From positions 1 through 42,738 of IMG/VR virus record IMGVR_UViG_3300022074_000107: a stretch of 42,738 nt of DNA; one strand, given 5' to 3'. Of the stretch, positions 1-42,738 are shown piece by piece (the stretch's first letter is position 1; each line of letters begins with the position of its first letter). The position numbers and the translations under genes are program-made. The notes under the pieces were generated by a model. It had not been told where the DNA came from, did not search any database, and saw nothing but the letters and a program-made list of their open reading frames with translations. The DNA is from a virus.

Positions 1-2
1 CA

Positions 3-245
3 GTCAGACATGATGACCGCATTGATGCTCTCGCACAAGCTGTTAAGTATTACACAGATGCTATGGCAATCTCTGCTAACCAACAGATGATCCTCCAGAA
101 ACAAGAAGACTGGAATGACATGATGGATGCATGGATTGATGACCCTGAAGCTGCTGCTTCTCATATGGTCCTAAATATGCCTCTAAACCTAAGAAAAAAG
201 GCTCGTGGACTAAAAGACAACAAGTCAGTCCACACCTGGGTTTAG
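3..245 (+). CDS. Large terminase subunit, C-terminal part (T7 gp19-like), cut by the window start
   Basis: This is the end of the DNA-packaging ATPase/nuclease; its N-terminal part is at 42534-42738. The frame is open from base 3 and reads VRHDDRIDALAQAV, matching the conserved nuclease-domain stretch of T7 gp19 (AHDDRLDALRLGV). A charged helical tail follows and ends with HTWV and a TAG stop. About 80 codons are present. A downstream ATG at 63 lies inside this frame and is not a separate gene. The missing middle part should carry Walker B and most of the nuclease active site. Confidence 0.9.
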   Translation, partial: VRHDDRIDALAQAVKYYTDAMAISANQQMILQKQEDWNDMMDAWIDDPEAAASHMVLNMPLNLRKKARGLKDNKSVHTWV

Positions 246-248
246 GAC

Positions 249-268
249 CGGTCAGGGATCTATACAGG
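249..268 (+). repeat. 20-bp exact repeat, copy 1 (copy 2 at 6708-6727)
   Basis: The sequence cggtcagggatctatacagg lies 4 bases after the terminase stop and recurs exactly inside the RNA polymerase gene. By chance a 20-mer repeat in 43 kb is expected far less than once. CTATAcaGGgag loosely recalls the T7 promoter core CTATAGGGAGA, so a phage promoter is possible, but the spacing differs by two bases. Function is inferred, not shown. Confidence 0.6.
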
Positions 269-294
269 AGGAGGAAGGGTGGACCTCCGCCTGT

Positions 295-336
295 GAGAGG
301 AGACAAGTCATTAACATGACTTCTCCTCTCTTATTT
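295..336 (+). terminator. Strong hairpin terminator after the terminase gene
   Basis: GAGAGGAGAcaAGTCA (295-310) pairs with TGACTTCTCCTCTC (317-330) around a 6-base loop, with one two-base bulge, and is followed by a T-rich stretch (ttattt). It sits after the last late gene on the circular map, so it probably ends late transcription before the early small genes. Confidence 0.7.
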
Positions 337-481
337 AATATCCAGGTGAGCGTAGCGAACGGATATTCTGTAAGAACGGGCTAAAGCCCAAAAGACAATA
401 CATCCACTAACTTGTTCTATCTACTTGTTGATCTTTATTGTCCTCGTGATTGGACAATCTTATCAACTCTTACTCCACCTT
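337..481 (+). other. Noncoding leader with two small hairpins before the first small gene
   Basis: AATATCC (337-343) pairs with GGATATT (361-367), and GGGCTAAAGCCC forms a small hairpin near 379-390. CCACTAAC at 404-411 matches the start of a motif seen upstream of SSB, RNA polymerase and the 41468 gene. I see no convincing host-type promoter. Confidence 0.4.
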
Positions 482-784
482 ATGAAACCAATTGATTATC
501 CAGATAATGGTAATGGTCTATTCGTCCAATACCATGTCATGAGAGAAGGTCCTAACTACTTCCTCGTTAACTACAAGCAATCCTCTGTTCTTAGACAAGA
601 CCCAAAGGATGCATGGAGAGTAATGGGAGTAGCTAAGTTCACTACTAAAGCACAAGAACTAAAGCAATGGTGTCTTGATGTTCATGATGAATGGAGTAAG
701 AAGAAAGAAATGTCTCGTAAAGATACTTCCTTCGCTTCTGAAGCACAAGAAGAACCCAATGACAACACTAAGATGATCACATGA
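482..784 (+). CDS. Hypothetical protein, 100 aa
   Basis: I do not recognise this protein. It has a well-spaced hydrophobic/charged pattern (YPDNGNGLFVQYHVMREGP) suggesting a small globular fold, then an acidic, Ser/Glu-rich C-terminal tail. The frame is open from a TTG at 425, but the ATG at 482 is preferred because the extra 19 residues are hydrophobic and the start would be weak. Its stop overlaps the start region of the next gene (tgATG), suggesting translational coupling. Position just after the packaging genes on the circular map suggests an early, host-directed role; that is inference. Confidence 0.6.
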   Translation: MKPIDYPDNGNGLFVQYHVMREGPNYFLVNYKQSSVLRQDPKDAWRVMGVAKFTTKAQELKQWCLDVHDEWSKKKEMSRKDTSFASEAQEEPNDNTKMIT

Positions 785-948
785 TGGAAGATTTTATTCT
801 TGATGCAATCAAAATAGTTAAGTGTAAAAATTGTGGTAGTGATGTACCAGTCAATGCTCGTTACCCTATTAATGCAGTAGAGCAGTGTAAGTTCTGTGGT
901 CTCTATGGATCTACAGATAAGACCTGGAACACCTGGAAAAACAAGTAA
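784..948 (+). CDS. Small zinc-ribbon protein, 54 aa
   Basis: Two CxxC pairs are visible, C14/C17 (VKCKNCGS) and C36/C39 (EQCKFCGL), spaced 18 residues apart as in a zinc ribbon or rubredoxin-type knuckle. Such phage microproteins often bind nucleic acid or host proteins, but no specific function can be assigned. The start ATG at 784 overlaps the TGA of the upstream gene. The C-terminus is basic and aromatic (KTWNTWKNK). Confidence 0.65.
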   Translation: MEDFILDAIKIVKCKNCGSDVPVNARYPINAVEQCKFCGLYGSTDKTWNTWKNK

Positions 949-1020
949 TTCGTACGTTCATCCCTCGGGACGCATACCGGCTGACTATGGAACGGGAGTC
1001 AGTTTTACCTTGTATGAATT

Positions 1021-1137
1021 ATGTCTAACATCGTTTCTCGTTATCTCATTAATCAGAAGAAGAAAGCTAATAACTATAAGACTGATTGTCTTCGTTATCG
1101 TGGAGTTGCTTACCAATGTCCCTGCAAAGCTTCTTGA
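1021..1137 (+). CDS. Small protein with YRGVxY motif (DUF4278-like), 38 aa
   Basis: This reads from an ATG at 1021 to TGA at 1135-1137. The segment CLRYRGVAYQC resembles the YRGVxY core of the small cyanobacterial/cyanophage DUF4278 proteins, whose function is unknown. The N-terminal part is basic (NQKKKANNYK). Confidence is moderate because of its short length; the motif is the main support. The following ORF overlaps it by 22 bases. Confidence 0.55.
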   Translation: MSNIVSRYLINQKKKANNYKTDCLRYRGVAYQCPCKAS

Positions 1138-1247
1138 GTCGCTTTAAACAGGCTGTAGTGCTTAATCGTTGTCCAGTTTTGACTGTTGAAGAGCTGCATA
1201 AGCTTGATCAGCAGCGTAAATTGGCACGATTAGGCTATAAAAAATGA
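1116..1247 (+). CDS. Possible small basic protein, 43 aa
   Basis: An ATG inside the previous gene opens a frame to TGA at 1245-1247. The product is a predicted helix-rich peptide (SLQSFLSRFKQAVVL, then a Glu/Lys/Leu helix ending in LARLGYKK). No family is recognised. Overlap with the upstream gene and lack of a clear ribosome site make this tentative, but composition looks coding. Confidence 0.4.
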   Translation: MSLQSFLSRFKQAVVLNRCPVLTVEELHKLDQQRKLARLGYKK

Positions 1248-1310
1248 CAAAAATCTCTGAACCCTATTATCGTAGCTACAGGGACCGCGTTACCCCCAGG
1301 GGGGTGGGTC

Positions 1311-1960
1311 AAATCGCGCGCTAGATGTGCAATCTAGGCGAAAGCACTAGGTATCCGGCCGCAACAGGGCAACACCAAGCCAGGCTGCGGCTTCATCCTA
1401 GCCTCACCATCTGTCGGCGATCAGTATATCTTATCAATCAACATAAGCAACACTAATCACTCAGTCATACCAACAGATCAGGCCACATCAGCAGCAAGTT
1501 GAGTACAAATGCTCAGTGGCTTGACCTGTCCACTGGGCTATAGTAGATCCATAGTCTTCTTTGATGTTGAGAGTATCTCGACTCTCCCTGTAAAGGGTGA
1601 GGAGAGTCTCGAAACTTCAACCAGAAGACATGAGACCCTCAAACCTACAACTTCATAGCTGAGTCTTGTATTGGCACTGAGCCACCAAGATAAGCATTTC
1701 AACTCATTCACAGCTGTCCACTAGGCTATACAGTGGAGCACCTAGACAACTTGACAGACTGCGTCACTGACGTTCCCTTGCTCGGCGATTGAGCTTCCAA
1801 GCATTGCTTGGTTGGATACATTCACGACAACCGCAGTACCACCAAAGGTGGATGGCGAGCCACAGCCTAGACAGATCATGGCAACCTATGCACAGCCCGC
1901 TGTGAATGTACTTCGACTTGTACACATAGGTATTGCGTCACCAAGGACGCATTTCTTTGC
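1311..1960 (+). ncRNA. Candidate large structured (ornate) phage RNA
   Basis: No convincing gene fills this stretch, but perfect or near-perfect short-range helices follow each other: 1321-1326/1332-1337; 1347-1351/1397-1401 enclosing 1358-1363/1386-1391; 1511-1519/1530-1538; 1554-1560/1623-1629 enclosing 1566-1570/1617-1621 and 1580-1587/1601-1608 (with an alternative GUAA tetraloop hairpin at 1586-1597); 1664-1668/1686-1690 with 1672-1675/1681-1684; 1717-1722/1732-1737; 1762-1765/1769-1772; 1797-1802/1806-1811 and 1839-1843/1847-1851, both inside 1780-1784/1856-1860. A three-way junction, 1885-1890/1925-1930, holds two hairpins, 1891-1895/1900-1904 and 1907-1911/1920-1924. The density resembles large phage RNAs of the GOLLD/ROOL kind, although I cannot match a consensus. 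Pairing was found by eye; boundaries are approximate. Confidence 0.5.
1934..1951 (+). promoter_or_regulatory. Leader hairpin, copy 1 (TGCGTC/GACGCA)
   Basis: TGCGTC accaag GACGCA forms a 6-bp stem with a 6-base loop, followed by a T-rich tract and then the ATG at 1971. An almost identical arrangement precedes the ATG at 2231. It may be an RNA-processing site, a leaky terminator or a translational control element. Confidence 0.5.
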
Positions 1961-1970
1961 ACCTTTTTTC

Positions 1971-2147
1971 ATGACCTACGAAGAATCCTTCCTCTCCACA
2001 TGTGACGCTGAAGGCAACGCACCTGAATGGGCTATTGAGCAGATCTTCGAAGAGCACGGCTCAGACCTTGCAGACTTCGCTGAATCTCTTCCCTTCAATC
2101 AGTCCATGTTCAACGGCGAGGCCATCCTCAACTGGCTCGGGTATTGA
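1971..2147 (+). CDS. Small acidic protein, 58 aa
   Basis: I do not recognise a family. It reads MTYEESFLSTCDAEG and is rich in Glu/Asp and Phe, ending NWLGY. The frame is open upstream to 1812, but that part overlaps the structured RNA and looks noncoding, so the ATG at 1971, just after the hairpin and T-rich tract, is preferred. The high acidity would suit a decoy or inhibitor of a host DNA- or RNA-binding protein; that is speculation. Confidence 0.6.
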   Translation: MTYEESFLSTCDAEGNAPEWAIEQIFEEHGSDLADFAESLPFNQSMFNGEAILNWLGY

Positions 2148-2160
2148 GTAAAAGCTCACT

Positions 2161-2205
2161 GCTAGGTGCAACGCCTAGCTACCCAATTGCGTCAACAAGG
2201 ACGCA
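2161..2205 (+). promoter_or_regulatory. Leader hairpins, copy 2 (GCTAGG/CCTAGC and TGCGTC/GACGCA)
   Basis: GCTAGG (2161-2166) pairs with CCTAGC (2174-2179). Then TGCGTC aacaag GACGCA (2188-2205) repeats the hairpin at 1934-1951, including flanking bases (ATTGCGTCAmCAAGGACGCA) and the T-rich run before the next ATG. Duplication of hairpin plus spacer before two adjacent small genes suggests a shared regulatory leader. Confidence 0.5.
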
Positions 2206-2230
2206 AGTTGTTTACACTTTTTCACTTTTT

Positions 2231-2500
2231 ATGTTCAACAAATTCTTCAACAACCAAGTTCTTCGTCACGGTTATTCCGACTGTGCTGATTACATCATTG
2301 CCAACGTTGCTAATGCAACTGCAACTGTGTATTACAAGAACGGTAGTATCTATCAGTATGAAGGTGTTAGCCGCCGTGCTCTCATCAACCTGATTGTCAA
2401 CGACAACATCAGTCTGGGTCGTTGGATCAACGATGCACTTTTGTTTGTCGATAGCAAGTGTGCTCGTACTGGTCACTACTCCGAAGTTTTTGCTGCCTGA
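2231..2500 (+). CDS. KTSC-like small protein, 89 aa
   Basis: Residues around 35-75 (VYYKNGSIYQYEGVS, then SLGRWIND) follow the KTSC-domain pattern: a strand with NGSxYxYxGV, a helix, then an S-x-G turn and an aromatic. KTSC domains occur in small phage proteins and near some RNA-binding proteins; the biochemical role is not known. The frame is open upstream to 2144, but the ATG at 2231 directly follows the repeated hairpin leader and starts MFNKFF. The final codons overlap the 5' strand of a tRNA-like minihelix at 2491. Confidence 0.6.
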   Translation: MFNKFFNNQVLRHGYSDCADYIIANVANATATVYYKNGSIYQYEGVSRRALINLIVNDNISLGRWINDALLFVDSKCARTGHYSEVFAA

Positions 2501-2558
2501 GTCATAGCTCGGTGCGAGGGTGCGATTCCCTCGCCAGCACTTGTACCTAAGTGTACAA
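2491..2558 (+). ncRNA. tRNA-minihelix-like element plus hairpin
   Basis: GCGAGGG (2514-2520), loop TGCGATT, and CCCTCGC (2528-2534) form a T-arm-like 7-bp stem with a 7-base loop close to TTCGANT. CAGCA (2535-2539) can pair with TGCTG (2491-2495), giving a 12-bp coaxial helix of tRNA acceptor/T-stem length with the D and anticodon arms replaced by 18 bases. A second hairpin follows, TTGTAC (2541-2546) / GTACAA (2553-2558). It lies between two genes. Such minihelices are known minimal RNase P substrates, so an mRNA-processing role is possible. A similar element is at 22292. Confidence 0.45.
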
Positions 2559-2581
2559 ATTGTCCACCTACTTTCTTTCAC

Positions 2582-2878
2582 ATGACAATTACACAAACAC
2601 CTACACACACCATCTTGGGTGAAGAGTTCGAGCTTGACGAACTCAAGGACATAGCACGACACGGTGCTAACACTGGTGTGCATGGCTTCACCTATTCGTC
2701 TGACTTGTGTGACATGTTCAACAAGTACGAGGACGAGATTGAGAACCTGCTCGATGACATCGGATACACCATGCATGATGTGATGATCGATCGTCAATTC
2801 GACACTGTTCAACAATACAAGGAGTGGGCTTGCTGGGCATACCTTGAGATTGAAGCTGCTCGTATTACTGAGGTTTGA
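2582..2878 (+). CDS. Hypothetical phage protein, 98 aa (DUF7222-like)
   Basis: The pattern LKDIARHGANTGVHGFTYSS followed by a helix with DEIENLLDDIGY resembles small phage proteins of the DUF7222 type, which have a Gly-rich HGxxxGxxGF motif and a following acidic helical segment; their function is unknown. The product is strongly acidic overall. Start at ATG 2582 after a pyrimidine-rich stretch with no clear Shine-Dalgarno, a common situation in cyanophages. Confidence 0.6.
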   Translation: MTITQTPTHTILGEEFELDELKDIARHGANTGVHGFTYSSDLCDMFNKYEDEIENLLDDIGYTMHDVMIDRQFDTVQQYKEWACWAYLEIEAARITEV

Positions 2879-2887
2879 TTATTGATT

Positions 2888-3049
2888 ATGTTTGTTATTT
2901 CACATGGACCTGACGAGGAGTGGTTCACCTCAGAAGAAGAAGCAGTTGATGCTGCTTTTGATTGGAGTGTAGAGACAGGCGGTGACACGATCACCGTCTC
3001 TCGTGTACATCAAGGTCGCACATTCCCACACATGGAGGTGTTCGCATGA
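2888..3049 (+). CDS. Hypothetical acidic protein, 53 aa
   Basis: Starts MFVISHGPDEEWFTSEEEAV and ends MEVFA. It looks like a small alpha/beta fold with a short beta strand, an acidic helix (EEEAVDAAFDW) and a second strand (DTITVSRV). It has no family I recognise. Its TGA overlaps the ATG of the next gene, which places it in a translationally coupled microgene string running to about 4200. Confidence 0.6.
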   Translation: MFVISHGPDEEWFTSEEEAVDAAFDWSVETGGDTITVSRVHQGRTFPHMEVFA

Positions 3050-3210
3050 TGCAAGATTTGCTTGATCCTATCAACTGGTCTCTTACATATGGACCACAAG
3101 AACTAGACAATTGGAATGATCGTATCTCGATCTACCAACAACTGTGTAGTACTCCGTATTACACGGATGCAGATGACTACATGGAGTACACATCTTCGGA
3201 GGTTATCTGA
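3049..3210 (+). CDS. Hypothetical protein, 53 aa
   Basis: Reads MQDLLDPINWSLTYGPQELD and is rich in Asp, Tyr and Trp. Start ATG overlaps the upstream TGA by one base, and its own TGA overlaps the next ATG (tgATG). An ATG three bases upstream is an alternative start in the same frame. No family is recognised; the coupling and composition support a real gene. Confidence 0.55.
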   Translation: MQDLLDPINWSLTYGPQELDNWNDRISIYQQLCSTPYYTDADDYMEYTSSEVI

Positions 3211-3365
3211 TGACAATCACGTATCAAGTGTACCGTCTACTTGATGACGGAGAAGAACAATCATTGGGATACTTTGTCAATGACAGGGACGCAATGATTA
3301 AGGCGTATGAGTTCTACTCAGAGGTGCGTTATCCGCACGCATATGTTGATTGCCGTGAGGTTTGA
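3210..3365 (+). CDS. Hypothetical protein, 51 aa
   Basis: Reads MTITYQVYRLLDDGEEQSLG, then a helix with NDRDAMIKAYEFY, ending YVDCREV. The strand-turn-strand-helix look (YxVYRLxDDGExxSLGYF) resembles small cyanophage proteins of unknown role. It is coupled to both neighbours by overlapping or adjacent stop/start codons. Confidence 0.55.
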   Translation: MTITYQVYRLLDDGEEQSLGYFVNDRDAMIKAYEFYSEVRYPHAYVDCREV

Positions 3366-3368
3366 TTA

Positions 3369-3485
3369 ATGATCTGGAATGAATCAACTATCATCCTTGC
3401 AATTGTAGGGATGGTAGGTCTATTTAGCACGGCTGTTATCTATCAACGTGCGAATCGTATCAGCTCACGTTATTATAAACGATGA
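3369..3485 (+). CDS. Single-span membrane microprotein, 38 aa
   Basis: Residues about 7-25 (TIILAIVGMVGLFSTAVIY) form one clear transmembrane segment. It is preceded by a short acidic N-terminus and followed by a basic tail (RANRISSRYYKR), which predicts the tail in the cytoplasm by the positive-inside rule. It could act at the host membrane early in infection; no family assignment is possible. Its stop overlaps the next start by four bases (ATGA). Confidence 0.6.
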   Translation: MIWNESTIILAIVGMVGLFSTAVIYQRANRISSRYYKR

Positions 3486-3661
3486 AGTATTGCTTCAAGG
3501 ACGCAGATAGTTATCATCGCATTTTGTATGTCTACAATTCATCGTTGCTTGGTGCACAATGTAGCCTACCTATTGGTAGGTGGGAGTGTATCTTTAAGGT
3601 AGATGATGATGGCTATGTATACAATGCAAACAGCGATAATTCGTGGACACGTATCAATTAG
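3482..3661 (+). CDS. Hypothetical protein, 59 aa
   Basis: Reads MKYCFKDADSYHRILYVYNS and later GRWECIFKVDDDGYVYNANS, a beta-strand-rich pattern with three cysteines. Start ATG overlaps the upstream TGA in an ATGA arrangement, so translation is probably coupled. No family is recognised. Confidence 0.55.
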   Translation: MKYCFKDADSYHRILYVYNSSLLGAQCSLPIGRWECIFKVDDDGYVYNANSDNSWTRIN

Positions 3662-3765
3662 TGTTCACAATCATCACCACAGGGACACCTGAATCAACAA
3701 TTATTCAAGCGAAAGTATGGCATTGCTCGGAAAACAGAGGTATGACGAATATGAAGTCAGAATGA
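3661..3765 (+). CDS. Possible microprotein with GTG start, 34 aa
   Basis: A GTG at 3661 shares its G with the preceding TAG and opens MFTIITTGTPESTIIQAKVW, ending at TGA 3763-3765. The stop/start overlap fits the coupled string, and otherwise 3662-3716 would be an unusually long gap here. It overlaps the next gene in a different frame. Support is only context and composition. Confidence 0.35.
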   Translation: MFTIITTGTPESTIIQAKVWHCSENRGMTNMKSE

Positions 3766-3899
3766 AAGATAACGTTGGGAATGTACGTGTTGAGTATGTT
3801 CTAGCTCCTGATGTTCAACGTGCCGCATGGCAAGCACTGGAGCTATCCAGCCAGCGTAATTGTACACTAACGGATGTGAGGATGTGTGATGAGTGGTAA
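3717..3899 (+). CDS. Hypothetical protein, 60 aa
   Basis: Reads MALLGKQRYDEYEVRMKDNV and has an alternating beta pattern followed by a helix (DVQRAAWQALELS). This resembles small phage proteins with a single antiparallel sheet and a helix; the function is unknown. It overlaps the next gene start by 11 bases. Confidence 0.55.
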   Translation: MALLGKQRYDEYEVRMKDNVGNVRVEYVLAPDVQRAAWQALELSSQRNCTLTDVRMCDEW

Positions 3900-4200
3900 G
3901 TATTACCCAAATAATTTTGATGCTATTGCATCAGCACCTGATGAAGCTTTTGAGCCTATAACTTTCGAAGAGTTTTATGCATGGCGCTTGTGTCAGTGGG
4001 AGATGCCTGCATCAGTTGAGTGCATCATCCGAGCGCAACGCAAGGACACAGGAGAAGTTACTGAGCATGTGTATCAGCGTGCTCATGCTGCACAAAGACG
4101 ACTTCTTAATTACGTGCTCGATGGTGAGCATGAAGTCACCGTAGTGAATCACGAATCCGTACACCTAATCAAACTTAAAGATGACACAGATGATGATTGA
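3889..4200 (+). CDS. Hypothetical protein, 103 aa
   Basis: Reads MSGKYYPNNFDAIASAPDEA with an aromatic and acidic central part (FEEFYAWRLCQWEMP) and a C-terminal half of strands and helix, ending in an Asp-rich tail (KLKDDTDDD). The first start in frame is GTG at 3886; ATG at 3889 is preferred. No family is recognised. The acidic tail is typical of proteins that interact with nucleic acid-binding partners, but that is only suggestive. Confidence 0.55.
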   Translation: MSGKYYPNNFDAIASAPDEAFEPITFEEFYAWRLCQWEMPASVECIIRAQRKDTGEVTEHVYQRAHAAQRRLLNYVLDGEHEVTVVNHESVHLIKLKDDTDDD

Positions 4201-4414
4201 ACAGTTGACGCAAGAGGAGTACAGCAATCTTCTTGCATATGGTGATCCTGTATCGCACGATACTGTCGTGCAGTATCAGACTGGACAGACTGGTGACGAT
4301 CTGATGGAGCAATGGATTTCTACTTTGGATTCAACGACGTTTCCAGATTTGACATTTGGATATCAAGAACTTGTAAGAATCGCTACTTTAACTTGCATGT
4401 CCACTGCGGTATGA
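4193..4414 (+). CDS. Hypothetical protein, 73 aa
   Basis: Reads MIEQLTQEEYSNLLAYGDPV, with a Gln/Thr-rich middle and a hydrophobic C-terminus. ATGs at 4181, 4190 and 4193 are possible starts; 4193 gives the shortest overlap with the previous stop. It is the last of the coupled small genes before the regulator/integrase pair. No function can be assigned. Confidence 0.5.
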   Translation: MIEQLTQEEYSNLLAYGDPVSHDTVVQYQTGQTGDDLMEQWISTLDSTTFPDLTFGYQELVRIATLTCMSTAV

Positions 4415-4425
4415 TAGTCGTGGAG

Positions 4426-4435
4426 GTAAGCTTAC
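4426..4435. promoter_or_regulatory. Palindrome GTAAGCTTAC in front of the regulator gene
   Basis: A perfect 10-bp palindrome lies between a GGAGG ribosome site (4422-4426) and the ATG at 4439 of the MarR-like regulator. MarR-type proteins bind palindromic operators next to their own genes, so autoregulation is plausible. It also contains a HindIII-type hexamer, so chance cannot be excluded. Confidence 0.35.
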
Positions 4436-4438
4436 TTC

Positions 4439-4801
4439 ATGGATCCGCTCAAAAGACTGGAGACAGATAGCAGGCTTAACCTCCTGCTCACTGGTTGGGA
4501 AACCCTGCGCCTCATGCACAGGGAGATACCTGCACAAGCAGTGACTGTCCTCCTATATGTCGCCTCACACAACCCGTGCCATAAACAAGCGATAGAAGAG
4601 GATCAGAACCTGACTACTGCTAGTTGTTCTCGGATGATTGACTTACTTAATGACGGCTATGGACGTAAAGGTGTCATCACCAAGGGTCTTGGTCTTATTG
4701 ATAAGTACACCGATCCAGGCAATGCACGTAGGCAGATGTGCAGGCTGACACCTAAAGGTGAGCAACTTGTCCACCTCATTAAATCCACCATCTATGGATG
4801 A
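4439..4801 (+). CDS. MarR-like winged-helix transcription regulator, 120 aa
   Basis: The layout fits a MarR-type wHTH: an N-terminal helix, a core with VTVLLYVASHNPCH, a recognition-helix segment (TTASCSRMIDLLNDGYG), and a wing with a KGLGLIDKYTDPGNARRQ turn returning to RLTPKGEQLV, the classic end of a MarR domain. It would act as a DNA-binding regulator, possibly of the integrase or lysis/lysogeny choice. It has an unusually clear ribosome site in this genome and overlaps the integrase start by 8 bases, so the two are co-expressed. Confidence 0.7.
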   Translation: MDPLKRLETDSRLNLLLTGWETLRLMHREIPAQAVTVLLYVASHNPCHKQAIEEDQNLTTASCSRMIDLLNDGYGRKGVITKGLGLIDKYTDPGNARRQMCRLTPKGEQLVHLIKSTIYG

Positions 4802-5657
4802 CATCAGAACATGGCAACAAGCCATGCACTACACATTCAAGACACGCCACTCATGGAGACATGGGAGCGGTGCTAAGACTGCAATGACCAATTGCAATCA
4901 CTTCACTAGGCTGCGTGGTTCATCCTTCCCTGTAAGGAAGATCACTCAACCAATTATGAATGAAGTTTGTATTGAGCTTGAGGATGAGGGTAAGTCTGAT
5001 GCAACTATCAACAGAATTGTCTCGGCAGTCTCGACGGTGCTCAATCATTGTGCATTTGATGGATTGTTGAAGTCAGCACCTAAATTCAGACGACGCAAGG
5101 AATCAGAAGGTCGAGTGTTGTGGTACACCAAGGATGAGGTAGACAAATTGTGTCTCTTGTCCACTGATGTATTCATGCGTGAGGATCTCAGGGACATCAT
5201 CCTGTTTGCTGCCTATACAGGCATGAGGCAAGGTGAGATTTTAAAGATCAGAAAGAAAGACATTGACCTTGTGAGTAACAAGATCCATGTCGGTGGTGTA
5301 CCCACACAATTGACAAAGGCTAAGAACTGGCGAGTCATTCCAATTCATGAAAATATCATGGACCTAGTTACAACTCGTTGTTCACAATCATCGCGCGTAG
5401 ATGTACGCCTGTTCGGTGATGAATGGCGAGATAAGGATCAACTAGGGCGTGCTTTCAAAAAGGTAAACAAACTACTACCCAAGGATGAAAACTATGTCTT
5501 CCACACACTACGACACAGTTACGCAACATGGCTCGCTGAAGCTGGCGTCCCAATCAGATCTATCATGGCTCTGTGCGGGCACAAGCGTGTCGAGACAACA
5601 TTACGATATGCAAAGGCTACAGATGCAGCACTCACGGACGCGATGGCTGCTATCTGA
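4794..5657 (+). CDS. int: Tyrosine-family site-specific integrase
   Basis: This is a phage integrase of 287 aa when started at ATG 4794; the frame is open to a GTG at 4758 inside the regulator gene. The N-terminal part is a SAM-like core-binding domain. The C-terminal catalytic domain shows R145 (TGMRQGE), H237 and R240 (HTLRHSYATW), H263 (CGHKR) and the nucleophile Y272 (TLRYAKAT). All hallmark residues seen are intact, so it should be active. The tRNA-Leu fragment about 85 bases downstream is the expected attachment site, as in the related cyanophage P-SSP7. Confidence 0.93.
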   Translation: MDDIRTWQQAMHYTFKTRHSWRHGSGAKTAMTNCNHFTRLRGSSFPVRKITQPIMNEVCIELEDEGKSDATINRIVSAVSTVLNHCAFDGLLKSAPKFRRRKESEGRVLWYTKDEVDKLCLLSTDVFMREDLRDIILFAAYTGMRQGEILKIRKKDIDLVSNKIHVGGVPTQLTKAKNWRVIPIHENIMDLVTTRCSQSSRVDVRLFGDEWRDKDQLGRAFKKVNKLLPKDENYVFHTLRHSYATWLAEAGVPIRSIMALCGHKRVETTLRYAKATDAALTDAMAAI

Positions 5658-5660
5658 GCG

Positions 5661-5673
5661 CGACTAACGGGTA
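5661..5673 (+). promoter_or_regulatory. Degenerate copy of the CNACTAACG motif
   Basis: CGACTAACGGGTA, starting 3 bases after the integrase stop, matches CCACTAACGTATA (9082) at 10 of 13 positions. See 5853 and 9082 for the better copies. Confidence 0.3.
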
Positions 5674-5696
5674 GCGTTGTACACTGATTCGGTCAC

Positions 5697-5732
5697 TTCG
5701 CGACGGGATTCTCACTGAGTCTCAATCGCGAA
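5697..5732 (+). other. Hairpin between integrase and att site
   Basis: TTCGCGA (5697-5703) pairs perfectly with TCGCGAA (5726-5732), followed by aaaatcc. It may terminate the integrase transcript, although the run after it is A-rich rather than T-rich on this strand. On the opposite strand the stem would be preceded by T-rich sequence. Confidence 0.4.
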
Positions 5733-5741
5733 AAATCCAAT

Positions 5742-5783
5742 GCGGATGTGGCGGAATCGGTAGACGCGCTAGTTTCAGGTTCA
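5742..5783 (+). other. tRNA-Leu 5' half, probable phage attachment site (attP core)
   Basis: GCGGATGTGGCGGAATCGGT then AGACGCGCTAGTTTCAGGTT reproduces the acceptor 5' strand, D arm and anticodon arm up to the CAG anticodon of a bacterial tRNA-Leu. The 3' half is missing, so this is not a working tRNA gene. Lying just downstream of the integrase and about 42 bases long, it matches the arrangement described for P-SSP7, where a similar stretch equals the host tRNA-Leu gene. CTTCCGC at 5827-5833 can still pair with the acceptor strand at 6 of 7 positions. Confidence 0.8.
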
Positions 5784-5800
5784 AGCGAGAAATCTGAACG

Positions 5801-5837
5801 CTGACGTATACCAGGAGGATAAATACCTTCCGCGTCA
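5801..5837 (+). other. Hairpin in the RNA polymerase leader
   Basis: CTGACG (5801-5806) pairs with CGTCAG (5832-5837) and encloses a smaller GGAGG/CCTTCC stem. It belongs to the 241-base intergenic leader of the RNA polymerase gene and may influence its expression or be part of the att structure. Confidence 0.35.
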
Positions 5838-5852
5838 GTCATACCAACCTGT

Positions 5853-5865
5853 TCGCTAACGTATA
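5853..5865 (+). promoter_or_regulatory. CNACTAACG motif upstream of RNA polymerase
   Basis: TCGCTAACGTATA lies 46 bases before the TTG start of the RNA polymerase gene and matches the motif before SSB (CCACTAACGTATA) at 11 of 13 positions. It is a candidate promoter element, either host-type or phage-type. Confidence 0.4.
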
Positions 5866-5898
5866 GTTCTAATAACCGGTTCTAGCGAGGAATTCTTA

Positions 5899-8235
5899 TT
5901 GGCAACACCTGCACAAATACATGAACAAGTTCAATTTGAAAGAGATGCAATCCGACTCGGACTTGAGCGTCTACGCAAGAACACAAGAGATCTCGAAGAT
6001 AAGTCATATGCATCCGCTAGCGTATATGGGTGCAGCAGTATTTCTACTCTTCTGCCTCTTGTTACCAAACGTATTGAAGACACCAACAAGCGTATCCGAG
6101 AGGGATGTATTGGTAAATCATTCAAAGAGATCCATCAGTTTCTAGATCCCATTGAGCCAGGTGCAGCTGCTGCTATTGCATTGAAGATCACCTTCGACAA
6201 GGTGTTCAGCTACAGAGATAAAGCCAACAAACTTGTCACAGTATGCGAATCAATCGGCACTGCTGTCGAACAAGAGGCACAGATGCAGCATTATGAAAAT
6301 GTCTGTCCTGGTTTGTTAGAGACAATTAAAAAGAACTATTGGCACAACACCACTGGTACACACCAGAAGTTTGTGATCATTCGCACGCTTATTCAGCGTT
6401 ATGATGTACCTCAGTGGACAAGATGGAATGCTCCTGAAAGGGTAAAGCTTGGTGGTTGGTTGCTTGATTGCATCATGGAGTCAAGCGGTTGGTTCACAAA
6501 AGAGTACACATACCAGTACGGAAAGAAGGATCAACGTGTAGTACCTACGCCTGAGTTCATGGCTATCAAGGACGAGGTGATGGCAACAGCTGAGCTGTTC
6601 AGTCCGATTGCTTATCCCATGTTGATCGAGCCAAACGATTGGTCAGAAGGTCGGCAAGGTGGTTATCTCTTGAATGAGGTAATGCGTGGTCATGACATGG
6701 TTCGACGCGGTCAGGGATCTATACAGGGAGAGATACCTTACCAGTTTCTTAACAAGATTCAGAAGGTAGGTTATTCTATCAACTCGTTCATAATCATGGT
6801 TGCTGAGCAACTGTTTGAGCGTGGATATGAGGTTGGTAAGTTCATCCCTATCGTGGAACATCCACTTCCACCTAAGCCTGTAGATATTGCAGAGAACAAA
6901 GAATCACGCAAAGACTACAGGAGGAGAGCAGCAGAGGTAATGAACCTCAATGCGGCATCATTTAAGAAGTCATGTCGAACACGCATGACAATGGAAGCAG
7001 CTAAGTTATTCAAGGATAAGAAAGAGTTCTTCATTCCTTGGTCTTTTGACTATCGCGGAAGAGCTTATCCAATCCCTGCTTTCTTAACTCCTCAAGATAC
7101 TGACTTTGGCAAGTCATTGTTGAAGTTCAGTGAGGAGTCATACATGACACCTGAAGCTGAAGAGTGGTTAGCTTTCCAGGTAGCTACTAGCTACGGTCTA
7201 GATAAAGCACCTATGCATGAACGTATGCAGTGGGTAGCTGAGAACGATGAGGTGATATCTGCTGTCGCACTAGACCCTATTGGAAACCTACATCTTTGGG
7301 AAGGTGTAGAAGAACCGTGGCAATTCCTTGCTGCGTGTGATGAATACCACCACTGTGTAATTACTTGTGATCGAACTTTTACTAGCCTGCCAATTGCGGT
7401 TGACGCTACCTGCTCAGGGTTACAAATCCTTGCCGGACTCTGCCGTGACGCAAGCACTGCGAGACTCGTCAATGTCCTGCCGTCCAGTCGGCCACAGGAC
7501 GCATACGCCGTCGTCGCCAATCACGCCTGTCCACATGTCCCAGTAAGCATTCAGCCTTACATGGACAGAAAGACAGTTAAGCGTGTCGTGATGACTGTCC
7601 CTTACAACGCAAAGCCTCACTCCAACCGTGGATACATTCGTGATGCACTAAAGGAGAAGGGTGTAGAGGTTGATAAGGATGACTTAACTGCAACTGTGAA
7701 GGCTGTCAGAGATGCCATGGATCGGGTTGTACCTGGTCCTATGGCTGCAATGAAATGGATAGAGAGTGAGGTAGCGAAGGCTATCAAGAGAGGAGCAACA
7801 GAGCTTGAGTGGGTAACACCATCAGGCTTTGTTGTCACACAGAAGTTGAACAAGAAATTGTTTGAGCGTGTACAGCTGCAGCTACTAGGAAAGGTTGACA
7901 TACGTGTAGCAACAGAAGACAGCGACAAGGTGGATATAAACCACCACAAGAACGCTACTGCTCCTAACTTAATCCACTCGCTTGATGCATCTCTACTTCA
8001 CCTATCTGCATTGCGCTTCGATGCACCGATATCCCTCATACATGATTCGGTTCTATGTCGTGCTACTGACATGCCTTCTCTATCATCCATCGTTCGCGAG
8101 GTATACATGCACCTCTTCGCTGAACGTTCCTACTTGGAAGAGTGGGCTGAACAAATAGGTGCTGAAACTAAACCGCCGATTATCGATGATCTGAAACCAG
8201 AGTCGGTGATTGAATCTACATACTTTTTCTGTTAA
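5899..8235 (+). CDS. Single-subunit (T7-type) DNA-directed RNA polymerase
   Basis: The 778-aa product transcribes the phage middle and late genes. It is shorter than T7 gp1 (883 aa) but has all catalytic motifs: metal ligand D502 in motif A (AVDATCSGLQ), K561 and Y569 in motif B (VKRVVMTVPYNAK, the same K+8=Y spacing as T7 K631/Y639), and H715-D716 in motif C (LIHDSV). The start is TTG at 5899 with a GCGAGG ribosome site 9 bases upstream. No nearer ATG fits. A 20-bp repeat of the terminase flank lies within it (6708-6727). A G/C-richer patch at about 7420-7560 stands out. Confidence 0.95.
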   Translation: MATPAQIHEQVQFERDAIRLGLERLRKNTRDLEDKSYASASVYGCSSISTLLPLVTKRIEDTNKRIREGCIGKSFKEIHQFLDPIEPGAAAAIALKITFDKVFSYRDKANKLVTVCESIGTAVEQEAQMQHYENVCPGLLETIKKNYWHNTTGTHQKFVIIRTLIQRYDVPQWTRWNAPERVKLGGWLLDCIMESSGWFTKEYTYQYGKKDQRVVPTPEFMAIKDEVMATAELFSPIAYPMLIEPNDWSEGRQGGYLLNEVMRGHDMVRRGQGSIQGEIPYQFLNKIQKVGYSINSFIIMVAEQLFERGYEVGKFIPIVEHPLPPKPVDIAENKESRKDYRRRAAEVMNLNAASFKKSCRTRMTMEAAKLFKDKKEFFIPWSFDYRGRAYPIPAFLTPQDTDFGKSLLKFSEESYMTPEAEEWLAFQVATSYGLDKAPMHERMQWVAENDEVISAVALDPIGNLHLWEGVEEPWQFLAACDEYHHCVITCDRTFTSLPIAVDATCSGLQILAGLCRDASTARLVNVLPSSRPQDAYAVVANHACPHVPVSIQPYMDRKTVKRVVMTVPYNAKPHSNRGYIRDALKEKGVEVDKDDLTATVKAVRDAMDRVVPGPMAAMKWIESEVAKAIKRGATELEWVTPSGFVVTQKLNKKLFERVQLQLLGKVDIRVATEDSDKVDINHHKNATAPNLIHSLDASLLHLSALRFDAPISLIHDSVLCRATDMPSLSSIVREVYMHLFAERSYLEEWAEQIGAETKPPIIDDLKPESVIESTYFFC
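6708..6727 (+). repeat. 20-bp exact repeat, copy 2 (inside RNA polymerase gene)
   Basis: This copy of the 249-268 sequence codes for GQGSIQ within the polymerase and is followed by GAGAGATA. Being in coding sequence, it could be the parent of the intergenic copy through recombination, or both could be recognition sites. Confidence 0.6.
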
Positions 8236-9080
8236 TGAACTTTCAAATTGCATCCGAGTTCACCATCCCTGGACTTGAGAAAATCAAAGCGTATGAGCTG
8301 AACGGTCATGCGTATGTCAGCAAGAGCCAGCTCTGCCTGGCGACACGAGATCACAAGGACACCAAGCCGATCAACAAATGGCTTGACGCCGCTGCTTTTG
8401 CCAGTGATACCAATGGATCTCAAGGTTTTCCACAGGACAAAAACGCCGCTCAGGCCACAGCATATGTTGAGCGTGGACAGGGTGGTTACTCCCTAGCACA
8501 CCTGATCTCTCCGCTCATTGGTTACCAGTGGTTCCTTCATGAGATGAAGAACCGATCGTCTGCCATTCGTGAGCGAGCAACTAAGCTTGTCATCAAGGTT
8601 GGCGCTGTTGGCTTCGACACCATGGTCAAGGAAGCCTGCGGTGTTGGTTATGCACCTGCTGAATCCATGTCGGAATGGATCAAATTGCAACCAACGCATG
8701 AGAAAGCAGAACCTATCAATGCTGTTAAGCAGAAGCTACTTGATATTGGATACATCGACCGGACCAAGCGTATGGGTGAAATGATCAACGATCTTTTCTA
8801 TAACCGTCTTCCGGCTGAAGTATTTAATGAAATCCAACGTGTCAAGCAAGAGTTTCGACACAAGCACAACAGCTGGTGTGGTCCGTCTCAGTACCAAGTG
8901 CTGACGAAGGATGCACAGAATGCACTGAACACAATCGCAGCCGCTGCCTTGGTGTTGCTCGACACTGATAACTACCGAGGCATCACTGAAATCGTACAGA
9001 AACTGGACAAGATCCAACCACGGCATCGAAAGTCATTCGTGGCTCTTGTTAACCCAAATCAAATGATTCTGTCCTACTGA
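8235..9080 (+). CDS. Hypothetical protein, 281 aa (antirepressor/P63C-like layout)
   Basis: The function is not recognised with certainty. The N-terminal part (LNGHAYVSKSQLCLAT, then GGYSLAHLISPLIGYQWF) resembles phage-regulatory or antirepressor-type proteins. The C-terminal part (KRMGEMINDLFYNRLPAEVF, then GPSQYQVL) recalls the P63C domain, which has a YxRLPxxVxxE-type segment; both resemblances are weak. The start codon overlaps the RNA polymerase stop (TAATG), so expression is coupled. It sits between transcription and replication genes, fitting a regulatory or DNA-metabolism role. The neighbouring SSB has its own candidate promoter motif. Confidence 0.65.
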   Translation: MNFQIASEFTIPGLEKIKAYELNGHAYVSKSQLCLATRDHKDTKPINKWLDAAAFASDTNGSQGFPQDKNAAQATAYVERGQGGYSLAHLISPLIGYQWFLHEMKNRSSAIRERATKLVIKVGAVGFDTMVKEACGVGYAPAESMSEWIKLQPTHEKAEPINAVKQKLLDIGYIDRTKRMGEMINDLFYNRLPAEVFNEIQRVKQEFRHKHNSWCGPSQYQVLTKDAQNALNTIAAAALVLLDTDNYRGITEIVQKLDKIQPRHRKSFVALVNPNQMILSY

Positions 9081-9081
9081 T

Positions 9082-9094
9082 CCACTAACGTATA
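9082..9094 (+). promoter_or_regulatory. CCACTAACGTATA motif directly before SSB
   Basis: This occupies most of the 18-base gap between the 281-aa gene and SSB. It matches copies before RNA polymerase (5853) and before the 41468 gene (41421), all between genes. It is a candidate phage promoter or sigma-70-like -10 region (GTATAT). Confidence 0.45.
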
Positions 9095-9098
9095 TTTA

Positions 9099-9665
9099 AT
9101 GGCACGAAACACTATTGTTACCAAAGAGCCTGTTGTCCTTGAAGGATTCCAGGCAGTACTGAAGCCAAGCAAGTTTGGCTATTCACTTGCAACTGTTGTC
9201 GATCAGGATATGGTTGATCAACTTGAAGAAGATCGCATCGAAACACTTAAGTGGTGCGAGAGTAAACTCAAAAATCCCAAGCGTTCTGTGCTGAAGCCTG
9301 AACCATGGGAGGAGGTAGCTGATGGAGCATACAAGGTCAAGTTCTCATGGAATGAAGACAACAAGCCACCTGTGGTTGACACTGAAGGAACTCCAATTAC
9401 AGACGAATCAACACCTCTATATTCTGGATCAAAGGTCAAGGTCGCGTTCTATCAGAAGCCATACATTCTTAAGGATGGTGTTACTTATGGTACTTCGCTT
9501 AAATGCGTTGGTGTGCAGATTGTCTCTCTCAACTCTGAAGCAGGAGTTGACACAGGAGACATGAGCACTGAGAACGTAGCTGCTCTCTTTGGTAAGACGC
9601 AAGGCTTCAAAGCCAACGAACCTAACGTCACGGTCAAGCCTGATGAAGACGAGGTTGACTTCTGA
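9099..9665 (+). CDS. ssb: Single-stranded DNA-binding protein (T7 gp2.5-like)
   Basis: The 188-aa product would coat single-stranded DNA at the fork and recruit helicase and polymerase. It has the gp2.5 size and layout: an OB-fold-like beta-rich core with VKVAFYQKPYILKDG, the GVSLxxxxVQI-type end strand (TSLKCVGVQIVSL), and a short acidic C-terminal tail ending DEDEVDF. The acidic tail with terminal Phe is the known protein-docking element of T7 gp2.5. Position after RNA polymerase and before the nuclease matches T7 order. Confidence 0.88.
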   Translation: MARNTIVTKEPVVLEGFQAVLKPSKFGYSLATVVDQDMVDQLEEDRIETLKWCESKLKNPKRSVLKPEPWEEVADGAYKVKFSWNEDNKPPVVDTEGTPITDESTPLYSGSKVKVAFYQKPYILKDGVTYGTSLKCVGVQIVSLNSEAGVDTGDMSTENVAALFGKTQGFKANEPNVTVKPDEDEVDF

Positions 9666-9856
9666 TGACAGTCACAACTGAAGATGGCGGACGCCAAAAC
9701 CTTTTTGCAAAAGAACCACCTATGGAGATTATGGACGTGTACGAAACTCACAATGAAAAGGCTGAACGCCTGAATGGACGTGTAGCAATGCTTGGAGTAA
9801 TTGCTGCACTCGGTGCATACGCCCTGACTGGACAGATTATTCCTGGTATTTGGTAA
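9665..9856 (+). CDS. hli: High-light-inducible protein (Hli), photosynthesis auxiliary gene
   Basis: The 63-aa product has the single transmembrane helix typical of Hli/Scp proteins with the chlorophyll-binding motif EKAERLNGRVAMLGVIAA and the end TGQIIPGIW. Cyanobacterial Hlips protect photosystems and bind chlorophyll released during D1 turnover. The phage copy would help maintain photosystem II during infection together with psbA. Unlike some relatives, it is not next to psbA but inserted between SSB and endonuclease I. Start overlaps the SSB stop (TGATGA) and its TAA overlaps the next ATG. Confidence 0.93.
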   Translation: MTVTTEDGGRQNLFAKEPPMEIMDVYETHNEKAERLNGRVAMLGVIAALGAYALTGQIIPGIW

Positions 9857-10209
9857 TGGCATTCAGATCAGGACTTGAAGAAAAAGTCGCTGATCTTATG
9901 ATTAACTTGGGTGTGAAGTATGAGTATGAATCAACAAAGGTCCCGTACCAGATTCAACATAACTACACACCTGACTTTTTATTGCCAAACGGTGTATTTC
10001 TAGAATGTAAAGGTTACTGGGATCCTGAGGATAGGCGCAAGATCAAAGCTGTAAAGCAACAGAATCCTGAGCTTGATATTCGTATGGTTTTCCAGTCTCC
10101 ATATAATAAGATCAGCAAAAAATCTAAAACTACATACGCCAAGTGGTGCGATAAACATGACATCCCTTGGACATCCTTTACAACTATTCCTATTGAATGG
10201 CTTTCATGA
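9856..10209 (+). CDS. Endonuclease I (T7 gp3-like Holliday junction resolvase)
   Basis: The 117-aa product starts MAFRSGLEEKVADL, matching T7 gp3 AFRSGLEDKV. The active-site block TPDFLLPNGVFLECKGYW has the catalytic Asp, Glu and Lys of the PD-(D/E)xK fold. PELDIRMVFQSP and a C-terminal IPIEWLS also match T7. It resolves branched DNA and degrades host DNA. A TTG at 9850 would extend it by two codons; ATG 9856 overlapping the hli stop is preferred. Confidence 0.93.
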   Translation: MAFRSGLEEKVADLMINLGVKYEYESTKVPYQIQHNYTPDFLLPNGVFLECKGYWDPEDRRKIKAVKQQNPELDIRMVFQSPYNKISKKSKTTYAKWCDKHDIPWTSFTTIPIEWLS

Positions 10210-10472
10210 AACTTTGGCTAAGAAATCCTCGTTATAAATGGCACTGCCTTTGGGAGCCTTTATGGGACCTTTGGGTAGAGAATGCTTGTTATGATGAGGA
10301 GGAGGGTTATTTAGAAATACACAGATCTTCTTTCAATCCACTTACTAAATGGCAAGTGCGATTGCTTAGCATAGTATTTAACTATGATTATTGGTATTAC
10401 GAGGAAGTCGAAAACTGCCCTTGGCTAAATGAGCTGGAGAGACACGGTGTCCCATATCACTCAAGGTTCTGA
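10206..10472 (+). CDS. Hypothetical Trp/Tyr-rich protein, 88 aa
   Basis: Unusually aromatic: LWEPLWDLWVENACY and YDYWYYEEVENCPW. The pattern is that of a small compact domain, not a membrane protein. No family is recognised. ATG 10206 overlaps the endonuclease stop (ATGA); an ATG at 10197 would add three residues. Its end overlaps the primase-helicase start by about 44 bases. Confidence 0.55.
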   Translation: MKLWLRNPRYKWHCLWEPLWDLWVENACYDEEEGYLEIHRSSFNPLTKWQVRLLSIVFNYDYWYYEEVENCPWLNELERHGVPYHSRF

Positions 10473-12030
10473 ATTCATAAGACACGACGCATGTTCAGTG
10501 TGTGGCTCGTCTGATGGTAAAGCTATCTACTCGGACCACACATACTGTTTTGTGTGTCATACCTATACAACTGAAGACGAACAACCTGTTGTTGTTCACA
10601 ATCATCATTTGAGGATGAGTTACATAGGGTCAGCCGGACGGCTGCACAAACGTAATATCTCCGAAAAGACCTGTGAGAAGTATAAGATTTACAGGGATGG
10701 AGACAAACTAAGATTCTATTATCATAATGCCAATGGCTTACCTATCGGCGCGAAGATTCGCACAGCTAGTAAGGACTTCTCCTACGAAGGCGAGTCGGAT
10801 GGATCTTTCTTTGGTCAACACTTATGGAAAGGTTATGGTAAGCGAATTATCATTACTGAAGGAGAGCTTGATGCTGCAACGTATTATGAGTACATGCCGG
10901 GATGGGACGTTGTGTCACTCCCGACAGGAGCAGCAGGAGCAAAGAAATCAGTACAAAAAAACTTCGAGTTCTTGCAGGGATACGAAGAAATCGTTCTTTG
11001 GTTCGATAATGATGAACCCGGTCAGGAGGCTGCAAAAGCTGCTGCTGGTGTGTTACCTCCTGGCAAGGTTTTCATCGCCCGTCTAGAAGCATACAAGGAC
11101 CTCTCAGACGCATGGCAAGCGAACGATCGTAAGGCAATTGATGATGCTTTTTGGGCGAAACAGTTATATCGACCTGATGGCATTGTTGAAGGCAAGAGCT
11201 TACTTGAATTAGTTACTACACCACAAACACCATCGGATCATGACTATCCCTTTCCAGGACTTAACGTCAAACTACACGGTATTCGATACGGAGAACTTAC
11301 AACAATCACTGCTGGCAGTGGCATCGGCAAATCCAGCTTCTGTAGGGACATTGCAACTCAGCTACTACAAAAAGGAGAACGGGTCGGTTACTTGGCTCTC
11401 GAAGAGTCCAATCGTCGAACCGCTCTTGGATTGATGTCAGCTGCGGTGGGTAAGTCACTGCACCTTGGAGAACATACCCATGAAGAACTGTCAGCTGCGT
11501 TTGATAAGACGCTGGCTAATTGGAGCCTCTATTTGTTTGACGGTTTCGGCTCCTATGATCCTGATGTTATTTATAATCGGATTGAGTACTTGGCATCAGG
11601 TCTCGACTGTCGAATCATTTTCCTGGATCACCTCTCCATCCTCCTTTCTGGGCTTGACGGAGACGAACGGCGAATGATTGATACAACCATGACCAAGTTA
11701 CGGTCATTGGTAGAGAGAACTGGCATTTCATTATTTCTCGTCTCTCACTTGAGGCGATCTATTGGAGATAAAAATCATGAAGAGGGAGCAAGAGTCACTC
11801 TCGGACAATTGCGCGGATCTGCTGCAATCGCTCAACTCAGCGACTCGGTCATTGGATTGGAGAGAGATCAACAATCCGACCAAGCTGGAGGTATTACGAC
11901 TGTGCGAGTGCTTAAAAATCGTTATTCAGGCGAAACTGGAGTAGCTTGTACACTCACGTATAACTTAGACAATTGCAAATTTGAGGAAACAGAAGGTGAA
12001 AAGGAATTCGACCCGACAACAGATTTTTGA
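10429..12030 (+). CDS. Primase-helicase (T7 gp4-like)
   Basis: The 533-aa product unwinds DNA at the fork and makes RNA primers. In order: a zinc-binding domain with CSVCGSSDG and CFVC; a TOPRIM primase core with ITEGELDAAT and WFDNDEPGQEAA; a linker; and a RecA-like hexameric helicase with Walker A GSGIGKSSF (residues 296-304), IIFLDHLSIL as Walker B/H1a, and SHLRR as the sensor region. The C-terminus EKEFDPTTDF keeps the acidic tail ending in Phe that docks T7 gp4 on the polymerase. GTG 10447 is an alternative start. Confidence 0.95.
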   Translation: MSWRDTVSHITQGSEFIRHDACSVCGSSDGKAIYSDHTYCFVCHTYTTEDEQPVVVHNHHLRMSYIGSAGRLHKRNISEKTCEKYKIYRDGDKLRFYYHNANGLPIGAKIRTASKDFSYEGESDGSFFGQHLWKGYGKRIIITEGELDAATYYEYMPGWDVVSLPTGAAGAKKSVQKNFEFLQGYEEIVLWFDNDEPGQEAAKAAAGVLPPGKVFIARLEAYKDLSDAWQANDRKAIDDAFWAKQLYRPDGIVEGKSLLELVTTPQTPSDHDYPFPGLNVKLHGIRYGELTTITAGSGIGKSSFCRDIATQLLQKGERVGYLALEESNRRTALGLMSAAVGKSLHLGEHTHEELSAAFDKTLANWSLYLFDGFGSYDPDVIYNRIEYLASGLDCRIIFLDHLSILLSGLDGDERRMIDTTMTKLRSLVERTGISLFLVSHLRRSIGDKNHEEGARVTLGQLRGSAAIAQLSDSVIGLERDQQSDQAGGITTVRVLKNRYSGETGVACTLTYNLDNCKFEETEGEKEFDPTTDF

Positions 12031-12136
12031 TTACGACTCTTTTGAAGAGAAGCTTACTCGACCTAATCCACCGACGGAAGAGGCAATCAAACGTGCTCAA
12101 TTCGTTGATAGGACTTACATGTGGAAACAGAAGTGA
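11996..12136 (+). CDS. Possible microprotein bridging helicase and exonuclease genes, about 46 aa
   Basis: A GTG-initiated frame inside the end of the helicase gene fills the otherwise empty 12031-12120 gap and ends at TGA 12134-12136, overlapping the exonuclease start. The product (FDYDSFEEKLTRPNPPTEEA, then IKRAQFVDRTYMWKQK) has coding-like composition. No family is recognised. Confidence 0.35.
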   Translation: MKRNSTRQQIFDYDSFEEKLTRPNPPTEEAIKRAQFVDRTYMWKQK

Positions 12137-12651
12137 GCCTAATTTTTGACCTTGAAACTGATGGACTACTGAAAGATGTTTCTACCATCCACTGCATTGC
12201 TATTCATGATCTCGATACGAAAGAGACTATCGCATATAACGACACGGGTAACGAAGAACCTGTCGTACGTGGGATACAACGACTTGCGGATGCTGATTGC
12301 ATCATTGGTCACAACATCATTGGGTATGACATTCCTGTTCTTCGAAAGCTATTCCCTTGGTTTACTTTTCCTGGGATTGTCATTGACACTCTTTTGTTGT
12401 CTCGCCTTTATCACTCCGACATGATGAAGCTTGACAAGAAACACGACTGGAAACACATGCCATTGAAACTCTTTGGCAGACACTCACTTGAATCATACGG
12501 ATACAGATTAGGTGAATTTAAAGGTTCATTCGGCAAAGACACTGATTGGCAGAGTTGGAGCCAAGAAATGGAAGATTATTGCATACAAGATGTTCACGTT
12601 ACCACCAAACTATGGGACCACTTCCAACCCTACCTGAGTGGGTCTCGTTAG
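12121..12651 (+). CDS. DNA polymerase 3'-5' exonuclease domain as a separate gene
   Basis: The 176-aa product corresponds to the N-terminal proofreading domain of T7 gp5. It has Exo I (IFDLETDG, with D and E metal ligands), Exo II (IGHNIIGYDIPVL) and Exo III (DYCIQDVHVT), so it should be catalytically competent. Start is GTG 12121 (GTG 12133 is an alternative). The frame stops at TAG 12649-12651, just where T7 gp5 would continue into its polymerase domain. That domain follows in the -1 frame with a 40-base overlap. Confidence 0.88.
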   Translation: METEVSLIFDLETDGLLKDVSTIHCIAIHDLDTKETIAYNDTGNEEPVVRGIQRLADADCIIGHNIIGYDIPVLRKLFPWFTFPGIVIDTLLLSRLYHSDMMKLDKKHDWKHMPLKLFGRHSLESYGYRLGEFKGSFGKDTDWQSWSQEMEDYCIQDVHVTTKLWDHFQPYLSGSR

Positions 12652-13880
12652 AACACCAGGCACAACAATTACTTACTGAACAGGAGATTCATGGATGGAG
12701 ATTTGACGAAGCTGCTGCATGGCAACTTACATCTACTCTCTCACAAGAGCTTCGAGAGATTGAAGAGGCACTACGACGGCGACACCCTTACGTTGGAGGA
12801 GCAGAATTTACTCCGCGCCGAAATAATCGGACGCAAGGATATGCGGAGGGTGCACCCTTTACTCGACTAAAAGATCTTAATTGCACATCACGGGATCACA
12901 TTGCATGGATATTAACAACATTTTATGGCTGGAGTCCGACCCAGCTGACAGCTACTGGGAAGCCAGTCGTAGACGAAGTTATTCTGACCGAGATTGGATC
13001 AGAGATTTCTACGATGTTTGCGAGATGTTTGACGGTAACCAAAATGCTTGGTCTCCTGTCGAACGGCACGAACGCTTGGCTGAAGCTATGTACGAATGAC
13101 CGGCTACATCATCACTGCAGCGTTGCAACGAATACACACAGGTGCGCACATCGAAACCCAAACCTGGCGCAAGTACCTTCAGATGAAAGATTCAGAAAAC
13201 TATTCATTCCGTCAAAAGGCTTGGTCATGTGTGGCGCTGACCTATCTCACATTGAGCTTTCTATGCTATCTCACTATCTTGCTAGGTGGGACTCCGGAAG
13301 GTATGCGGACATCCTCCTCAACGGAGACATTCATCAAGTCAACGCTGACAAAGTAGGCGTCACAAGGTCACAGATTAAGGTAATTAGCTACGCTTTTCTG
13401 TATGGAGCTGGCGATGAAAAGATCGGACACAGCTATGACAAACAGTTATCTTCCGCGAAAGCGAAGAAGAAAGGCAAGGAAATCAGAGCCGCATATGTTG
13501 AGGCGATTGATGGACTCGGTGATCTCCTCGCTGCAACTAAAAAGGCTGCAGAGAGAGGGTACATTAGGTCTATCGATGGTAGAAAAATTGACCTGGATTC
13601 GCCGCATAAAGCGCTGAACTACCTGCTCCAGTCAGGAGCCGGAGTGGTCGCGAAGAGGTGGATGGTCATCAATAACAATCACATTAAACAACTAAACCTG
13701 TGCTGCTCTCAGCTTGCATTCGTGCACGATGAATTGCAGTTCGAGGTAGATCCAAATCATGCAAAAGACTTATGTTCATCCCTGGTACTCAGCGCTACAG
13801 AAGCTGGAGAGTACTACAACCTTCGCTGCAGAATCGATGCAGAAGCCACCACTGGAAACAACTGGAGTGAAACACACTAA
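12612..13880 (+). CDS. DNA polymerase, family A polymerase domain as a separate gene
   Basis: The 422-aa product starts MGPLPTLPEW; the frame is open to an ATG at 12546, but 12612 gives the smaller overlap and the homologous region starts there. It carries motif A (GADLSHIELS), the O helix (KVISYAFLYGAGDEKIG, with the Lys and Tyr of T7 K522/Y526) and motif C (FVHDELQFEV). It is the replicative polymerase. Compared with T7 gp5, the thumb loop that binds thioredoxin is about 40 residues shorter (between HPYVGG and GYAEGAPF), so the processivity mechanism may differ. Confidence 0.9.
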   Translation: MGPLPTLPEWVSLEHQAQQLLTEQEIHGWRFDEAAAWQLTSTLSQELREIEEALRRRHPYVGGAEFTPRRNNRTQGYAEGAPFTRLKDLNCTSRDHIAWILTTFYGWSPTQLTATGKPVVDEVILTEIGSEISTMFARCLTVTKMLGLLSNGTNAWLKLCTNDRLHHHCSVATNTHRCAHRNPNLAQVPSDERFRKLFIPSKGLVMCGADLSHIELSMLSHYLARWDSGRYADILLNGDIHQVNADKVGVTRSQIKVISYAFLYGAGDEKIGHSYDKQLSSAKAKKKGKEIRAAYVEAIDGLGDLLAATKKAAERGYIRSIDGRKIDLDSPHKALNYLLQSGAGVVAKRWMVINNNHIKQLNLCCSQLAFVHDELQFEVDPNHAKDLCSSLVLSATEAGEYYNLRCRIDAEATTGNNWSETH

Positions 13881-13996
13881 TGATCTACGGAAAGACAAAC
13901 GTTAAGGTTGCAAAACCTGCAAAGAAAACACGACAAGGCAATGGACGCAATAGCAAACCATCGCACGGGAGGAAGCTAAAGCGAGGACAAGGATGA
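13880..13996 (+). CDS. Small basic Gly/Lys-rich protein, 38 aa
   Basis: Reads MIYGKTNVKVAKPAKKTRQG and ends RKLKRGQG. ATG overlaps the polymerase TAA and its own TGA overlaps the exonuclease ATG (ATGA), so it is a true member of the replication operon. The strong positive charge suggests nucleic acid binding. Similar tiny basic genes lie between polymerase and exonuclease in related phages, with no assigned role. Confidence 0.6.
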   Translation: MIYGKTNVKVAKPAKKTRQGNGRNSKPSHGRKLKRGQG

Positions 13997-14754
13997 CTAA
14001 ACTCCTGATCGACGCTGACTATATTGTTTATAAGAGCTGTGCTGCTGCAGAGTTTGATATTGACTACGGCAATGATGTAATTGTTGTCGGCTCTAAATTT
14101 AGCGAGGCGTATGCCAACACTATTAAAGATATCAATCGTATTAAATCCGGTTTCTTTGATGCTGATGTCATTCTTTTCTTTAGTGATTCTATTAACTTTA
14201 GGAAACGTGTTGACCCAGCGTACAAAGGTCACCGCAACCGCAAGAAACCCTGTGGTTACAAGCGAGTAATTAACAAGCTCCACGATGACTATAAAGTAAT
14301 CATCATGCCTGAGCTTGAAGCAGATGACGCTATGGGTGTCTATGCAACATCGAATGATGACTGTATTATCTGCTCACCTGACAAGGATATGAAACAAATT
14401 CCTGGCCAGCTGTTCAACATGGATGAAGTGTTCACAATTACGCCAGCGGAAGGCTGGCAATGGTTCTTGATTCAAACACTGTCAGGTGACCAAACTGATG
14501 GTTATTCCGGTGCACCAGGGTTCGGTGTAAAAACTAGCGCAAAATTTTTTGCGGAGCATGGATACACCTGGAATAGTGTTACGGACGCATTTATTCAAAA
14601 AGGTCTCACAGAAGAGGATGCTTTGAAGAATGCAAGGCTTGCAAAGATCTTAACTGCTGAGGACTACAACAATGGACCTATCTTATGGTCTCCCACCGAT
14701 GCCTACGACAAAACTGACAATGGAGCAGGAGTTCAAGCTGAGGCGAATTGCTGA
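13993..14754 (+). CDS. 5'-3' exonuclease (T7 gp6-like, FEN family)
   Basis: The 253-aa product breaks down host DNA and removes primers or processes recombination ends. FEN-type metal sites are visible: LLIDADYIVY at the N-terminus, ELEADDAMG, SPDKDMKQIPG, and the helix-hairpin-helix with GDQTDGYSGAPGFGVKTS. The length is below T7 gp6 (300 aa). It overlaps the upstream basic gene by 4 bases and the next gene by 35. Confidence 0.9.
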   Translation: MTKLLIDADYIVYKSCAAAEFDIDYGNDVIVVGSKFSEAYANTIKDINRIKSGFFDADVILFFSDSINFRKRVDPAYKGHRNRKKPCGYKRVINKLHDDYKVIIMPELEADDAMGVYATSNDDCIICSPDKDMKQIPGQLFNMDEVFTITPAEGWQWFLIQTLSGDQTDGYSGAPGFGVKTSAKFFAEHGYTWNSVTDAFIQKGLTEEDALKNARLAKILTAEDYNNGPILWSPTDAYDKTDNGAGVQAEANC

Positions 14755-14932
14755 TCTGCTTGCTAGAGATGTCACAACTAAAGATGACATCATTCCCTTG
14801 TTCCTAGATATACAAAAGCACAACTTTATTTTGACCAACAATATTGGTCAATTGTTAGAAGCATGGACCATCCAGCCCACTACACCCGAGGATCTATCGA
14901 AGTCTGGGACTTCATCAGAGATCAAGGATTAA
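14720..14932 (+). CDS. Hypothetical helical protein, 70 aa
   Basis: Reads MEQEFKLRRIADLLARDVTT, then DDIIPLFLDIQKHNFILTNN, an all-helical pattern with hydrophobic heptads. The frame is open to 14672, but those codons overlap the exonuclease; ATG 14720 is the first with a purine-rich lead. It overlaps both neighbours. No family is recognised. Confidence 0.55.
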   Translation: MEQEFKLRRIADLLARDVTTKDDIIPLFLDIQKHNFILTNNIGQLLEAWTIQPTTPEDLSKSGTSSEIKD

Positions 14933-15162
14933 ATTATCACCGCGGCAATGCTATTAAATATATTTGCAGAGCCGGTTACAAAAGCGTTGCTACGGAAACG
15001 CAGGACATCAAAAAGGCTATCCACTATCTTAAAAATGAACTCGAATATCTCGAATCACTGTCGGAGTCAGTCGCTGTCGGATCAAGCAATACAGTTCCGC
15101 TCAGCTTATGGAATCCAGAACTCTCCGGAGAACCGGACTATGCAACTGGATTTGATCGCTGA
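14863..15162 (+). CDS. DUF3310 protein, 99 aa
   Basis: The N-terminal two thirds match DUF3310 (SaV-like): HYTRGSIEVWDFIRDQGLN, GNAIKYICRAGYK, and DIKKAIHYLKNELE. These phage proteins are linked with nucleotide metabolism, which fits its place between the exonuclease and the MazG-like gene, but the reaction is not established. The C-terminal third is unrelated low-conservation sequence read in a frame overlapping the MazG gene by 128 bases. Confidence 0.82.
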   Translation: MDHPAHYTRGSIEVWDFIRDQGLNYHRGNAIKYICRAGYKSVATETQDIKKAIHYLKNELEYLESLSESVAVGSSNTVPLSLWNPELSGEPDYATGFDR

Positions 15163-15421
15163 GGAATACAGTGAACTTTGTTACGCTCGTGGCAATGAAG
15201 GCTACGAAGAAGAACTAAAAGAGTTAGCAGATTTGGTGTATGTCTGCTTTCAATATGCAGAGAACATGGAGTGGGATCTTGAAGAAGCCATGCACCGTGT
15301 TCACAAATCCAACATGTCAAAGCTTGGTTTGGACGGTACACCCATTCGCCGTAAGGACGGCAAGATCCTGAAAGGACCTAACTATCAACCACCTTCACTC
15401 ACTGATCTAGTAAACAAATGA
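15035..15421 (+). CDS. mazG: MazG-like nucleotide pyrophosphohydrolase, 128 aa
   Basis: All-alpha NTP pyrophosphohydrolase fold: an N-terminal helix (QAIQFRSAYG), the metal-binding DLIAEEYSEL (ExxE type) and EELKELADLVYVCF (EELxxxxD). The enzyme hydrolyses (d)NTPs to monophosphates and may lower alarmone or non-canonical nucleotide levels in infected cells. The open frame starts at 14948, but the ATG at 15035 gives the family-like N-terminus. The long overlap with DUF3310 shows compaction. Confidence 0.8.
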   Translation: MNSNISNHCRSQSLSDQAIQFRSAYGIQNSPENRTMQLDLIAEEYSELCYARGNEGYEEELKELADLVYVCFQYAENMEWDLEEAMHRVHKSNMSKLGLDGTPIRRKDGKILKGPNYQPPSLTDLVNK

Positions 15422-15573
15422 CACCCGCTGAACTGAAAGAAAACCTTATCAAGCAATATAACGAAGTCGTCACCTCCCTCAAGGTATTGGAGGGTGCTAT
15501 TGCTGCCTGTGATGCATTGCTGAACGAAGAAACCACTGAAGAAGTAACGACTGAAGAAACCACAAATGGCTGA
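15418..15573 (+). CDS. Small coiled acidic protein, 51 aa
   Basis: Reads MTPAELKENLIKQYNEVVTS, a helix with heptads, then a Thr/Glu-rich tail (NEETTEEVTTEE). ATGA overlap with the MazG stop and an 8-base overlap with RNR alpha place it in the operon. No family is recognised; it could be a small interaction module. Confidence 0.55.
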   Translation: MTPAELKENLIKQYNEVVTSLKVLEGAIAACDALLNEETTEEVTTEETTNG

Positions 15574-16942
15574 GCTGATCTCTAGAACTGGACGTGTGCA
15601 AAGTTGGATTGATGATCCGACTGGACGTTTACCCGTGTCGTGCACGGTATTTGTAGTTGACAATGAAATGGAGGGACCAAATGGAATCGAAGCAAGTTGG
15701 AGATTTGCTTCCCACGCTCTCAGAAATGGTGCAGGAGTTGCAGTACATCTATCGCGACTCGATCCCAAGGGATACGAGAGACCGTCAGGTGTCGTTGCGT
15801 CTGGTCCTGTTTCATTTGGGAGAATCCTATCAGCTCTTAACGAAACTCTCCGAAGAGGAGGCAAGTACAAGAACGGAGCGATAGTTCTCCATCTTGATGC
15901 TAATCATCCTGATGTAGATGAGTTCATTACCGCTCCGCGAGAAGTGCTCCCATGGGTAAAGCGTTGTGTGAATATCACTCAAGAGTGGTGGGATGATATG
16001 GATGTTATCACGAGACAAAAATTACTGAAAGCTATTAAAGCTGGTGATATCTGGCTGAACAAAGTTAAGTATGAAGGAAACAAAAGAATCCGTGGAAACG
16101 TATGCCTTGAAGTGTACCTGCCATCCAGAGGGACTTGTCTACTACAGCACGTTAATCTTGGAGCAACTGCATTCGACCAAATCCCTGCTGCTTTCATGCA
16201 AGGGATGTCGGAACTTTGTGAACTCCATTCAAAGACAGGTGTTGGAGAGACTGGAGAATACCTCCCTTCAGAAACAGATCGACAGGTTGGACTTGGAGTG
16301 TTGGGTCTCGCAAACCTCTTGCGAAAGTACAGTGTCACCTACGAACAGTTTGGAAGAGCACTTAAGCAGTTCTTGGCAGGAGTAGAAAAAGCTACTGTTG
16401 CTTTTACCTTGGTAAAGAAGATTAACCAAGGCATCCAGGACGCTGCTGGTATTGCACGTCGCTACAACATGGTGCGAGCCTTTGCAATCGCTCCTACAGC
16501 GTCTTGTAGCTACCGCTCTAAGGACTCTGACGGCTACACCTGTACGCCGGAGATTGCTCCACCAATTGCACGAACTGTTGACCGTGACTCCGGTACTTTT
16601 GGTGTTGAAACATATAACTATGGCGATGTTGAAATCGCTAGTGAAGTTGGTTGGGAAAACTATAAAGCTGTCGCTGACGGCATTATGGAACTCTACCGAC
16701 GCAGTGGACTTCTACACGGTTACTCGTTCAATTGGTGGTCTGACATGGCTGTCATGGATAACGAGTTCATCGAAGAGTGGCTCCGGTCTCCACAAACATC
16801 GCTGTATTACAGCTTGCAGGTGATGGGTGATGTTCAAGATAAATCAAATGCTTATGCTGCTTTGAATGAAAACGAAGTCGATGATTACTTGAGCAGCCTA
16901 CTAGAGCCTGAGAAAGAACCACAATGTGACTGTGCAGAATGA
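15566..16942 (+). CDS. Ribonucleotide reductase alpha subunit (compact class I)
   Basis: The 458-aa product reduces ribonucleotides to deoxyribonucleotides for phage DNA synthesis. The redox and radical cysteines are in place: LPVSCTV near residue 27, the finger-loop GNVCLEVYLPS (N-x-C-x-E), GTCLLQHVNLGA, and a C-terminal CDC at 454-456. The APTASCSY segment is the substrate phosphate loop. It lacks the N-terminal ATP cone and is far shorter than host alphas (about 760 aa). Such compact cyanopodovirus enzymes were once called class II. The adjacent beta gene shows this one is class I, as re-annotated for Syn5. Confidence 0.88.
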   Translation: MAELISRTGRVQSWIDDPTGRLPVSCTVFVVDNEMEGPNGIEASWRFASHALRNGAGVAVHLSRLDPKGYERPSGVVASGPVSFGRILSALNETLRRGGKYKNGAIVLHLDANHPDVDEFITAPREVLPWVKRCVNITQEWWDDMDVITRQKLLKAIKAGDIWLNKVKYEGNKRIRGNVCLEVYLPSRGTCLLQHVNLGATAFDQIPAAFMQGMSELCELHSKTGVGETGEYLPSETDRQVGLGVLGLANLLRKYSVTYEQFGRALKQFLAGVEKATVAFTLVKKINQGIQDAAGIARRYNMVRAFAIAPTASCSYRSKDSDGYTCTPEIAPPIARTVDRDSGTFGVETYNYGDVEIASEVGWENYKAVADGIMELYRRSGLLHGYSFNWWSDMAVMDNEFIEEWLRSPQTSLYYSLQVMGDVQDKSNAYAALNENEVDDYLSSLLEPEKEPQCDCAE

Positions 16943-17655
16943 ACCCTTATCAAAAACTAATGGCGCGTAAGCGCAAATGGACACCAGTTAAACCTACAGC
17001 TGGTGTCTGCAAGGAAGGTGCGGAGGAAGCTATCTATCGCGCTCTTGCATTAAGGCATATGGAATTACCTGTCGGAGATTTTATTACCGATGCTCTATCC
17101 ACTGACATACCAGAAGTCTCAAGAGAGATACTCATCCACAATGTACGGGATGAAGAGAACCACGACCTGGCACTCGGTTTCATTGCCGATGCTTACGGCG
17201 TTGATGAAAAAGCTGAGAAGGAAGCGATGGCGCTACGAAAGGCGTGGGTGTCGCATCCAGATCACACGGTACTCAAAGCAATGGTTGCCGAGCGTGCGAT
17301 TTTCTTCGTACTACTCCCATTCTTTCGATTTAATGGTGACGCTGCAATGCGTACAACCTCTGCGGACATAAGTAGAGATGAGCAGATACATGTGGCGACT
17401 AATAGCCTTGTGTGTGCTGAGCTTGGACTCGTTCCTTCTCAGTCCCTGGATAAGTTACGCAAGGCAACTATTAACTGGGTGATGCAACCGCTGTCCGCTA
17501 CAGCAACCGATAAATATTTGAATAAAAAATTTTGGTTGGATTCCAGTGACCGGCTGATGTATGAAGGTAAAGCACCTGAACTATCTGCCACTAAGTCTGC
17601 TCGGATGCCAGCATTCTTTGAGCATTCTAATGTCAACCTCCCACAATATGCTTAA
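16939..17655 (+). CDS. Ribonucleotide reductase beta subunit (ferritin-like)
   Basis: The 238-aa product is a ferritin-like four-helix metal protein that generates the radical for RNR alpha. Ligands: EGAEEAIYR, then DEENH (ExxH), MVAERAIFF, and SRDEQIH (ExxH). At the place of the E. coli radical Tyr (ligand Glu plus 7) there is Leu in EENHDLAL, so a different cofactor or radical chemistry is likely. It is short for NrdB (about 320-375 aa). It overlaps RNR alpha by 4 bases (ATGA), supporting a working pair. Confidence 0.8.
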   Translation: MNPYQKLMARKRKWTPVKPTAGVCKEGAEEAIYRALALRHMELPVGDFITDALSTDIPEVSREILIHNVRDEENHDLALGFIADAYGVDEKAEKEAMALRKAWVSHPDHTVLKAMVAERAIFFVLLPFFRFNGDAAMRTTSADISRDEQIHVATNSLVCAELGLVPSQSLDKLRKATINWVMQPLSATATDKYLNKKFWLDSSDRLMYEGKAPELSATKSARMPAFFEHSNVNLPQYA

Positions 17656-17821
17656 TCTTCTAGAGACTGTTGGCCTGCAATCACAGCAGGTCCTTGAGTC
17701 TTTAGATCAAACTTTTCCACCTGTTAACCCCACACCTGACATGGCGATTGAACAGATCATGTATCGAGCTGGTCAACGTCATGTTGTGGAGTGGATCAAA
17801 CAACAAATGGAGCAAGAATAA
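17648..17821 (+). CDS. Small protein, 57 aa
   Basis: Reads MLNLLETVGLQSQQVLESLD and ends in a helix IMYRAGQRHVVEWIKQQMEQ. The conserved-looking MYRAGQRxVVExI segment occurs in small proteins before the portal in related podoviruses; no function is known to me. Start overlaps the RNR beta stop; an ATG at 17630 is an alternative. Its TAA shares a base with the next ATG. Confidence 0.6.
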   Translation: MLNLLETVGLQSQQVLESLDQTFPPVNPTPDMAIEQIMYRAGQRHVVEWIKQQMEQE

Positions 17822-18069
17822 TGTGCTTTTTACAACCTAAGGCACCTAAGCCACCGCCGCCGCCGCCCCCACTTCCTCCTGCACCAGCTCCACCACCGCC
17901 GCCCCCGAAGCCTGCACCTGCACCTAAGCAGGCACAGCCTGTAGGGTCACAGCCGGACTTGCGAGTAGGTGCACAGAAGAAAGCAGCTACACAAAAGAAT
18001 AGAGTTACATCTAATTCTCTGCGCAGCACACTGAATATTAGTGGCAGTGAGGGAGGATTGAACTCATGA
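17821..18069 (+). CDS. Proline-rich virion assembly protein (T7 gp7.3-like position)
   Basis: The 82-aa product begins MCFLQPKAPK followed by runs of 7 and 6 prolines broken by L and APA, then a basic stretch and the ending SLRSTLNISGSEGGLNS. Tail/assembly proteins like T7 gp7.3 end with a similar Ser-Leu-x-Gly-rich GGxNI-type tail and lie just before the portal, so I place it in that group. The polyproline runs would demand EF-P for translation. It overlaps the portal by 4 bases. Confidence 0.6.
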   Translation: MCFLQPKAPKPPPPPPPLPPAPAPPPPPPKPAPAPKQAQPVGSQPDLRVGAQKKAATQKNRVTSNSLRSTLNISGSEGGLNS

Positions 18070-19688
18070 GGGCAAGGCTACGATATAACGAACTACAGAG
18101 TGAACGTCAGCAGTTCCTTGACATCGCTCATGAATGTTCGCAGCTAACGCTGCCTTACCTAATCAAACGTCAAGACGATAATTCTCAGCATAAAAAGCTG
18201 ACTACGCCTTGGCAAAGTATTGGAGCCAAAGCAACAGTGACACTTGCATCTAAGCTGATGCTAGCTTTGCTGCCTCCACAGACAAGTTTCTTCAAACTAC
18301 AAATCAGAGATGATAAGTTGGGTGAGGAGATTGATCCACAGATTCGTAGTGAACTTGACCTGTCCTTCTCTAAGATGGAGAGGATGGTCATGGACTATAT
18401 TAATGCATCTAATGATCGTGTTGTAATTCACCAAGCCATCAAACACCTTGTTGTAGGTGGTAACTCTCTTATCTATATGGGTAAGGATGGTCTTAAGAAC
18501 TACCCACTAAATCGTTATGTAGTGGACCGCGATGGCAACGGTAATGTCATTGAGATTGTCACTAAGGAACTTATTAGTCGTAAACTGCTTGGCCTTCCTG
18601 AACCGTCTGATCACAAACCCAATGAGGTAAGTGCTGGTGGTGGTTTAAATGGCAGAACAGGAACGAACACATATGATGATGATTGTGAAGTATACACTCA
18701 CGTCAGACTAGACAAGAGCAACGGTCGCTGGACATGGTATCAAGAAGCTGAGGATAAGCAGCTGCCTGATAGCCGTGGTACATCGCCTAAAAATGCATCA
18801 CCTTGGCTGGTACTTAGATTCAATAATTTTGATGGTGAAGCCTACGGTCGTGGCCGTGTCGAAGAGTTTCTTGGTGACCTTAAGTCACTCGAAGGACTCT
18901 CTCAGGCACTCGTAGAAGGCTCTGCAGCCGCAGCTAAGGTTGTCTTCCTTGTCTCACCATCTAGCACACTAAAACCACAGTCTCTAGCGCAAGCTGGCAA
19001 CGGCGCAATCATTCAGGGTAGACCTGAAGATGTGCAGGTTGTACAGGTTGGTAAGACTGCTGATTTCAGGACTGCCTATGACTATGCTAATCAGCTGGGT
19101 CAACGCATTCTTGATGCATTCATGGTACTGAATGTCAGACAGTCTGAACGCACGACTGCAGAAGAGGTTCGCTTGACGCAACTAGAACTTGACAGCCAAC
19201 TTGCTGGATTGTTCAGCCTGCTAACAGTTGAGTTCCTCAAACCATATCTTGATCGTACGCTGATGGTACTGCAACGCAGTGGTCAGCTACCCAAACTACC
19301 CAAAGGCATTGTCCGACCACAGATCGTGGCTGGTGTTAATGCATTGGGTCGTGGTCAAGATAGAGAAGCACTGATTCAGTTCATCACAACCATTGCACAG
19401 ACAATGGGTCCAGAAGCTATTCAGAGGTTCATCAACCCTGATGAATACATTAAGCGTCTGGCTACTGCACAAGGTATTGATGTGTTGAACCTAGTCAAGA
19501 GTATGTCTGACATCCAGAATGAGATGCAAAAACAGCAGCAACAAGTTGCACAGCAAGAACTGCTTAAGCAAGCTGGTCAGTTTGCATCATCACCGATGTT
19601 GGATCCAAGTAAAAATCCACAAGCACAGGAGATGATAGATGGATTCACCCAAGGAGCCGCGCAAGCGGACCCGAACCCGGAAGGTTAA
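18066..19688 (+). CDS. Portal protein (head-tail connector, T7 gp8-like)
   Basis: The 540-aa product forms the dodecameric connector through which DNA is packaged and ejected. The N-terminal region (YNELQSERQQFLDIAHECSQ, then TLPYLI) and the ATVTLASKLMLALLPP and GLSQALVEGSAAAAKVVFLV segments are typical of T7-group head-to-tail connectors. The C-terminus is Gln-rich helix and acidic. Order after a gp7.3-like gene and before scaffold and capsid matches T7. Confidence 0.93.
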   Translation: MRARLRYNELQSERQQFLDIAHECSQLTLPYLIKRQDDNSQHKKLTTPWQSIGAKATVTLASKLMLALLPPQTSFFKLQIRDDKLGEEIDPQIRSELDLSFSKMERMVMDYINASNDRVVIHQAIKHLVVGGNSLIYMGKDGLKNYPLNRYVVDRDGNGNVIEIVTKELISRKLLGLPEPSDHKPNEVSAGGGLNGRTGTNTYDDDCEVYTHVRLDKSNGRWTWYQEAEDKQLPDSRGTSPKNASPWLVLRFNNFDGEAYGRGRVEEFLGDLKSLEGLSQALVEGSAAAAKVVFLVSPSSTLKPQSLAQAGNGAIIQGRPEDVQVVQVGKTADFRTAYDYANQLGQRILDAFMVLNVRQSERTTAEEVRLTQLELDSQLAGLFSLLTVEFLKPYLDRTLMVLQRSGQLPKLPKGIVRPQIVAGVNALGRGQDREALIQFITTIAQTMGPEAIQRFINPDEYIKRLATAQGIDVLNLVKSMSDIQNEMQKQQQQVAQQELLKQAGQFASSPMLDPSKNPQAQEMIDGFTQGAAQADPNPEG

Positions 19689-19857
19689 TCAGCCACCTAA
19701 TGAAAAGGTAGAGCTGACAGTAGAAGAACCTATTGCACCTGAAAATAAGTATGCACCTAAACCTAAGATCGGTGCAAATCGTCCGAAAAACATTGTCAAC
19801 ACTGTCGGACTTGGAAACCTAAAAGTAGATACAGTTAATGGCTACACTGACGTATGA
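19639..19857 (+). CDS. Hypothetical protein, 72 aa, overlapping the portal end
   Basis: Reads MDSPKEPRKRTRTRKVNQPP with a basic N-terminus and an acidic middle, ending VNGYTDV. It overlaps the portal by 50 bases and the scaffold start by 20, so it is tightly embedded. The composition suggests a disordered linker-like protein with nucleic acid or capsid affinity. Function unknown. Confidence 0.5.
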   Translation: MDSPKEPRKRTRTRKVNQPPNEKVELTVEEPIAPENKYAPKPKIGANRPKNIVNTVGLGNLKVDTVNGYTDV

Positions 19858-20605
19858 TCCCACTCCAGCTGATCAGCCTGAGTTTACTGAAGCAGAACAA
19901 GAAGCAATAGCAATTGGTGAAGCTGCTGCTAAGGAACAAGAAGCTGCATATGCTGGTAAGTTTAAAGATGCAGAAGAGCTTGAGAAAGCTTACATCGAAC
20001 TACAAAAGAAACTTGGAGAGTCCAATGAAAATGAGGAGCTGCGGGAGCAAGAAGAAACCCCCGAAGAAGAAGTAGAATCCAACCCTGCTATTGATCTGAT
20101 TACTGAAGCATCACAGTTGTATGCAGAAAATGGTGAGCTGACTCCTGAAGTGATGGAACAGTTCACCTCTATGTCTAGTACAGATCTGGTTAATGCATAC
20201 ATTGAGATGCAAGGAAACCTGCCACAAGCTGAGTCACCTGACCTTACTGAGGGTGAGGTGAATCAGATTCAGAACTCAGCAGGTGGTGAAGAAGGTTACA
20301 AACAACTGATGGCATGGTCTGGTGAGAACCTTGATCAAGCTGATATTGAAGCTTTCGATGCTTTGGTGGAATCAGGTAATGCACGACTCATTCGTCTTGC
20401 TGTATCTGGTCTCCGGTCAGAGATGGAGAAGGCAGTTGGATTTGACGGTGAGATGGTTACTGGTCGTGCACCTAATCAACCTGCTGACGTGTTCCGTAGT
20501 CAAGCGGAAGTTGTAAAAGCAATGAGTGATCCTAGGTATGACCGTGATCCTGCTTACCGTAATGATGTGTTCGAGAAACTATCACGTTCTGATATCGACT
20601 ACTAA
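19838..20605 (+). CDS. Capsid assembly scaffolding protein (T7 gp9-like)
   Basis: The 255-aa acidic, helix-rich protein has long Glu/Ala/Gln stretches and few aromatics, as expected for a scaffold. The C-terminal AEVVKAMSDPRYDRDPAYRN, then DVFEKLSRS, is a recognisable conserved scaffold ending in T7-like phages (VxxAMxDPxYxxDPAYRxDVxxKL). It drives prohead assembly and is expelled before packaging. Between portal and capsid, as in T7, though several genes and psbA intervene. Confidence 0.9.
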   Translation: MATLTYDPTPADQPEFTEAEQEAIAIGEAAAKEQEAAYAGKFKDAEELEKAYIELQKKLGESNENEELREQEETPEEEVESNPAIDLITEASQLYAENGELTPEVMEQFTSMSSTDLVNAYIEMQGNLPQAESPDLTEGEVNQIQNSAGGEEGYKQLMAWSGENLDQADIEAFDALVESGNARLIRLAVSGLRSEMEKAVGFDGEMVTGRAPNQPADVFRSQAEVVKAMSDPRYDRDPAYRNDVFEKLSRSDIDY

Positions 20606-20844
20606 TGTCTAAGAATGTAAGCCTGAAAATGGGCAAACATAAATCCCGTAGCGGTGGCCTGACTGCTGCGGGTCGTCGTAAGTACAACAGGGCGACTGGC
20701 TCAAACCTGAAAGCACCACAGCCTGGAGGAGGTCCACGTAAGCGGTCCTTCTGTGCAAGGTTTCGTGGAATGAAAGGACCTATGAAAAAACCTAACGGCA
20801 AGCCAACCCGTAAAGCATTGGCACTTCGCAGATGGAAATGTTAA
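20605..20844 (+). CDS. DUF6321-like basic phage protein, 79 aa
   Basis: The segment SRSGGLTAAGRRKYNRATGS followed by KRSFCARFRGMKGPM and KALALRRWKC is a pattern widespread in phages and algal viruses (DUF6321). Very basic, with a conserved Cys pair. It may bind nucleic acid within the capsid; unproven. Start overlaps the scaffold TAA (TAATG). Confidence 0.75.
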   Translation: MSKNVSLKMGKHKSRSGGLTAAGRRKYNRATGSNLKAPQPGGGPRKRSFCARFRGMKGPMKKPNGKPTRKALALRRWKC

Positions 20845-20846
20845 CC

Positions 20847-20978
20847 ATGAAACAAAGACTAGATAAAAGTTGTTGGAAGGGTTACGAGAAGAGAGGTACT
20901 AAAGTTTCTTCACGTAGTGGTACAAAAACCCGTGTTAACAACTGTGTAAAAAAAGGTACTCCTAAAAAGAAAAAGTAA
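20847..20978 (+). CDS. Small basic Cys-containing protein, 43 aa
   Basis: Reads MKQRLDKSCWKGYEKRGTKV and ends NNCVKKGTPKKKK. Two Cys and 14 Lys suggest a small nucleic acid-binding or virion-associated peptide. The CWKGYExxG pattern is common in small phage genes near capsid genes. It lies 2 bases after the DUF6321 gene, in the same operon. Confidence 0.6.
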   Translation: MKQRLDKSCWKGYEKRGTKVSSRSGTKTRVNNCVKKGTPKKKK

Positions 20979-21021
20979 TTAATTGTGGTGGGTGGGTTGG
21001 TTCTAAACATACTTAATTTAC
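20979..21021 (+). promoter_or_regulatory. psbA leader
   Basis: A 43-base intergenic gap with AATTAATT followed by a G-rich stretch (gtggtgggtgggttgg) and cTAAACATACTTAATTT before the psbA ATG. The gap is larger than most here and may hold a promoter or a G-rich RNA element. No clear Shine-Dalgarno is seen. Confidence 0.35.
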
Positions 21022-22098
21022 ATGACCGCATTAATTCAACAGCAGTCTCGTTCTAATTGGGATGAGTTCTGCAGCTGGGTAACCAGCACTAATAACCGGT
21101 TGTATGTTGGTTGGTTCGGTGTCCTTATGATCCCGACACTTCTGGCAGCAACCATTTGTTTTATCACTGCATTCGTTGCAGCACCACCAGTAGATATTGA
21201 TGGAATCAGAGAACCAGTCGCAGGCTCCCTCCTTTATGGAAACAACATCATATCGGGAGCCGTCGTTCCGAGCAGCAATGCCATCGGACTACACTTCTAC
21301 CCAATTTGGGAAGCTAATTCACTTGATGAATGGCTCTACAACGGAGGTCCATTCCAGCTTGTCGTTTTCCACTTCCTCATTGGTATCTATTCTTACATGG
21401 GACGAGAATGGGAACTTAGCTATCGACTAGGTATGCGTCCCTGGATCTTTGTTGCTTACTCAGCTCCAGTTGCTGCAGCTTCTGCAGTCTTCCTTGTGTA
21501 CCCATTTGGACAAGGATCTTTTAGTGATGCTATGCCTCTAGGTATCAGTGGAACATTTAACTATATGCTCGTTTTCCAAGCCGAACACAATATTCTCATG
21601 CACCCATTCCATATGCTTGGTGTCGCTGGTGTATTTGGTGGCGCTCTCTTCTCAGCTATGCATGGAAGTCTCGTCACATCCTCGCTTATTAGGGAAACTA
21701 CCGAGCAAGAATCCCACAACAATGGATACAAGTTTGGTCAAGAGGAAGAGACCTACAATATCGTTGCGGCTCACGGATACTTTGGACGACTAATTTTTCA
21801 ATATGCTAGCTTTAACAATTCTAGGTCACTGCATTTTTTCCTCGCAGCATTCCCAGTTATCGGTATCTGGTTTACCTCCCTCGGCGTCAGTACCATGGCT
21901 TTTAACCTCAATGGATTCAACTTCAATCAATCCATTAATTCAAGTGAAGGTCATGTGGTGAACACCTGGGCTGATGTGCTGAACCGTGCCGGTCTTGGTA
22001 TGGAAGTGATGCACGAAAGAAATGCACACAACTTCCCACTGGATCTCGCTACTGCCAGCACAACACCAGTAGCACTGAACACTTCTTTGATTGGATAA
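21022..22098 (+). CDS. psbA: Photosystem II D1 protein, photosynthesis auxiliary gene
   Basis: The 358-aa product is the D1 reaction-centre protein; the phage copy replaces fast-turning host D1 to keep photosynthesis running. Visible: five transmembrane helices, TFNYMLVF (redox Tyr), [13 protein letters not shown] (P680/quinone His region), [13 protein letters not shown], and the C-terminal [19 protein letters not shown] ending [18 protein letters not shown], with the cleavage expected after [12 protein letters not shown] carries Glu at the position of residue 130, the high-light D1 form. [11 protein letters not shown] in the D-E loop is somewhat unusual. Confidence 0.97.
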
Positions 22099-22122
22099 AA
22101 GTATCTTTTCTAATTAATTATT

Positions 22123-22287
22123 ATGCCTTATAATCCAACCTCCTCAGGACTCACAGTTGAATATGTAGTTAAGACAACAGGTGATCGCTTTTTTATTCCA
22201 GTGAATGCTCCTGAAGCATCAATGGCTAATCAACGTGCTCAATGCCTTAAGGTCGCTCCTAATGGTACTGAGAAAGTAGCAACTTAA
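22123..22287 (+). CDS. Small protein downstream of psbA, 54 aa
   Basis: Reads MPYNPTSSGLTVEYVVKTTG, then FFIPVNAPEASMANQRAQCL and TEKVAT. A beta-hairpin plus helix pattern; small proteins of this type are scattered in cyanophages but the role is unknown. It may have moved with psbA as a unit. The preceding 24 bases repeat the TAATTAATT seen before psbA. Confidence 0.55.
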   Translation: MPYNPTSSGLTVEYVVKTTGDRFFIPVNAPEASMANQRAQCLKVAPNGTEKVAT

Positions 22288-22291
22288 TAAA

Positions 22292-22376
22292 ACTAGGCTG
22301 ATGGTGTAGGACGGGTTCGACTCCCGTCCCAGTCATTGGTAGAGCCGCTAAGGCGACAACTCTACCGTGCACGGTA
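22292..22376 (+). ncRNA. tRNA-minihelix-like element plus hairpin upstream of the capsid gene
   Basis: GGACGGG (22309-22315), loop TTCGACT, and CCCGTCC (22323-22329) form a canonical T arm extended to 7 bp. ACTAGG (22292-22297) can pair with CCCAGT (22328-22333) at 5 of 6 positions as an acceptor, alternative to the stem extension. GGTAGAG (22338-22344) / CTCTACC (22360-22366) then forms a 7-bp hairpin, followed by the palindrome TACCGTGCACGGTA (22363-22376). No D or anticodon arm is present. The layout parallels 2491-2558: minihelix, hairpin, then a gene. It could be an RNase P-type processing site for capsid mRNA or an att remnant. Confidence 0.45.
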
Positions 22377-22450
22377 ATGAAAAGACCTTAACATTTTCAA
22401 TAAAAAATTTTGCTAGCAAGAAAAACTATAACTTATCTTTATTTACAATA

Positions 22451-23470
22451 ATGGCTAATTCTGTTATTACCCCTATTGGTTCTATTAACTCGAACCCCTC
22501 TACTATTGCACTTACGCAAGGTGGAGCTAACTATGATGCTAAGTACGCAACTTACCTGAAGCTTTTTTCTGGTGAGATGATCAAGGCCTATGAGTCTGCA
22601 TGTATCGCCAAAGGTACTGTGCAGTCCCGTACCCTGCGTAACGGTAAGTCCCTGCAGTTCATCTACACGGGACGTATGACCGCTGACTACCACACTCCTG
22701 GTACTCCTATTCTTGGTTCCGGTGATCCTCCGGTGGCCGAGAAGACCATCGTGATGGATGACCTGCTCGTCAGCTCTGCATTCTTGTATTCCTTGGACGA
22801 AACTCTGGCTCACTACAGCCTTCGTTCTGAGATCTCTGCCAAGATCGGTCACGCTCTTGCTGAGGCTTATGACAAGAAGATCTTCCGCATGATTGCTAAG
22901 TCTGCTCGTGAAGCTCATCCCATCACTGCATCTCCTGGTCCTGAGCCCGGTGGTTCTGTGATCAAGCTTGGTGCTGGTAACGAGTTCAACGCTCAAGCTC
23001 TGGTTGATGCCTTCTTCGAAGCTGCATCTATTCTTGATGAGAAGAACGTTCCTACCTCTGGTCGTTTTGCTGTCCTGTCTCCTCGTCAGTATTACGCACT
23101 CATCTCTCAGGTTGATACCAACATCCTGAACCGCGACTTTGGCAACAACTCTGGCAGCCTCACCTCTGGTGAAGGTCTGTATGAGATCGCTGGTATCTCC
23201 ATTCGTCGTTCAAACAACCTGCCTTTCATGGCTGGTAACGTTGCTCGTGTGAATGGTGAGAACAACGACTATAGCGGTGACTTCACTAGCCACTGTGGTC
23301 TCATCTACATGCGTGATGCCGCTGCTGTTGTCGAAGGTATTGGTCCTCAAGTCCAGACCACTGGATCTGATGTGAACACCATGTACCAAGGTGACGTTGT
23401 GGTTGGTCGTATGGCTATGGGTGCTGGCATCCTGAACCCTGCTGCTGCTATCGAACTGCAAGCTGCTTGA
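22451..23470 (+). CDS. Major capsid protein (T7 gp10-like)
   Basis: The 339-aa product has the HK97-type fold signature of T7-group capsids: SLQFIYTGRMTADYHTPGTP, KTIVMDDLLVSSAFLYSLDE, the spine helix HALAEAYDKKIFRMIAKSAR, RFAVLSPRQYYALIS, and a C-terminal DVVVGRMAMGAGILNPAAA. Start at ATG 22451 (MANSV); the frame is open to 22367, but that part overlaps the hairpin and palindrome and is AT-rich leader. Length equals T7 gp10A. No slippery site for a 10B form is seen near the stop. Confidence 0.93.
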   Translation: MANSVITPIGSINSNPSTIALTQGGANYDAKYATYLKLFSGEMIKAYESACIAKGTVQSRTLRNGKSLQFIYTGRMTADYHTPGTPILGSGDPPVAEKTIVMDDLLVSSAFLYSLDETLAHYSLRSEISAKIGHALAEAYDKKIFRMIAKSAREAHPITASPGPEPGGSVIKLGAGNEFNAQALVDAFFEAASILDEKNVPTSGRFAVLSPRQYYALISQVDTNILNRDFGNNSGSLTSGEGLYEIAGISIRRSNNLPFMAGNVARVNGENNDYSGDFTSHCGLIYMRDAAAVVEGIGPQVQTTGSDVNTMYQGDVVVGRMAMGAGILNPAAAIELQAA

Positions 23471-23484
23471 TGGAGTCGTGACAC

Positions 23485-23901
23485 ATGGCTTCTAATCTGA
23501 ATGCTGGTGTCGGACAACATGCAACTGTTACTAATAAAACTGGAAAAGCCGGTTCTGTATCTCAGAACCCGGCTCCTCCGGTTGAGGCTGGTAACAACTC
23601 TGCTAAGTCTGCTTACACCACAGTGAGTTCTACGGCACCCCTCGTGTCAATGCCTACCTTCGGTTCGATTGCAACTGCTTCTCTGACTACTTCTGTTTCT
23701 ACTAAAGCAGACGGTACTCAGACTGCTGTCGCAACTACCGTTGTTGGTTCAGGTACAGGCGCAACTGTCACTTACACTGTCGCATCTAGCTCAGCAAGTA
23801 ATCTTTCCATCGTTTCTGCTGGAACTAATTACGTTGTTGGTGATGTGTTGACAGTCGTTGGTGACACAAGCGTCACTGTTACTGTTAATTCTGTTGCATA
23901 A
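23485..23901 (+). CDS. Probable structural/decoration protein, 138 aa
   Basis: Ser/Thr/Val-rich beta protein starting MASNLNAGVGQHATVTNKTG, with a C-terminal part (ATVTYTVASSSASNLSIVSA, then YVVGDVLTVVGDTSVTVTV) typical of beta-sandwich decoration or head-fibre proteins. Position between capsid gene and terminator suggests a highly expressed virion component. Exact role is inferred. Confidence 0.6.
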   Translation: MASNLNAGVGQHATVTNKTGKAGSVSQNPAPPVEAGNNSAKSAYTTVSSTAPLVSMPTFGSIATASLTTSVSTKADGTQTAVATTVVGSGTGATVTYTVASSSASNLSIVSAGTNYVVGDVLTVVGDTSVTVTVNSVA

Positions 23902-23903
23902 TT

Positions 23904-24071
23904 ATGGCTACTACTACTCGTTTTTCCGTCGCTAAGACCAAGAAAAGCTACTCCGCACAAGGAGTTGATGCTGTTCTGGGTTCTACCGTGAAGAGTGAAA
24001 CTGAACAGTGGACTGGCGGTCTTGCCTATCCTCCTTCAGGTAACACTTCTCGGCTTGCTCCGACTTCCTGA
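23904..24071 (+). CDS. Small protein before the capsid terminator, 55 aa
   Basis: Reads MATTTRFSVAKTKKSYSAQG, then VDAVLGSTVKSETEQWTGGL and ends RLAPTS. It lies between the decoration-like gene and the strong terminator, so it would be made at high level with the capsid. No family is recognised; likely a minor virion component. Confidence 0.6.
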   Translation: MATTTRFSVAKTKKSYSAQGVDAVLGSTVKSETEQWTGGLAYPPSGNTSRLAPTS

Positions 24072-24080
24072 TTTATACCG

Positions 24081-24106
24081 GACCCTCTTCGGAGGGTCTT
24101 TTTTTT
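24081..24106 (+). terminator. Rho-independent terminator after the capsid block
   Basis: GACCCTC TTCG GAGGGTC forms a perfect 7-bp stem with a UUCG tetraloop followed by eight Ts. It matches in position the T-phi terminator that follows gene 10 in T7 and sets the high capsid to tail expression ratio. Confidence 0.95.
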
Positions 24107-24130
24107 ACCTTTTATTGAGATTGATATTCA

Positions 24131-24769
24131 ATGAACACTAGCATTCAAACTGAGACCGAACTCTCCAGCGTCAACTCAATACTAGGGAGCATCGGGCAAG
24201 CACCTATCAGCCGTATCTACAACAATAGTGGTACTGCACTTACATATGTCAACCCTGAAATTTCATATATTCATCAGATCCTCATGGAGGTTAATACTGA
24301 TGTACAGAATGAAGGATGGGTTTTTAATCGCGAACTGAATTATCCACTTACCCCTGATTCTAATGGAGAGATTATTGTACCAGCAAATGTTCTCCGTATG
24401 GATATGCACGATAACGCTACTTATCGGACTACTGATTTTGTATTAAGAAACGGAAAACTATACGATAAGTATAACCATACCTTTAAGTTTGATCCTCAAG
24501 TAAAGATCTGCTTTGATATTACTTGGAAGTGGGATTATGAAGAACTACCTTCGGTATTCAAGCGTTATATCACTCTACGTGCTAGTGGTCGTGCTGCTAC
24601 ACAGCTGGTTACCAACCCTCAGCTGGTACAGCTTTTAGGTTCGCAAGAGTCACAAGCACGAGCATCATGTCTGGAGTACGAATGTAATCAAGGTGACCAT
24701 AGTATCTTTGGTTTTCCAGATGGATCAATTTATAGAAGCTATCAACCTTACAGAGCCCTTGCACGATGA
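24131..24769 (+). CDS. Tail tubular protein A (T7 gp11-like gatekeeper)
   Basis: The 212-aa product joins portal and nozzle. The N-terminus SVNSILGSIGQAPISRI, then NWVFNREL-type wording (GWVFNRELNYPL) and the C-terminal YITLRASGRAATQLV with QESQARASCLEYE match the T7-group gatekeeper. It overlaps tail tube B by 4 bases (ATGA). Confidence 0.9.
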   Translation: MNTSIQTETELSSVNSILGSIGQAPISRIYNNSGTALTYVNPEISYIHQILMEVNTDVQNEGWVFNRELNYPLTPDSNGEIIVPANVLRMDMHDNATYRTTDFVLRNGKLYDKYNHTFKFDPQVKICFDITWKWDYEELPSVFKRYITLRASGRAATQLVTNPQLVQLLGSQESQARASCLEYECNQGDHSIFGFPDGSIYRSYQPYRALAR

Positions 24770-27474
24770 GCAGCGTTTCACAGATTATTCCTAACTATGC
24801 AACTGGTGGTATTTCTGACCAACCAGACGAACTAAAAAAACCAGGCCAGCTAAGGGATTGTCTGAATGCTTACCCTGATCTTGTACATGGTCTGTATAAA
24901 AGACCTGGCTTCCAGTTGTTGAAAGAATTTTTATATGATGAGTGTACCCAATCTAATACACCGCAGAATGGTACGTGGTTTCCATTTATTAGACAAAATA
25001 CTATAACCAAGACCCAAGAAAACTATTTGTTTTATATCAATCAGGCTGGTAGCTTTCATGCCTATGATATGAATGGAAATAATGTAGATGTATTTTATAG
25101 TCAGGAACCGCTTACTACTAAGCAAATCAACGAAGGTAATATAGATTTCAACCAACTACTTATTTGTGAGCGTTATCCTTACTTTGCCCATACAGAAAAC
25201 AATGGACTAAAGGCCGTCACTGTTAACAATTTTACAGTAGTCACTAATCCTGAGAACATTGTAACTACATCTAAAAGTGATAACAGAAGACCATTTGAAG
25301 CGTTTATAGAAATTACTCAACTCGTTTATGGTAGGGAGTATCTTCTTGGTATTGACCTACTTAACAATACAGCACCTAATGCTCAGTATACTGTGGCTAC
25401 TAAAATCAATCTAATTGATGTAGTTAACACTCGCAAGGATGTCAATGAAGATCCTTCTTGTCCTGCGCAGTTTAATCAAATTATTACGTTTGATGATACT
25501 TACGAATTTAGAGGTGGTAGGCGTGGTCAGCAAGGTTTGCAGATCAATATCAACACAGTCGGCGTCCAGGTACAAGGCAAAAACAACGTTAAATGTAGAT
25601 ATCGAACTACACTTGATCTTCTAGCTGGCGGTACTAATTGGAGAAAGGGCGACCAAGTTCTGGTATCCCAATCTGGTGCAAAAGGTAAACCAAGGCCAAC
25701 TGGTAATGATATTTATTACATTATCGAAGTTACTGAAGTAAAAACTGTATACGCATCTAATCAGTATGCAATTACAGGTGTCACCACACCTAGCAGCGGT
25801 AATGTTGTAGTTAAGATTAACGATGTTCTGACACAGTTAAAAACGCAAATTCAAAACAATACCCCTTTGCTAGCTGCAAAGATAGACATTGTAGGCAACG
25901 GGTTATATATACATCATCACGAAGCATTCACTGTTTCTACAAGTGAAAAGGATTTAATGAATATCCTGAGTAACACAGATGAGGATCAAAATAACCCTTA
26001 TGTTGTCGTTAATAATGTATCTCGACTTCCTATTGAATGTAAGGACGGTCTTGTTGTCAAGGTGGCTAATTCCTTCTCTGATGATGATGACTATTTTGTT
26101 CAGTTTAAATCTAATTATGGTGAGGTAAGCTCTGGTCAAGGAGAAGCCGCAACTGGTTATTGGGAAGAAGTAGCAGAGCCTGGTTCTAACACTATTCTGA
26201 ACTCATCAGATATGCCTCATGTCATTATCTTTGCTAATAAAGCTAATGGCGATCCAGCTTTTATTGCATCTGCCGTTGATTATAACAACAGGACTTGCGG
26301 TAGTGATGATTTTAATCCTAGTTTTGTTGATAGCCCTATATCTAATGTTCACTTCTACAGAAACAGACTTGTATTTCTGAGCGAAGAGAATGTCGTTATG
26401 TCAAGTGCTGGCGATCTATTTAATTGGTTTCCCTCTTCTGCTCTAGGTGTGTCATCCAGTGATCCTGTTGATCTTAGTGTTTCTACTAACTTTAGCTCAG
26501 TTCTGCAAGATGCTATTGTTATCAACAGTGGCATGATTCTGTTTAGTAAGTATCAGCAGTTTAGGCTGGATACATCCAACGACATCCTGAGTCCCAGTAC
26601 TGCCAAGATCTCTGAGATAAGCAGATATGAGTTTGATATTGAGACTAGACCATTTGCCCTAGGAACCAACATTGGTTTTATGGGATTGTCTACGACACAC
26701 AGCACGTTCTATGAACTGACTAATGTGTTTGACCAAGGTCCTGTTGATGTTATCGAAAGAAGCAAGATTATAAGTAAAACTATTCCTCCTGGTATGAATC
26801 TCATTGCTGATTCTAAAGAAGCTAATGTTGTATTTGTAGGTAAGTTTGATTCTGATATCGTGTATGGCTACCGTTATTTCACTGAAACTAATCAGAATAG
26901 TATTCAAAGCTGTTGGTTTAGATGGCAGCTGCCTGGTAACTTAGCTCAACACTTTGTTATTGATGGTGACTACTATTGTGTTGTTGAAGGTGACGACGGA
27001 TTTAGTAAATTTATTAAACTTGCTCTAGATAAACTACCTACTGATGGTCCATTCTACGACTACTGGCAGACAGATGCTACTCAATCAGCACTAACTCAGA
27101 AGACGTATAAATTTAAACTTGACTTCCCTACTATCAATTTACTTAAGGCTGAGCAAGGTCAGTTCAGATCAGATACGACTGCATCTCTTGTAGTGCATAG
27201 ATGTAATTGGAATTTTGCTGACATTGGTAGCTATCAATTTATTGTCTCTAGAGATGGCATGGATGCATACACAGTGTTGTATGAATCTAGATATATGGAT
27301 GAGTACCTAGCTGGAGAAGATCCCTTGGTTACAGAGGTTGAAAGAACAGTTCCTGTGTACACAAGAAATAACAACCTTAGCATTTCTCTTGAGTCTGAGT
27401 TTCCACATCCATTAGTTCTGCGTTCTATGAGATGGGAAGGAGATTATAATCAACGCTATTACAAACGTGTCTAA
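24766..27474 (+). CDS. Tail tubular protein B (T7 gp12-like nozzle)
   Basis: The 902-aa nozzle protein begins SQIIPNYATGGISDQPDELK with the family signature GGISxQPxxLxxPGQ, followed by DCLNAYPDLVHGLYKRPGFQ. Later FYRNRLVFLSEENVVMSSAG is the conserved beta-propeller segment. Typical T7 gp12 is 794 aa; this one is longer, as in cyanopodoviruses. It ends TaaA into the next gene with an 8-base overlap. Confidence 0.93.
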   Translation: MSSVSQIIPNYATGGISDQPDELKKPGQLRDCLNAYPDLVHGLYKRPGFQLLKEFLYDECTQSNTPQNGTWFPFIRQNTITKTQENYLFYINQAGSFHAYDMNGNNVDVFYSQEPLTTKQINEGNIDFNQLLICERYPYFAHTENNGLKAVTVNNFTVVTNPENIVTTSKSDNRRPFEAFIEITQLVYGREYLLGIDLLNNTAPNAQYTVATKINLIDVVNTRKDVNEDPSCPAQFNQIITFDDTYEFRGGRRGQQGLQININTVGVQVQGKNNVKCRYRTTLDLLAGGTNWRKGDQVLVSQSGAKGKPRPTGNDIYYIIEVTEVKTVYASNQYAITGVTTPSSGNVVVKINDVLTQLKTQIQNNTPLLAAKIDIVGNGLYIHHHEAFTVSTSEKDLMNILSNTDEDQNNPYVVVNNVSRLPIECKDGLVVKVANSFSDDDDYFVQFKSNYGEVSSGQGEAATGYWEEVAEPGSNTILNSSDMPHVIIFANKANGDPAFIASAVDYNNRTCGSDDFNPSFVDSPISNVHFYRNRLVFLSEENVVMSSAGDLFNWFPSSALGVSSSDPVDLSVSTNFSSVLQDAIVINSGMILFSKYQQFRLDTSNDILSPSTAKISEISRYEFDIETRPFALGTNIGFMGLSTTHSTFYELTNVFDQGPVDVIERSKIISKTIPPGMNLIADSKEANVVFVGKFDSDIVYGYRYFTETNQNSIQSCWFRWQLPGNLAQHFVIDGDYYCVVEGDDGFSKFIKLALDKLPTDGPFYDYWQTDATQSALTQKTYKFKLDFPTINLLKAEQGQFRSDTTASLVVHRCNWNFADIGSYQFIVSRDGMDAYTVLYESRYMDEYLAGEDPLVTEVERTVPVYTRNNNLSISLESEFPHPLVLRSMRWEGDYNQRYYKRV

Positions 27475-27913
27475 ATTTATTCACCCATGTACATTGGAGG
27501 CCGCCTATCAGGTTGCCTCTCAGTTACGCGAGGATGACCGTAGAGAGTGCGAAGAGGGTCACGGCAGTATTCCTACTATCCACATCCCTCTTGCCTCTTC
27601 AGAGTGCTTCTGCGTATCTTTCAACGTGCCTGACGGCAGGATTGCCGGTCTGGCTGGTATTTATAAGGATGGTCAGATATGGATGTTATGTACACCAGCC
27701 ATAGAAGACTTCCCGCATCATTTTGCAAGAGAGGCTAAACGCTTTATTGACAGGCGTCCTGAGCCTTACCTGTGGAACATCGTTGACAAGAGGAATACCG
27801 TCCACATCAAACTACTTAAATTTCTAGGTTTCACGCTACACGAGGAAGTGAGGCATGGTCCTAACAACTTACCCTTTATACGATTTGATAAATGTGCAGT
27901 GCAACCGCATTAG
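27467..27913 (+). CDS. Internal virion protein (T7 gp13-like, acetyltransferase-like fold)
   Basis: The 148-aa product starts at GTG 27467, overlapping the nozzle stop. The pattern VASQLREDDRRECEEGHG and GRIAGLAGIYKDGQIWMLCT, then FAREAKRFID and KLLKFLGFTLHEEVRHG, is GNAT-like (beta strand, acceptor-proximal helix, LGF motif), as seen in T7 gp13 relatives and phage 'internal protein A'. Order nozzle - gp13 - gp14 matches T7. No catalytic activity is implied. Confidence 0.8.
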   Translation: MSKFIHPCTLEAAYQVASQLREDDRRECEEGHGSIPTIHIPLASSECFCVSFNVPDGRIAGLAGIYKDGQIWMLCTPAIEDFPHHFAREAKRFIDRRPEPYLWNIVDKRNTVHIKLLKFLGFTLHEEVRHGPNNLPFIRFDKCAVQPH

Positions 27914-28578
27914 GTGTTGCTTCATTCGGAGTATCAGCAGTTGGAGCCATTGGACAACACCAGTCCGCACAAGCTCAGGCTGATGCTCAGAACAAAGCAG
28001 CCAGCAACAACTACAAACATAAGATGAAGGTTCGTGAGCGTAACTGGGATCGTGAACGCTTCCGTTACAACACAAACCTCGTCCAGTACCAACGTAATCT
28101 AAGTGAAAATGCTTTAGCTGCTAACCGTGCCTACGCAAGTGAACAGCAAAAGCTAAATAATATTTATAAGCAAGCGTCATTTAGGAATCAAGCTAACCTC
28201 GCGCAATTAGTACAAGGATCTGATAAAGCCGCTGCAGCTGGCATGACTGGAAGATCAGCACAGCGACTAGACAATCAGATTGTTAGTCAGTTTGGTCGTA
28301 ACCAAGCCATCGCTGCTGAGTCTTTATTTGGTGCAGGTATGGCTTATCAGGACCGTGTTGGATCTATCAACAGGTCACTGCAGGGAGATAACAACAGGGC
28401 GTATCAAAACGTTGCTGTCCAACCGATGCCAGATCTTGCTTCACCGCCACCTGTCATGACACCTGGACCGTCACCACTTGGCTTGGTTGCGGGTCTTGGT
28501 GGTGCTGCTCTTGGAGGCATTGGTACATATAACGAGCTTGTACCAGCAGATAAACAAATTGGTTATACAGCATCGTAA
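27892..28578 (+). CDS. Internal core protein (T7 gp14-like)
   Basis: The 228-aa product starts MCSATALGVASFGVSAVGAI, with the Cys-containing hydrophobic start typical of gp14, followed by a long Gln/Ala/Asn-rich helical region and a Gly/Pro-rich hydrophobic C-terminus (SPLGLVAGLGGAALGGIG). gp14 is ejected and forms the outer-membrane part of the DNA conduit. Overlaps the upstream gene by 22 bases. Confidence 0.88.
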   Translation: MCSATALGVASFGVSAVGAIGQHQSAQAQADAQNKAASNNYKHKMKVRERNWDRERFRYNTNLVQYQRNLSENALAANRAYASEQQKLNNIYKQASFRNQANLAQLVQGSDKAAAAGMTGRSAQRLDNQIVSQFGRNQAIAAESLFGAGMAYQDRVGSINRSLQGDNNRAYQNVAVQPMPDLASPPPVMTPGPSPLGLVAGLGGAALGGIGTYNELVPADKQIGYTAS

Positions 28579-28580
28579 CT

Positions 28581-31043
28581 ATGGAACAAGATCAATTTCA
28601 AATATACGGTAATGGTGTGCAGTATCAGACTGTGCATCAGGTTGACTTGATTCCTGCTATTGACAAGGAACAAGCAAGACAACGTGCAGGTGATCAAGAA
28701 TTCTTGGCAGCAGTCCGTGAAAACAACAGACAAAGAGTAGAAAATGCCAAGCTTGCTGAACGGGATCTTCAAGCACTAAGTAAGTTTAGTGGAAAACTTG
28801 TAGACTTTTTAGTAGATAACCAGAAAAAGCAAAATAAGCGGGATCATGCGGCTGGTATTGAAATAGGGTTGCAAAGACATCGAGAAGGCACCCTTAATAC
28901 TACCAGCTTTGATGAAGGGCTTGAGGTTGCTAAAGAACAAGATGCTATTGCTAGTGAAGTTGAATCTGATGTACTGAACAACAGTGGCGCAAACTATGAG
29001 GCTTCTGCCAACATTGGCAAAAACACAGCCTGGAAACAAGTAGGCATTCGCGAAGGCTTTGCTTTAGGTGCTGTTAGTGGTTACTCAACTTTTGTAGATC
29101 AGAGACTTGGCGATAAAACTTTTGCATCATCAGCTGAATATGCTGCAGCCTTGTCAAAAGTAAGGCAAGAATTTTATATCGAGGCCGGTTTGGCTGGAAA
29201 AGATTCATCTCTTAGGCCAGAGTTTCTAGTAAATAATGTTTATAAACAACTGACCAAGGATGATGCAGTATTGATGCGTAAGTGGCAGAAGCAATTCTCC
29301 ATTGATGATTCTTTTAAACGACAGGCTGAGGCATCTACAACACTTCTAGCTACTAAAGATGTTCCATCATTTCTGAATTCTACACGCAATACTGTTGATG
29401 AGAACGGTCAACCTCTAGGTTTTTCAGGTGCGTGGGGTCTGTTTGAAACTGAACTAACTGATGGTATTGCCGCCGGTAAATATTCAGAAGGTGACCTCAT
29501 TCTAATGGAAAGTCAGCCTATCCCTGGTGACCCTAAAGGTCGTACCTATGGTGAACTTTATGCAACTAGGTTTGGTAAGATCCGCAGAAAGGCTGCTGCA
29601 CAGAGACGGAAAGATTGGGAAAACGAAGAGACTGATCGTAGGCAAGAATTTGAGCAGGCTGAGCAAGAGTTAGTCGATTCTTTTATTGATACAGCTGATA
29701 CAGATGGGTTCACTGATGATCAGATTGATGATGCTATCAATACTCTTCGAGACGAATACGGTATGGAGAGTAGTGAACTTACAGCTTTGAAAACATCTAC
29801 TGTTGATGCTAAGCAACGTGAGGTTCAGGAAGATCAAATTGAAAATCTCGTAGCTAATAATCTTCTCACTACAGACCGACTTAAGCGTTTTGATCCAAAA
29901 CTGCAAAAGAAATACTTGACTGTTGCTCAGACTACTGACAAATTACTTGAAGCAAATGGTGGAAATCTAAAGGTCCAGCTTGATGCCATCGAAGATATGG
30001 TTGAGGACAAAGCTAACGTTACTAGAGATAGTAAGAAGCATCATACTGTTGGACTTATGGTTGCTCGGCAACAACAAAAGTTTCAGAAGCTTGTTACTGA
30101 TTACGCGGTTGGTGGGAGTAATGATCCTGTAGGTGATGCTTTCAGGCAAGTTGAAGCTGAGTTCGAGTCTGTAAAGCAATCTGCCAATGGTTATGCACAT
30201 GAGTTTGCATTTGACAGAGGAGGTGTACAACTAGCTCAGGAAGAGATGGACTATCGAATCAGGTTTATTGATACCAACCTTAAGTCGTATGGCAGCAATG
30301 CCATTGATATGCCAAATACTTTTTTCTCGCAAGATGCATTGAAGAATATGGTCAAAGGTTTTGGTTCTGATAACTGGACTACTGACCCACAGATTGATTA
30401 TATCGCAGACAAGTTAGGTGTAGATCCACTCACGGTTTTAAACAGACAATTAAAGGCTAACGGAATGGATGCATTACCTCCTAGTCCTGCTATTGAGGTA
30501 GTTAATAAACTAACTCCTACACAGCAACGACTGCTTAATAAATATAAAACTCCTGATAGATCTACTAGAGGTCTTATGGGAGTATCTGAGTTCACGCCAA
30601 ACATCGTGCCTAAGGGTTATGGTTCTTTGGTTGAATCAGCTGCTAAAAAGCACAACATCGATCCAGCTATTTTATCTGGTCTTATTGAAACTGAGTCAGG
30701 TTGGAACCCTAACGCTATTAGCCGTTCAGGTGCTAAAGGTTTGACCCAGTTTATGGATCCAACAGCAGCAGAATTTGGAGTCAATGTATTTGACCCAGCT
30801 TCTGCAATTGATGGTGGTGCTAGGTATCTTAGATATCTTATTGATTATTTTAATGGCGACATGCGTCTTGCCATTTTTGCTTACAACGGTGGTATGGGTA
30901 ACATCCAAAAGTTTGGCGGTCCTATCCCTGGCAGTAGGGAAAACCAAGAATACTATGGAAAGGTTATTCGTAATGCTGGTAAGTATGGTTATGGAAAGCA
31001 AGCTCTCCGTGACCCTGCAATACTTAGACCCTCAATATTATGA
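28581..31043 (+). CDS. Internal virion protein with C-terminal lytic transglycosylase (gp15-like)
   Basis: The 820-aa product is mostly helical and coiled, as gp15. The last about 140 residues form an SLT (goose lysozyme-like) domain: AAKKHNIDPAILSGLIETES with the catalytic Glu in ETES, SGAKGLTQFMDPTA, and YNGGMGNIQKFGG. It would locally cut peptidoglycan during DNA ejection. In T7 the SLT domain is at the N-terminus of gp16, so the domain has a different carrier here. It overlaps the gp16-like start by 4 bases. Confidence 0.88.
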   Translation: MEQDQFQIYGNGVQYQTVHQVDLIPAIDKEQARQRAGDQEFLAAVRENNRQRVENAKLAERDLQALSKFSGKLVDFLVDNQKKQNKRDHAAGIEIGLQRHREGTLNTTSFDEGLEVAKEQDAIASEVESDVLNNSGANYEASANIGKNTAWKQVGIREGFALGAVSGYSTFVDQRLGDKTFASSAEYAAALSKVRQEFYIEAGLAGKDSSLRPEFLVNNVYKQLTKDDAVLMRKWQKQFSIDDSFKRQAEASTTLLATKDVPSFLNSTRNTVDENGQPLGFSGAWGLFETELTDGIAAGKYSEGDLILMESQPIPGDPKGRTYGELYATRFGKIRRKAAAQRRKDWENEETDRRQEFEQAEQELVDSFIDTADTDGFTDDQIDDAINTLRDEYGMESSELTALKTSTVDAKQREVQEDQIENLVANNLLTTDRLKRFDPKLQKKYLTVAQTTDKLLEANGGNLKVQLDAIEDMVEDKANVTRDSKKHHTVGLMVARQQQKFQKLVTDYAVGGSNDPVGDAFRQVEAEFESVKQSANGYAHEFAFDRGGVQLAQEEMDYRIRFIDTNLKSYGSNAIDMPNTFFSQDALKNMVKGFGSDNWTTDPQIDYIADKLGVDPLTVLNRQLKANGMDALPPSPAIEVVNKLTPTQQRLLNKYKTPDRSTRGLMGVSEFTPNIVPKGYGSLVESAAKKHNIDPAILSGLIETESGWNPNAISRSGAKGLTQFMDPTAAEFGVNVFDPASAIDGGARYLRYLIDYFNGDMRLAIFAYNGGMGNIQKFGGPIPGSRENQEYYGKVIRNAGKYGYGKQALRDPAILRPSIL

Positions 31044-34000
31044 GCGATCCTATTAATGACATCTTTAACGGTACGCCGGACGGGATTGATCAGGACGAAC
31101 TATTAGAAATGCAGGCTGCTACTCAACAAAGAGCAGCCGATGCAGAAACACTAAAGACTGAAGTAGAGGAGAAGCCTCAATACGATGTAGCTCCTGACTC
31201 TAAAAGTAAGTCAGAGCCTGATGTAAAACCTGAGCCTGCTAAGGCAGAACAGGTAAAGAATGAACGGATGTCTGTAGATGACATCCTTGCTGGTAAAGGT
31301 CCTGTGATGCCTGGTGAGGCAGTTGCAACAGGTACTATTGACTGGGGTGTAGATCTTATTAACAAGATCCCTGGTGTCAGTATTCCTAAATTACCAAAGT
31401 ACCAGGATGAAGTAGCGACATCCATTAGAGATATTTCTAGTGTTGTCGTTCCTACAGTTGGTCTGACACTAACTGGTGTTGGTGCTCTGCAAGCTGCTGG
31501 TAAGGGCTCCAAGATTGCAGCTTTGTCTGACCCTTTTGTTAAGTATTTAGCAACTACAAGTGCCAGCGCTGGTATCGGTGCTGGTGTTGATTTTGTTGCA
31601 GAAACAAATGAAAGAGACGACAATGTACTTGGCACACTGAAAAAGTCTTTTCCCAAAACTTTTGGTTGGGTGCCTGATGACCTTGCTACCCTTGATTCTG
31701 ATAGTCCTGATGTTAAGCGTGCTAAGAACGTCTATGAAGGCGTTGGTCTTGGTATCTTCACTGACATTATTGGTGGTGCTGTCCAGTTAGCGGCAAAACT
31801 TGCGGGTTCTAAAGCTGCTACGCGATGGATTCCTGAATCAGAAAAAGCAAAGACATGGCTAAAGAACAACACACCTGATACTGCTGAAGATGTAATTGAA
31901 AAGGGCGTTGCTAAGCGTACAGAAGATCTTGACAACCTTGGTGGTTATAACTTCTCTAAGGCACAGAACCTAGATGAACCTATCTTTGGCGTACATGACC
32001 TGTACGGTTATGAAGAGATGGGTATTAGGACTGCTGATGACATGGGTATTGTTGGTGCTTCTGTTGACCTTGTTCGCGTTCAAAACAATCTAGATACCTC
32101 ATATGGTCGTCTGGGTAGTGGAATGACTGAGCCTGCACTGAAGTATTCACTTGAAGGTGTAGAAGAATACACTAATGTGATGAAGGGTTTAAGGTCAACT
32201 CTTTCTGATGCAGGTGAATACGGTTACAGACTAAACAATGGTAAGTACATTAATTCTAAAACTATCCGTGATTCTGGTGAAGATTTAGCTGAATCACTGG
32301 GTTACCTGTCGAACAAAGAACTCGCTCGTCAATTAGACAGAATGAAGGTAGGTATCAACCCTGACACAGGTGCACCGATGATGTCATCTGAGGGAATGAC
32401 TGCTGTCAAGTTGATGCTTAAGAAGTCAATGCAAGAGTTTGGCCTTGCAACCGATGGTGTTGCTGATTCGCTACTTCGTGTCTCTATGGCTGGTCAAGTC
32501 TCTGACATGGCAGAGGGTATGCGTTATGCAGAAGGTACTGCTGGTGTTTTGCGATCCCAAGAACAAATCTTGGATCGTATTGAACTACTGATGGTGGCTA
32601 ATGGTGAGACCGGAAAGCAACGTGGTCTGCTGCTGAACTTGATGAATGTATTCAAGCGTGGTGATAAACCCCCTACCCCTGCAGAACTGCGTCAACGTGG
32701 TGCTGATGTAATCAAGCAACTTCAAGCAGAAGCTAAAGCTACCCGCGCCACATTGCAGGAGATCAAAGTCAAGAACCCTGAAATGCTTGATCCTCTGATG
32801 CTTGCATATGAGGCTAGCAACGGTTCAGTAAAGACTATTGATGCTCTTAATAACTACTTCCGCCAATCAACTGGTGTTCTCAAAAAGGCAGTTATAGACG
32901 TGCAACCAGACATTCCTTCTGTAATCATGCAGGGTTTCTGGTCTAACGTTTACAACAGCACACTGTCTGCTTTTGCTACACCTATTAAAGCTGTCGCTTC
33001 TGCAGGTGCCTTACTTATTGAACGTCCTGTAGCTACGTTTGCTGGCGCTTTGGCTCACCGTGATGGCTACACCTTACGAAGAGGTTTCTATCAGTATTCA
33101 GCCTTTACAGAGGCTATGCAAAATGGTATGAAGTACTTCGGTGAGACCATGACTCGCTCAGCTAAAGACCCTACATATGCGGGTGTTGCTGGTCGTGAGA
33201 TGTTGGTCCGAAAAAACCAAAAGCAGATTGAGATCCTTAATTCCTATGCAGATGCTAAGGCTAAGAAGGGAGAATTCGGACCACAGGCATTGATGGCTCA
33301 GGTCGAAGAGATTCAAGCTCTTGCTGACCATCCTTGGTTACGCTTTGGTACGCGCCTTATGCAGGCTACAGACGGCTTTACACAGGCCGTTATTGGTGTT
33401 GCTGAAGCTAGAGGTAGAGCATTTGATGCTGTCAACATTGGTTCTGTAAAACCAGACGATATCCAATCTGCTTACGAAAAGGCATACAAAGAGAGTTGGG
33501 GCAAGGATTCTATGGGTCGAGTGATTATCACTGACAAGGCTGTTAAACAGGCTTCTGGTGAGATCGCTATGAACCTGGATAACAAGCTTACCGATGGTCT
33601 TTCTGCATTCTTAAACTACGTGCCTGGTCTTCGTCCGTTCCTTCTGTTTAATAAGACACCTGTCAATATGATCCAGTTGTTCGGTACACACAACCCAGTA
33701 GGTGTGTTTGCCAATCAGCTTAATGCATTCAGCCTTCCGTTTGAGCAGATGCCTATTCAAAAGGTAGAAAATCTACTGTCATCCAGAGGTATTCCTATGG
33801 ATGAATTTGCTGAGGCTAACTACAACGCGATTAGAGCTGAGCTAAAAGGTCGTAAAGCTATCGGTGCTCTGGCAACTATGAGTGCTGTTGGGTTATTCAT
33901 GAACAGCCGTATTACTGGCAACGGTCACTATGACCGACAAAAGCAGCGTGTACGTCGTGATATGGATTGGAAGCCTAGGTCAATTAAAGCTCCTGGTGGT

Positions 34001-34879
34001 AACTGGGTTAGCTACGACAACCTTGGTCCTTTTACTGATTGGCTGGCATTGACTGCTGACATCATGGATAACTTTGATTCTCTTGATGAAAACAGCCTCG
34101 CTACTAATCTAAACGCTGTGGGTTTTGTTCTCAGTGCATCGATTACTGACAAGTCAATGCTTGCTGGTATCGAACCTCTCTATGACATCTTGTCCGGTAA
34201 CCCTGCTGCTATTAACCGTTGGGCATCATCATTCTTACCTTCTACTGTGTTCCGTGGATCCAGTCAGATGGCTGAGCTTACCCGTCTAATCAGTCCTGAG
34301 CTGCGTGTTGTCGAAGAAAATCTTTTTGCAATGATGGCTAACAGAACACCTGCAAAAGGTATGTTGCCAGAGCAGTATGACTGGTTTGATGGTGACTTAA
34401 TTAATGAACCTGGTAACTTTATTGCTCGTGTCTACAACACCTACAGTCCTTGGAAGGTAAACGGAAAGATCAGCGATGAGAAACAATTCCTGATGGATAT
34501 CGAGTATGACCACCGTCCGTCAATGATGACTGATGGTCAAGGTCTGAAACTCACTATTGCAGAACAAGCACAGGTCTATAAGTACATTGGTCAAGACGGA
34601 ACATTCAAAAAGGCTGTTCAAAAAATCATGCAGACTGTAGATGGTAAAAAGTTTAGGGCTGCCTTCAAAGAAGCCCGTGATAATAACGAGCAGCCTCCAC
34701 GTCTCCAAGACTTTGGCAGTATCCATATCATGCTTGATAAGGAGCTAAATCTTGCTAAAGAAGCAGCTATCCACAGGATTAATGAAGAATCTGGTGGTGA
34801 ACTAAATCAACGTCGATTTGAGCAAGAGCTAGATCGTCAGAACAATAGGACAACAGAACTATTAATCCCTACTAGATAA
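31040..34879 (+). CDS. Large internal virion protein (gp16-like)
   Basis: The 1279-aa protein is the DNA-ejection conduit component, ordered as in T7. The N-terminal 80 residues are acidic and disordered (QDELLEMQAATQQRAADAET), followed by hydrophobic helices (SSVVVPTVGLTLTGVGALQA) and long amphipathic helices. The C-terminal half has FSFLNYVPGLRPF-like wording (LNYVPGLRPFLLFNKTPVNM), conserved in cyanophage gp16. No lysozyme motif is seen in its N-terminus, consistent with transfer of that domain to the preceding gene. Confidence 0.88.
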   Translation: MSDPINDIFNGTPDGIDQDELLEMQAATQQRAADAETLKTEVEEKPQYDVAPDSKSKSEPDVKPEPAKAEQVKNERMSVDDILAGKGPVMPGEAVATGTIDWGVDLINKIPGVSIPKLPKYQDEVATSIRDISSVVVPTVGLTLTGVGALQAAGKGSKIAALSDPFVKYLATTSASAGIGAGVDFVAETNERDDNVLGTLKKSFPKTFGWVPDDLATLDSDSPDVKRAKNVYEGVGLGIFTDIIGGAVQLAAKLAGSKAATRWIPESEKAKTWLKNNTPDTAEDVIEKGVAKRTEDLDNLGGYNFSKAQNLDEPIFGVHDLYGYEEMGIRTADDMGIVGASVDLVRVQNNLDTSYGRLGSGMTEPALKYSLEGVEEYTNVMKGLRSTLSDAGEYGYRLNNGKYINSKTIRDSGEDLAESLGYLSNKELARQLDRMKVGINPDTGAPMMSSEGMTAVKLMLKKSMQEFGLATDGVADSLLRVSMAGQVSDMAEGMRYAEGTAGVLRSQEQILDRIELLMVANGETGKQRGLLLNLMNVFKRGDKPPTPAELRQRGADVIKQLQAEAKATRATLQEIKVKNPEMLDPLMLAYEASNGSVKTIDALNNYFRQSTGVLKKAVIDVQPDIPSVIMQGFWSNVYNSTLSAFATPIKAVASAGALLIERPVATFAGALAHRDGYTLRRGFYQYSAFTEAMQNGMKYFGETMTRSAKDPTYAGVAGREMLVRKNQKQIEILNSYADAKAKKGEFGPQALMAQVEEIQALADHPWLRFGTRLMQATDGFTQAVIGVAEARGRAFDAVNIGSVKPDDIQSAYEKAYKESWGKDSMGRVIITDKAVKQASGEIAMNLDNKLTDGLSAFLNYVPGLRPFLLFNKTPVNMIQLFGTHNPVGVFANQLNAFSLPFEQMPIQKVENLLSSRGIPMDEFAEANYNAIRAELKGRKAIGALATMSAVGLFMNSRITGNGHYDRQKQRVRRDMDWKPRSIKAPGGNWVSYDNLGPFTDWLALTADIMDNFDSLDENSLATNLNAVGFVLSASITDKSMLAGIEPLYDILSGNPAAINRWASSFLPSTVFRGSSQMAELTRLISPELRVVEENLFAMMANRTPAKGMLPEQYDWFDGDLINEPGNFIARVYNTYSPWKVNGKISDEKQFLMDIEYDHRPSMMTDGQGLKLTIAEQAQVYKYIGQDGTFKKAVQKIMQTVDGKKFRAAFKEARDNNEQPPRLQDFGSIHIMLDKELNLAKEAAIHRINEESGGELNQRRFEQELDRQNNRTTELLIPTR

Positions 34880-34881
34880 TC

Positions 34882-37800
34882 ATGACACTGTGTTCTAATA
34901 ACACCCCTTCAACAAACGAATACACCGGCAACGGTGCAATAACTGAATATTCAATTACATTTCAATATTATAGTCAATCAGATATTTTTGTAGCTTTTTA
35001 TGATACAGCTGCAGAAGCATGGGTGTCTGTTAGTAATTCTAACTGGTCCTTCCTTAATCCTACCGTTATTAAGTTCAATACTGCACCAGCAGATAACCAA
35101 AGGATTTTAATCTATCGTTGCACTGATATTGATCCGTTACCAGCTGAATTTTTCCCTGGTAATTCTATTAAAGCAGCAGATCTAAATAACAATTTCTTTG
35201 TTATGAAGTCTGCTATTGAGGAGATTAATACTCAATCTGGTAGCAGTGACACACTAGCACAAAGCGCAAAAGCTACAGCTGATGCTGCAAATGCTAAGGC
35301 GGATACTGCTATTGCGACTGCTAATACAGCAGATACCAACGCAACTACTGCTGTAAATACAGCAAATACAGCGACTTCGACAGCAAATACAGCTAATACT
35401 ACTGCTAATGCAGCTGACACTAAAGCTGATACTGCTATTACAACCGCTAACAGTGCTTCTACTGCGGCTGGAACAGCATTAACTAATTCTCAAACCGCTA
35501 TATCAACTGCTAATACAGCTGCAACTGATGCTAGTTCAGCTGTGACAACTGCTAATGCAGCTGATACTAAAGCAGATACTGCTATTTCGACTGCTAATAC
35601 AGCTTCAACCAATGCTAGCTCAGCTGTAACAACTGCTAACTCAGCAGACACTAACGCAACCACCGCTTTGAATGCGGCTAACAGTGCCACATCAACAGCA
35701 AACACAGCGCTTTCTACAGCTAATACAGCTAACACCACTGCTAATACTGCGAACACCACTGCTAATACTGCTAATACTGCTGCTACTGCCGCTTCATCTG
35801 ATGCTAGTGCAGCCGTGTCAAGTGCTAATGCTGCTGTTACCACGGCTAATACAGCGGACACTAACGCAACTACTGCTCTAAATACTGCTAACTCTGTCGC
35901 TGGTGTTGCTAACACTGCTAACACTAACGCAACCAATGCTGTAAATACCGCTAACACAGCTCTTTCTACTGCTAACACAGCTAATACAACAGCTAATAAT
36001 GCTAATACAACAGCTAATAATGCTCTTAATCAAGTAGCTGCAGCTAGTCCTTGGTCAGAAAATAGTGGGGTTGTTAGTTTAGTCAATAGTGGTTCTAGCG
36101 TGGGTGTCGGGACGTCAAGTCCTTCTCGAAAACTCGAGGTAGCAGGTCACTTAGGTGTTGTTGGTGGCGGCAATGTGTACTTGCAGAATGGTGCCCGAGT
36201 TCAATACGGAACAAGTAACGCTACCTCTGTTATCGGTCAAGACGGATCTAATGGCTACCTTTTGTTTGGGGTCGGTAATGAAGTAGCGAGGTTTACTAGT
36301 AACGGAAATTTCGGCATCGGGACGAGTAATCCCAGCACTTTGTTAGACGTTCGAGGTGCTGGCAATCCACAAATCAAAGTATCTGCAACCAATACTGGAA
36401 CTAACAGCGCCGGACTATATATTGAAAACCAAGGGCAACGAAATTGGCAAATCTGGGCAGATAGGGCTTCAGATCAGTTTAGAATCGGAAACAACTCTAG
36501 AGCTACTACAAATCTTGCTATCACTGCCGGTGTAGGGGTGGGTATCGGCGAAGACAATCCCGACACTACCCTTCATGTTTCGGGTGGCGCCATAACCTTA
36601 GATAGTAAAGTTGCCAATGGACACTCTCGTGGTATCTTTTTCCACGATGGAACTAACTTTGGACAGCAGATTAGGAATTCAACTGGCGGCTTTGTTGCTA
36701 CCACGTACGCAGTAGAAAACAACAATAGTGGAGCTGTAGCTCACAAGTGGTATACAGGTCCTTCTGAAAGATTGAGAATTTCATCTTCGGGTAACTTGGG
36801 AGTTAACACAAGCACTCCACCAGCCAAGTTGACAGTTACCGCTGGAGCATCAGGTACTACAGCTTATGCCGGCAGAAGCCTTAACTATGGTGCATTAGTC
36901 CATACAGTTTCTGGTCGTTCTGGTTACATTGTTCAGAATACCAATTCTTTTACCACTGCAAATGACAATGCAGGCTTTCAGTGGTTGTACCCATTTGATA
37001 GTGGTGGTGATTCTAACTACAAAGTCTTCAGAAGCGCGGTTGGTGCGACACTTGCCGATAAATTCTGGGTGAACCAAGGTGGCGGTGCTTACTTTGCTGA
37101 CCATGTTGGTATCGGAAACACTAATCCAGCAGATTATGACACTACCTCAAATAATTTAGTTGTTGGAGAAGCTGGGTCAGGTGACCGTGGTATCACTATT
37201 GCTTCAGGCACCAGTCATCGTGGCACCGTTATGTTTGCTGATGGCACCAGCGGATTGGGTGAATATGCTGGCTATCTTCAATACAACCATAACGGAAATT
37301 ACCTAGCAATCGCCACTAATAACTCGGAGGCTTTGCGTATAACTTCAAACTCTCGCTTGGGAATTGGCACGTCCAGTCCGAAGCGGAGGCTGCACGTTAA
37401 TCATGCTGCTGGTGACGTCTTTACTACCATTACAGGTGACACAAACTCATACGCTGGCGTTCTGCTTGGTAATCAAGCCGATGATGCAAGAGGTCAAGTA
37501 ATATATAACAATCTCGATAATTCGCTATACTTTGTTACTAACAATTCTGGCGAAAAATTGAGAATTACATCGAACGGAAATTGCGGCATCGGGACGAGCA
37601 ATCCAGGTGCTAAATTACACGTAAAAGGTACTGATACAGGTACAAACGTCCAGCTGCTGCGGTTCCAAAACCCAAGTTCGTCAAACTTATATCTTGAATA
37701 TGCGGATGGTGCCGATGCCAATTCCGACTGGAAGTTTAGAACTGGATCTCAAGAGGCGCTGACTTTCCAGATCGGCGGAGATTTTATTGTCTCCACATCC

Positions 37801-39456
37801 GGAAGTGAGGCGATGCGCATCTCTTCCAATGGCAGCGTGGGTATCGGGGCGAGCAATCCAAGTGCTGGATTAATCGTTAGAGGTTCAGACCAAAACGCAC
37901 CAGGAGTCATCTACGATAACGGCGGGACGGGTGGCTTTATCAAAGCCTTTGGAATGGGATCTTCACCTTTTGCAGGTGGAGGTGTCTTGTTTGGTGCTGA
38001 ACAGTCTTACAGCGCTGGCTCACTTGGTTTTGCTGCAATTAAAGGTCTGCTAACTGATGGCGGTGGTAATACACGAGGTGATCTCTCTTTTTATACTCGT
38101 TCTAGTGCCAGTTCTACGCAACTGACACAAAGAATGAGGATCGACCACAACGGTACTGTAGCTATTACTGGTTCACTAACCGTTAATGGTCAATCCGTTG
38201 CTACTGGTAATATTGCTGAAGCTCCAACAGACGGGCAACAATATGCTCGTCAAAATGCCGCTTGGTCTGTTGTTTCTTCTAGTTCTGGTTATGTCAACGT
38301 AAAAGATTTTGGAGCCGTTGGTAACGGCACAACAGATGACACTACTGCTGTGAGGAATGCTCTTAATGGTGGTGGTACTGTTTACTTCCCTAAAGGTACT
38401 TATCGAATTACCAGTACTTTAAACCACACGTCGGCTTTTAATGTTGTTGGTGACGGTCAACAATCTCGGATTATGTTCGATGCATCCTCAAACAACTCGA
38501 ACCTGTTCAATTTAGAGACCAACGTCCGTCATAACAATGCTAAGAAATGGTCCTTTAGTAGTATTGCTCTCAGTTGTAAGGCTGTTGCAAATAGAATACA
38601 TGCTGCTGGTATCAGAATTGCATACACTGGTCCGGCTACAGTCATTGGCGGTACTAACTATCTAGAACTAAATGACGTTCACATTGTTAGTGAAATAACT
38701 ACTGATGCAACTCAGGCTTACTTTAGATACGGGCTTTCAACTGTTAACATTGGCGGTATTGTTGCTGATAATTTAAATATTTCTACGTTTAATGCTAATG
38801 CAGAAAATGATTCCAGTACTATTGGCATCTACATTCAAAATAATATATCTGGTCACGCTGTAATTCGTGCTTTTACTGGTAATAACATTTACCTACAAAG
38901 GTATTATCAAGGTCTACATGCAACAAAAGCTGGCGGTGGTCAAAACATCGAAAGCATTTATATGACTCAAGGTGAAATTGTTTGCAAGGTAGGTATCCAT
39001 CTGGCTGCTTCTCACGCTACCTTTATTAGTGGTATGCATATTGAATGCCAGAAAGAATCCTACATTAATAGCAGCGATGGTGGTCCTCACCGAGTTGTAG
39101 GCTGTGATTTACGAGGTGGTCGTAATGGCACTCAAAATCTAACCGATTACTTAATTAAAATTGGCGTAGATAACTGTTCATTTACTGGAAATTATATTAC
39201 CGCTCAAATGCCTAGTGCCGGTTGTATTAGAACAGGTGGTAGTACCGGTAACCCTGATAATGTAAGCATTGTAGGTAATATCTTTAATGGTAATGGTTCA
39301 TCTACCTACCGCGCTCTTTCTTGTGAAAGTGGCTCTGTTAACGTTATATTTACTGGTAATCTTGGCAGTGGTTTTGGCGGCAACTCCAACCCAGTCTTCA
39401 ATCAAATTGGCACTGGGCAAGGAAAGTTGAACAATACAGCTAACGAGTTTCAGTAA
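34882..39456 (+). CDS. Tail fibre protein, 1524 aa
   Basis: It mediates host recognition. In order: a T7 gp17-type N-terminal attachment domain (residues about 1-115, TEYSITFQYYSQSDIFVAFY); an Ala/Thr/Asn coiled-coil shaft of about 265 residues made of ANTA/ADTKADTAI repeats; a long beta-rich region with repeated GIGTSNPSxxLxV units and LRITSNGN blocks; and a C-terminal parallel beta-helix starting VNVKDFGAVGNGTTDDTTAV (pectate-lyase-like) to the end. Such beta-helices often bind or cut polysaccharide. The intramolecular chaperone at the very end is not evident. Confidence 0.93.
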   Translation: MTLCSNNTPSTNEYTGNGAITEYSITFQYYSQSDIFVAFYDTAAEAWVSVSNSNWSFLNPTVIKFNTAPADNQRILIYRCTDIDPLPAEFFPGNSIKAADLNNNFFVMKSAIEEINTQSGSSDTLAQSAKATADAANAKADTAIATANTADTNATTAVNTANTATSTANTANTTANAADTKADTAITTANSASTAAGTALTNSQTAISTANTAATDASSAVTTANAADTKADTAISTANTASTNASSAVTTANSADTNATTALNAANSATSTANTALSTANTANTTANTANTTANTANTAATAASSDASAAVSSANAAVTTANTADTNATTALNTANSVAGVANTANTNATNAVNTANTALSTANTANTTANNANTTANNALNQVAAASPWSENSGVVSLVNSGSSVGVGTSSPSRKLEVAGHLGVVGGGNVYLQNGARVQYGTSNATSVIGQDGSNGYLLFGVGNEVARFTSNGNFGIGTSNPSTLLDVRGAGNPQIKVSATNTGTNSAGLYIENQGQRNWQIWADRASDQFRIGNNSRATTNLAITAGVGVGIGEDNPDTTLHVSGGAITLDSKVANGHSRGIFFHDGTNFGQQIRNSTGGFVATTYAVENNNSGAVAHKWYTGPSERLRISSSGNLGVNTSTPPAKLTVTAGASGTTAYAGRSLNYGALVHTVSGRSGYIVQNTNSFTTANDNAGFQWLYPFDSGGDSNYKVFRSAVGATLADKFWVNQGGGAYFADHVGIGNTNPADYDTTSNNLVVGEAGSGDRGITIASGTSHRGTVMFADGTSGLGEYAGYLQYNHNGNYLAIATNNSEALRITSNSRLGIGTSSPKRRLHVNHAAGDVFTTITGDTNSYAGVLLGNQADDARGQVIYNNLDNSLYFVTNNSGEKLRITSNGNCGIGTSNPGAKLHVKGTDTGTNVQLLRFQNPSSSNLYLEYADGADANSDWKFRTGSQEALTFQIGGDFIVSTSGSEAMRISSNGSVGIGASNPSAGLIVRGSDQNAPGVIYDNGGTGGFIKAFGMGSSPFAGGGVLFGAEQSYSAGSLGFAAIKGLLTDGGGNTRGDLSFYTRSSASSTQLTQRMRIDHNGTVAITGSLTVNGQSVATGNIAEAPTDGQQYARQNAAWSVVSSSSGYVNVKDFGAVGNGTTDDTTAVRNALNGGGTVYFPKGTYRITSTLNHTSAFNVVGDGQQSRIMFDASSNNSNLFNLETNVRHNNAKKWSFSSIALSCKAVANRIHAAGIRIAYTGPATVIGGTNYLELNDVHIVSEITTDATQAYFRYGLSTVNIGGIVADNLNISTFNANAENDSSTIGIYIQNNISGHAVIRAFTGNNIYLQRYYQGLHATKAGGGQNIESIYMTQGEIVCKVGIHLAASHATFISGMHIECQKESYINSSDGGPHRVVGCDLRGGRNGTQNLTDYLIKIGVDNCSFTGNYITAQMPSAGCIRTGGSTGNPDNVSIVGNIFNGNGSSTYRALSCESGSVNVIFTGNLGSGFGGNSNPVFNQIGTGQGKLNNTANEFQ
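35245..36035 (+). repeat. Degenerate tandem repeat encoding the fibre shaft
   Basis: Imperfect copies of a gctaatacagc-type unit encode the T-A-N-T-A-N-T shaft. Because of it, the complementary strand also has long Ala/Val open frames with no biological meaning. The stretch is prone to slippage and can vary in length between relatives. Confidence 0.75.
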
Positions 39457-39482
39457 TTAATTCTTATTTTTTATAAAAAATC

Positions 39483-39785
39483 ATGTCTATTACTTGGTCT
39501 ATTCCGGCTATGGATAGTCGGACCGCAGATGGGTTTGTCCTCACTGTCCACTATGTTGCTATTGCTATTAATGAACAGTTATCTGAAAATATTTATGGGT
39601 CTGTTTCGCTTCCTCCAGACTCAGAGCTTACTGTTCCTTATGATGAGATTACAGAAGAAATCGCTGTAGGATGGGTTAAATCAGCCTTGGGTGAAGAAGA
39701 AGTTGAAAAAATTGAAACTGAGCTTGAGGTGCGACTTGCTGAGCAAGTTGCTCCACCAGTAGTTTCTGGCACTCCCTGGGACTGA
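39483..39785 (+). CDS. Hypothetical protein, 100 aa (DUF7936-like)
   Basis: Pattern ITWSIPAMDSRTADGFVLTV, then YDEITEEIAVGWVKSALGEE and the ending VVSGTPWD is common in small cyanophage proteins downstream of fibres (DUF7936 type), of unknown function. The preceding spacer holds TTTTTTATAAAAAA, a palindromic AT stretch. Confidence 0.65.
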   Translation: MSITWSIPAMDSRTADGFVLTVHYVAIAINEQLSENIYGSVSLPPDSELTVPYDEITEEIAVGWVKSALGEEEVEKIETELEVRLAEQVAPPVVSGTPWD

Positions 39786-39788
39786 TAA

Positions 39789-40037
39789 ATGTTTGAAGTA
39801 GTAATTCCAGTAGGAGTTGCTTTGGCTACAGGTTTTTCAGTACTTATGACGCGGTTCCACTCCCGCGTTCATGAGTTAGACCGTAGAGTAGATAAGTTTG
39901 AATTAAGAGTTGCTGAGGAGTATCTCACCAAATCTGATTTTTCATCTGCGCTAGATCGAGTGGAAACACATATGGTCCGTATTGAAAACAAACTGGATCG
40001 CTTGTCAACTGCAACTATCACTAAAACAAATGATTAA
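39789..40037 (+). CDS. Membrane-anchored coiled-coil protein, possible lysis factor, 82 aa
   Basis: One N-terminal membrane segment (residues about 3-21, EVVIPVGVALATGFSVLMT) followed by a charged coiled coil (VHELDRRVDKFELRVAEEYL, then SALDRVETHMVRIENKLDRL). This is the layout of phage type holin-like or spanin-like proteins, and T7 has its holin (gp17.5) at the same place, between fibre and small terminase. The assignment as lysis protein is inferred. Confidence 0.6.
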   Translation: MFEVVIPVGVALATGFSVLMTRFHSRVHELDRRVDKFELRVAEEYLTKSDFSSALDRVETHMVRIENKLDRLSTATITKTND

Positions 40038-40200
40038 ACTAATTCGTCCTATTGTTTTTGCTTTTCTACAATCTGAAGCTGTAAAAGAACTTGTTGTTGA
40101 CCTATTGGCTGCATACGCTGAGCGTACTGACAATGAGGTTGACGACTATGCGGTCGATCTGATTCGACGGGAGCTAGGTGTTGAAAAAGAAGGCGACTGA
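40030..40200 (+). CDS. Hypothetical protein, 56 aa
   Basis: Reads MIKLIRPIVFAFLQSEAVKE, with an amphipathic/hydrophobic N-terminal helix and acidic C-terminus. It overlaps the upstream membrane protein by 8 bases and the small terminase by 23. It might assist lysis or packaging. Family not recognised. Confidence 0.55.
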   Translation: MIKLIRPIVFAFLQSEAVKELVVDLLAAYAERTDNEVDDYAVDLIRRELGVEKEGD

Positions 40201-40429
40201 AGATCAGTTTAACGAGCTACATAATCTAGTAACTAAAGAATTCCTCGCCCGAATCAAGTCGGGTGAGGCTTCTACTCAAGATTTAAAAGCAGCTTGTGAC
40301 TGGCTAAAAACTAATGACATCAGTGGTGTTGCTTATGACGGTAACCCTCTAGATAAGCTGGCAAACATCATGCCAGAGATTGACCCTGAAATGGTACAGA
40401 AGAGGCTGTATGGCAAGTCGTACCGCTGA
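40178..40429 (+). CDS. Small terminase subunit (T7 gp18-like)
   Basis: The 83-aa product recognises concatemeric DNA for packaging. The helical N-terminus (EDQFNELHNLVTKEFLARIK), ASTQDLKAACDWLKTNDISG and the ending MVQKRLYGKSYR fit T7-group small terminases. Start at GTG 40178 or TTG 40181, both inside the preceding gene. The large subunit lies about 2.1 kb further, unlike T7 where they are adjacent to gp18.5/18.7. Confidence 0.78.
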   Translation: MLKKKATEDQFNELHNLVTKEFLARIKSGEASTQDLKAACDWLKTNDISGVAYDGNPLDKLANIMPEIDPEMVQKRLYGKSYR

Positions 40430-40658
40430 ATATTATAAAAAGAACCCCGCTGCTAGAAAGCGCAGGTTAAAGCAACAATCCAGGTACCAGAAAACAGAGG
40501 TTTCAAAACGTGTTCAACTTAACCGGATTAATCGAAAGGTAGGAAAAAAAGGAGACGGTAAAGATGTTAGTCACTGTGAAGGTGGCGGCACCCGTCTAGA
40601 AAAAGCTTCCAACAACCGAGCGAGAAATCGTGGAAAACTTAAGTGTAAGCGTAAGTAA
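40410..40658 (+). CDS. Very basic hypothetical protein, 82 aa
   Basis: Reads MASRTAEYYKKNPAARKRRL, with KxRVxLNRxNRKxGxxGDGKD and HCEGGG segments common in a family of small cyanophage proteins of unknown role, likely nucleic acid binding. It overlaps the small terminase by 20 bases and its TAA overlaps the HNH gene start. Confidence 0.65.
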   Translation: MASRTAEYYKKNPAARKRRLKQQSRYQKTEVSKRVQLNRINRKVGKKGDGKDVSHCEGGGTRLEKASNNRARNRGKLKCKRK

Positions 40659-40984
40659 TGACTCCTTTGTTCCAACATCCTGATAACTATCTATTTAATT
40701 TAATAGCAATGACGTCACCAGAAGCCAAGCGCCTATGGAGGCGCGCTATTAAAGAACATTTTGACAACACTTGTATTTATTGTGGTAAAACTCATGACAC
40801 ATCAGATCTTACTATTGATCACGTTCATCCTAAGTCTTTGGGTGGCGAGACAACCACATCAAACAGCGTATGTGCCTGTTTTAAGTGTAATCAGGAAAAA
40901 GGAACAGAATACTGGCGAGACTTTATAACTCGCTTTGATAACCCATTAAGAGAACAATTAATTTTAAATCATACAAATGGCTGA
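40658..40984 (+). CDS. HNH endonuclease, 108 aa
   Basis: The core is CIYCG, then LTIDHVHPKSLGGETTTSNS and CACFKCNQEKG: two zinc CxxC knuckles and the D-H catalytic pair plus the N and final part of the HNH fold. Free-standing HNH nucleases near terminases help cleave DNA during packaging in some phages; alternatively it is a homing enzyme. Located between small and large terminase. Confidence 0.85.
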   Translation: MTPLFQHPDNYLFNLIAMTSPEAKRLWRRAIKEHFDNTCIYCGKTHDTSDLTIDHVHPKSLGGETTTSNSVCACFKCNQEKGTEYWRDFITRFDNPLREQLILNHTNG

Positions 40985-41408
40985 TAAAAAGAAGGACAAA
41001 CTCTTTGTTAAACGCTACAAAACCCTCAAAGAACACCGTGCAGCTGTTGCAGCGCGTAAGACTCTTAAAGGTGGAAAAAATGTAGGACCCGTAGCTGATG
41101 CTGCTGCTTACGGTGAAACTATGAAAAAGAAAAAGCCTGCTGCTCCTAAGAAGCCTGCTGCTCCTAAGAAGCCTGCAGCTAATAAGCCTAAGCCTACTAA
41201 AGCACAAACAGATCGTTTCTATAGCTCTTCTAGTAAAGGCTCTATTGCTAATAAGGAGAAAGCTAAGTCGAACTTCTTCCGTTCTTCCAGCGGTACTAGA
41301 GGTGAATCTCTTCCTAGCAATCCCAAGCTGAAATCACAGCCTAAGAAGCGGCGTGTTAATCGTCGTGGCCGCACTGTTAGGCGTAAAGACGACTACAGGT
41401 TGTTCTAG
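40977..41408 (+). CDS. Low-complexity basic protein, 143 aa
   Basis: Reads MADKKKDKLFVKRYKTLKEH, then a Pro/Ala/Lys-rich repeat (KPAAPKKPAAPKKPAANKPK) and a C-terminal Arg-rich stretch (KKRRVNRRGRTVRRKDDYRL). Likely disordered and DNA-binding, perhaps a virion or packaging-associated protein. No family is recognised. Confidence 0.6.
   Translation: MADKKKDKLFVKRYKTLKEHRAAVAARKTLKGGKNVGPVADAAAYGETMKKKKPAAPKKPAAPKKPAANKPKPTKAQTDRFYSSSSKGSIANKEKAKSNFFRSSSGTRGESLPSNPKLKSQPKKRRVNRRGRTVRRKDDYRLF
41133..41186 (+). repeat. Short tandem repeat, 18-bp unit
   Basis: The unit aagcctgctgctcctaag occurs twice exactly (41133-41150, 41151-41168) and a third time with changes (41169-41186). It encodes KPAAPK. 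Confidence 0.8.
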
Positions 41409-41420
41409 TAAATAACTTGT

Positions 41421-41433
41421 CCACTAACGAATA
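41421..41433 (+). promoter_or_regulatory. CCACTAACGAATA motif before the terminator
   Basis: Matches the SSB-upstream motif CCACTAACGTATA at 12 of 13 positions and lies 47 bases before the 41468 start codon. If it is a promoter, its transcript would run straight into the terminator at 41443. Confidence 0.4.
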
Positions 41434-41442
41434 ACTTATTCC

Positions 41443-41467
41443 GCGCTCCGCAAGGGGCGCTTTTTTT
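41443..41467 (+). terminator. Rho-independent terminator abutting a start codon
   Basis: GCGCTCC GCAA GGGGCGC gives a 7-bp stem (one T-G pair) with a GNRA loop, followed by seven Ts that end exactly at the ATG of the next gene. Confidence 0.9.
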
Positions 41468-42487
41468 ATGGCTATACGACCCACTGAATTGAGTTGGGCT
41501 AATTACAAAAAAGCGGCTAAAAACCTCAAGCTTGTTAAACCAGGCATTACCCCTCAACAAATTATTGGCCGTATAGGATACCCCCTTAAAAACGGCCAGA
41601 GAATATTTATTACTTCTGATGGTAAAGGTGGTATTAAGCAGCGCAACCGCACAGCTCACGATGCACGCAATGCGCAACGCGAAAAACGTAGGCGTATTCA
41701 AACTGGCAAACTGTCCCCTGCTGATTCTGCGGAATCAAGGCGTATAAAAGACGAAACTAAAGCAGGTGGTCAGCAAGTTGACCATTTTAATGAGATTGCT
41801 TTTATTGGTGAACAGCTTGAAAGGCTTGAGCGTGCTGGTGGAGATGTTCAAGCAGCGTTGCAACGGCTTCGCGATGCAGGTTACTACTTTGGTGATGAAC
41901 CTGGAAACTTGCAGCCTCTTTCACCTGAAGACAACATTATTAAAAATCAACAATCTCAAGATTTGCAATCATACCTTGGTAGCCGCGAATCACTAGGCCA
42001 GTCTCCATCTGCTAGAAGGCCTGACCTTATTGTTGTTGGCGAAGACCTATCTATACGGCAAACTCAGTTCCCTGGCACACAAGCAAACACTGGCATTCAA
42101 GTTACTGCAGGACAAGCACAGTGGAAGTCGCCACCACTGGGTGGTTTTGTTGGTCAAGAACGGACTCCTTATGTCACCCCGCCTTCACCAAAGTATGTCC
42201 CACCGCTTGTACAGCAGTACAGCTATCAGACAAACGGTAATGGCAATGGAAATGGTAACGGTAATGGTAATGGTAACGGTAACGGCACTACGCCTTCCAA
42301 TGGCAATGGCAATGGCAATGGCAATGGTAACGGTAATTTAGTCGAAGACCTTATAGACATGACTAGCCAACTAGATCCACAATTTAAGAACCCAATTGAC
42401 TTGGCTCCTGTTTTCACAGCCGGTCAAATCATTCTTAGAACTGCTGGTACTGCTGCTGCTCTTGCAGGATCCTATTTAGTCAGATAA
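41468..42487 (+). CDS. Hypothetical protein, 339 aa, HNH-like remnant and Asn-Gly repeats
   Basis: The N-terminal part is basic (AHDARNAQREKRRRIQTGKL). GGQQVDHFNEIAFIGEQLER followed by GNLQPLSPEDNIIKNQQ resembles an HNH/His-Me finger nuclease (DH, then N and K-N) but lacks zinc cysteines. A Pro-rich middle and two (NG)n runs at about residues 257-290 follow, then a C-terminal membrane-like helix (IILRTAGTAAALAGSYLV). Start at 41468 immediately follows a terminator; no ribosome site is visible. It may be a virion or packaging protein; function is unknown. Confidence 0.55.
   Translation: MAIRPTELSWANYKKAAKNLKLVKPGITPQQIIGRIGYPLKNGQRIFITSDGKGGIKQRNRTAHDARNAQREKRRRIQTGKLSPADSAESRRIKDETKAGGQQVDHFNEIAFIGEQLERLERAGGDVQAALQRLRDAGYYFGDEPGNLQPLSPEDNIIKNQQSQDLQSYLGSRESLGQSPSARRPDLIVVGEDLSIRQTQFPGTQANTGIQVTAGQAQWKSPPLGGFVGQERTPYVTPPSPKYVPPLVQQYSYQTNGNGNGNGNGNGNGNGNGTTPSNGNGNGNGNGNGNLVEDLIDMTSQLDPQFKNPIDLAPVFTAGQIILRTAGTAAALAGSYLVR
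42233..42338 (+). repeat. Hexanucleotide-type repeat (ggtaay/ggcaat) encoding Asn-Gly runs
   Basis: Two runs of alternating Asn-Gly codons are separated by acTTPS-coding sequence. Codon variation (ggt/ggc/gga, aat/aac) shows that the amino acid pattern is under some maintenance, not just slippage. Confidence 0.75.
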
Positions 42488-42509
42488 AGCCTCATGTAAC
42501 CCACCCAGA

Positions 42510-42529
42510 AGCCTCTACAAGGCTGTTTA
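42510..42529 (+). other. Small hairpin in the large terminase leader
   Basis: AGCCT ctaca AGGCT followed by gTTT lies between the 41468 gene and the terminase start. It is a weak terminator-like structure. Confidence 0.35.
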
Positions 42530-42533
42530 AATT

Positions 42534-42738
42534 ATGAATAAGATAGATCTACTTAAGAACGATTTTAAGCTGTTTCTACAGGCTCTCTGGAGTCAATTAG
42601 ACCTACCTCACCCTACTCGTGCACAATACGCAATCGCCGACTATCTTCAGCATGGACCTAAGCGTCTTCAGATACAAGCTTTCCGTGGAGTGGGAAAAAG
42701 CTGGATTACTGGAGCCTTTGTTCTGTGGACGCTTTTTA
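42534..42738 (+). CDS. Large terminase subunit, N-terminal part (T7 gp19-like), cut by the window end
   Basis: The first 68 codons read MNKIDLLKNDFKLFLQALWS, then LPHPTRAQYAIADYLQ and the packaging ATPase Walker A-type loop QAFRGVGKSW (T7: QAFRGIGKSF), ending mid-gene at FVLWTLF. It continues, after an estimated 1.3 kb not present, into the C-terminal part at the start of the window. This join supports a circular map of the genome. Confidence 0.92.
   Translation, partial: MNKIDLLKNDFKLFLQALWSQLDLPHPTRAQYAIADYLQHGPKRLQIQAFRGVGKSWITGAFVLWTLF

Follow-up and report, generated by a model that had tools for sequence, protein, structure and literature searches.

The DNA analyzed here (the window) is the whole of the 42,738-base viral record IMGVR_UViG_3300022074_000107, which among annotated sequences is closest to Synechococcus podoviruses and to uncultured relatives from the sea. 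The gene for its T7-like RNA polymerase lies at 5899-8235. Positions 1311-1960 of the window adjoin the left end of the genome and belong to a leader of the early transcript, built of modules, in a T7-like phage of Synechococcus. Its modules are the genome end, a promoter, a hairpin, a boxA-like motif, a second promoter-like site, small hairpins and a tRNA-like structure, which are placed 5' of early mRNAs and are kept and swapped independently among the relatives. The features of the leader and of the early genes behind it are:

1267-1450, no strand: probable terminal direct repeat at the left end of the linear genome, placed by homology to the start of S-SBP1; limits approximate
1539-1544, + strand: P1, a presumed host-polymerase promoter with the -10 box TATAGT; spacing conserved in relatives
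1555-1629, + strand: conserved hairpin with internal helices and an outer stem that pairs 1555-1561 to 1623-1629 and covaries; covariance model 91.7 bits, E 1.6e-20; folding z -5.0
1575-1612, + strand: 38-nt core of this hairpin, ATCTCGACTCTCC..GGAGAGTCTCGA; paired columns invariant in 82 sequences
1639-1657, + strand: degenerate boxA-like stretch TCAAACCTACAACTTCATA, weak in the window, with two bases missing relative to the host boxA; its position corresponds to that of the boxA located ~20 nt after the core in relatives
1664-1690, + strand: small hairpin TCTTG..TGGC-ACTGA-GCCA..CAAGA; TGGCAC-TG-GCCA conserved in relatives
1727-1734, + strand: P2, a second promoter-like -10 site (TATACAGT) and probable second promoter; GTATACAGTGG in relatives L195, L197 and L407, then a boxA-like motif
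1738-1756, + strand: second boxA-like copy GCACCTAGACAACTTGACA, 14/19 to the host boxA; aligned relatives read GAACCTTGACAACT
1780-1794, + strand: hairpin GCTC..GAGC, absent from the initial annotation; compensatory GCCC..GGGC in relative L204
1797-1811, + strand: hairpin CCAAGC-ATT-GCTTGG; same stem with an altered loop in L204
1839-1851, + strand: hairpin CCACC-AAA-GGTGG; CCAGC-TAT-GCTGG in L204, with one compensatory pair
1884-1931, + strand: tRNA-like structure 1, a three-way junction with no anticodon arm; compensatory changes in relatives L195, L197 and L190
1934-1951, + strand: short hairpin TGCGTC..GACGCA, 3' of tRNA-like structure 1 and 5' of the first ATG; conserved in relatives, with a near-copy 254 nt downstream
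1971-2147, + strand: first early gene, 58 aa, a relative of Syn5 gp4 (87% nucleotide identity over 99 nt)
2137-2186, + strand: tRNA-like structure 2, holding the stop of the first gene (2145-2147), from the scan and the ORF list
2231-2500, + strand: second early gene, from the ORF list; start assigned by position
2491-2539, + strand: tRNA-like structure 3, holding the stop of the second gene (2498-2500), from the scan and the ORF list
2582-2878, + strand: third early gene, from the ORF list

The linear record of S-SBP1 begins with sequence that matches the window near 1267, and exact terminal repeats of 150, 180, and 237 nt are found in S-TIP37, S-SBP1, and Syn5, respectively. A terminal direct repeat thus probably lies at 1267-1450, with the ends of the record itself falling elsewhere, and by homology the 5' part of 1311-1960 would overlap the terminal-repeat end of the genome. 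Far from the leader, we also noticed a long fibre-like ORF with TANTANT-type repeats at 34882-39456 and an ORF with an NGNGNG run at 41468-42487.

The initial annotation, which was made from the sequence alone, regarded 1311-1960 as a candidate for one large noncoding RNA of a podovirus early region, which might be of the GOLLD/ROOL type or of a new class. Its observation that the region holds no convincing gene is confirmed by the ORF list, which contains no convincing ORF spanning it. The + strand folds at -211.4 kcal/mol, compared to -178.1 ± 5.8 kcal/mol for shuffled controls (z -5.7), in agreement with the proposed structure; as the - strand also folds better than its shuffles (z -6.3), the energy alone cannot pick the strand. 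That the region is structured, noncoding and subject to covariation is borne out by the relatives: the nested domain (1555-1629) covaries across 82 distinct relatives, arm pairs of the three-way junction (1884-1931) are compensated as listed above, with the sequences given below, and both of the hairpins with three-base loops recur in L204. The suggested link to tRNA-like sequences was also well founded, for a tRNA-like structure is part of the region itself. The single ornate RNA was not supported. A covariance search with Rfam found no GOLLD or ROOL match at gathering score in the window and none at E ≤ 10 in 1250-2650, and separate modules were found instead. The proposed limits enclose noncoding structured sequence as claimed, with some corrections: the start of the structured RNA is most likely near 1550, that of the first gene is at 1971, and further copies of the tRNA-like element, at 2137 and 2491, lie outside. 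The Glutamine-II riboswitch aptamer at 952-1004 (42.3 bits) was the sole Rfam match at gathering score in the window, while a lax search of 1250-2650 returned implausible weak matches only. In S-RIP1 and in one uncultured relative, a sequence related to this riboswitch follows psbA on its 3' side and precedes the capsid gene.

Viral contigs were scanned with each half of the hairpin core and loci among the matches listed were then fetched, so that the counts are lower bounds. The fetched loci include at least 114 exact 38-nt cores and a few near-exact ones. The hairpin is found in more than 100 contigs of environmental phages and in the cultured phages S-TIP37, S-SBP1, S-CBP3, S-CBP4, and S-RIP2, with the sequence of 1549-1652 conserved at 80-91% in several phages; P-SSP7 and Syn5 have no such hairpin. 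Its place in the annotated phages is always the same, past the genome end and ahead of the first early gene. In all 82 distinct sequences, the paired columns of the core are unchanged, and all nine pairs of the outer stem (9/9) are altered on both sides across the same set; one outer pair, for example, is AU in 30 sequences, UA in 19, CG in 14, and GC in 13. The cells of this alignment are paired in 95.9% of cases, a share that falls to 79.3% when the alignment is shuffled and to 42-54% when the register is slid, and the covariation score was reached by none of 500 shuffles. The consensus and single-sequence folds disagree slightly on the pairing register of the core, and divergent members with a re-paired core were identified via the covariance model (L195, L197, L198, L186, L402, L407, and L417). 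A core of fixed sequence suggests that something specific recognizes it, and the pure covariation of the outer stem points to a structural handle. With regard to a host origin, the core pattern was unmatched in genome contigs and a covariance-model search of 151 related host genomes gave no match, an empty answer that constitutes weak evidence. Two loci, L091 and L123, possess a second copy of the core 625 nt downstream of the first, with an outer stem that is unrelated yet self-complementary, directly before a T-arm-like hairpin.

A coding reading of the hairpin was also considered, as a minus-strand CDS is annotated over it in S-CBP4 and S-CBP3 (L457:257-652 and L459:8703-8933). Because the hairpins of the relatives contain 1- and 2-nt indels and paired covariation, these annotations appear spurious and are probably not genes.

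Of the 109 distinct relatives, 101 have a TAtnnT box at a distance of 28-34 nt on the 5' side of the core. These sequences share ancestry and the scan was designed to detect boxes of this kind; what is informative is that the distance is constant. No clear -35 was seen at P1. With a -10 box at such a constant distance, the RNA would begin a few bases from the outer stem, and we infer that transcription starts at P1, which would be the 5' end of the hairpin RNA.

In one large group of relatives, the hairpin core is followed after ~20 nt by a boxA, GAACCTYGACAACTKMATA; in another group the boxA is found 100-150 nt past the core, often behind a second promoter-like site. Among the matches listed for genome contigs of 84,980 bacterial and archaeal species, GAACCTYGACAACTKMATA occurs mostly in Prochlorococcus and Synechococcus, where the host copy lies ~430-740 nt past the 3' end of 16S, i.e., in the 16S-23S spacer. 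Both boxA and D4 are known components of cyanobacterial spacers (PMC10172474, citing Iteman 2000). Among 95 hairpin loci that were fetched without use of the boxA motif, 73 have a match of at least 15/19 to the host boxA within 170 nt, versus 1 of 2380 shuffles, and 18 score below 14/19. In each of the six named hairpin-bearing phages that were checked, the best boxA match of the entire genome is the one in the leader, and no match of at least 15/19 is found in the genomes of Syn5 and P-SSP7, both of which are without the hairpin. In the window, the best boxA (14/19 at 1738) is tied with four chance matches elsewhere in the genome. Both copies in the window are degenerate, and taken alone they do not exceed chance; the boxA claim therefore rests on the relatives, in which the motif is conserved in sequence, single-stranded and set in place.

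The host genomes also contain an opposing near-copy of boxA 3.1-3.3 kb away that differs by one letter (GAGAAC), which is consistent with the 23S trailer. The phages retain the spacer version, with the C of GACAA present in 96 of 97, which favors recognition as boxA over pairing with the trailer. Given the opposing near-copy, the spacer boxA of picocyanobacteria may double as part of a pre-23S stem. It should be noted that unrelated viral contigs without the hairpin (L377-L454, e.g., L412, L424, L404, and L451) also contain GAACCTTGACAACTGAATA-like motifs, some of them behind promoter-like sequence. A promoter with at least 9/12 promoter bases precedes the boxA of the unrelated contigs in 43% versus 25%, an enrichment so mild that no claim is made for phages at large. 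In Escherichia coli, boxA binds NusB-S10, is reported to raise the elongation rate and supports antitermination of a reporter, although it has been argued that in the case of E. coli rRNA the complex serves mainly in maturation (PMC4807359).

The 5' hairpin could also be an RNase III-type processing site or an mRNA-stabilizing element with no effect on transcription, similar in role to the RNase III sites of T7 early mRNA, in which case the likeness to boxA would serve folding or be inherited from a captured spacer. This would agree with the presumed 5' end of a T7-like early transcript being occupied by a hairpin that is long and irregular. RNase III sites, however, depend on shape more than on sequence, whereas 38 nt of this hairpin, including the loop region, barely vary, and the boxA is conserved as a single-stranded sequence at a fixed place. 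We consider this explanation rather unlikely.

The three-way junction of the leader is shaped like a tRNA with no anticodon arm. When both strands of the entire window were scanned strictly, three tRNA-like structures and no more emerged (1884, 2137, and 2491). All of them are on the + strand, and each of the first three early genes has its ATG 39-44 nt after one of them; shuffled genomes yielded 0.25-0.4 each, numbers that are descriptive rather than an independent test as the scan was designed after the first examples had been seen. ARAGORN found no complete tRNA with an anticodon arm in the window. In structure 1, positions 1884-1890 pair with 1925-1931 as an acceptor-like stem of 7 bp. The other two elements are an arm of 5 bp and a hairpin similar to a T-arm, the 3' strand of which continues directly into the acceptor strand. 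Its 5-bp arm is CACAG/CTGTG in the window, GATAG/CTATC in L195, TACAG/CTGTA in L197, and CAGGG/CCCTG in L190. With a loop of 8 nt and a non-standard closing pair, structure 1 is the least tRNA-like of the three.

Further analyses used the T-loop as an anchor. A perfect 5-bp stem with the constant G-C closing pair was found at 37 of 42 TTCGAGT and 30 of 41 TGCAATG heptamers, and the same 5-bp T-stem was found at 1 of 80 control heptamers. The T-arms extend into an acceptor-like strand, for 12 bp in total, in 55 of 94 cases versus 130 of 940 (14%) shuffled ones, with gaps of mostly 16-17 nt. The small 5' arm, which was outside the 12-bp selection, shows compensatory changes (CCG/CGG, ACG/CGU, GGG/CCC, and GAG/CUC), and the boundary between acceptor and T-stem moves among the relatives from 7+5 to 5+7 bp. 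The structures thus have a T-loop hairpin stacked on an acceptor-like stem of ~12 bp, as expected of a tRNA-like processing substrate. Recognition by RNase P has been attributed to the 12 bp from the T-loop to the 5' end, and RNase P cleaves models that consist of the acceptor plus the T-arm (PMC11143913). The stop codon of the preceding gene falls within the structure in the case of both 2 and 3, and a 5' cut by RNase P would remove it, which argues against such a cut; processing on the 3' side, or protection of the 3' end of the upstream mRNA, would fit better at these two structures. In S-TIP37, S-SBP1, and S45C4, tRNA-like structures are also found ~120 nt before the capsid gene (L455:20516, L456:19299, and L462:29648). 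The whole-genome counts of tRNA-like structures in other phages are only modestly above those of shuffles, and isolated hits in these phages are therefore not counted as proven.

The tRNA-like structures might instead be translation-control elements that couple each early gene to the preceding one, since folding would be linked with translation through the constant distance to the start codon and through the upstream stop codons that the structures include. We know of no translation element with the anatomy of a tRNA-like three-way junction, and structure 1 has no preceding gene. The combination of a T-loop with a 12-bp stacked helix is, moreover, the feature that is read by RNase P (PMC11143913), and control of translation is in our view unlikely.

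Release of the leader as a single trans-acting noncoding RNA of a new ornate class would account for a conserved structure that extends over several hundred gene-free nt, and a cut at 1884 would release such an RNA. The strong conservation is, however, limited to the first hairpin, the modules are swapped separately and stand mostly in cis before genes, and Rfam offers no match, which makes this explanation highly improbable. A DNA element for packaging, cleavage or replication, which would suit a nearly fixed core no more than a few hundred bp from the left end, is the least credible of all, as covariation of the outer stem requires single-strand folding, the -10 spacing and subsequent boxA link the hairpin to transcription, and two relatives contain the second, downstream copy.

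The reading that we prefer, with a confidence somewhat short of even, is a nut/put-like site that would recruit host rRNA-type antitermination for the early operon, together with tRNA-like elements that would punctuate the early mRNA. Conserved RNA structure was found at the presumed 5' end of an early transcript, as at nut and put sites, with this end placed from the -10 box. Host RNA polymerase would start at P1, adjoining the left end of the genome, and the first ~75 nt of the RNA would fold into the conserved hairpin, followed in most relatives by the host-type boxA. The hairpin-boxA unit could load host NusB-S10/NusA/NusG in cis or act directly on the polymerase, which would thereby gain the processivity to cross the early region, rich in hairpins, as far as the gene of the phage polymerase. 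Both elements would act at the start of infection, before phage proteins exist, and the presumed second promoter with its boxA-like copy would repeat the arrangement of the hairpin region. To our knowledge, cyanobacteria are without Rho, and any benefit of a boxA would therefore be against intrinsic terminators, pausing or misfolding. The anticodon-less tRNA-like structures before the first genes would most likely be 3'-end or processing signals for tRNA-maturation enzymes, read by RNase Z and possibly RNase P, and processing would leave the next mRNA with its own 5' hairpin. A bolder formulation is that a lytic phage group copies the rRNA antitermination signal of its host beside a nearly invariant hairpin for processivity of the early operon, and separates its early genes by miniature anticodon-less tRNAs that are read by host tRNA-processing enzymes, i.e., tRNA punctuation in a bacterial virus; we put this forward as a doubtful possibility.

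No description of the element turned up in searches of open-access papers on cyanophage antitermination, on phage boxA with rRNA antitermination and on tRNA-like processing of phage mRNA, and we likewise found none of the way in which T7-like cyanophages steer the host RNA polymerase when infection begins. The features of the leader suggest that a virus borrows ribosomal and tRNA signals of its host to run its early genes. If the boxA reading is true, a phage uses a host rRNA signal in bacteria that are not known to have Rho; if the tRNA-like reading is true, this is an unusual way of dividing a phage operon. As the conserved RNA occurs in more than 100 environmental contigs and in cultured phages, the steering of host RNA polymerase can be tested directly in existing phage-host systems.

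Among the known systems, the leader, which no Rfam family matches, most resembles antitermination leaders combined with tRNA-like processing signals. With GOLLD and ROOL it shares phage-borne structured noncoding sequence of several hundred nt, but it matches neither covariance model and is a modular leader rather than one fold. Similar to the put RNA of HK022, with which it is compared by role only and from general knowledge, it has a conserved folded RNA at the start of an early phage transcript that presumably acts in cis before phage proteins; the differences are the single long hairpin, the extra boxA and another host phylum. The nut sites of lambda and the antitermination leaders of rRNA likewise combine a hairpin with a boxA close to where the host polymerase begins an early or an rRNA transcript, and the boxA of the phage's relatives is that of the host itself. 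The order of hairpin and then boxA is that of rRNA, whereas in lambda boxA precedes boxB; the hairpin here is large with a nearly fixed core, the antitermination is putative and, unlike in lambda, no N-like phage protein was identified. Like the RNase III sites of T7 early mRNA, the structures between the early genes could divide the early mRNA, but they are tRNA-like three-way junctions and not simple hairpins. With tRNA-like RNase P substrates and tRNA punctuation they share a T-loop hairpin stacked on an acceptor-like stem of ~12 bp (PMC11143913), and they differ in being candidate substrates without an anticodon arm that are located within a phage mRNA.
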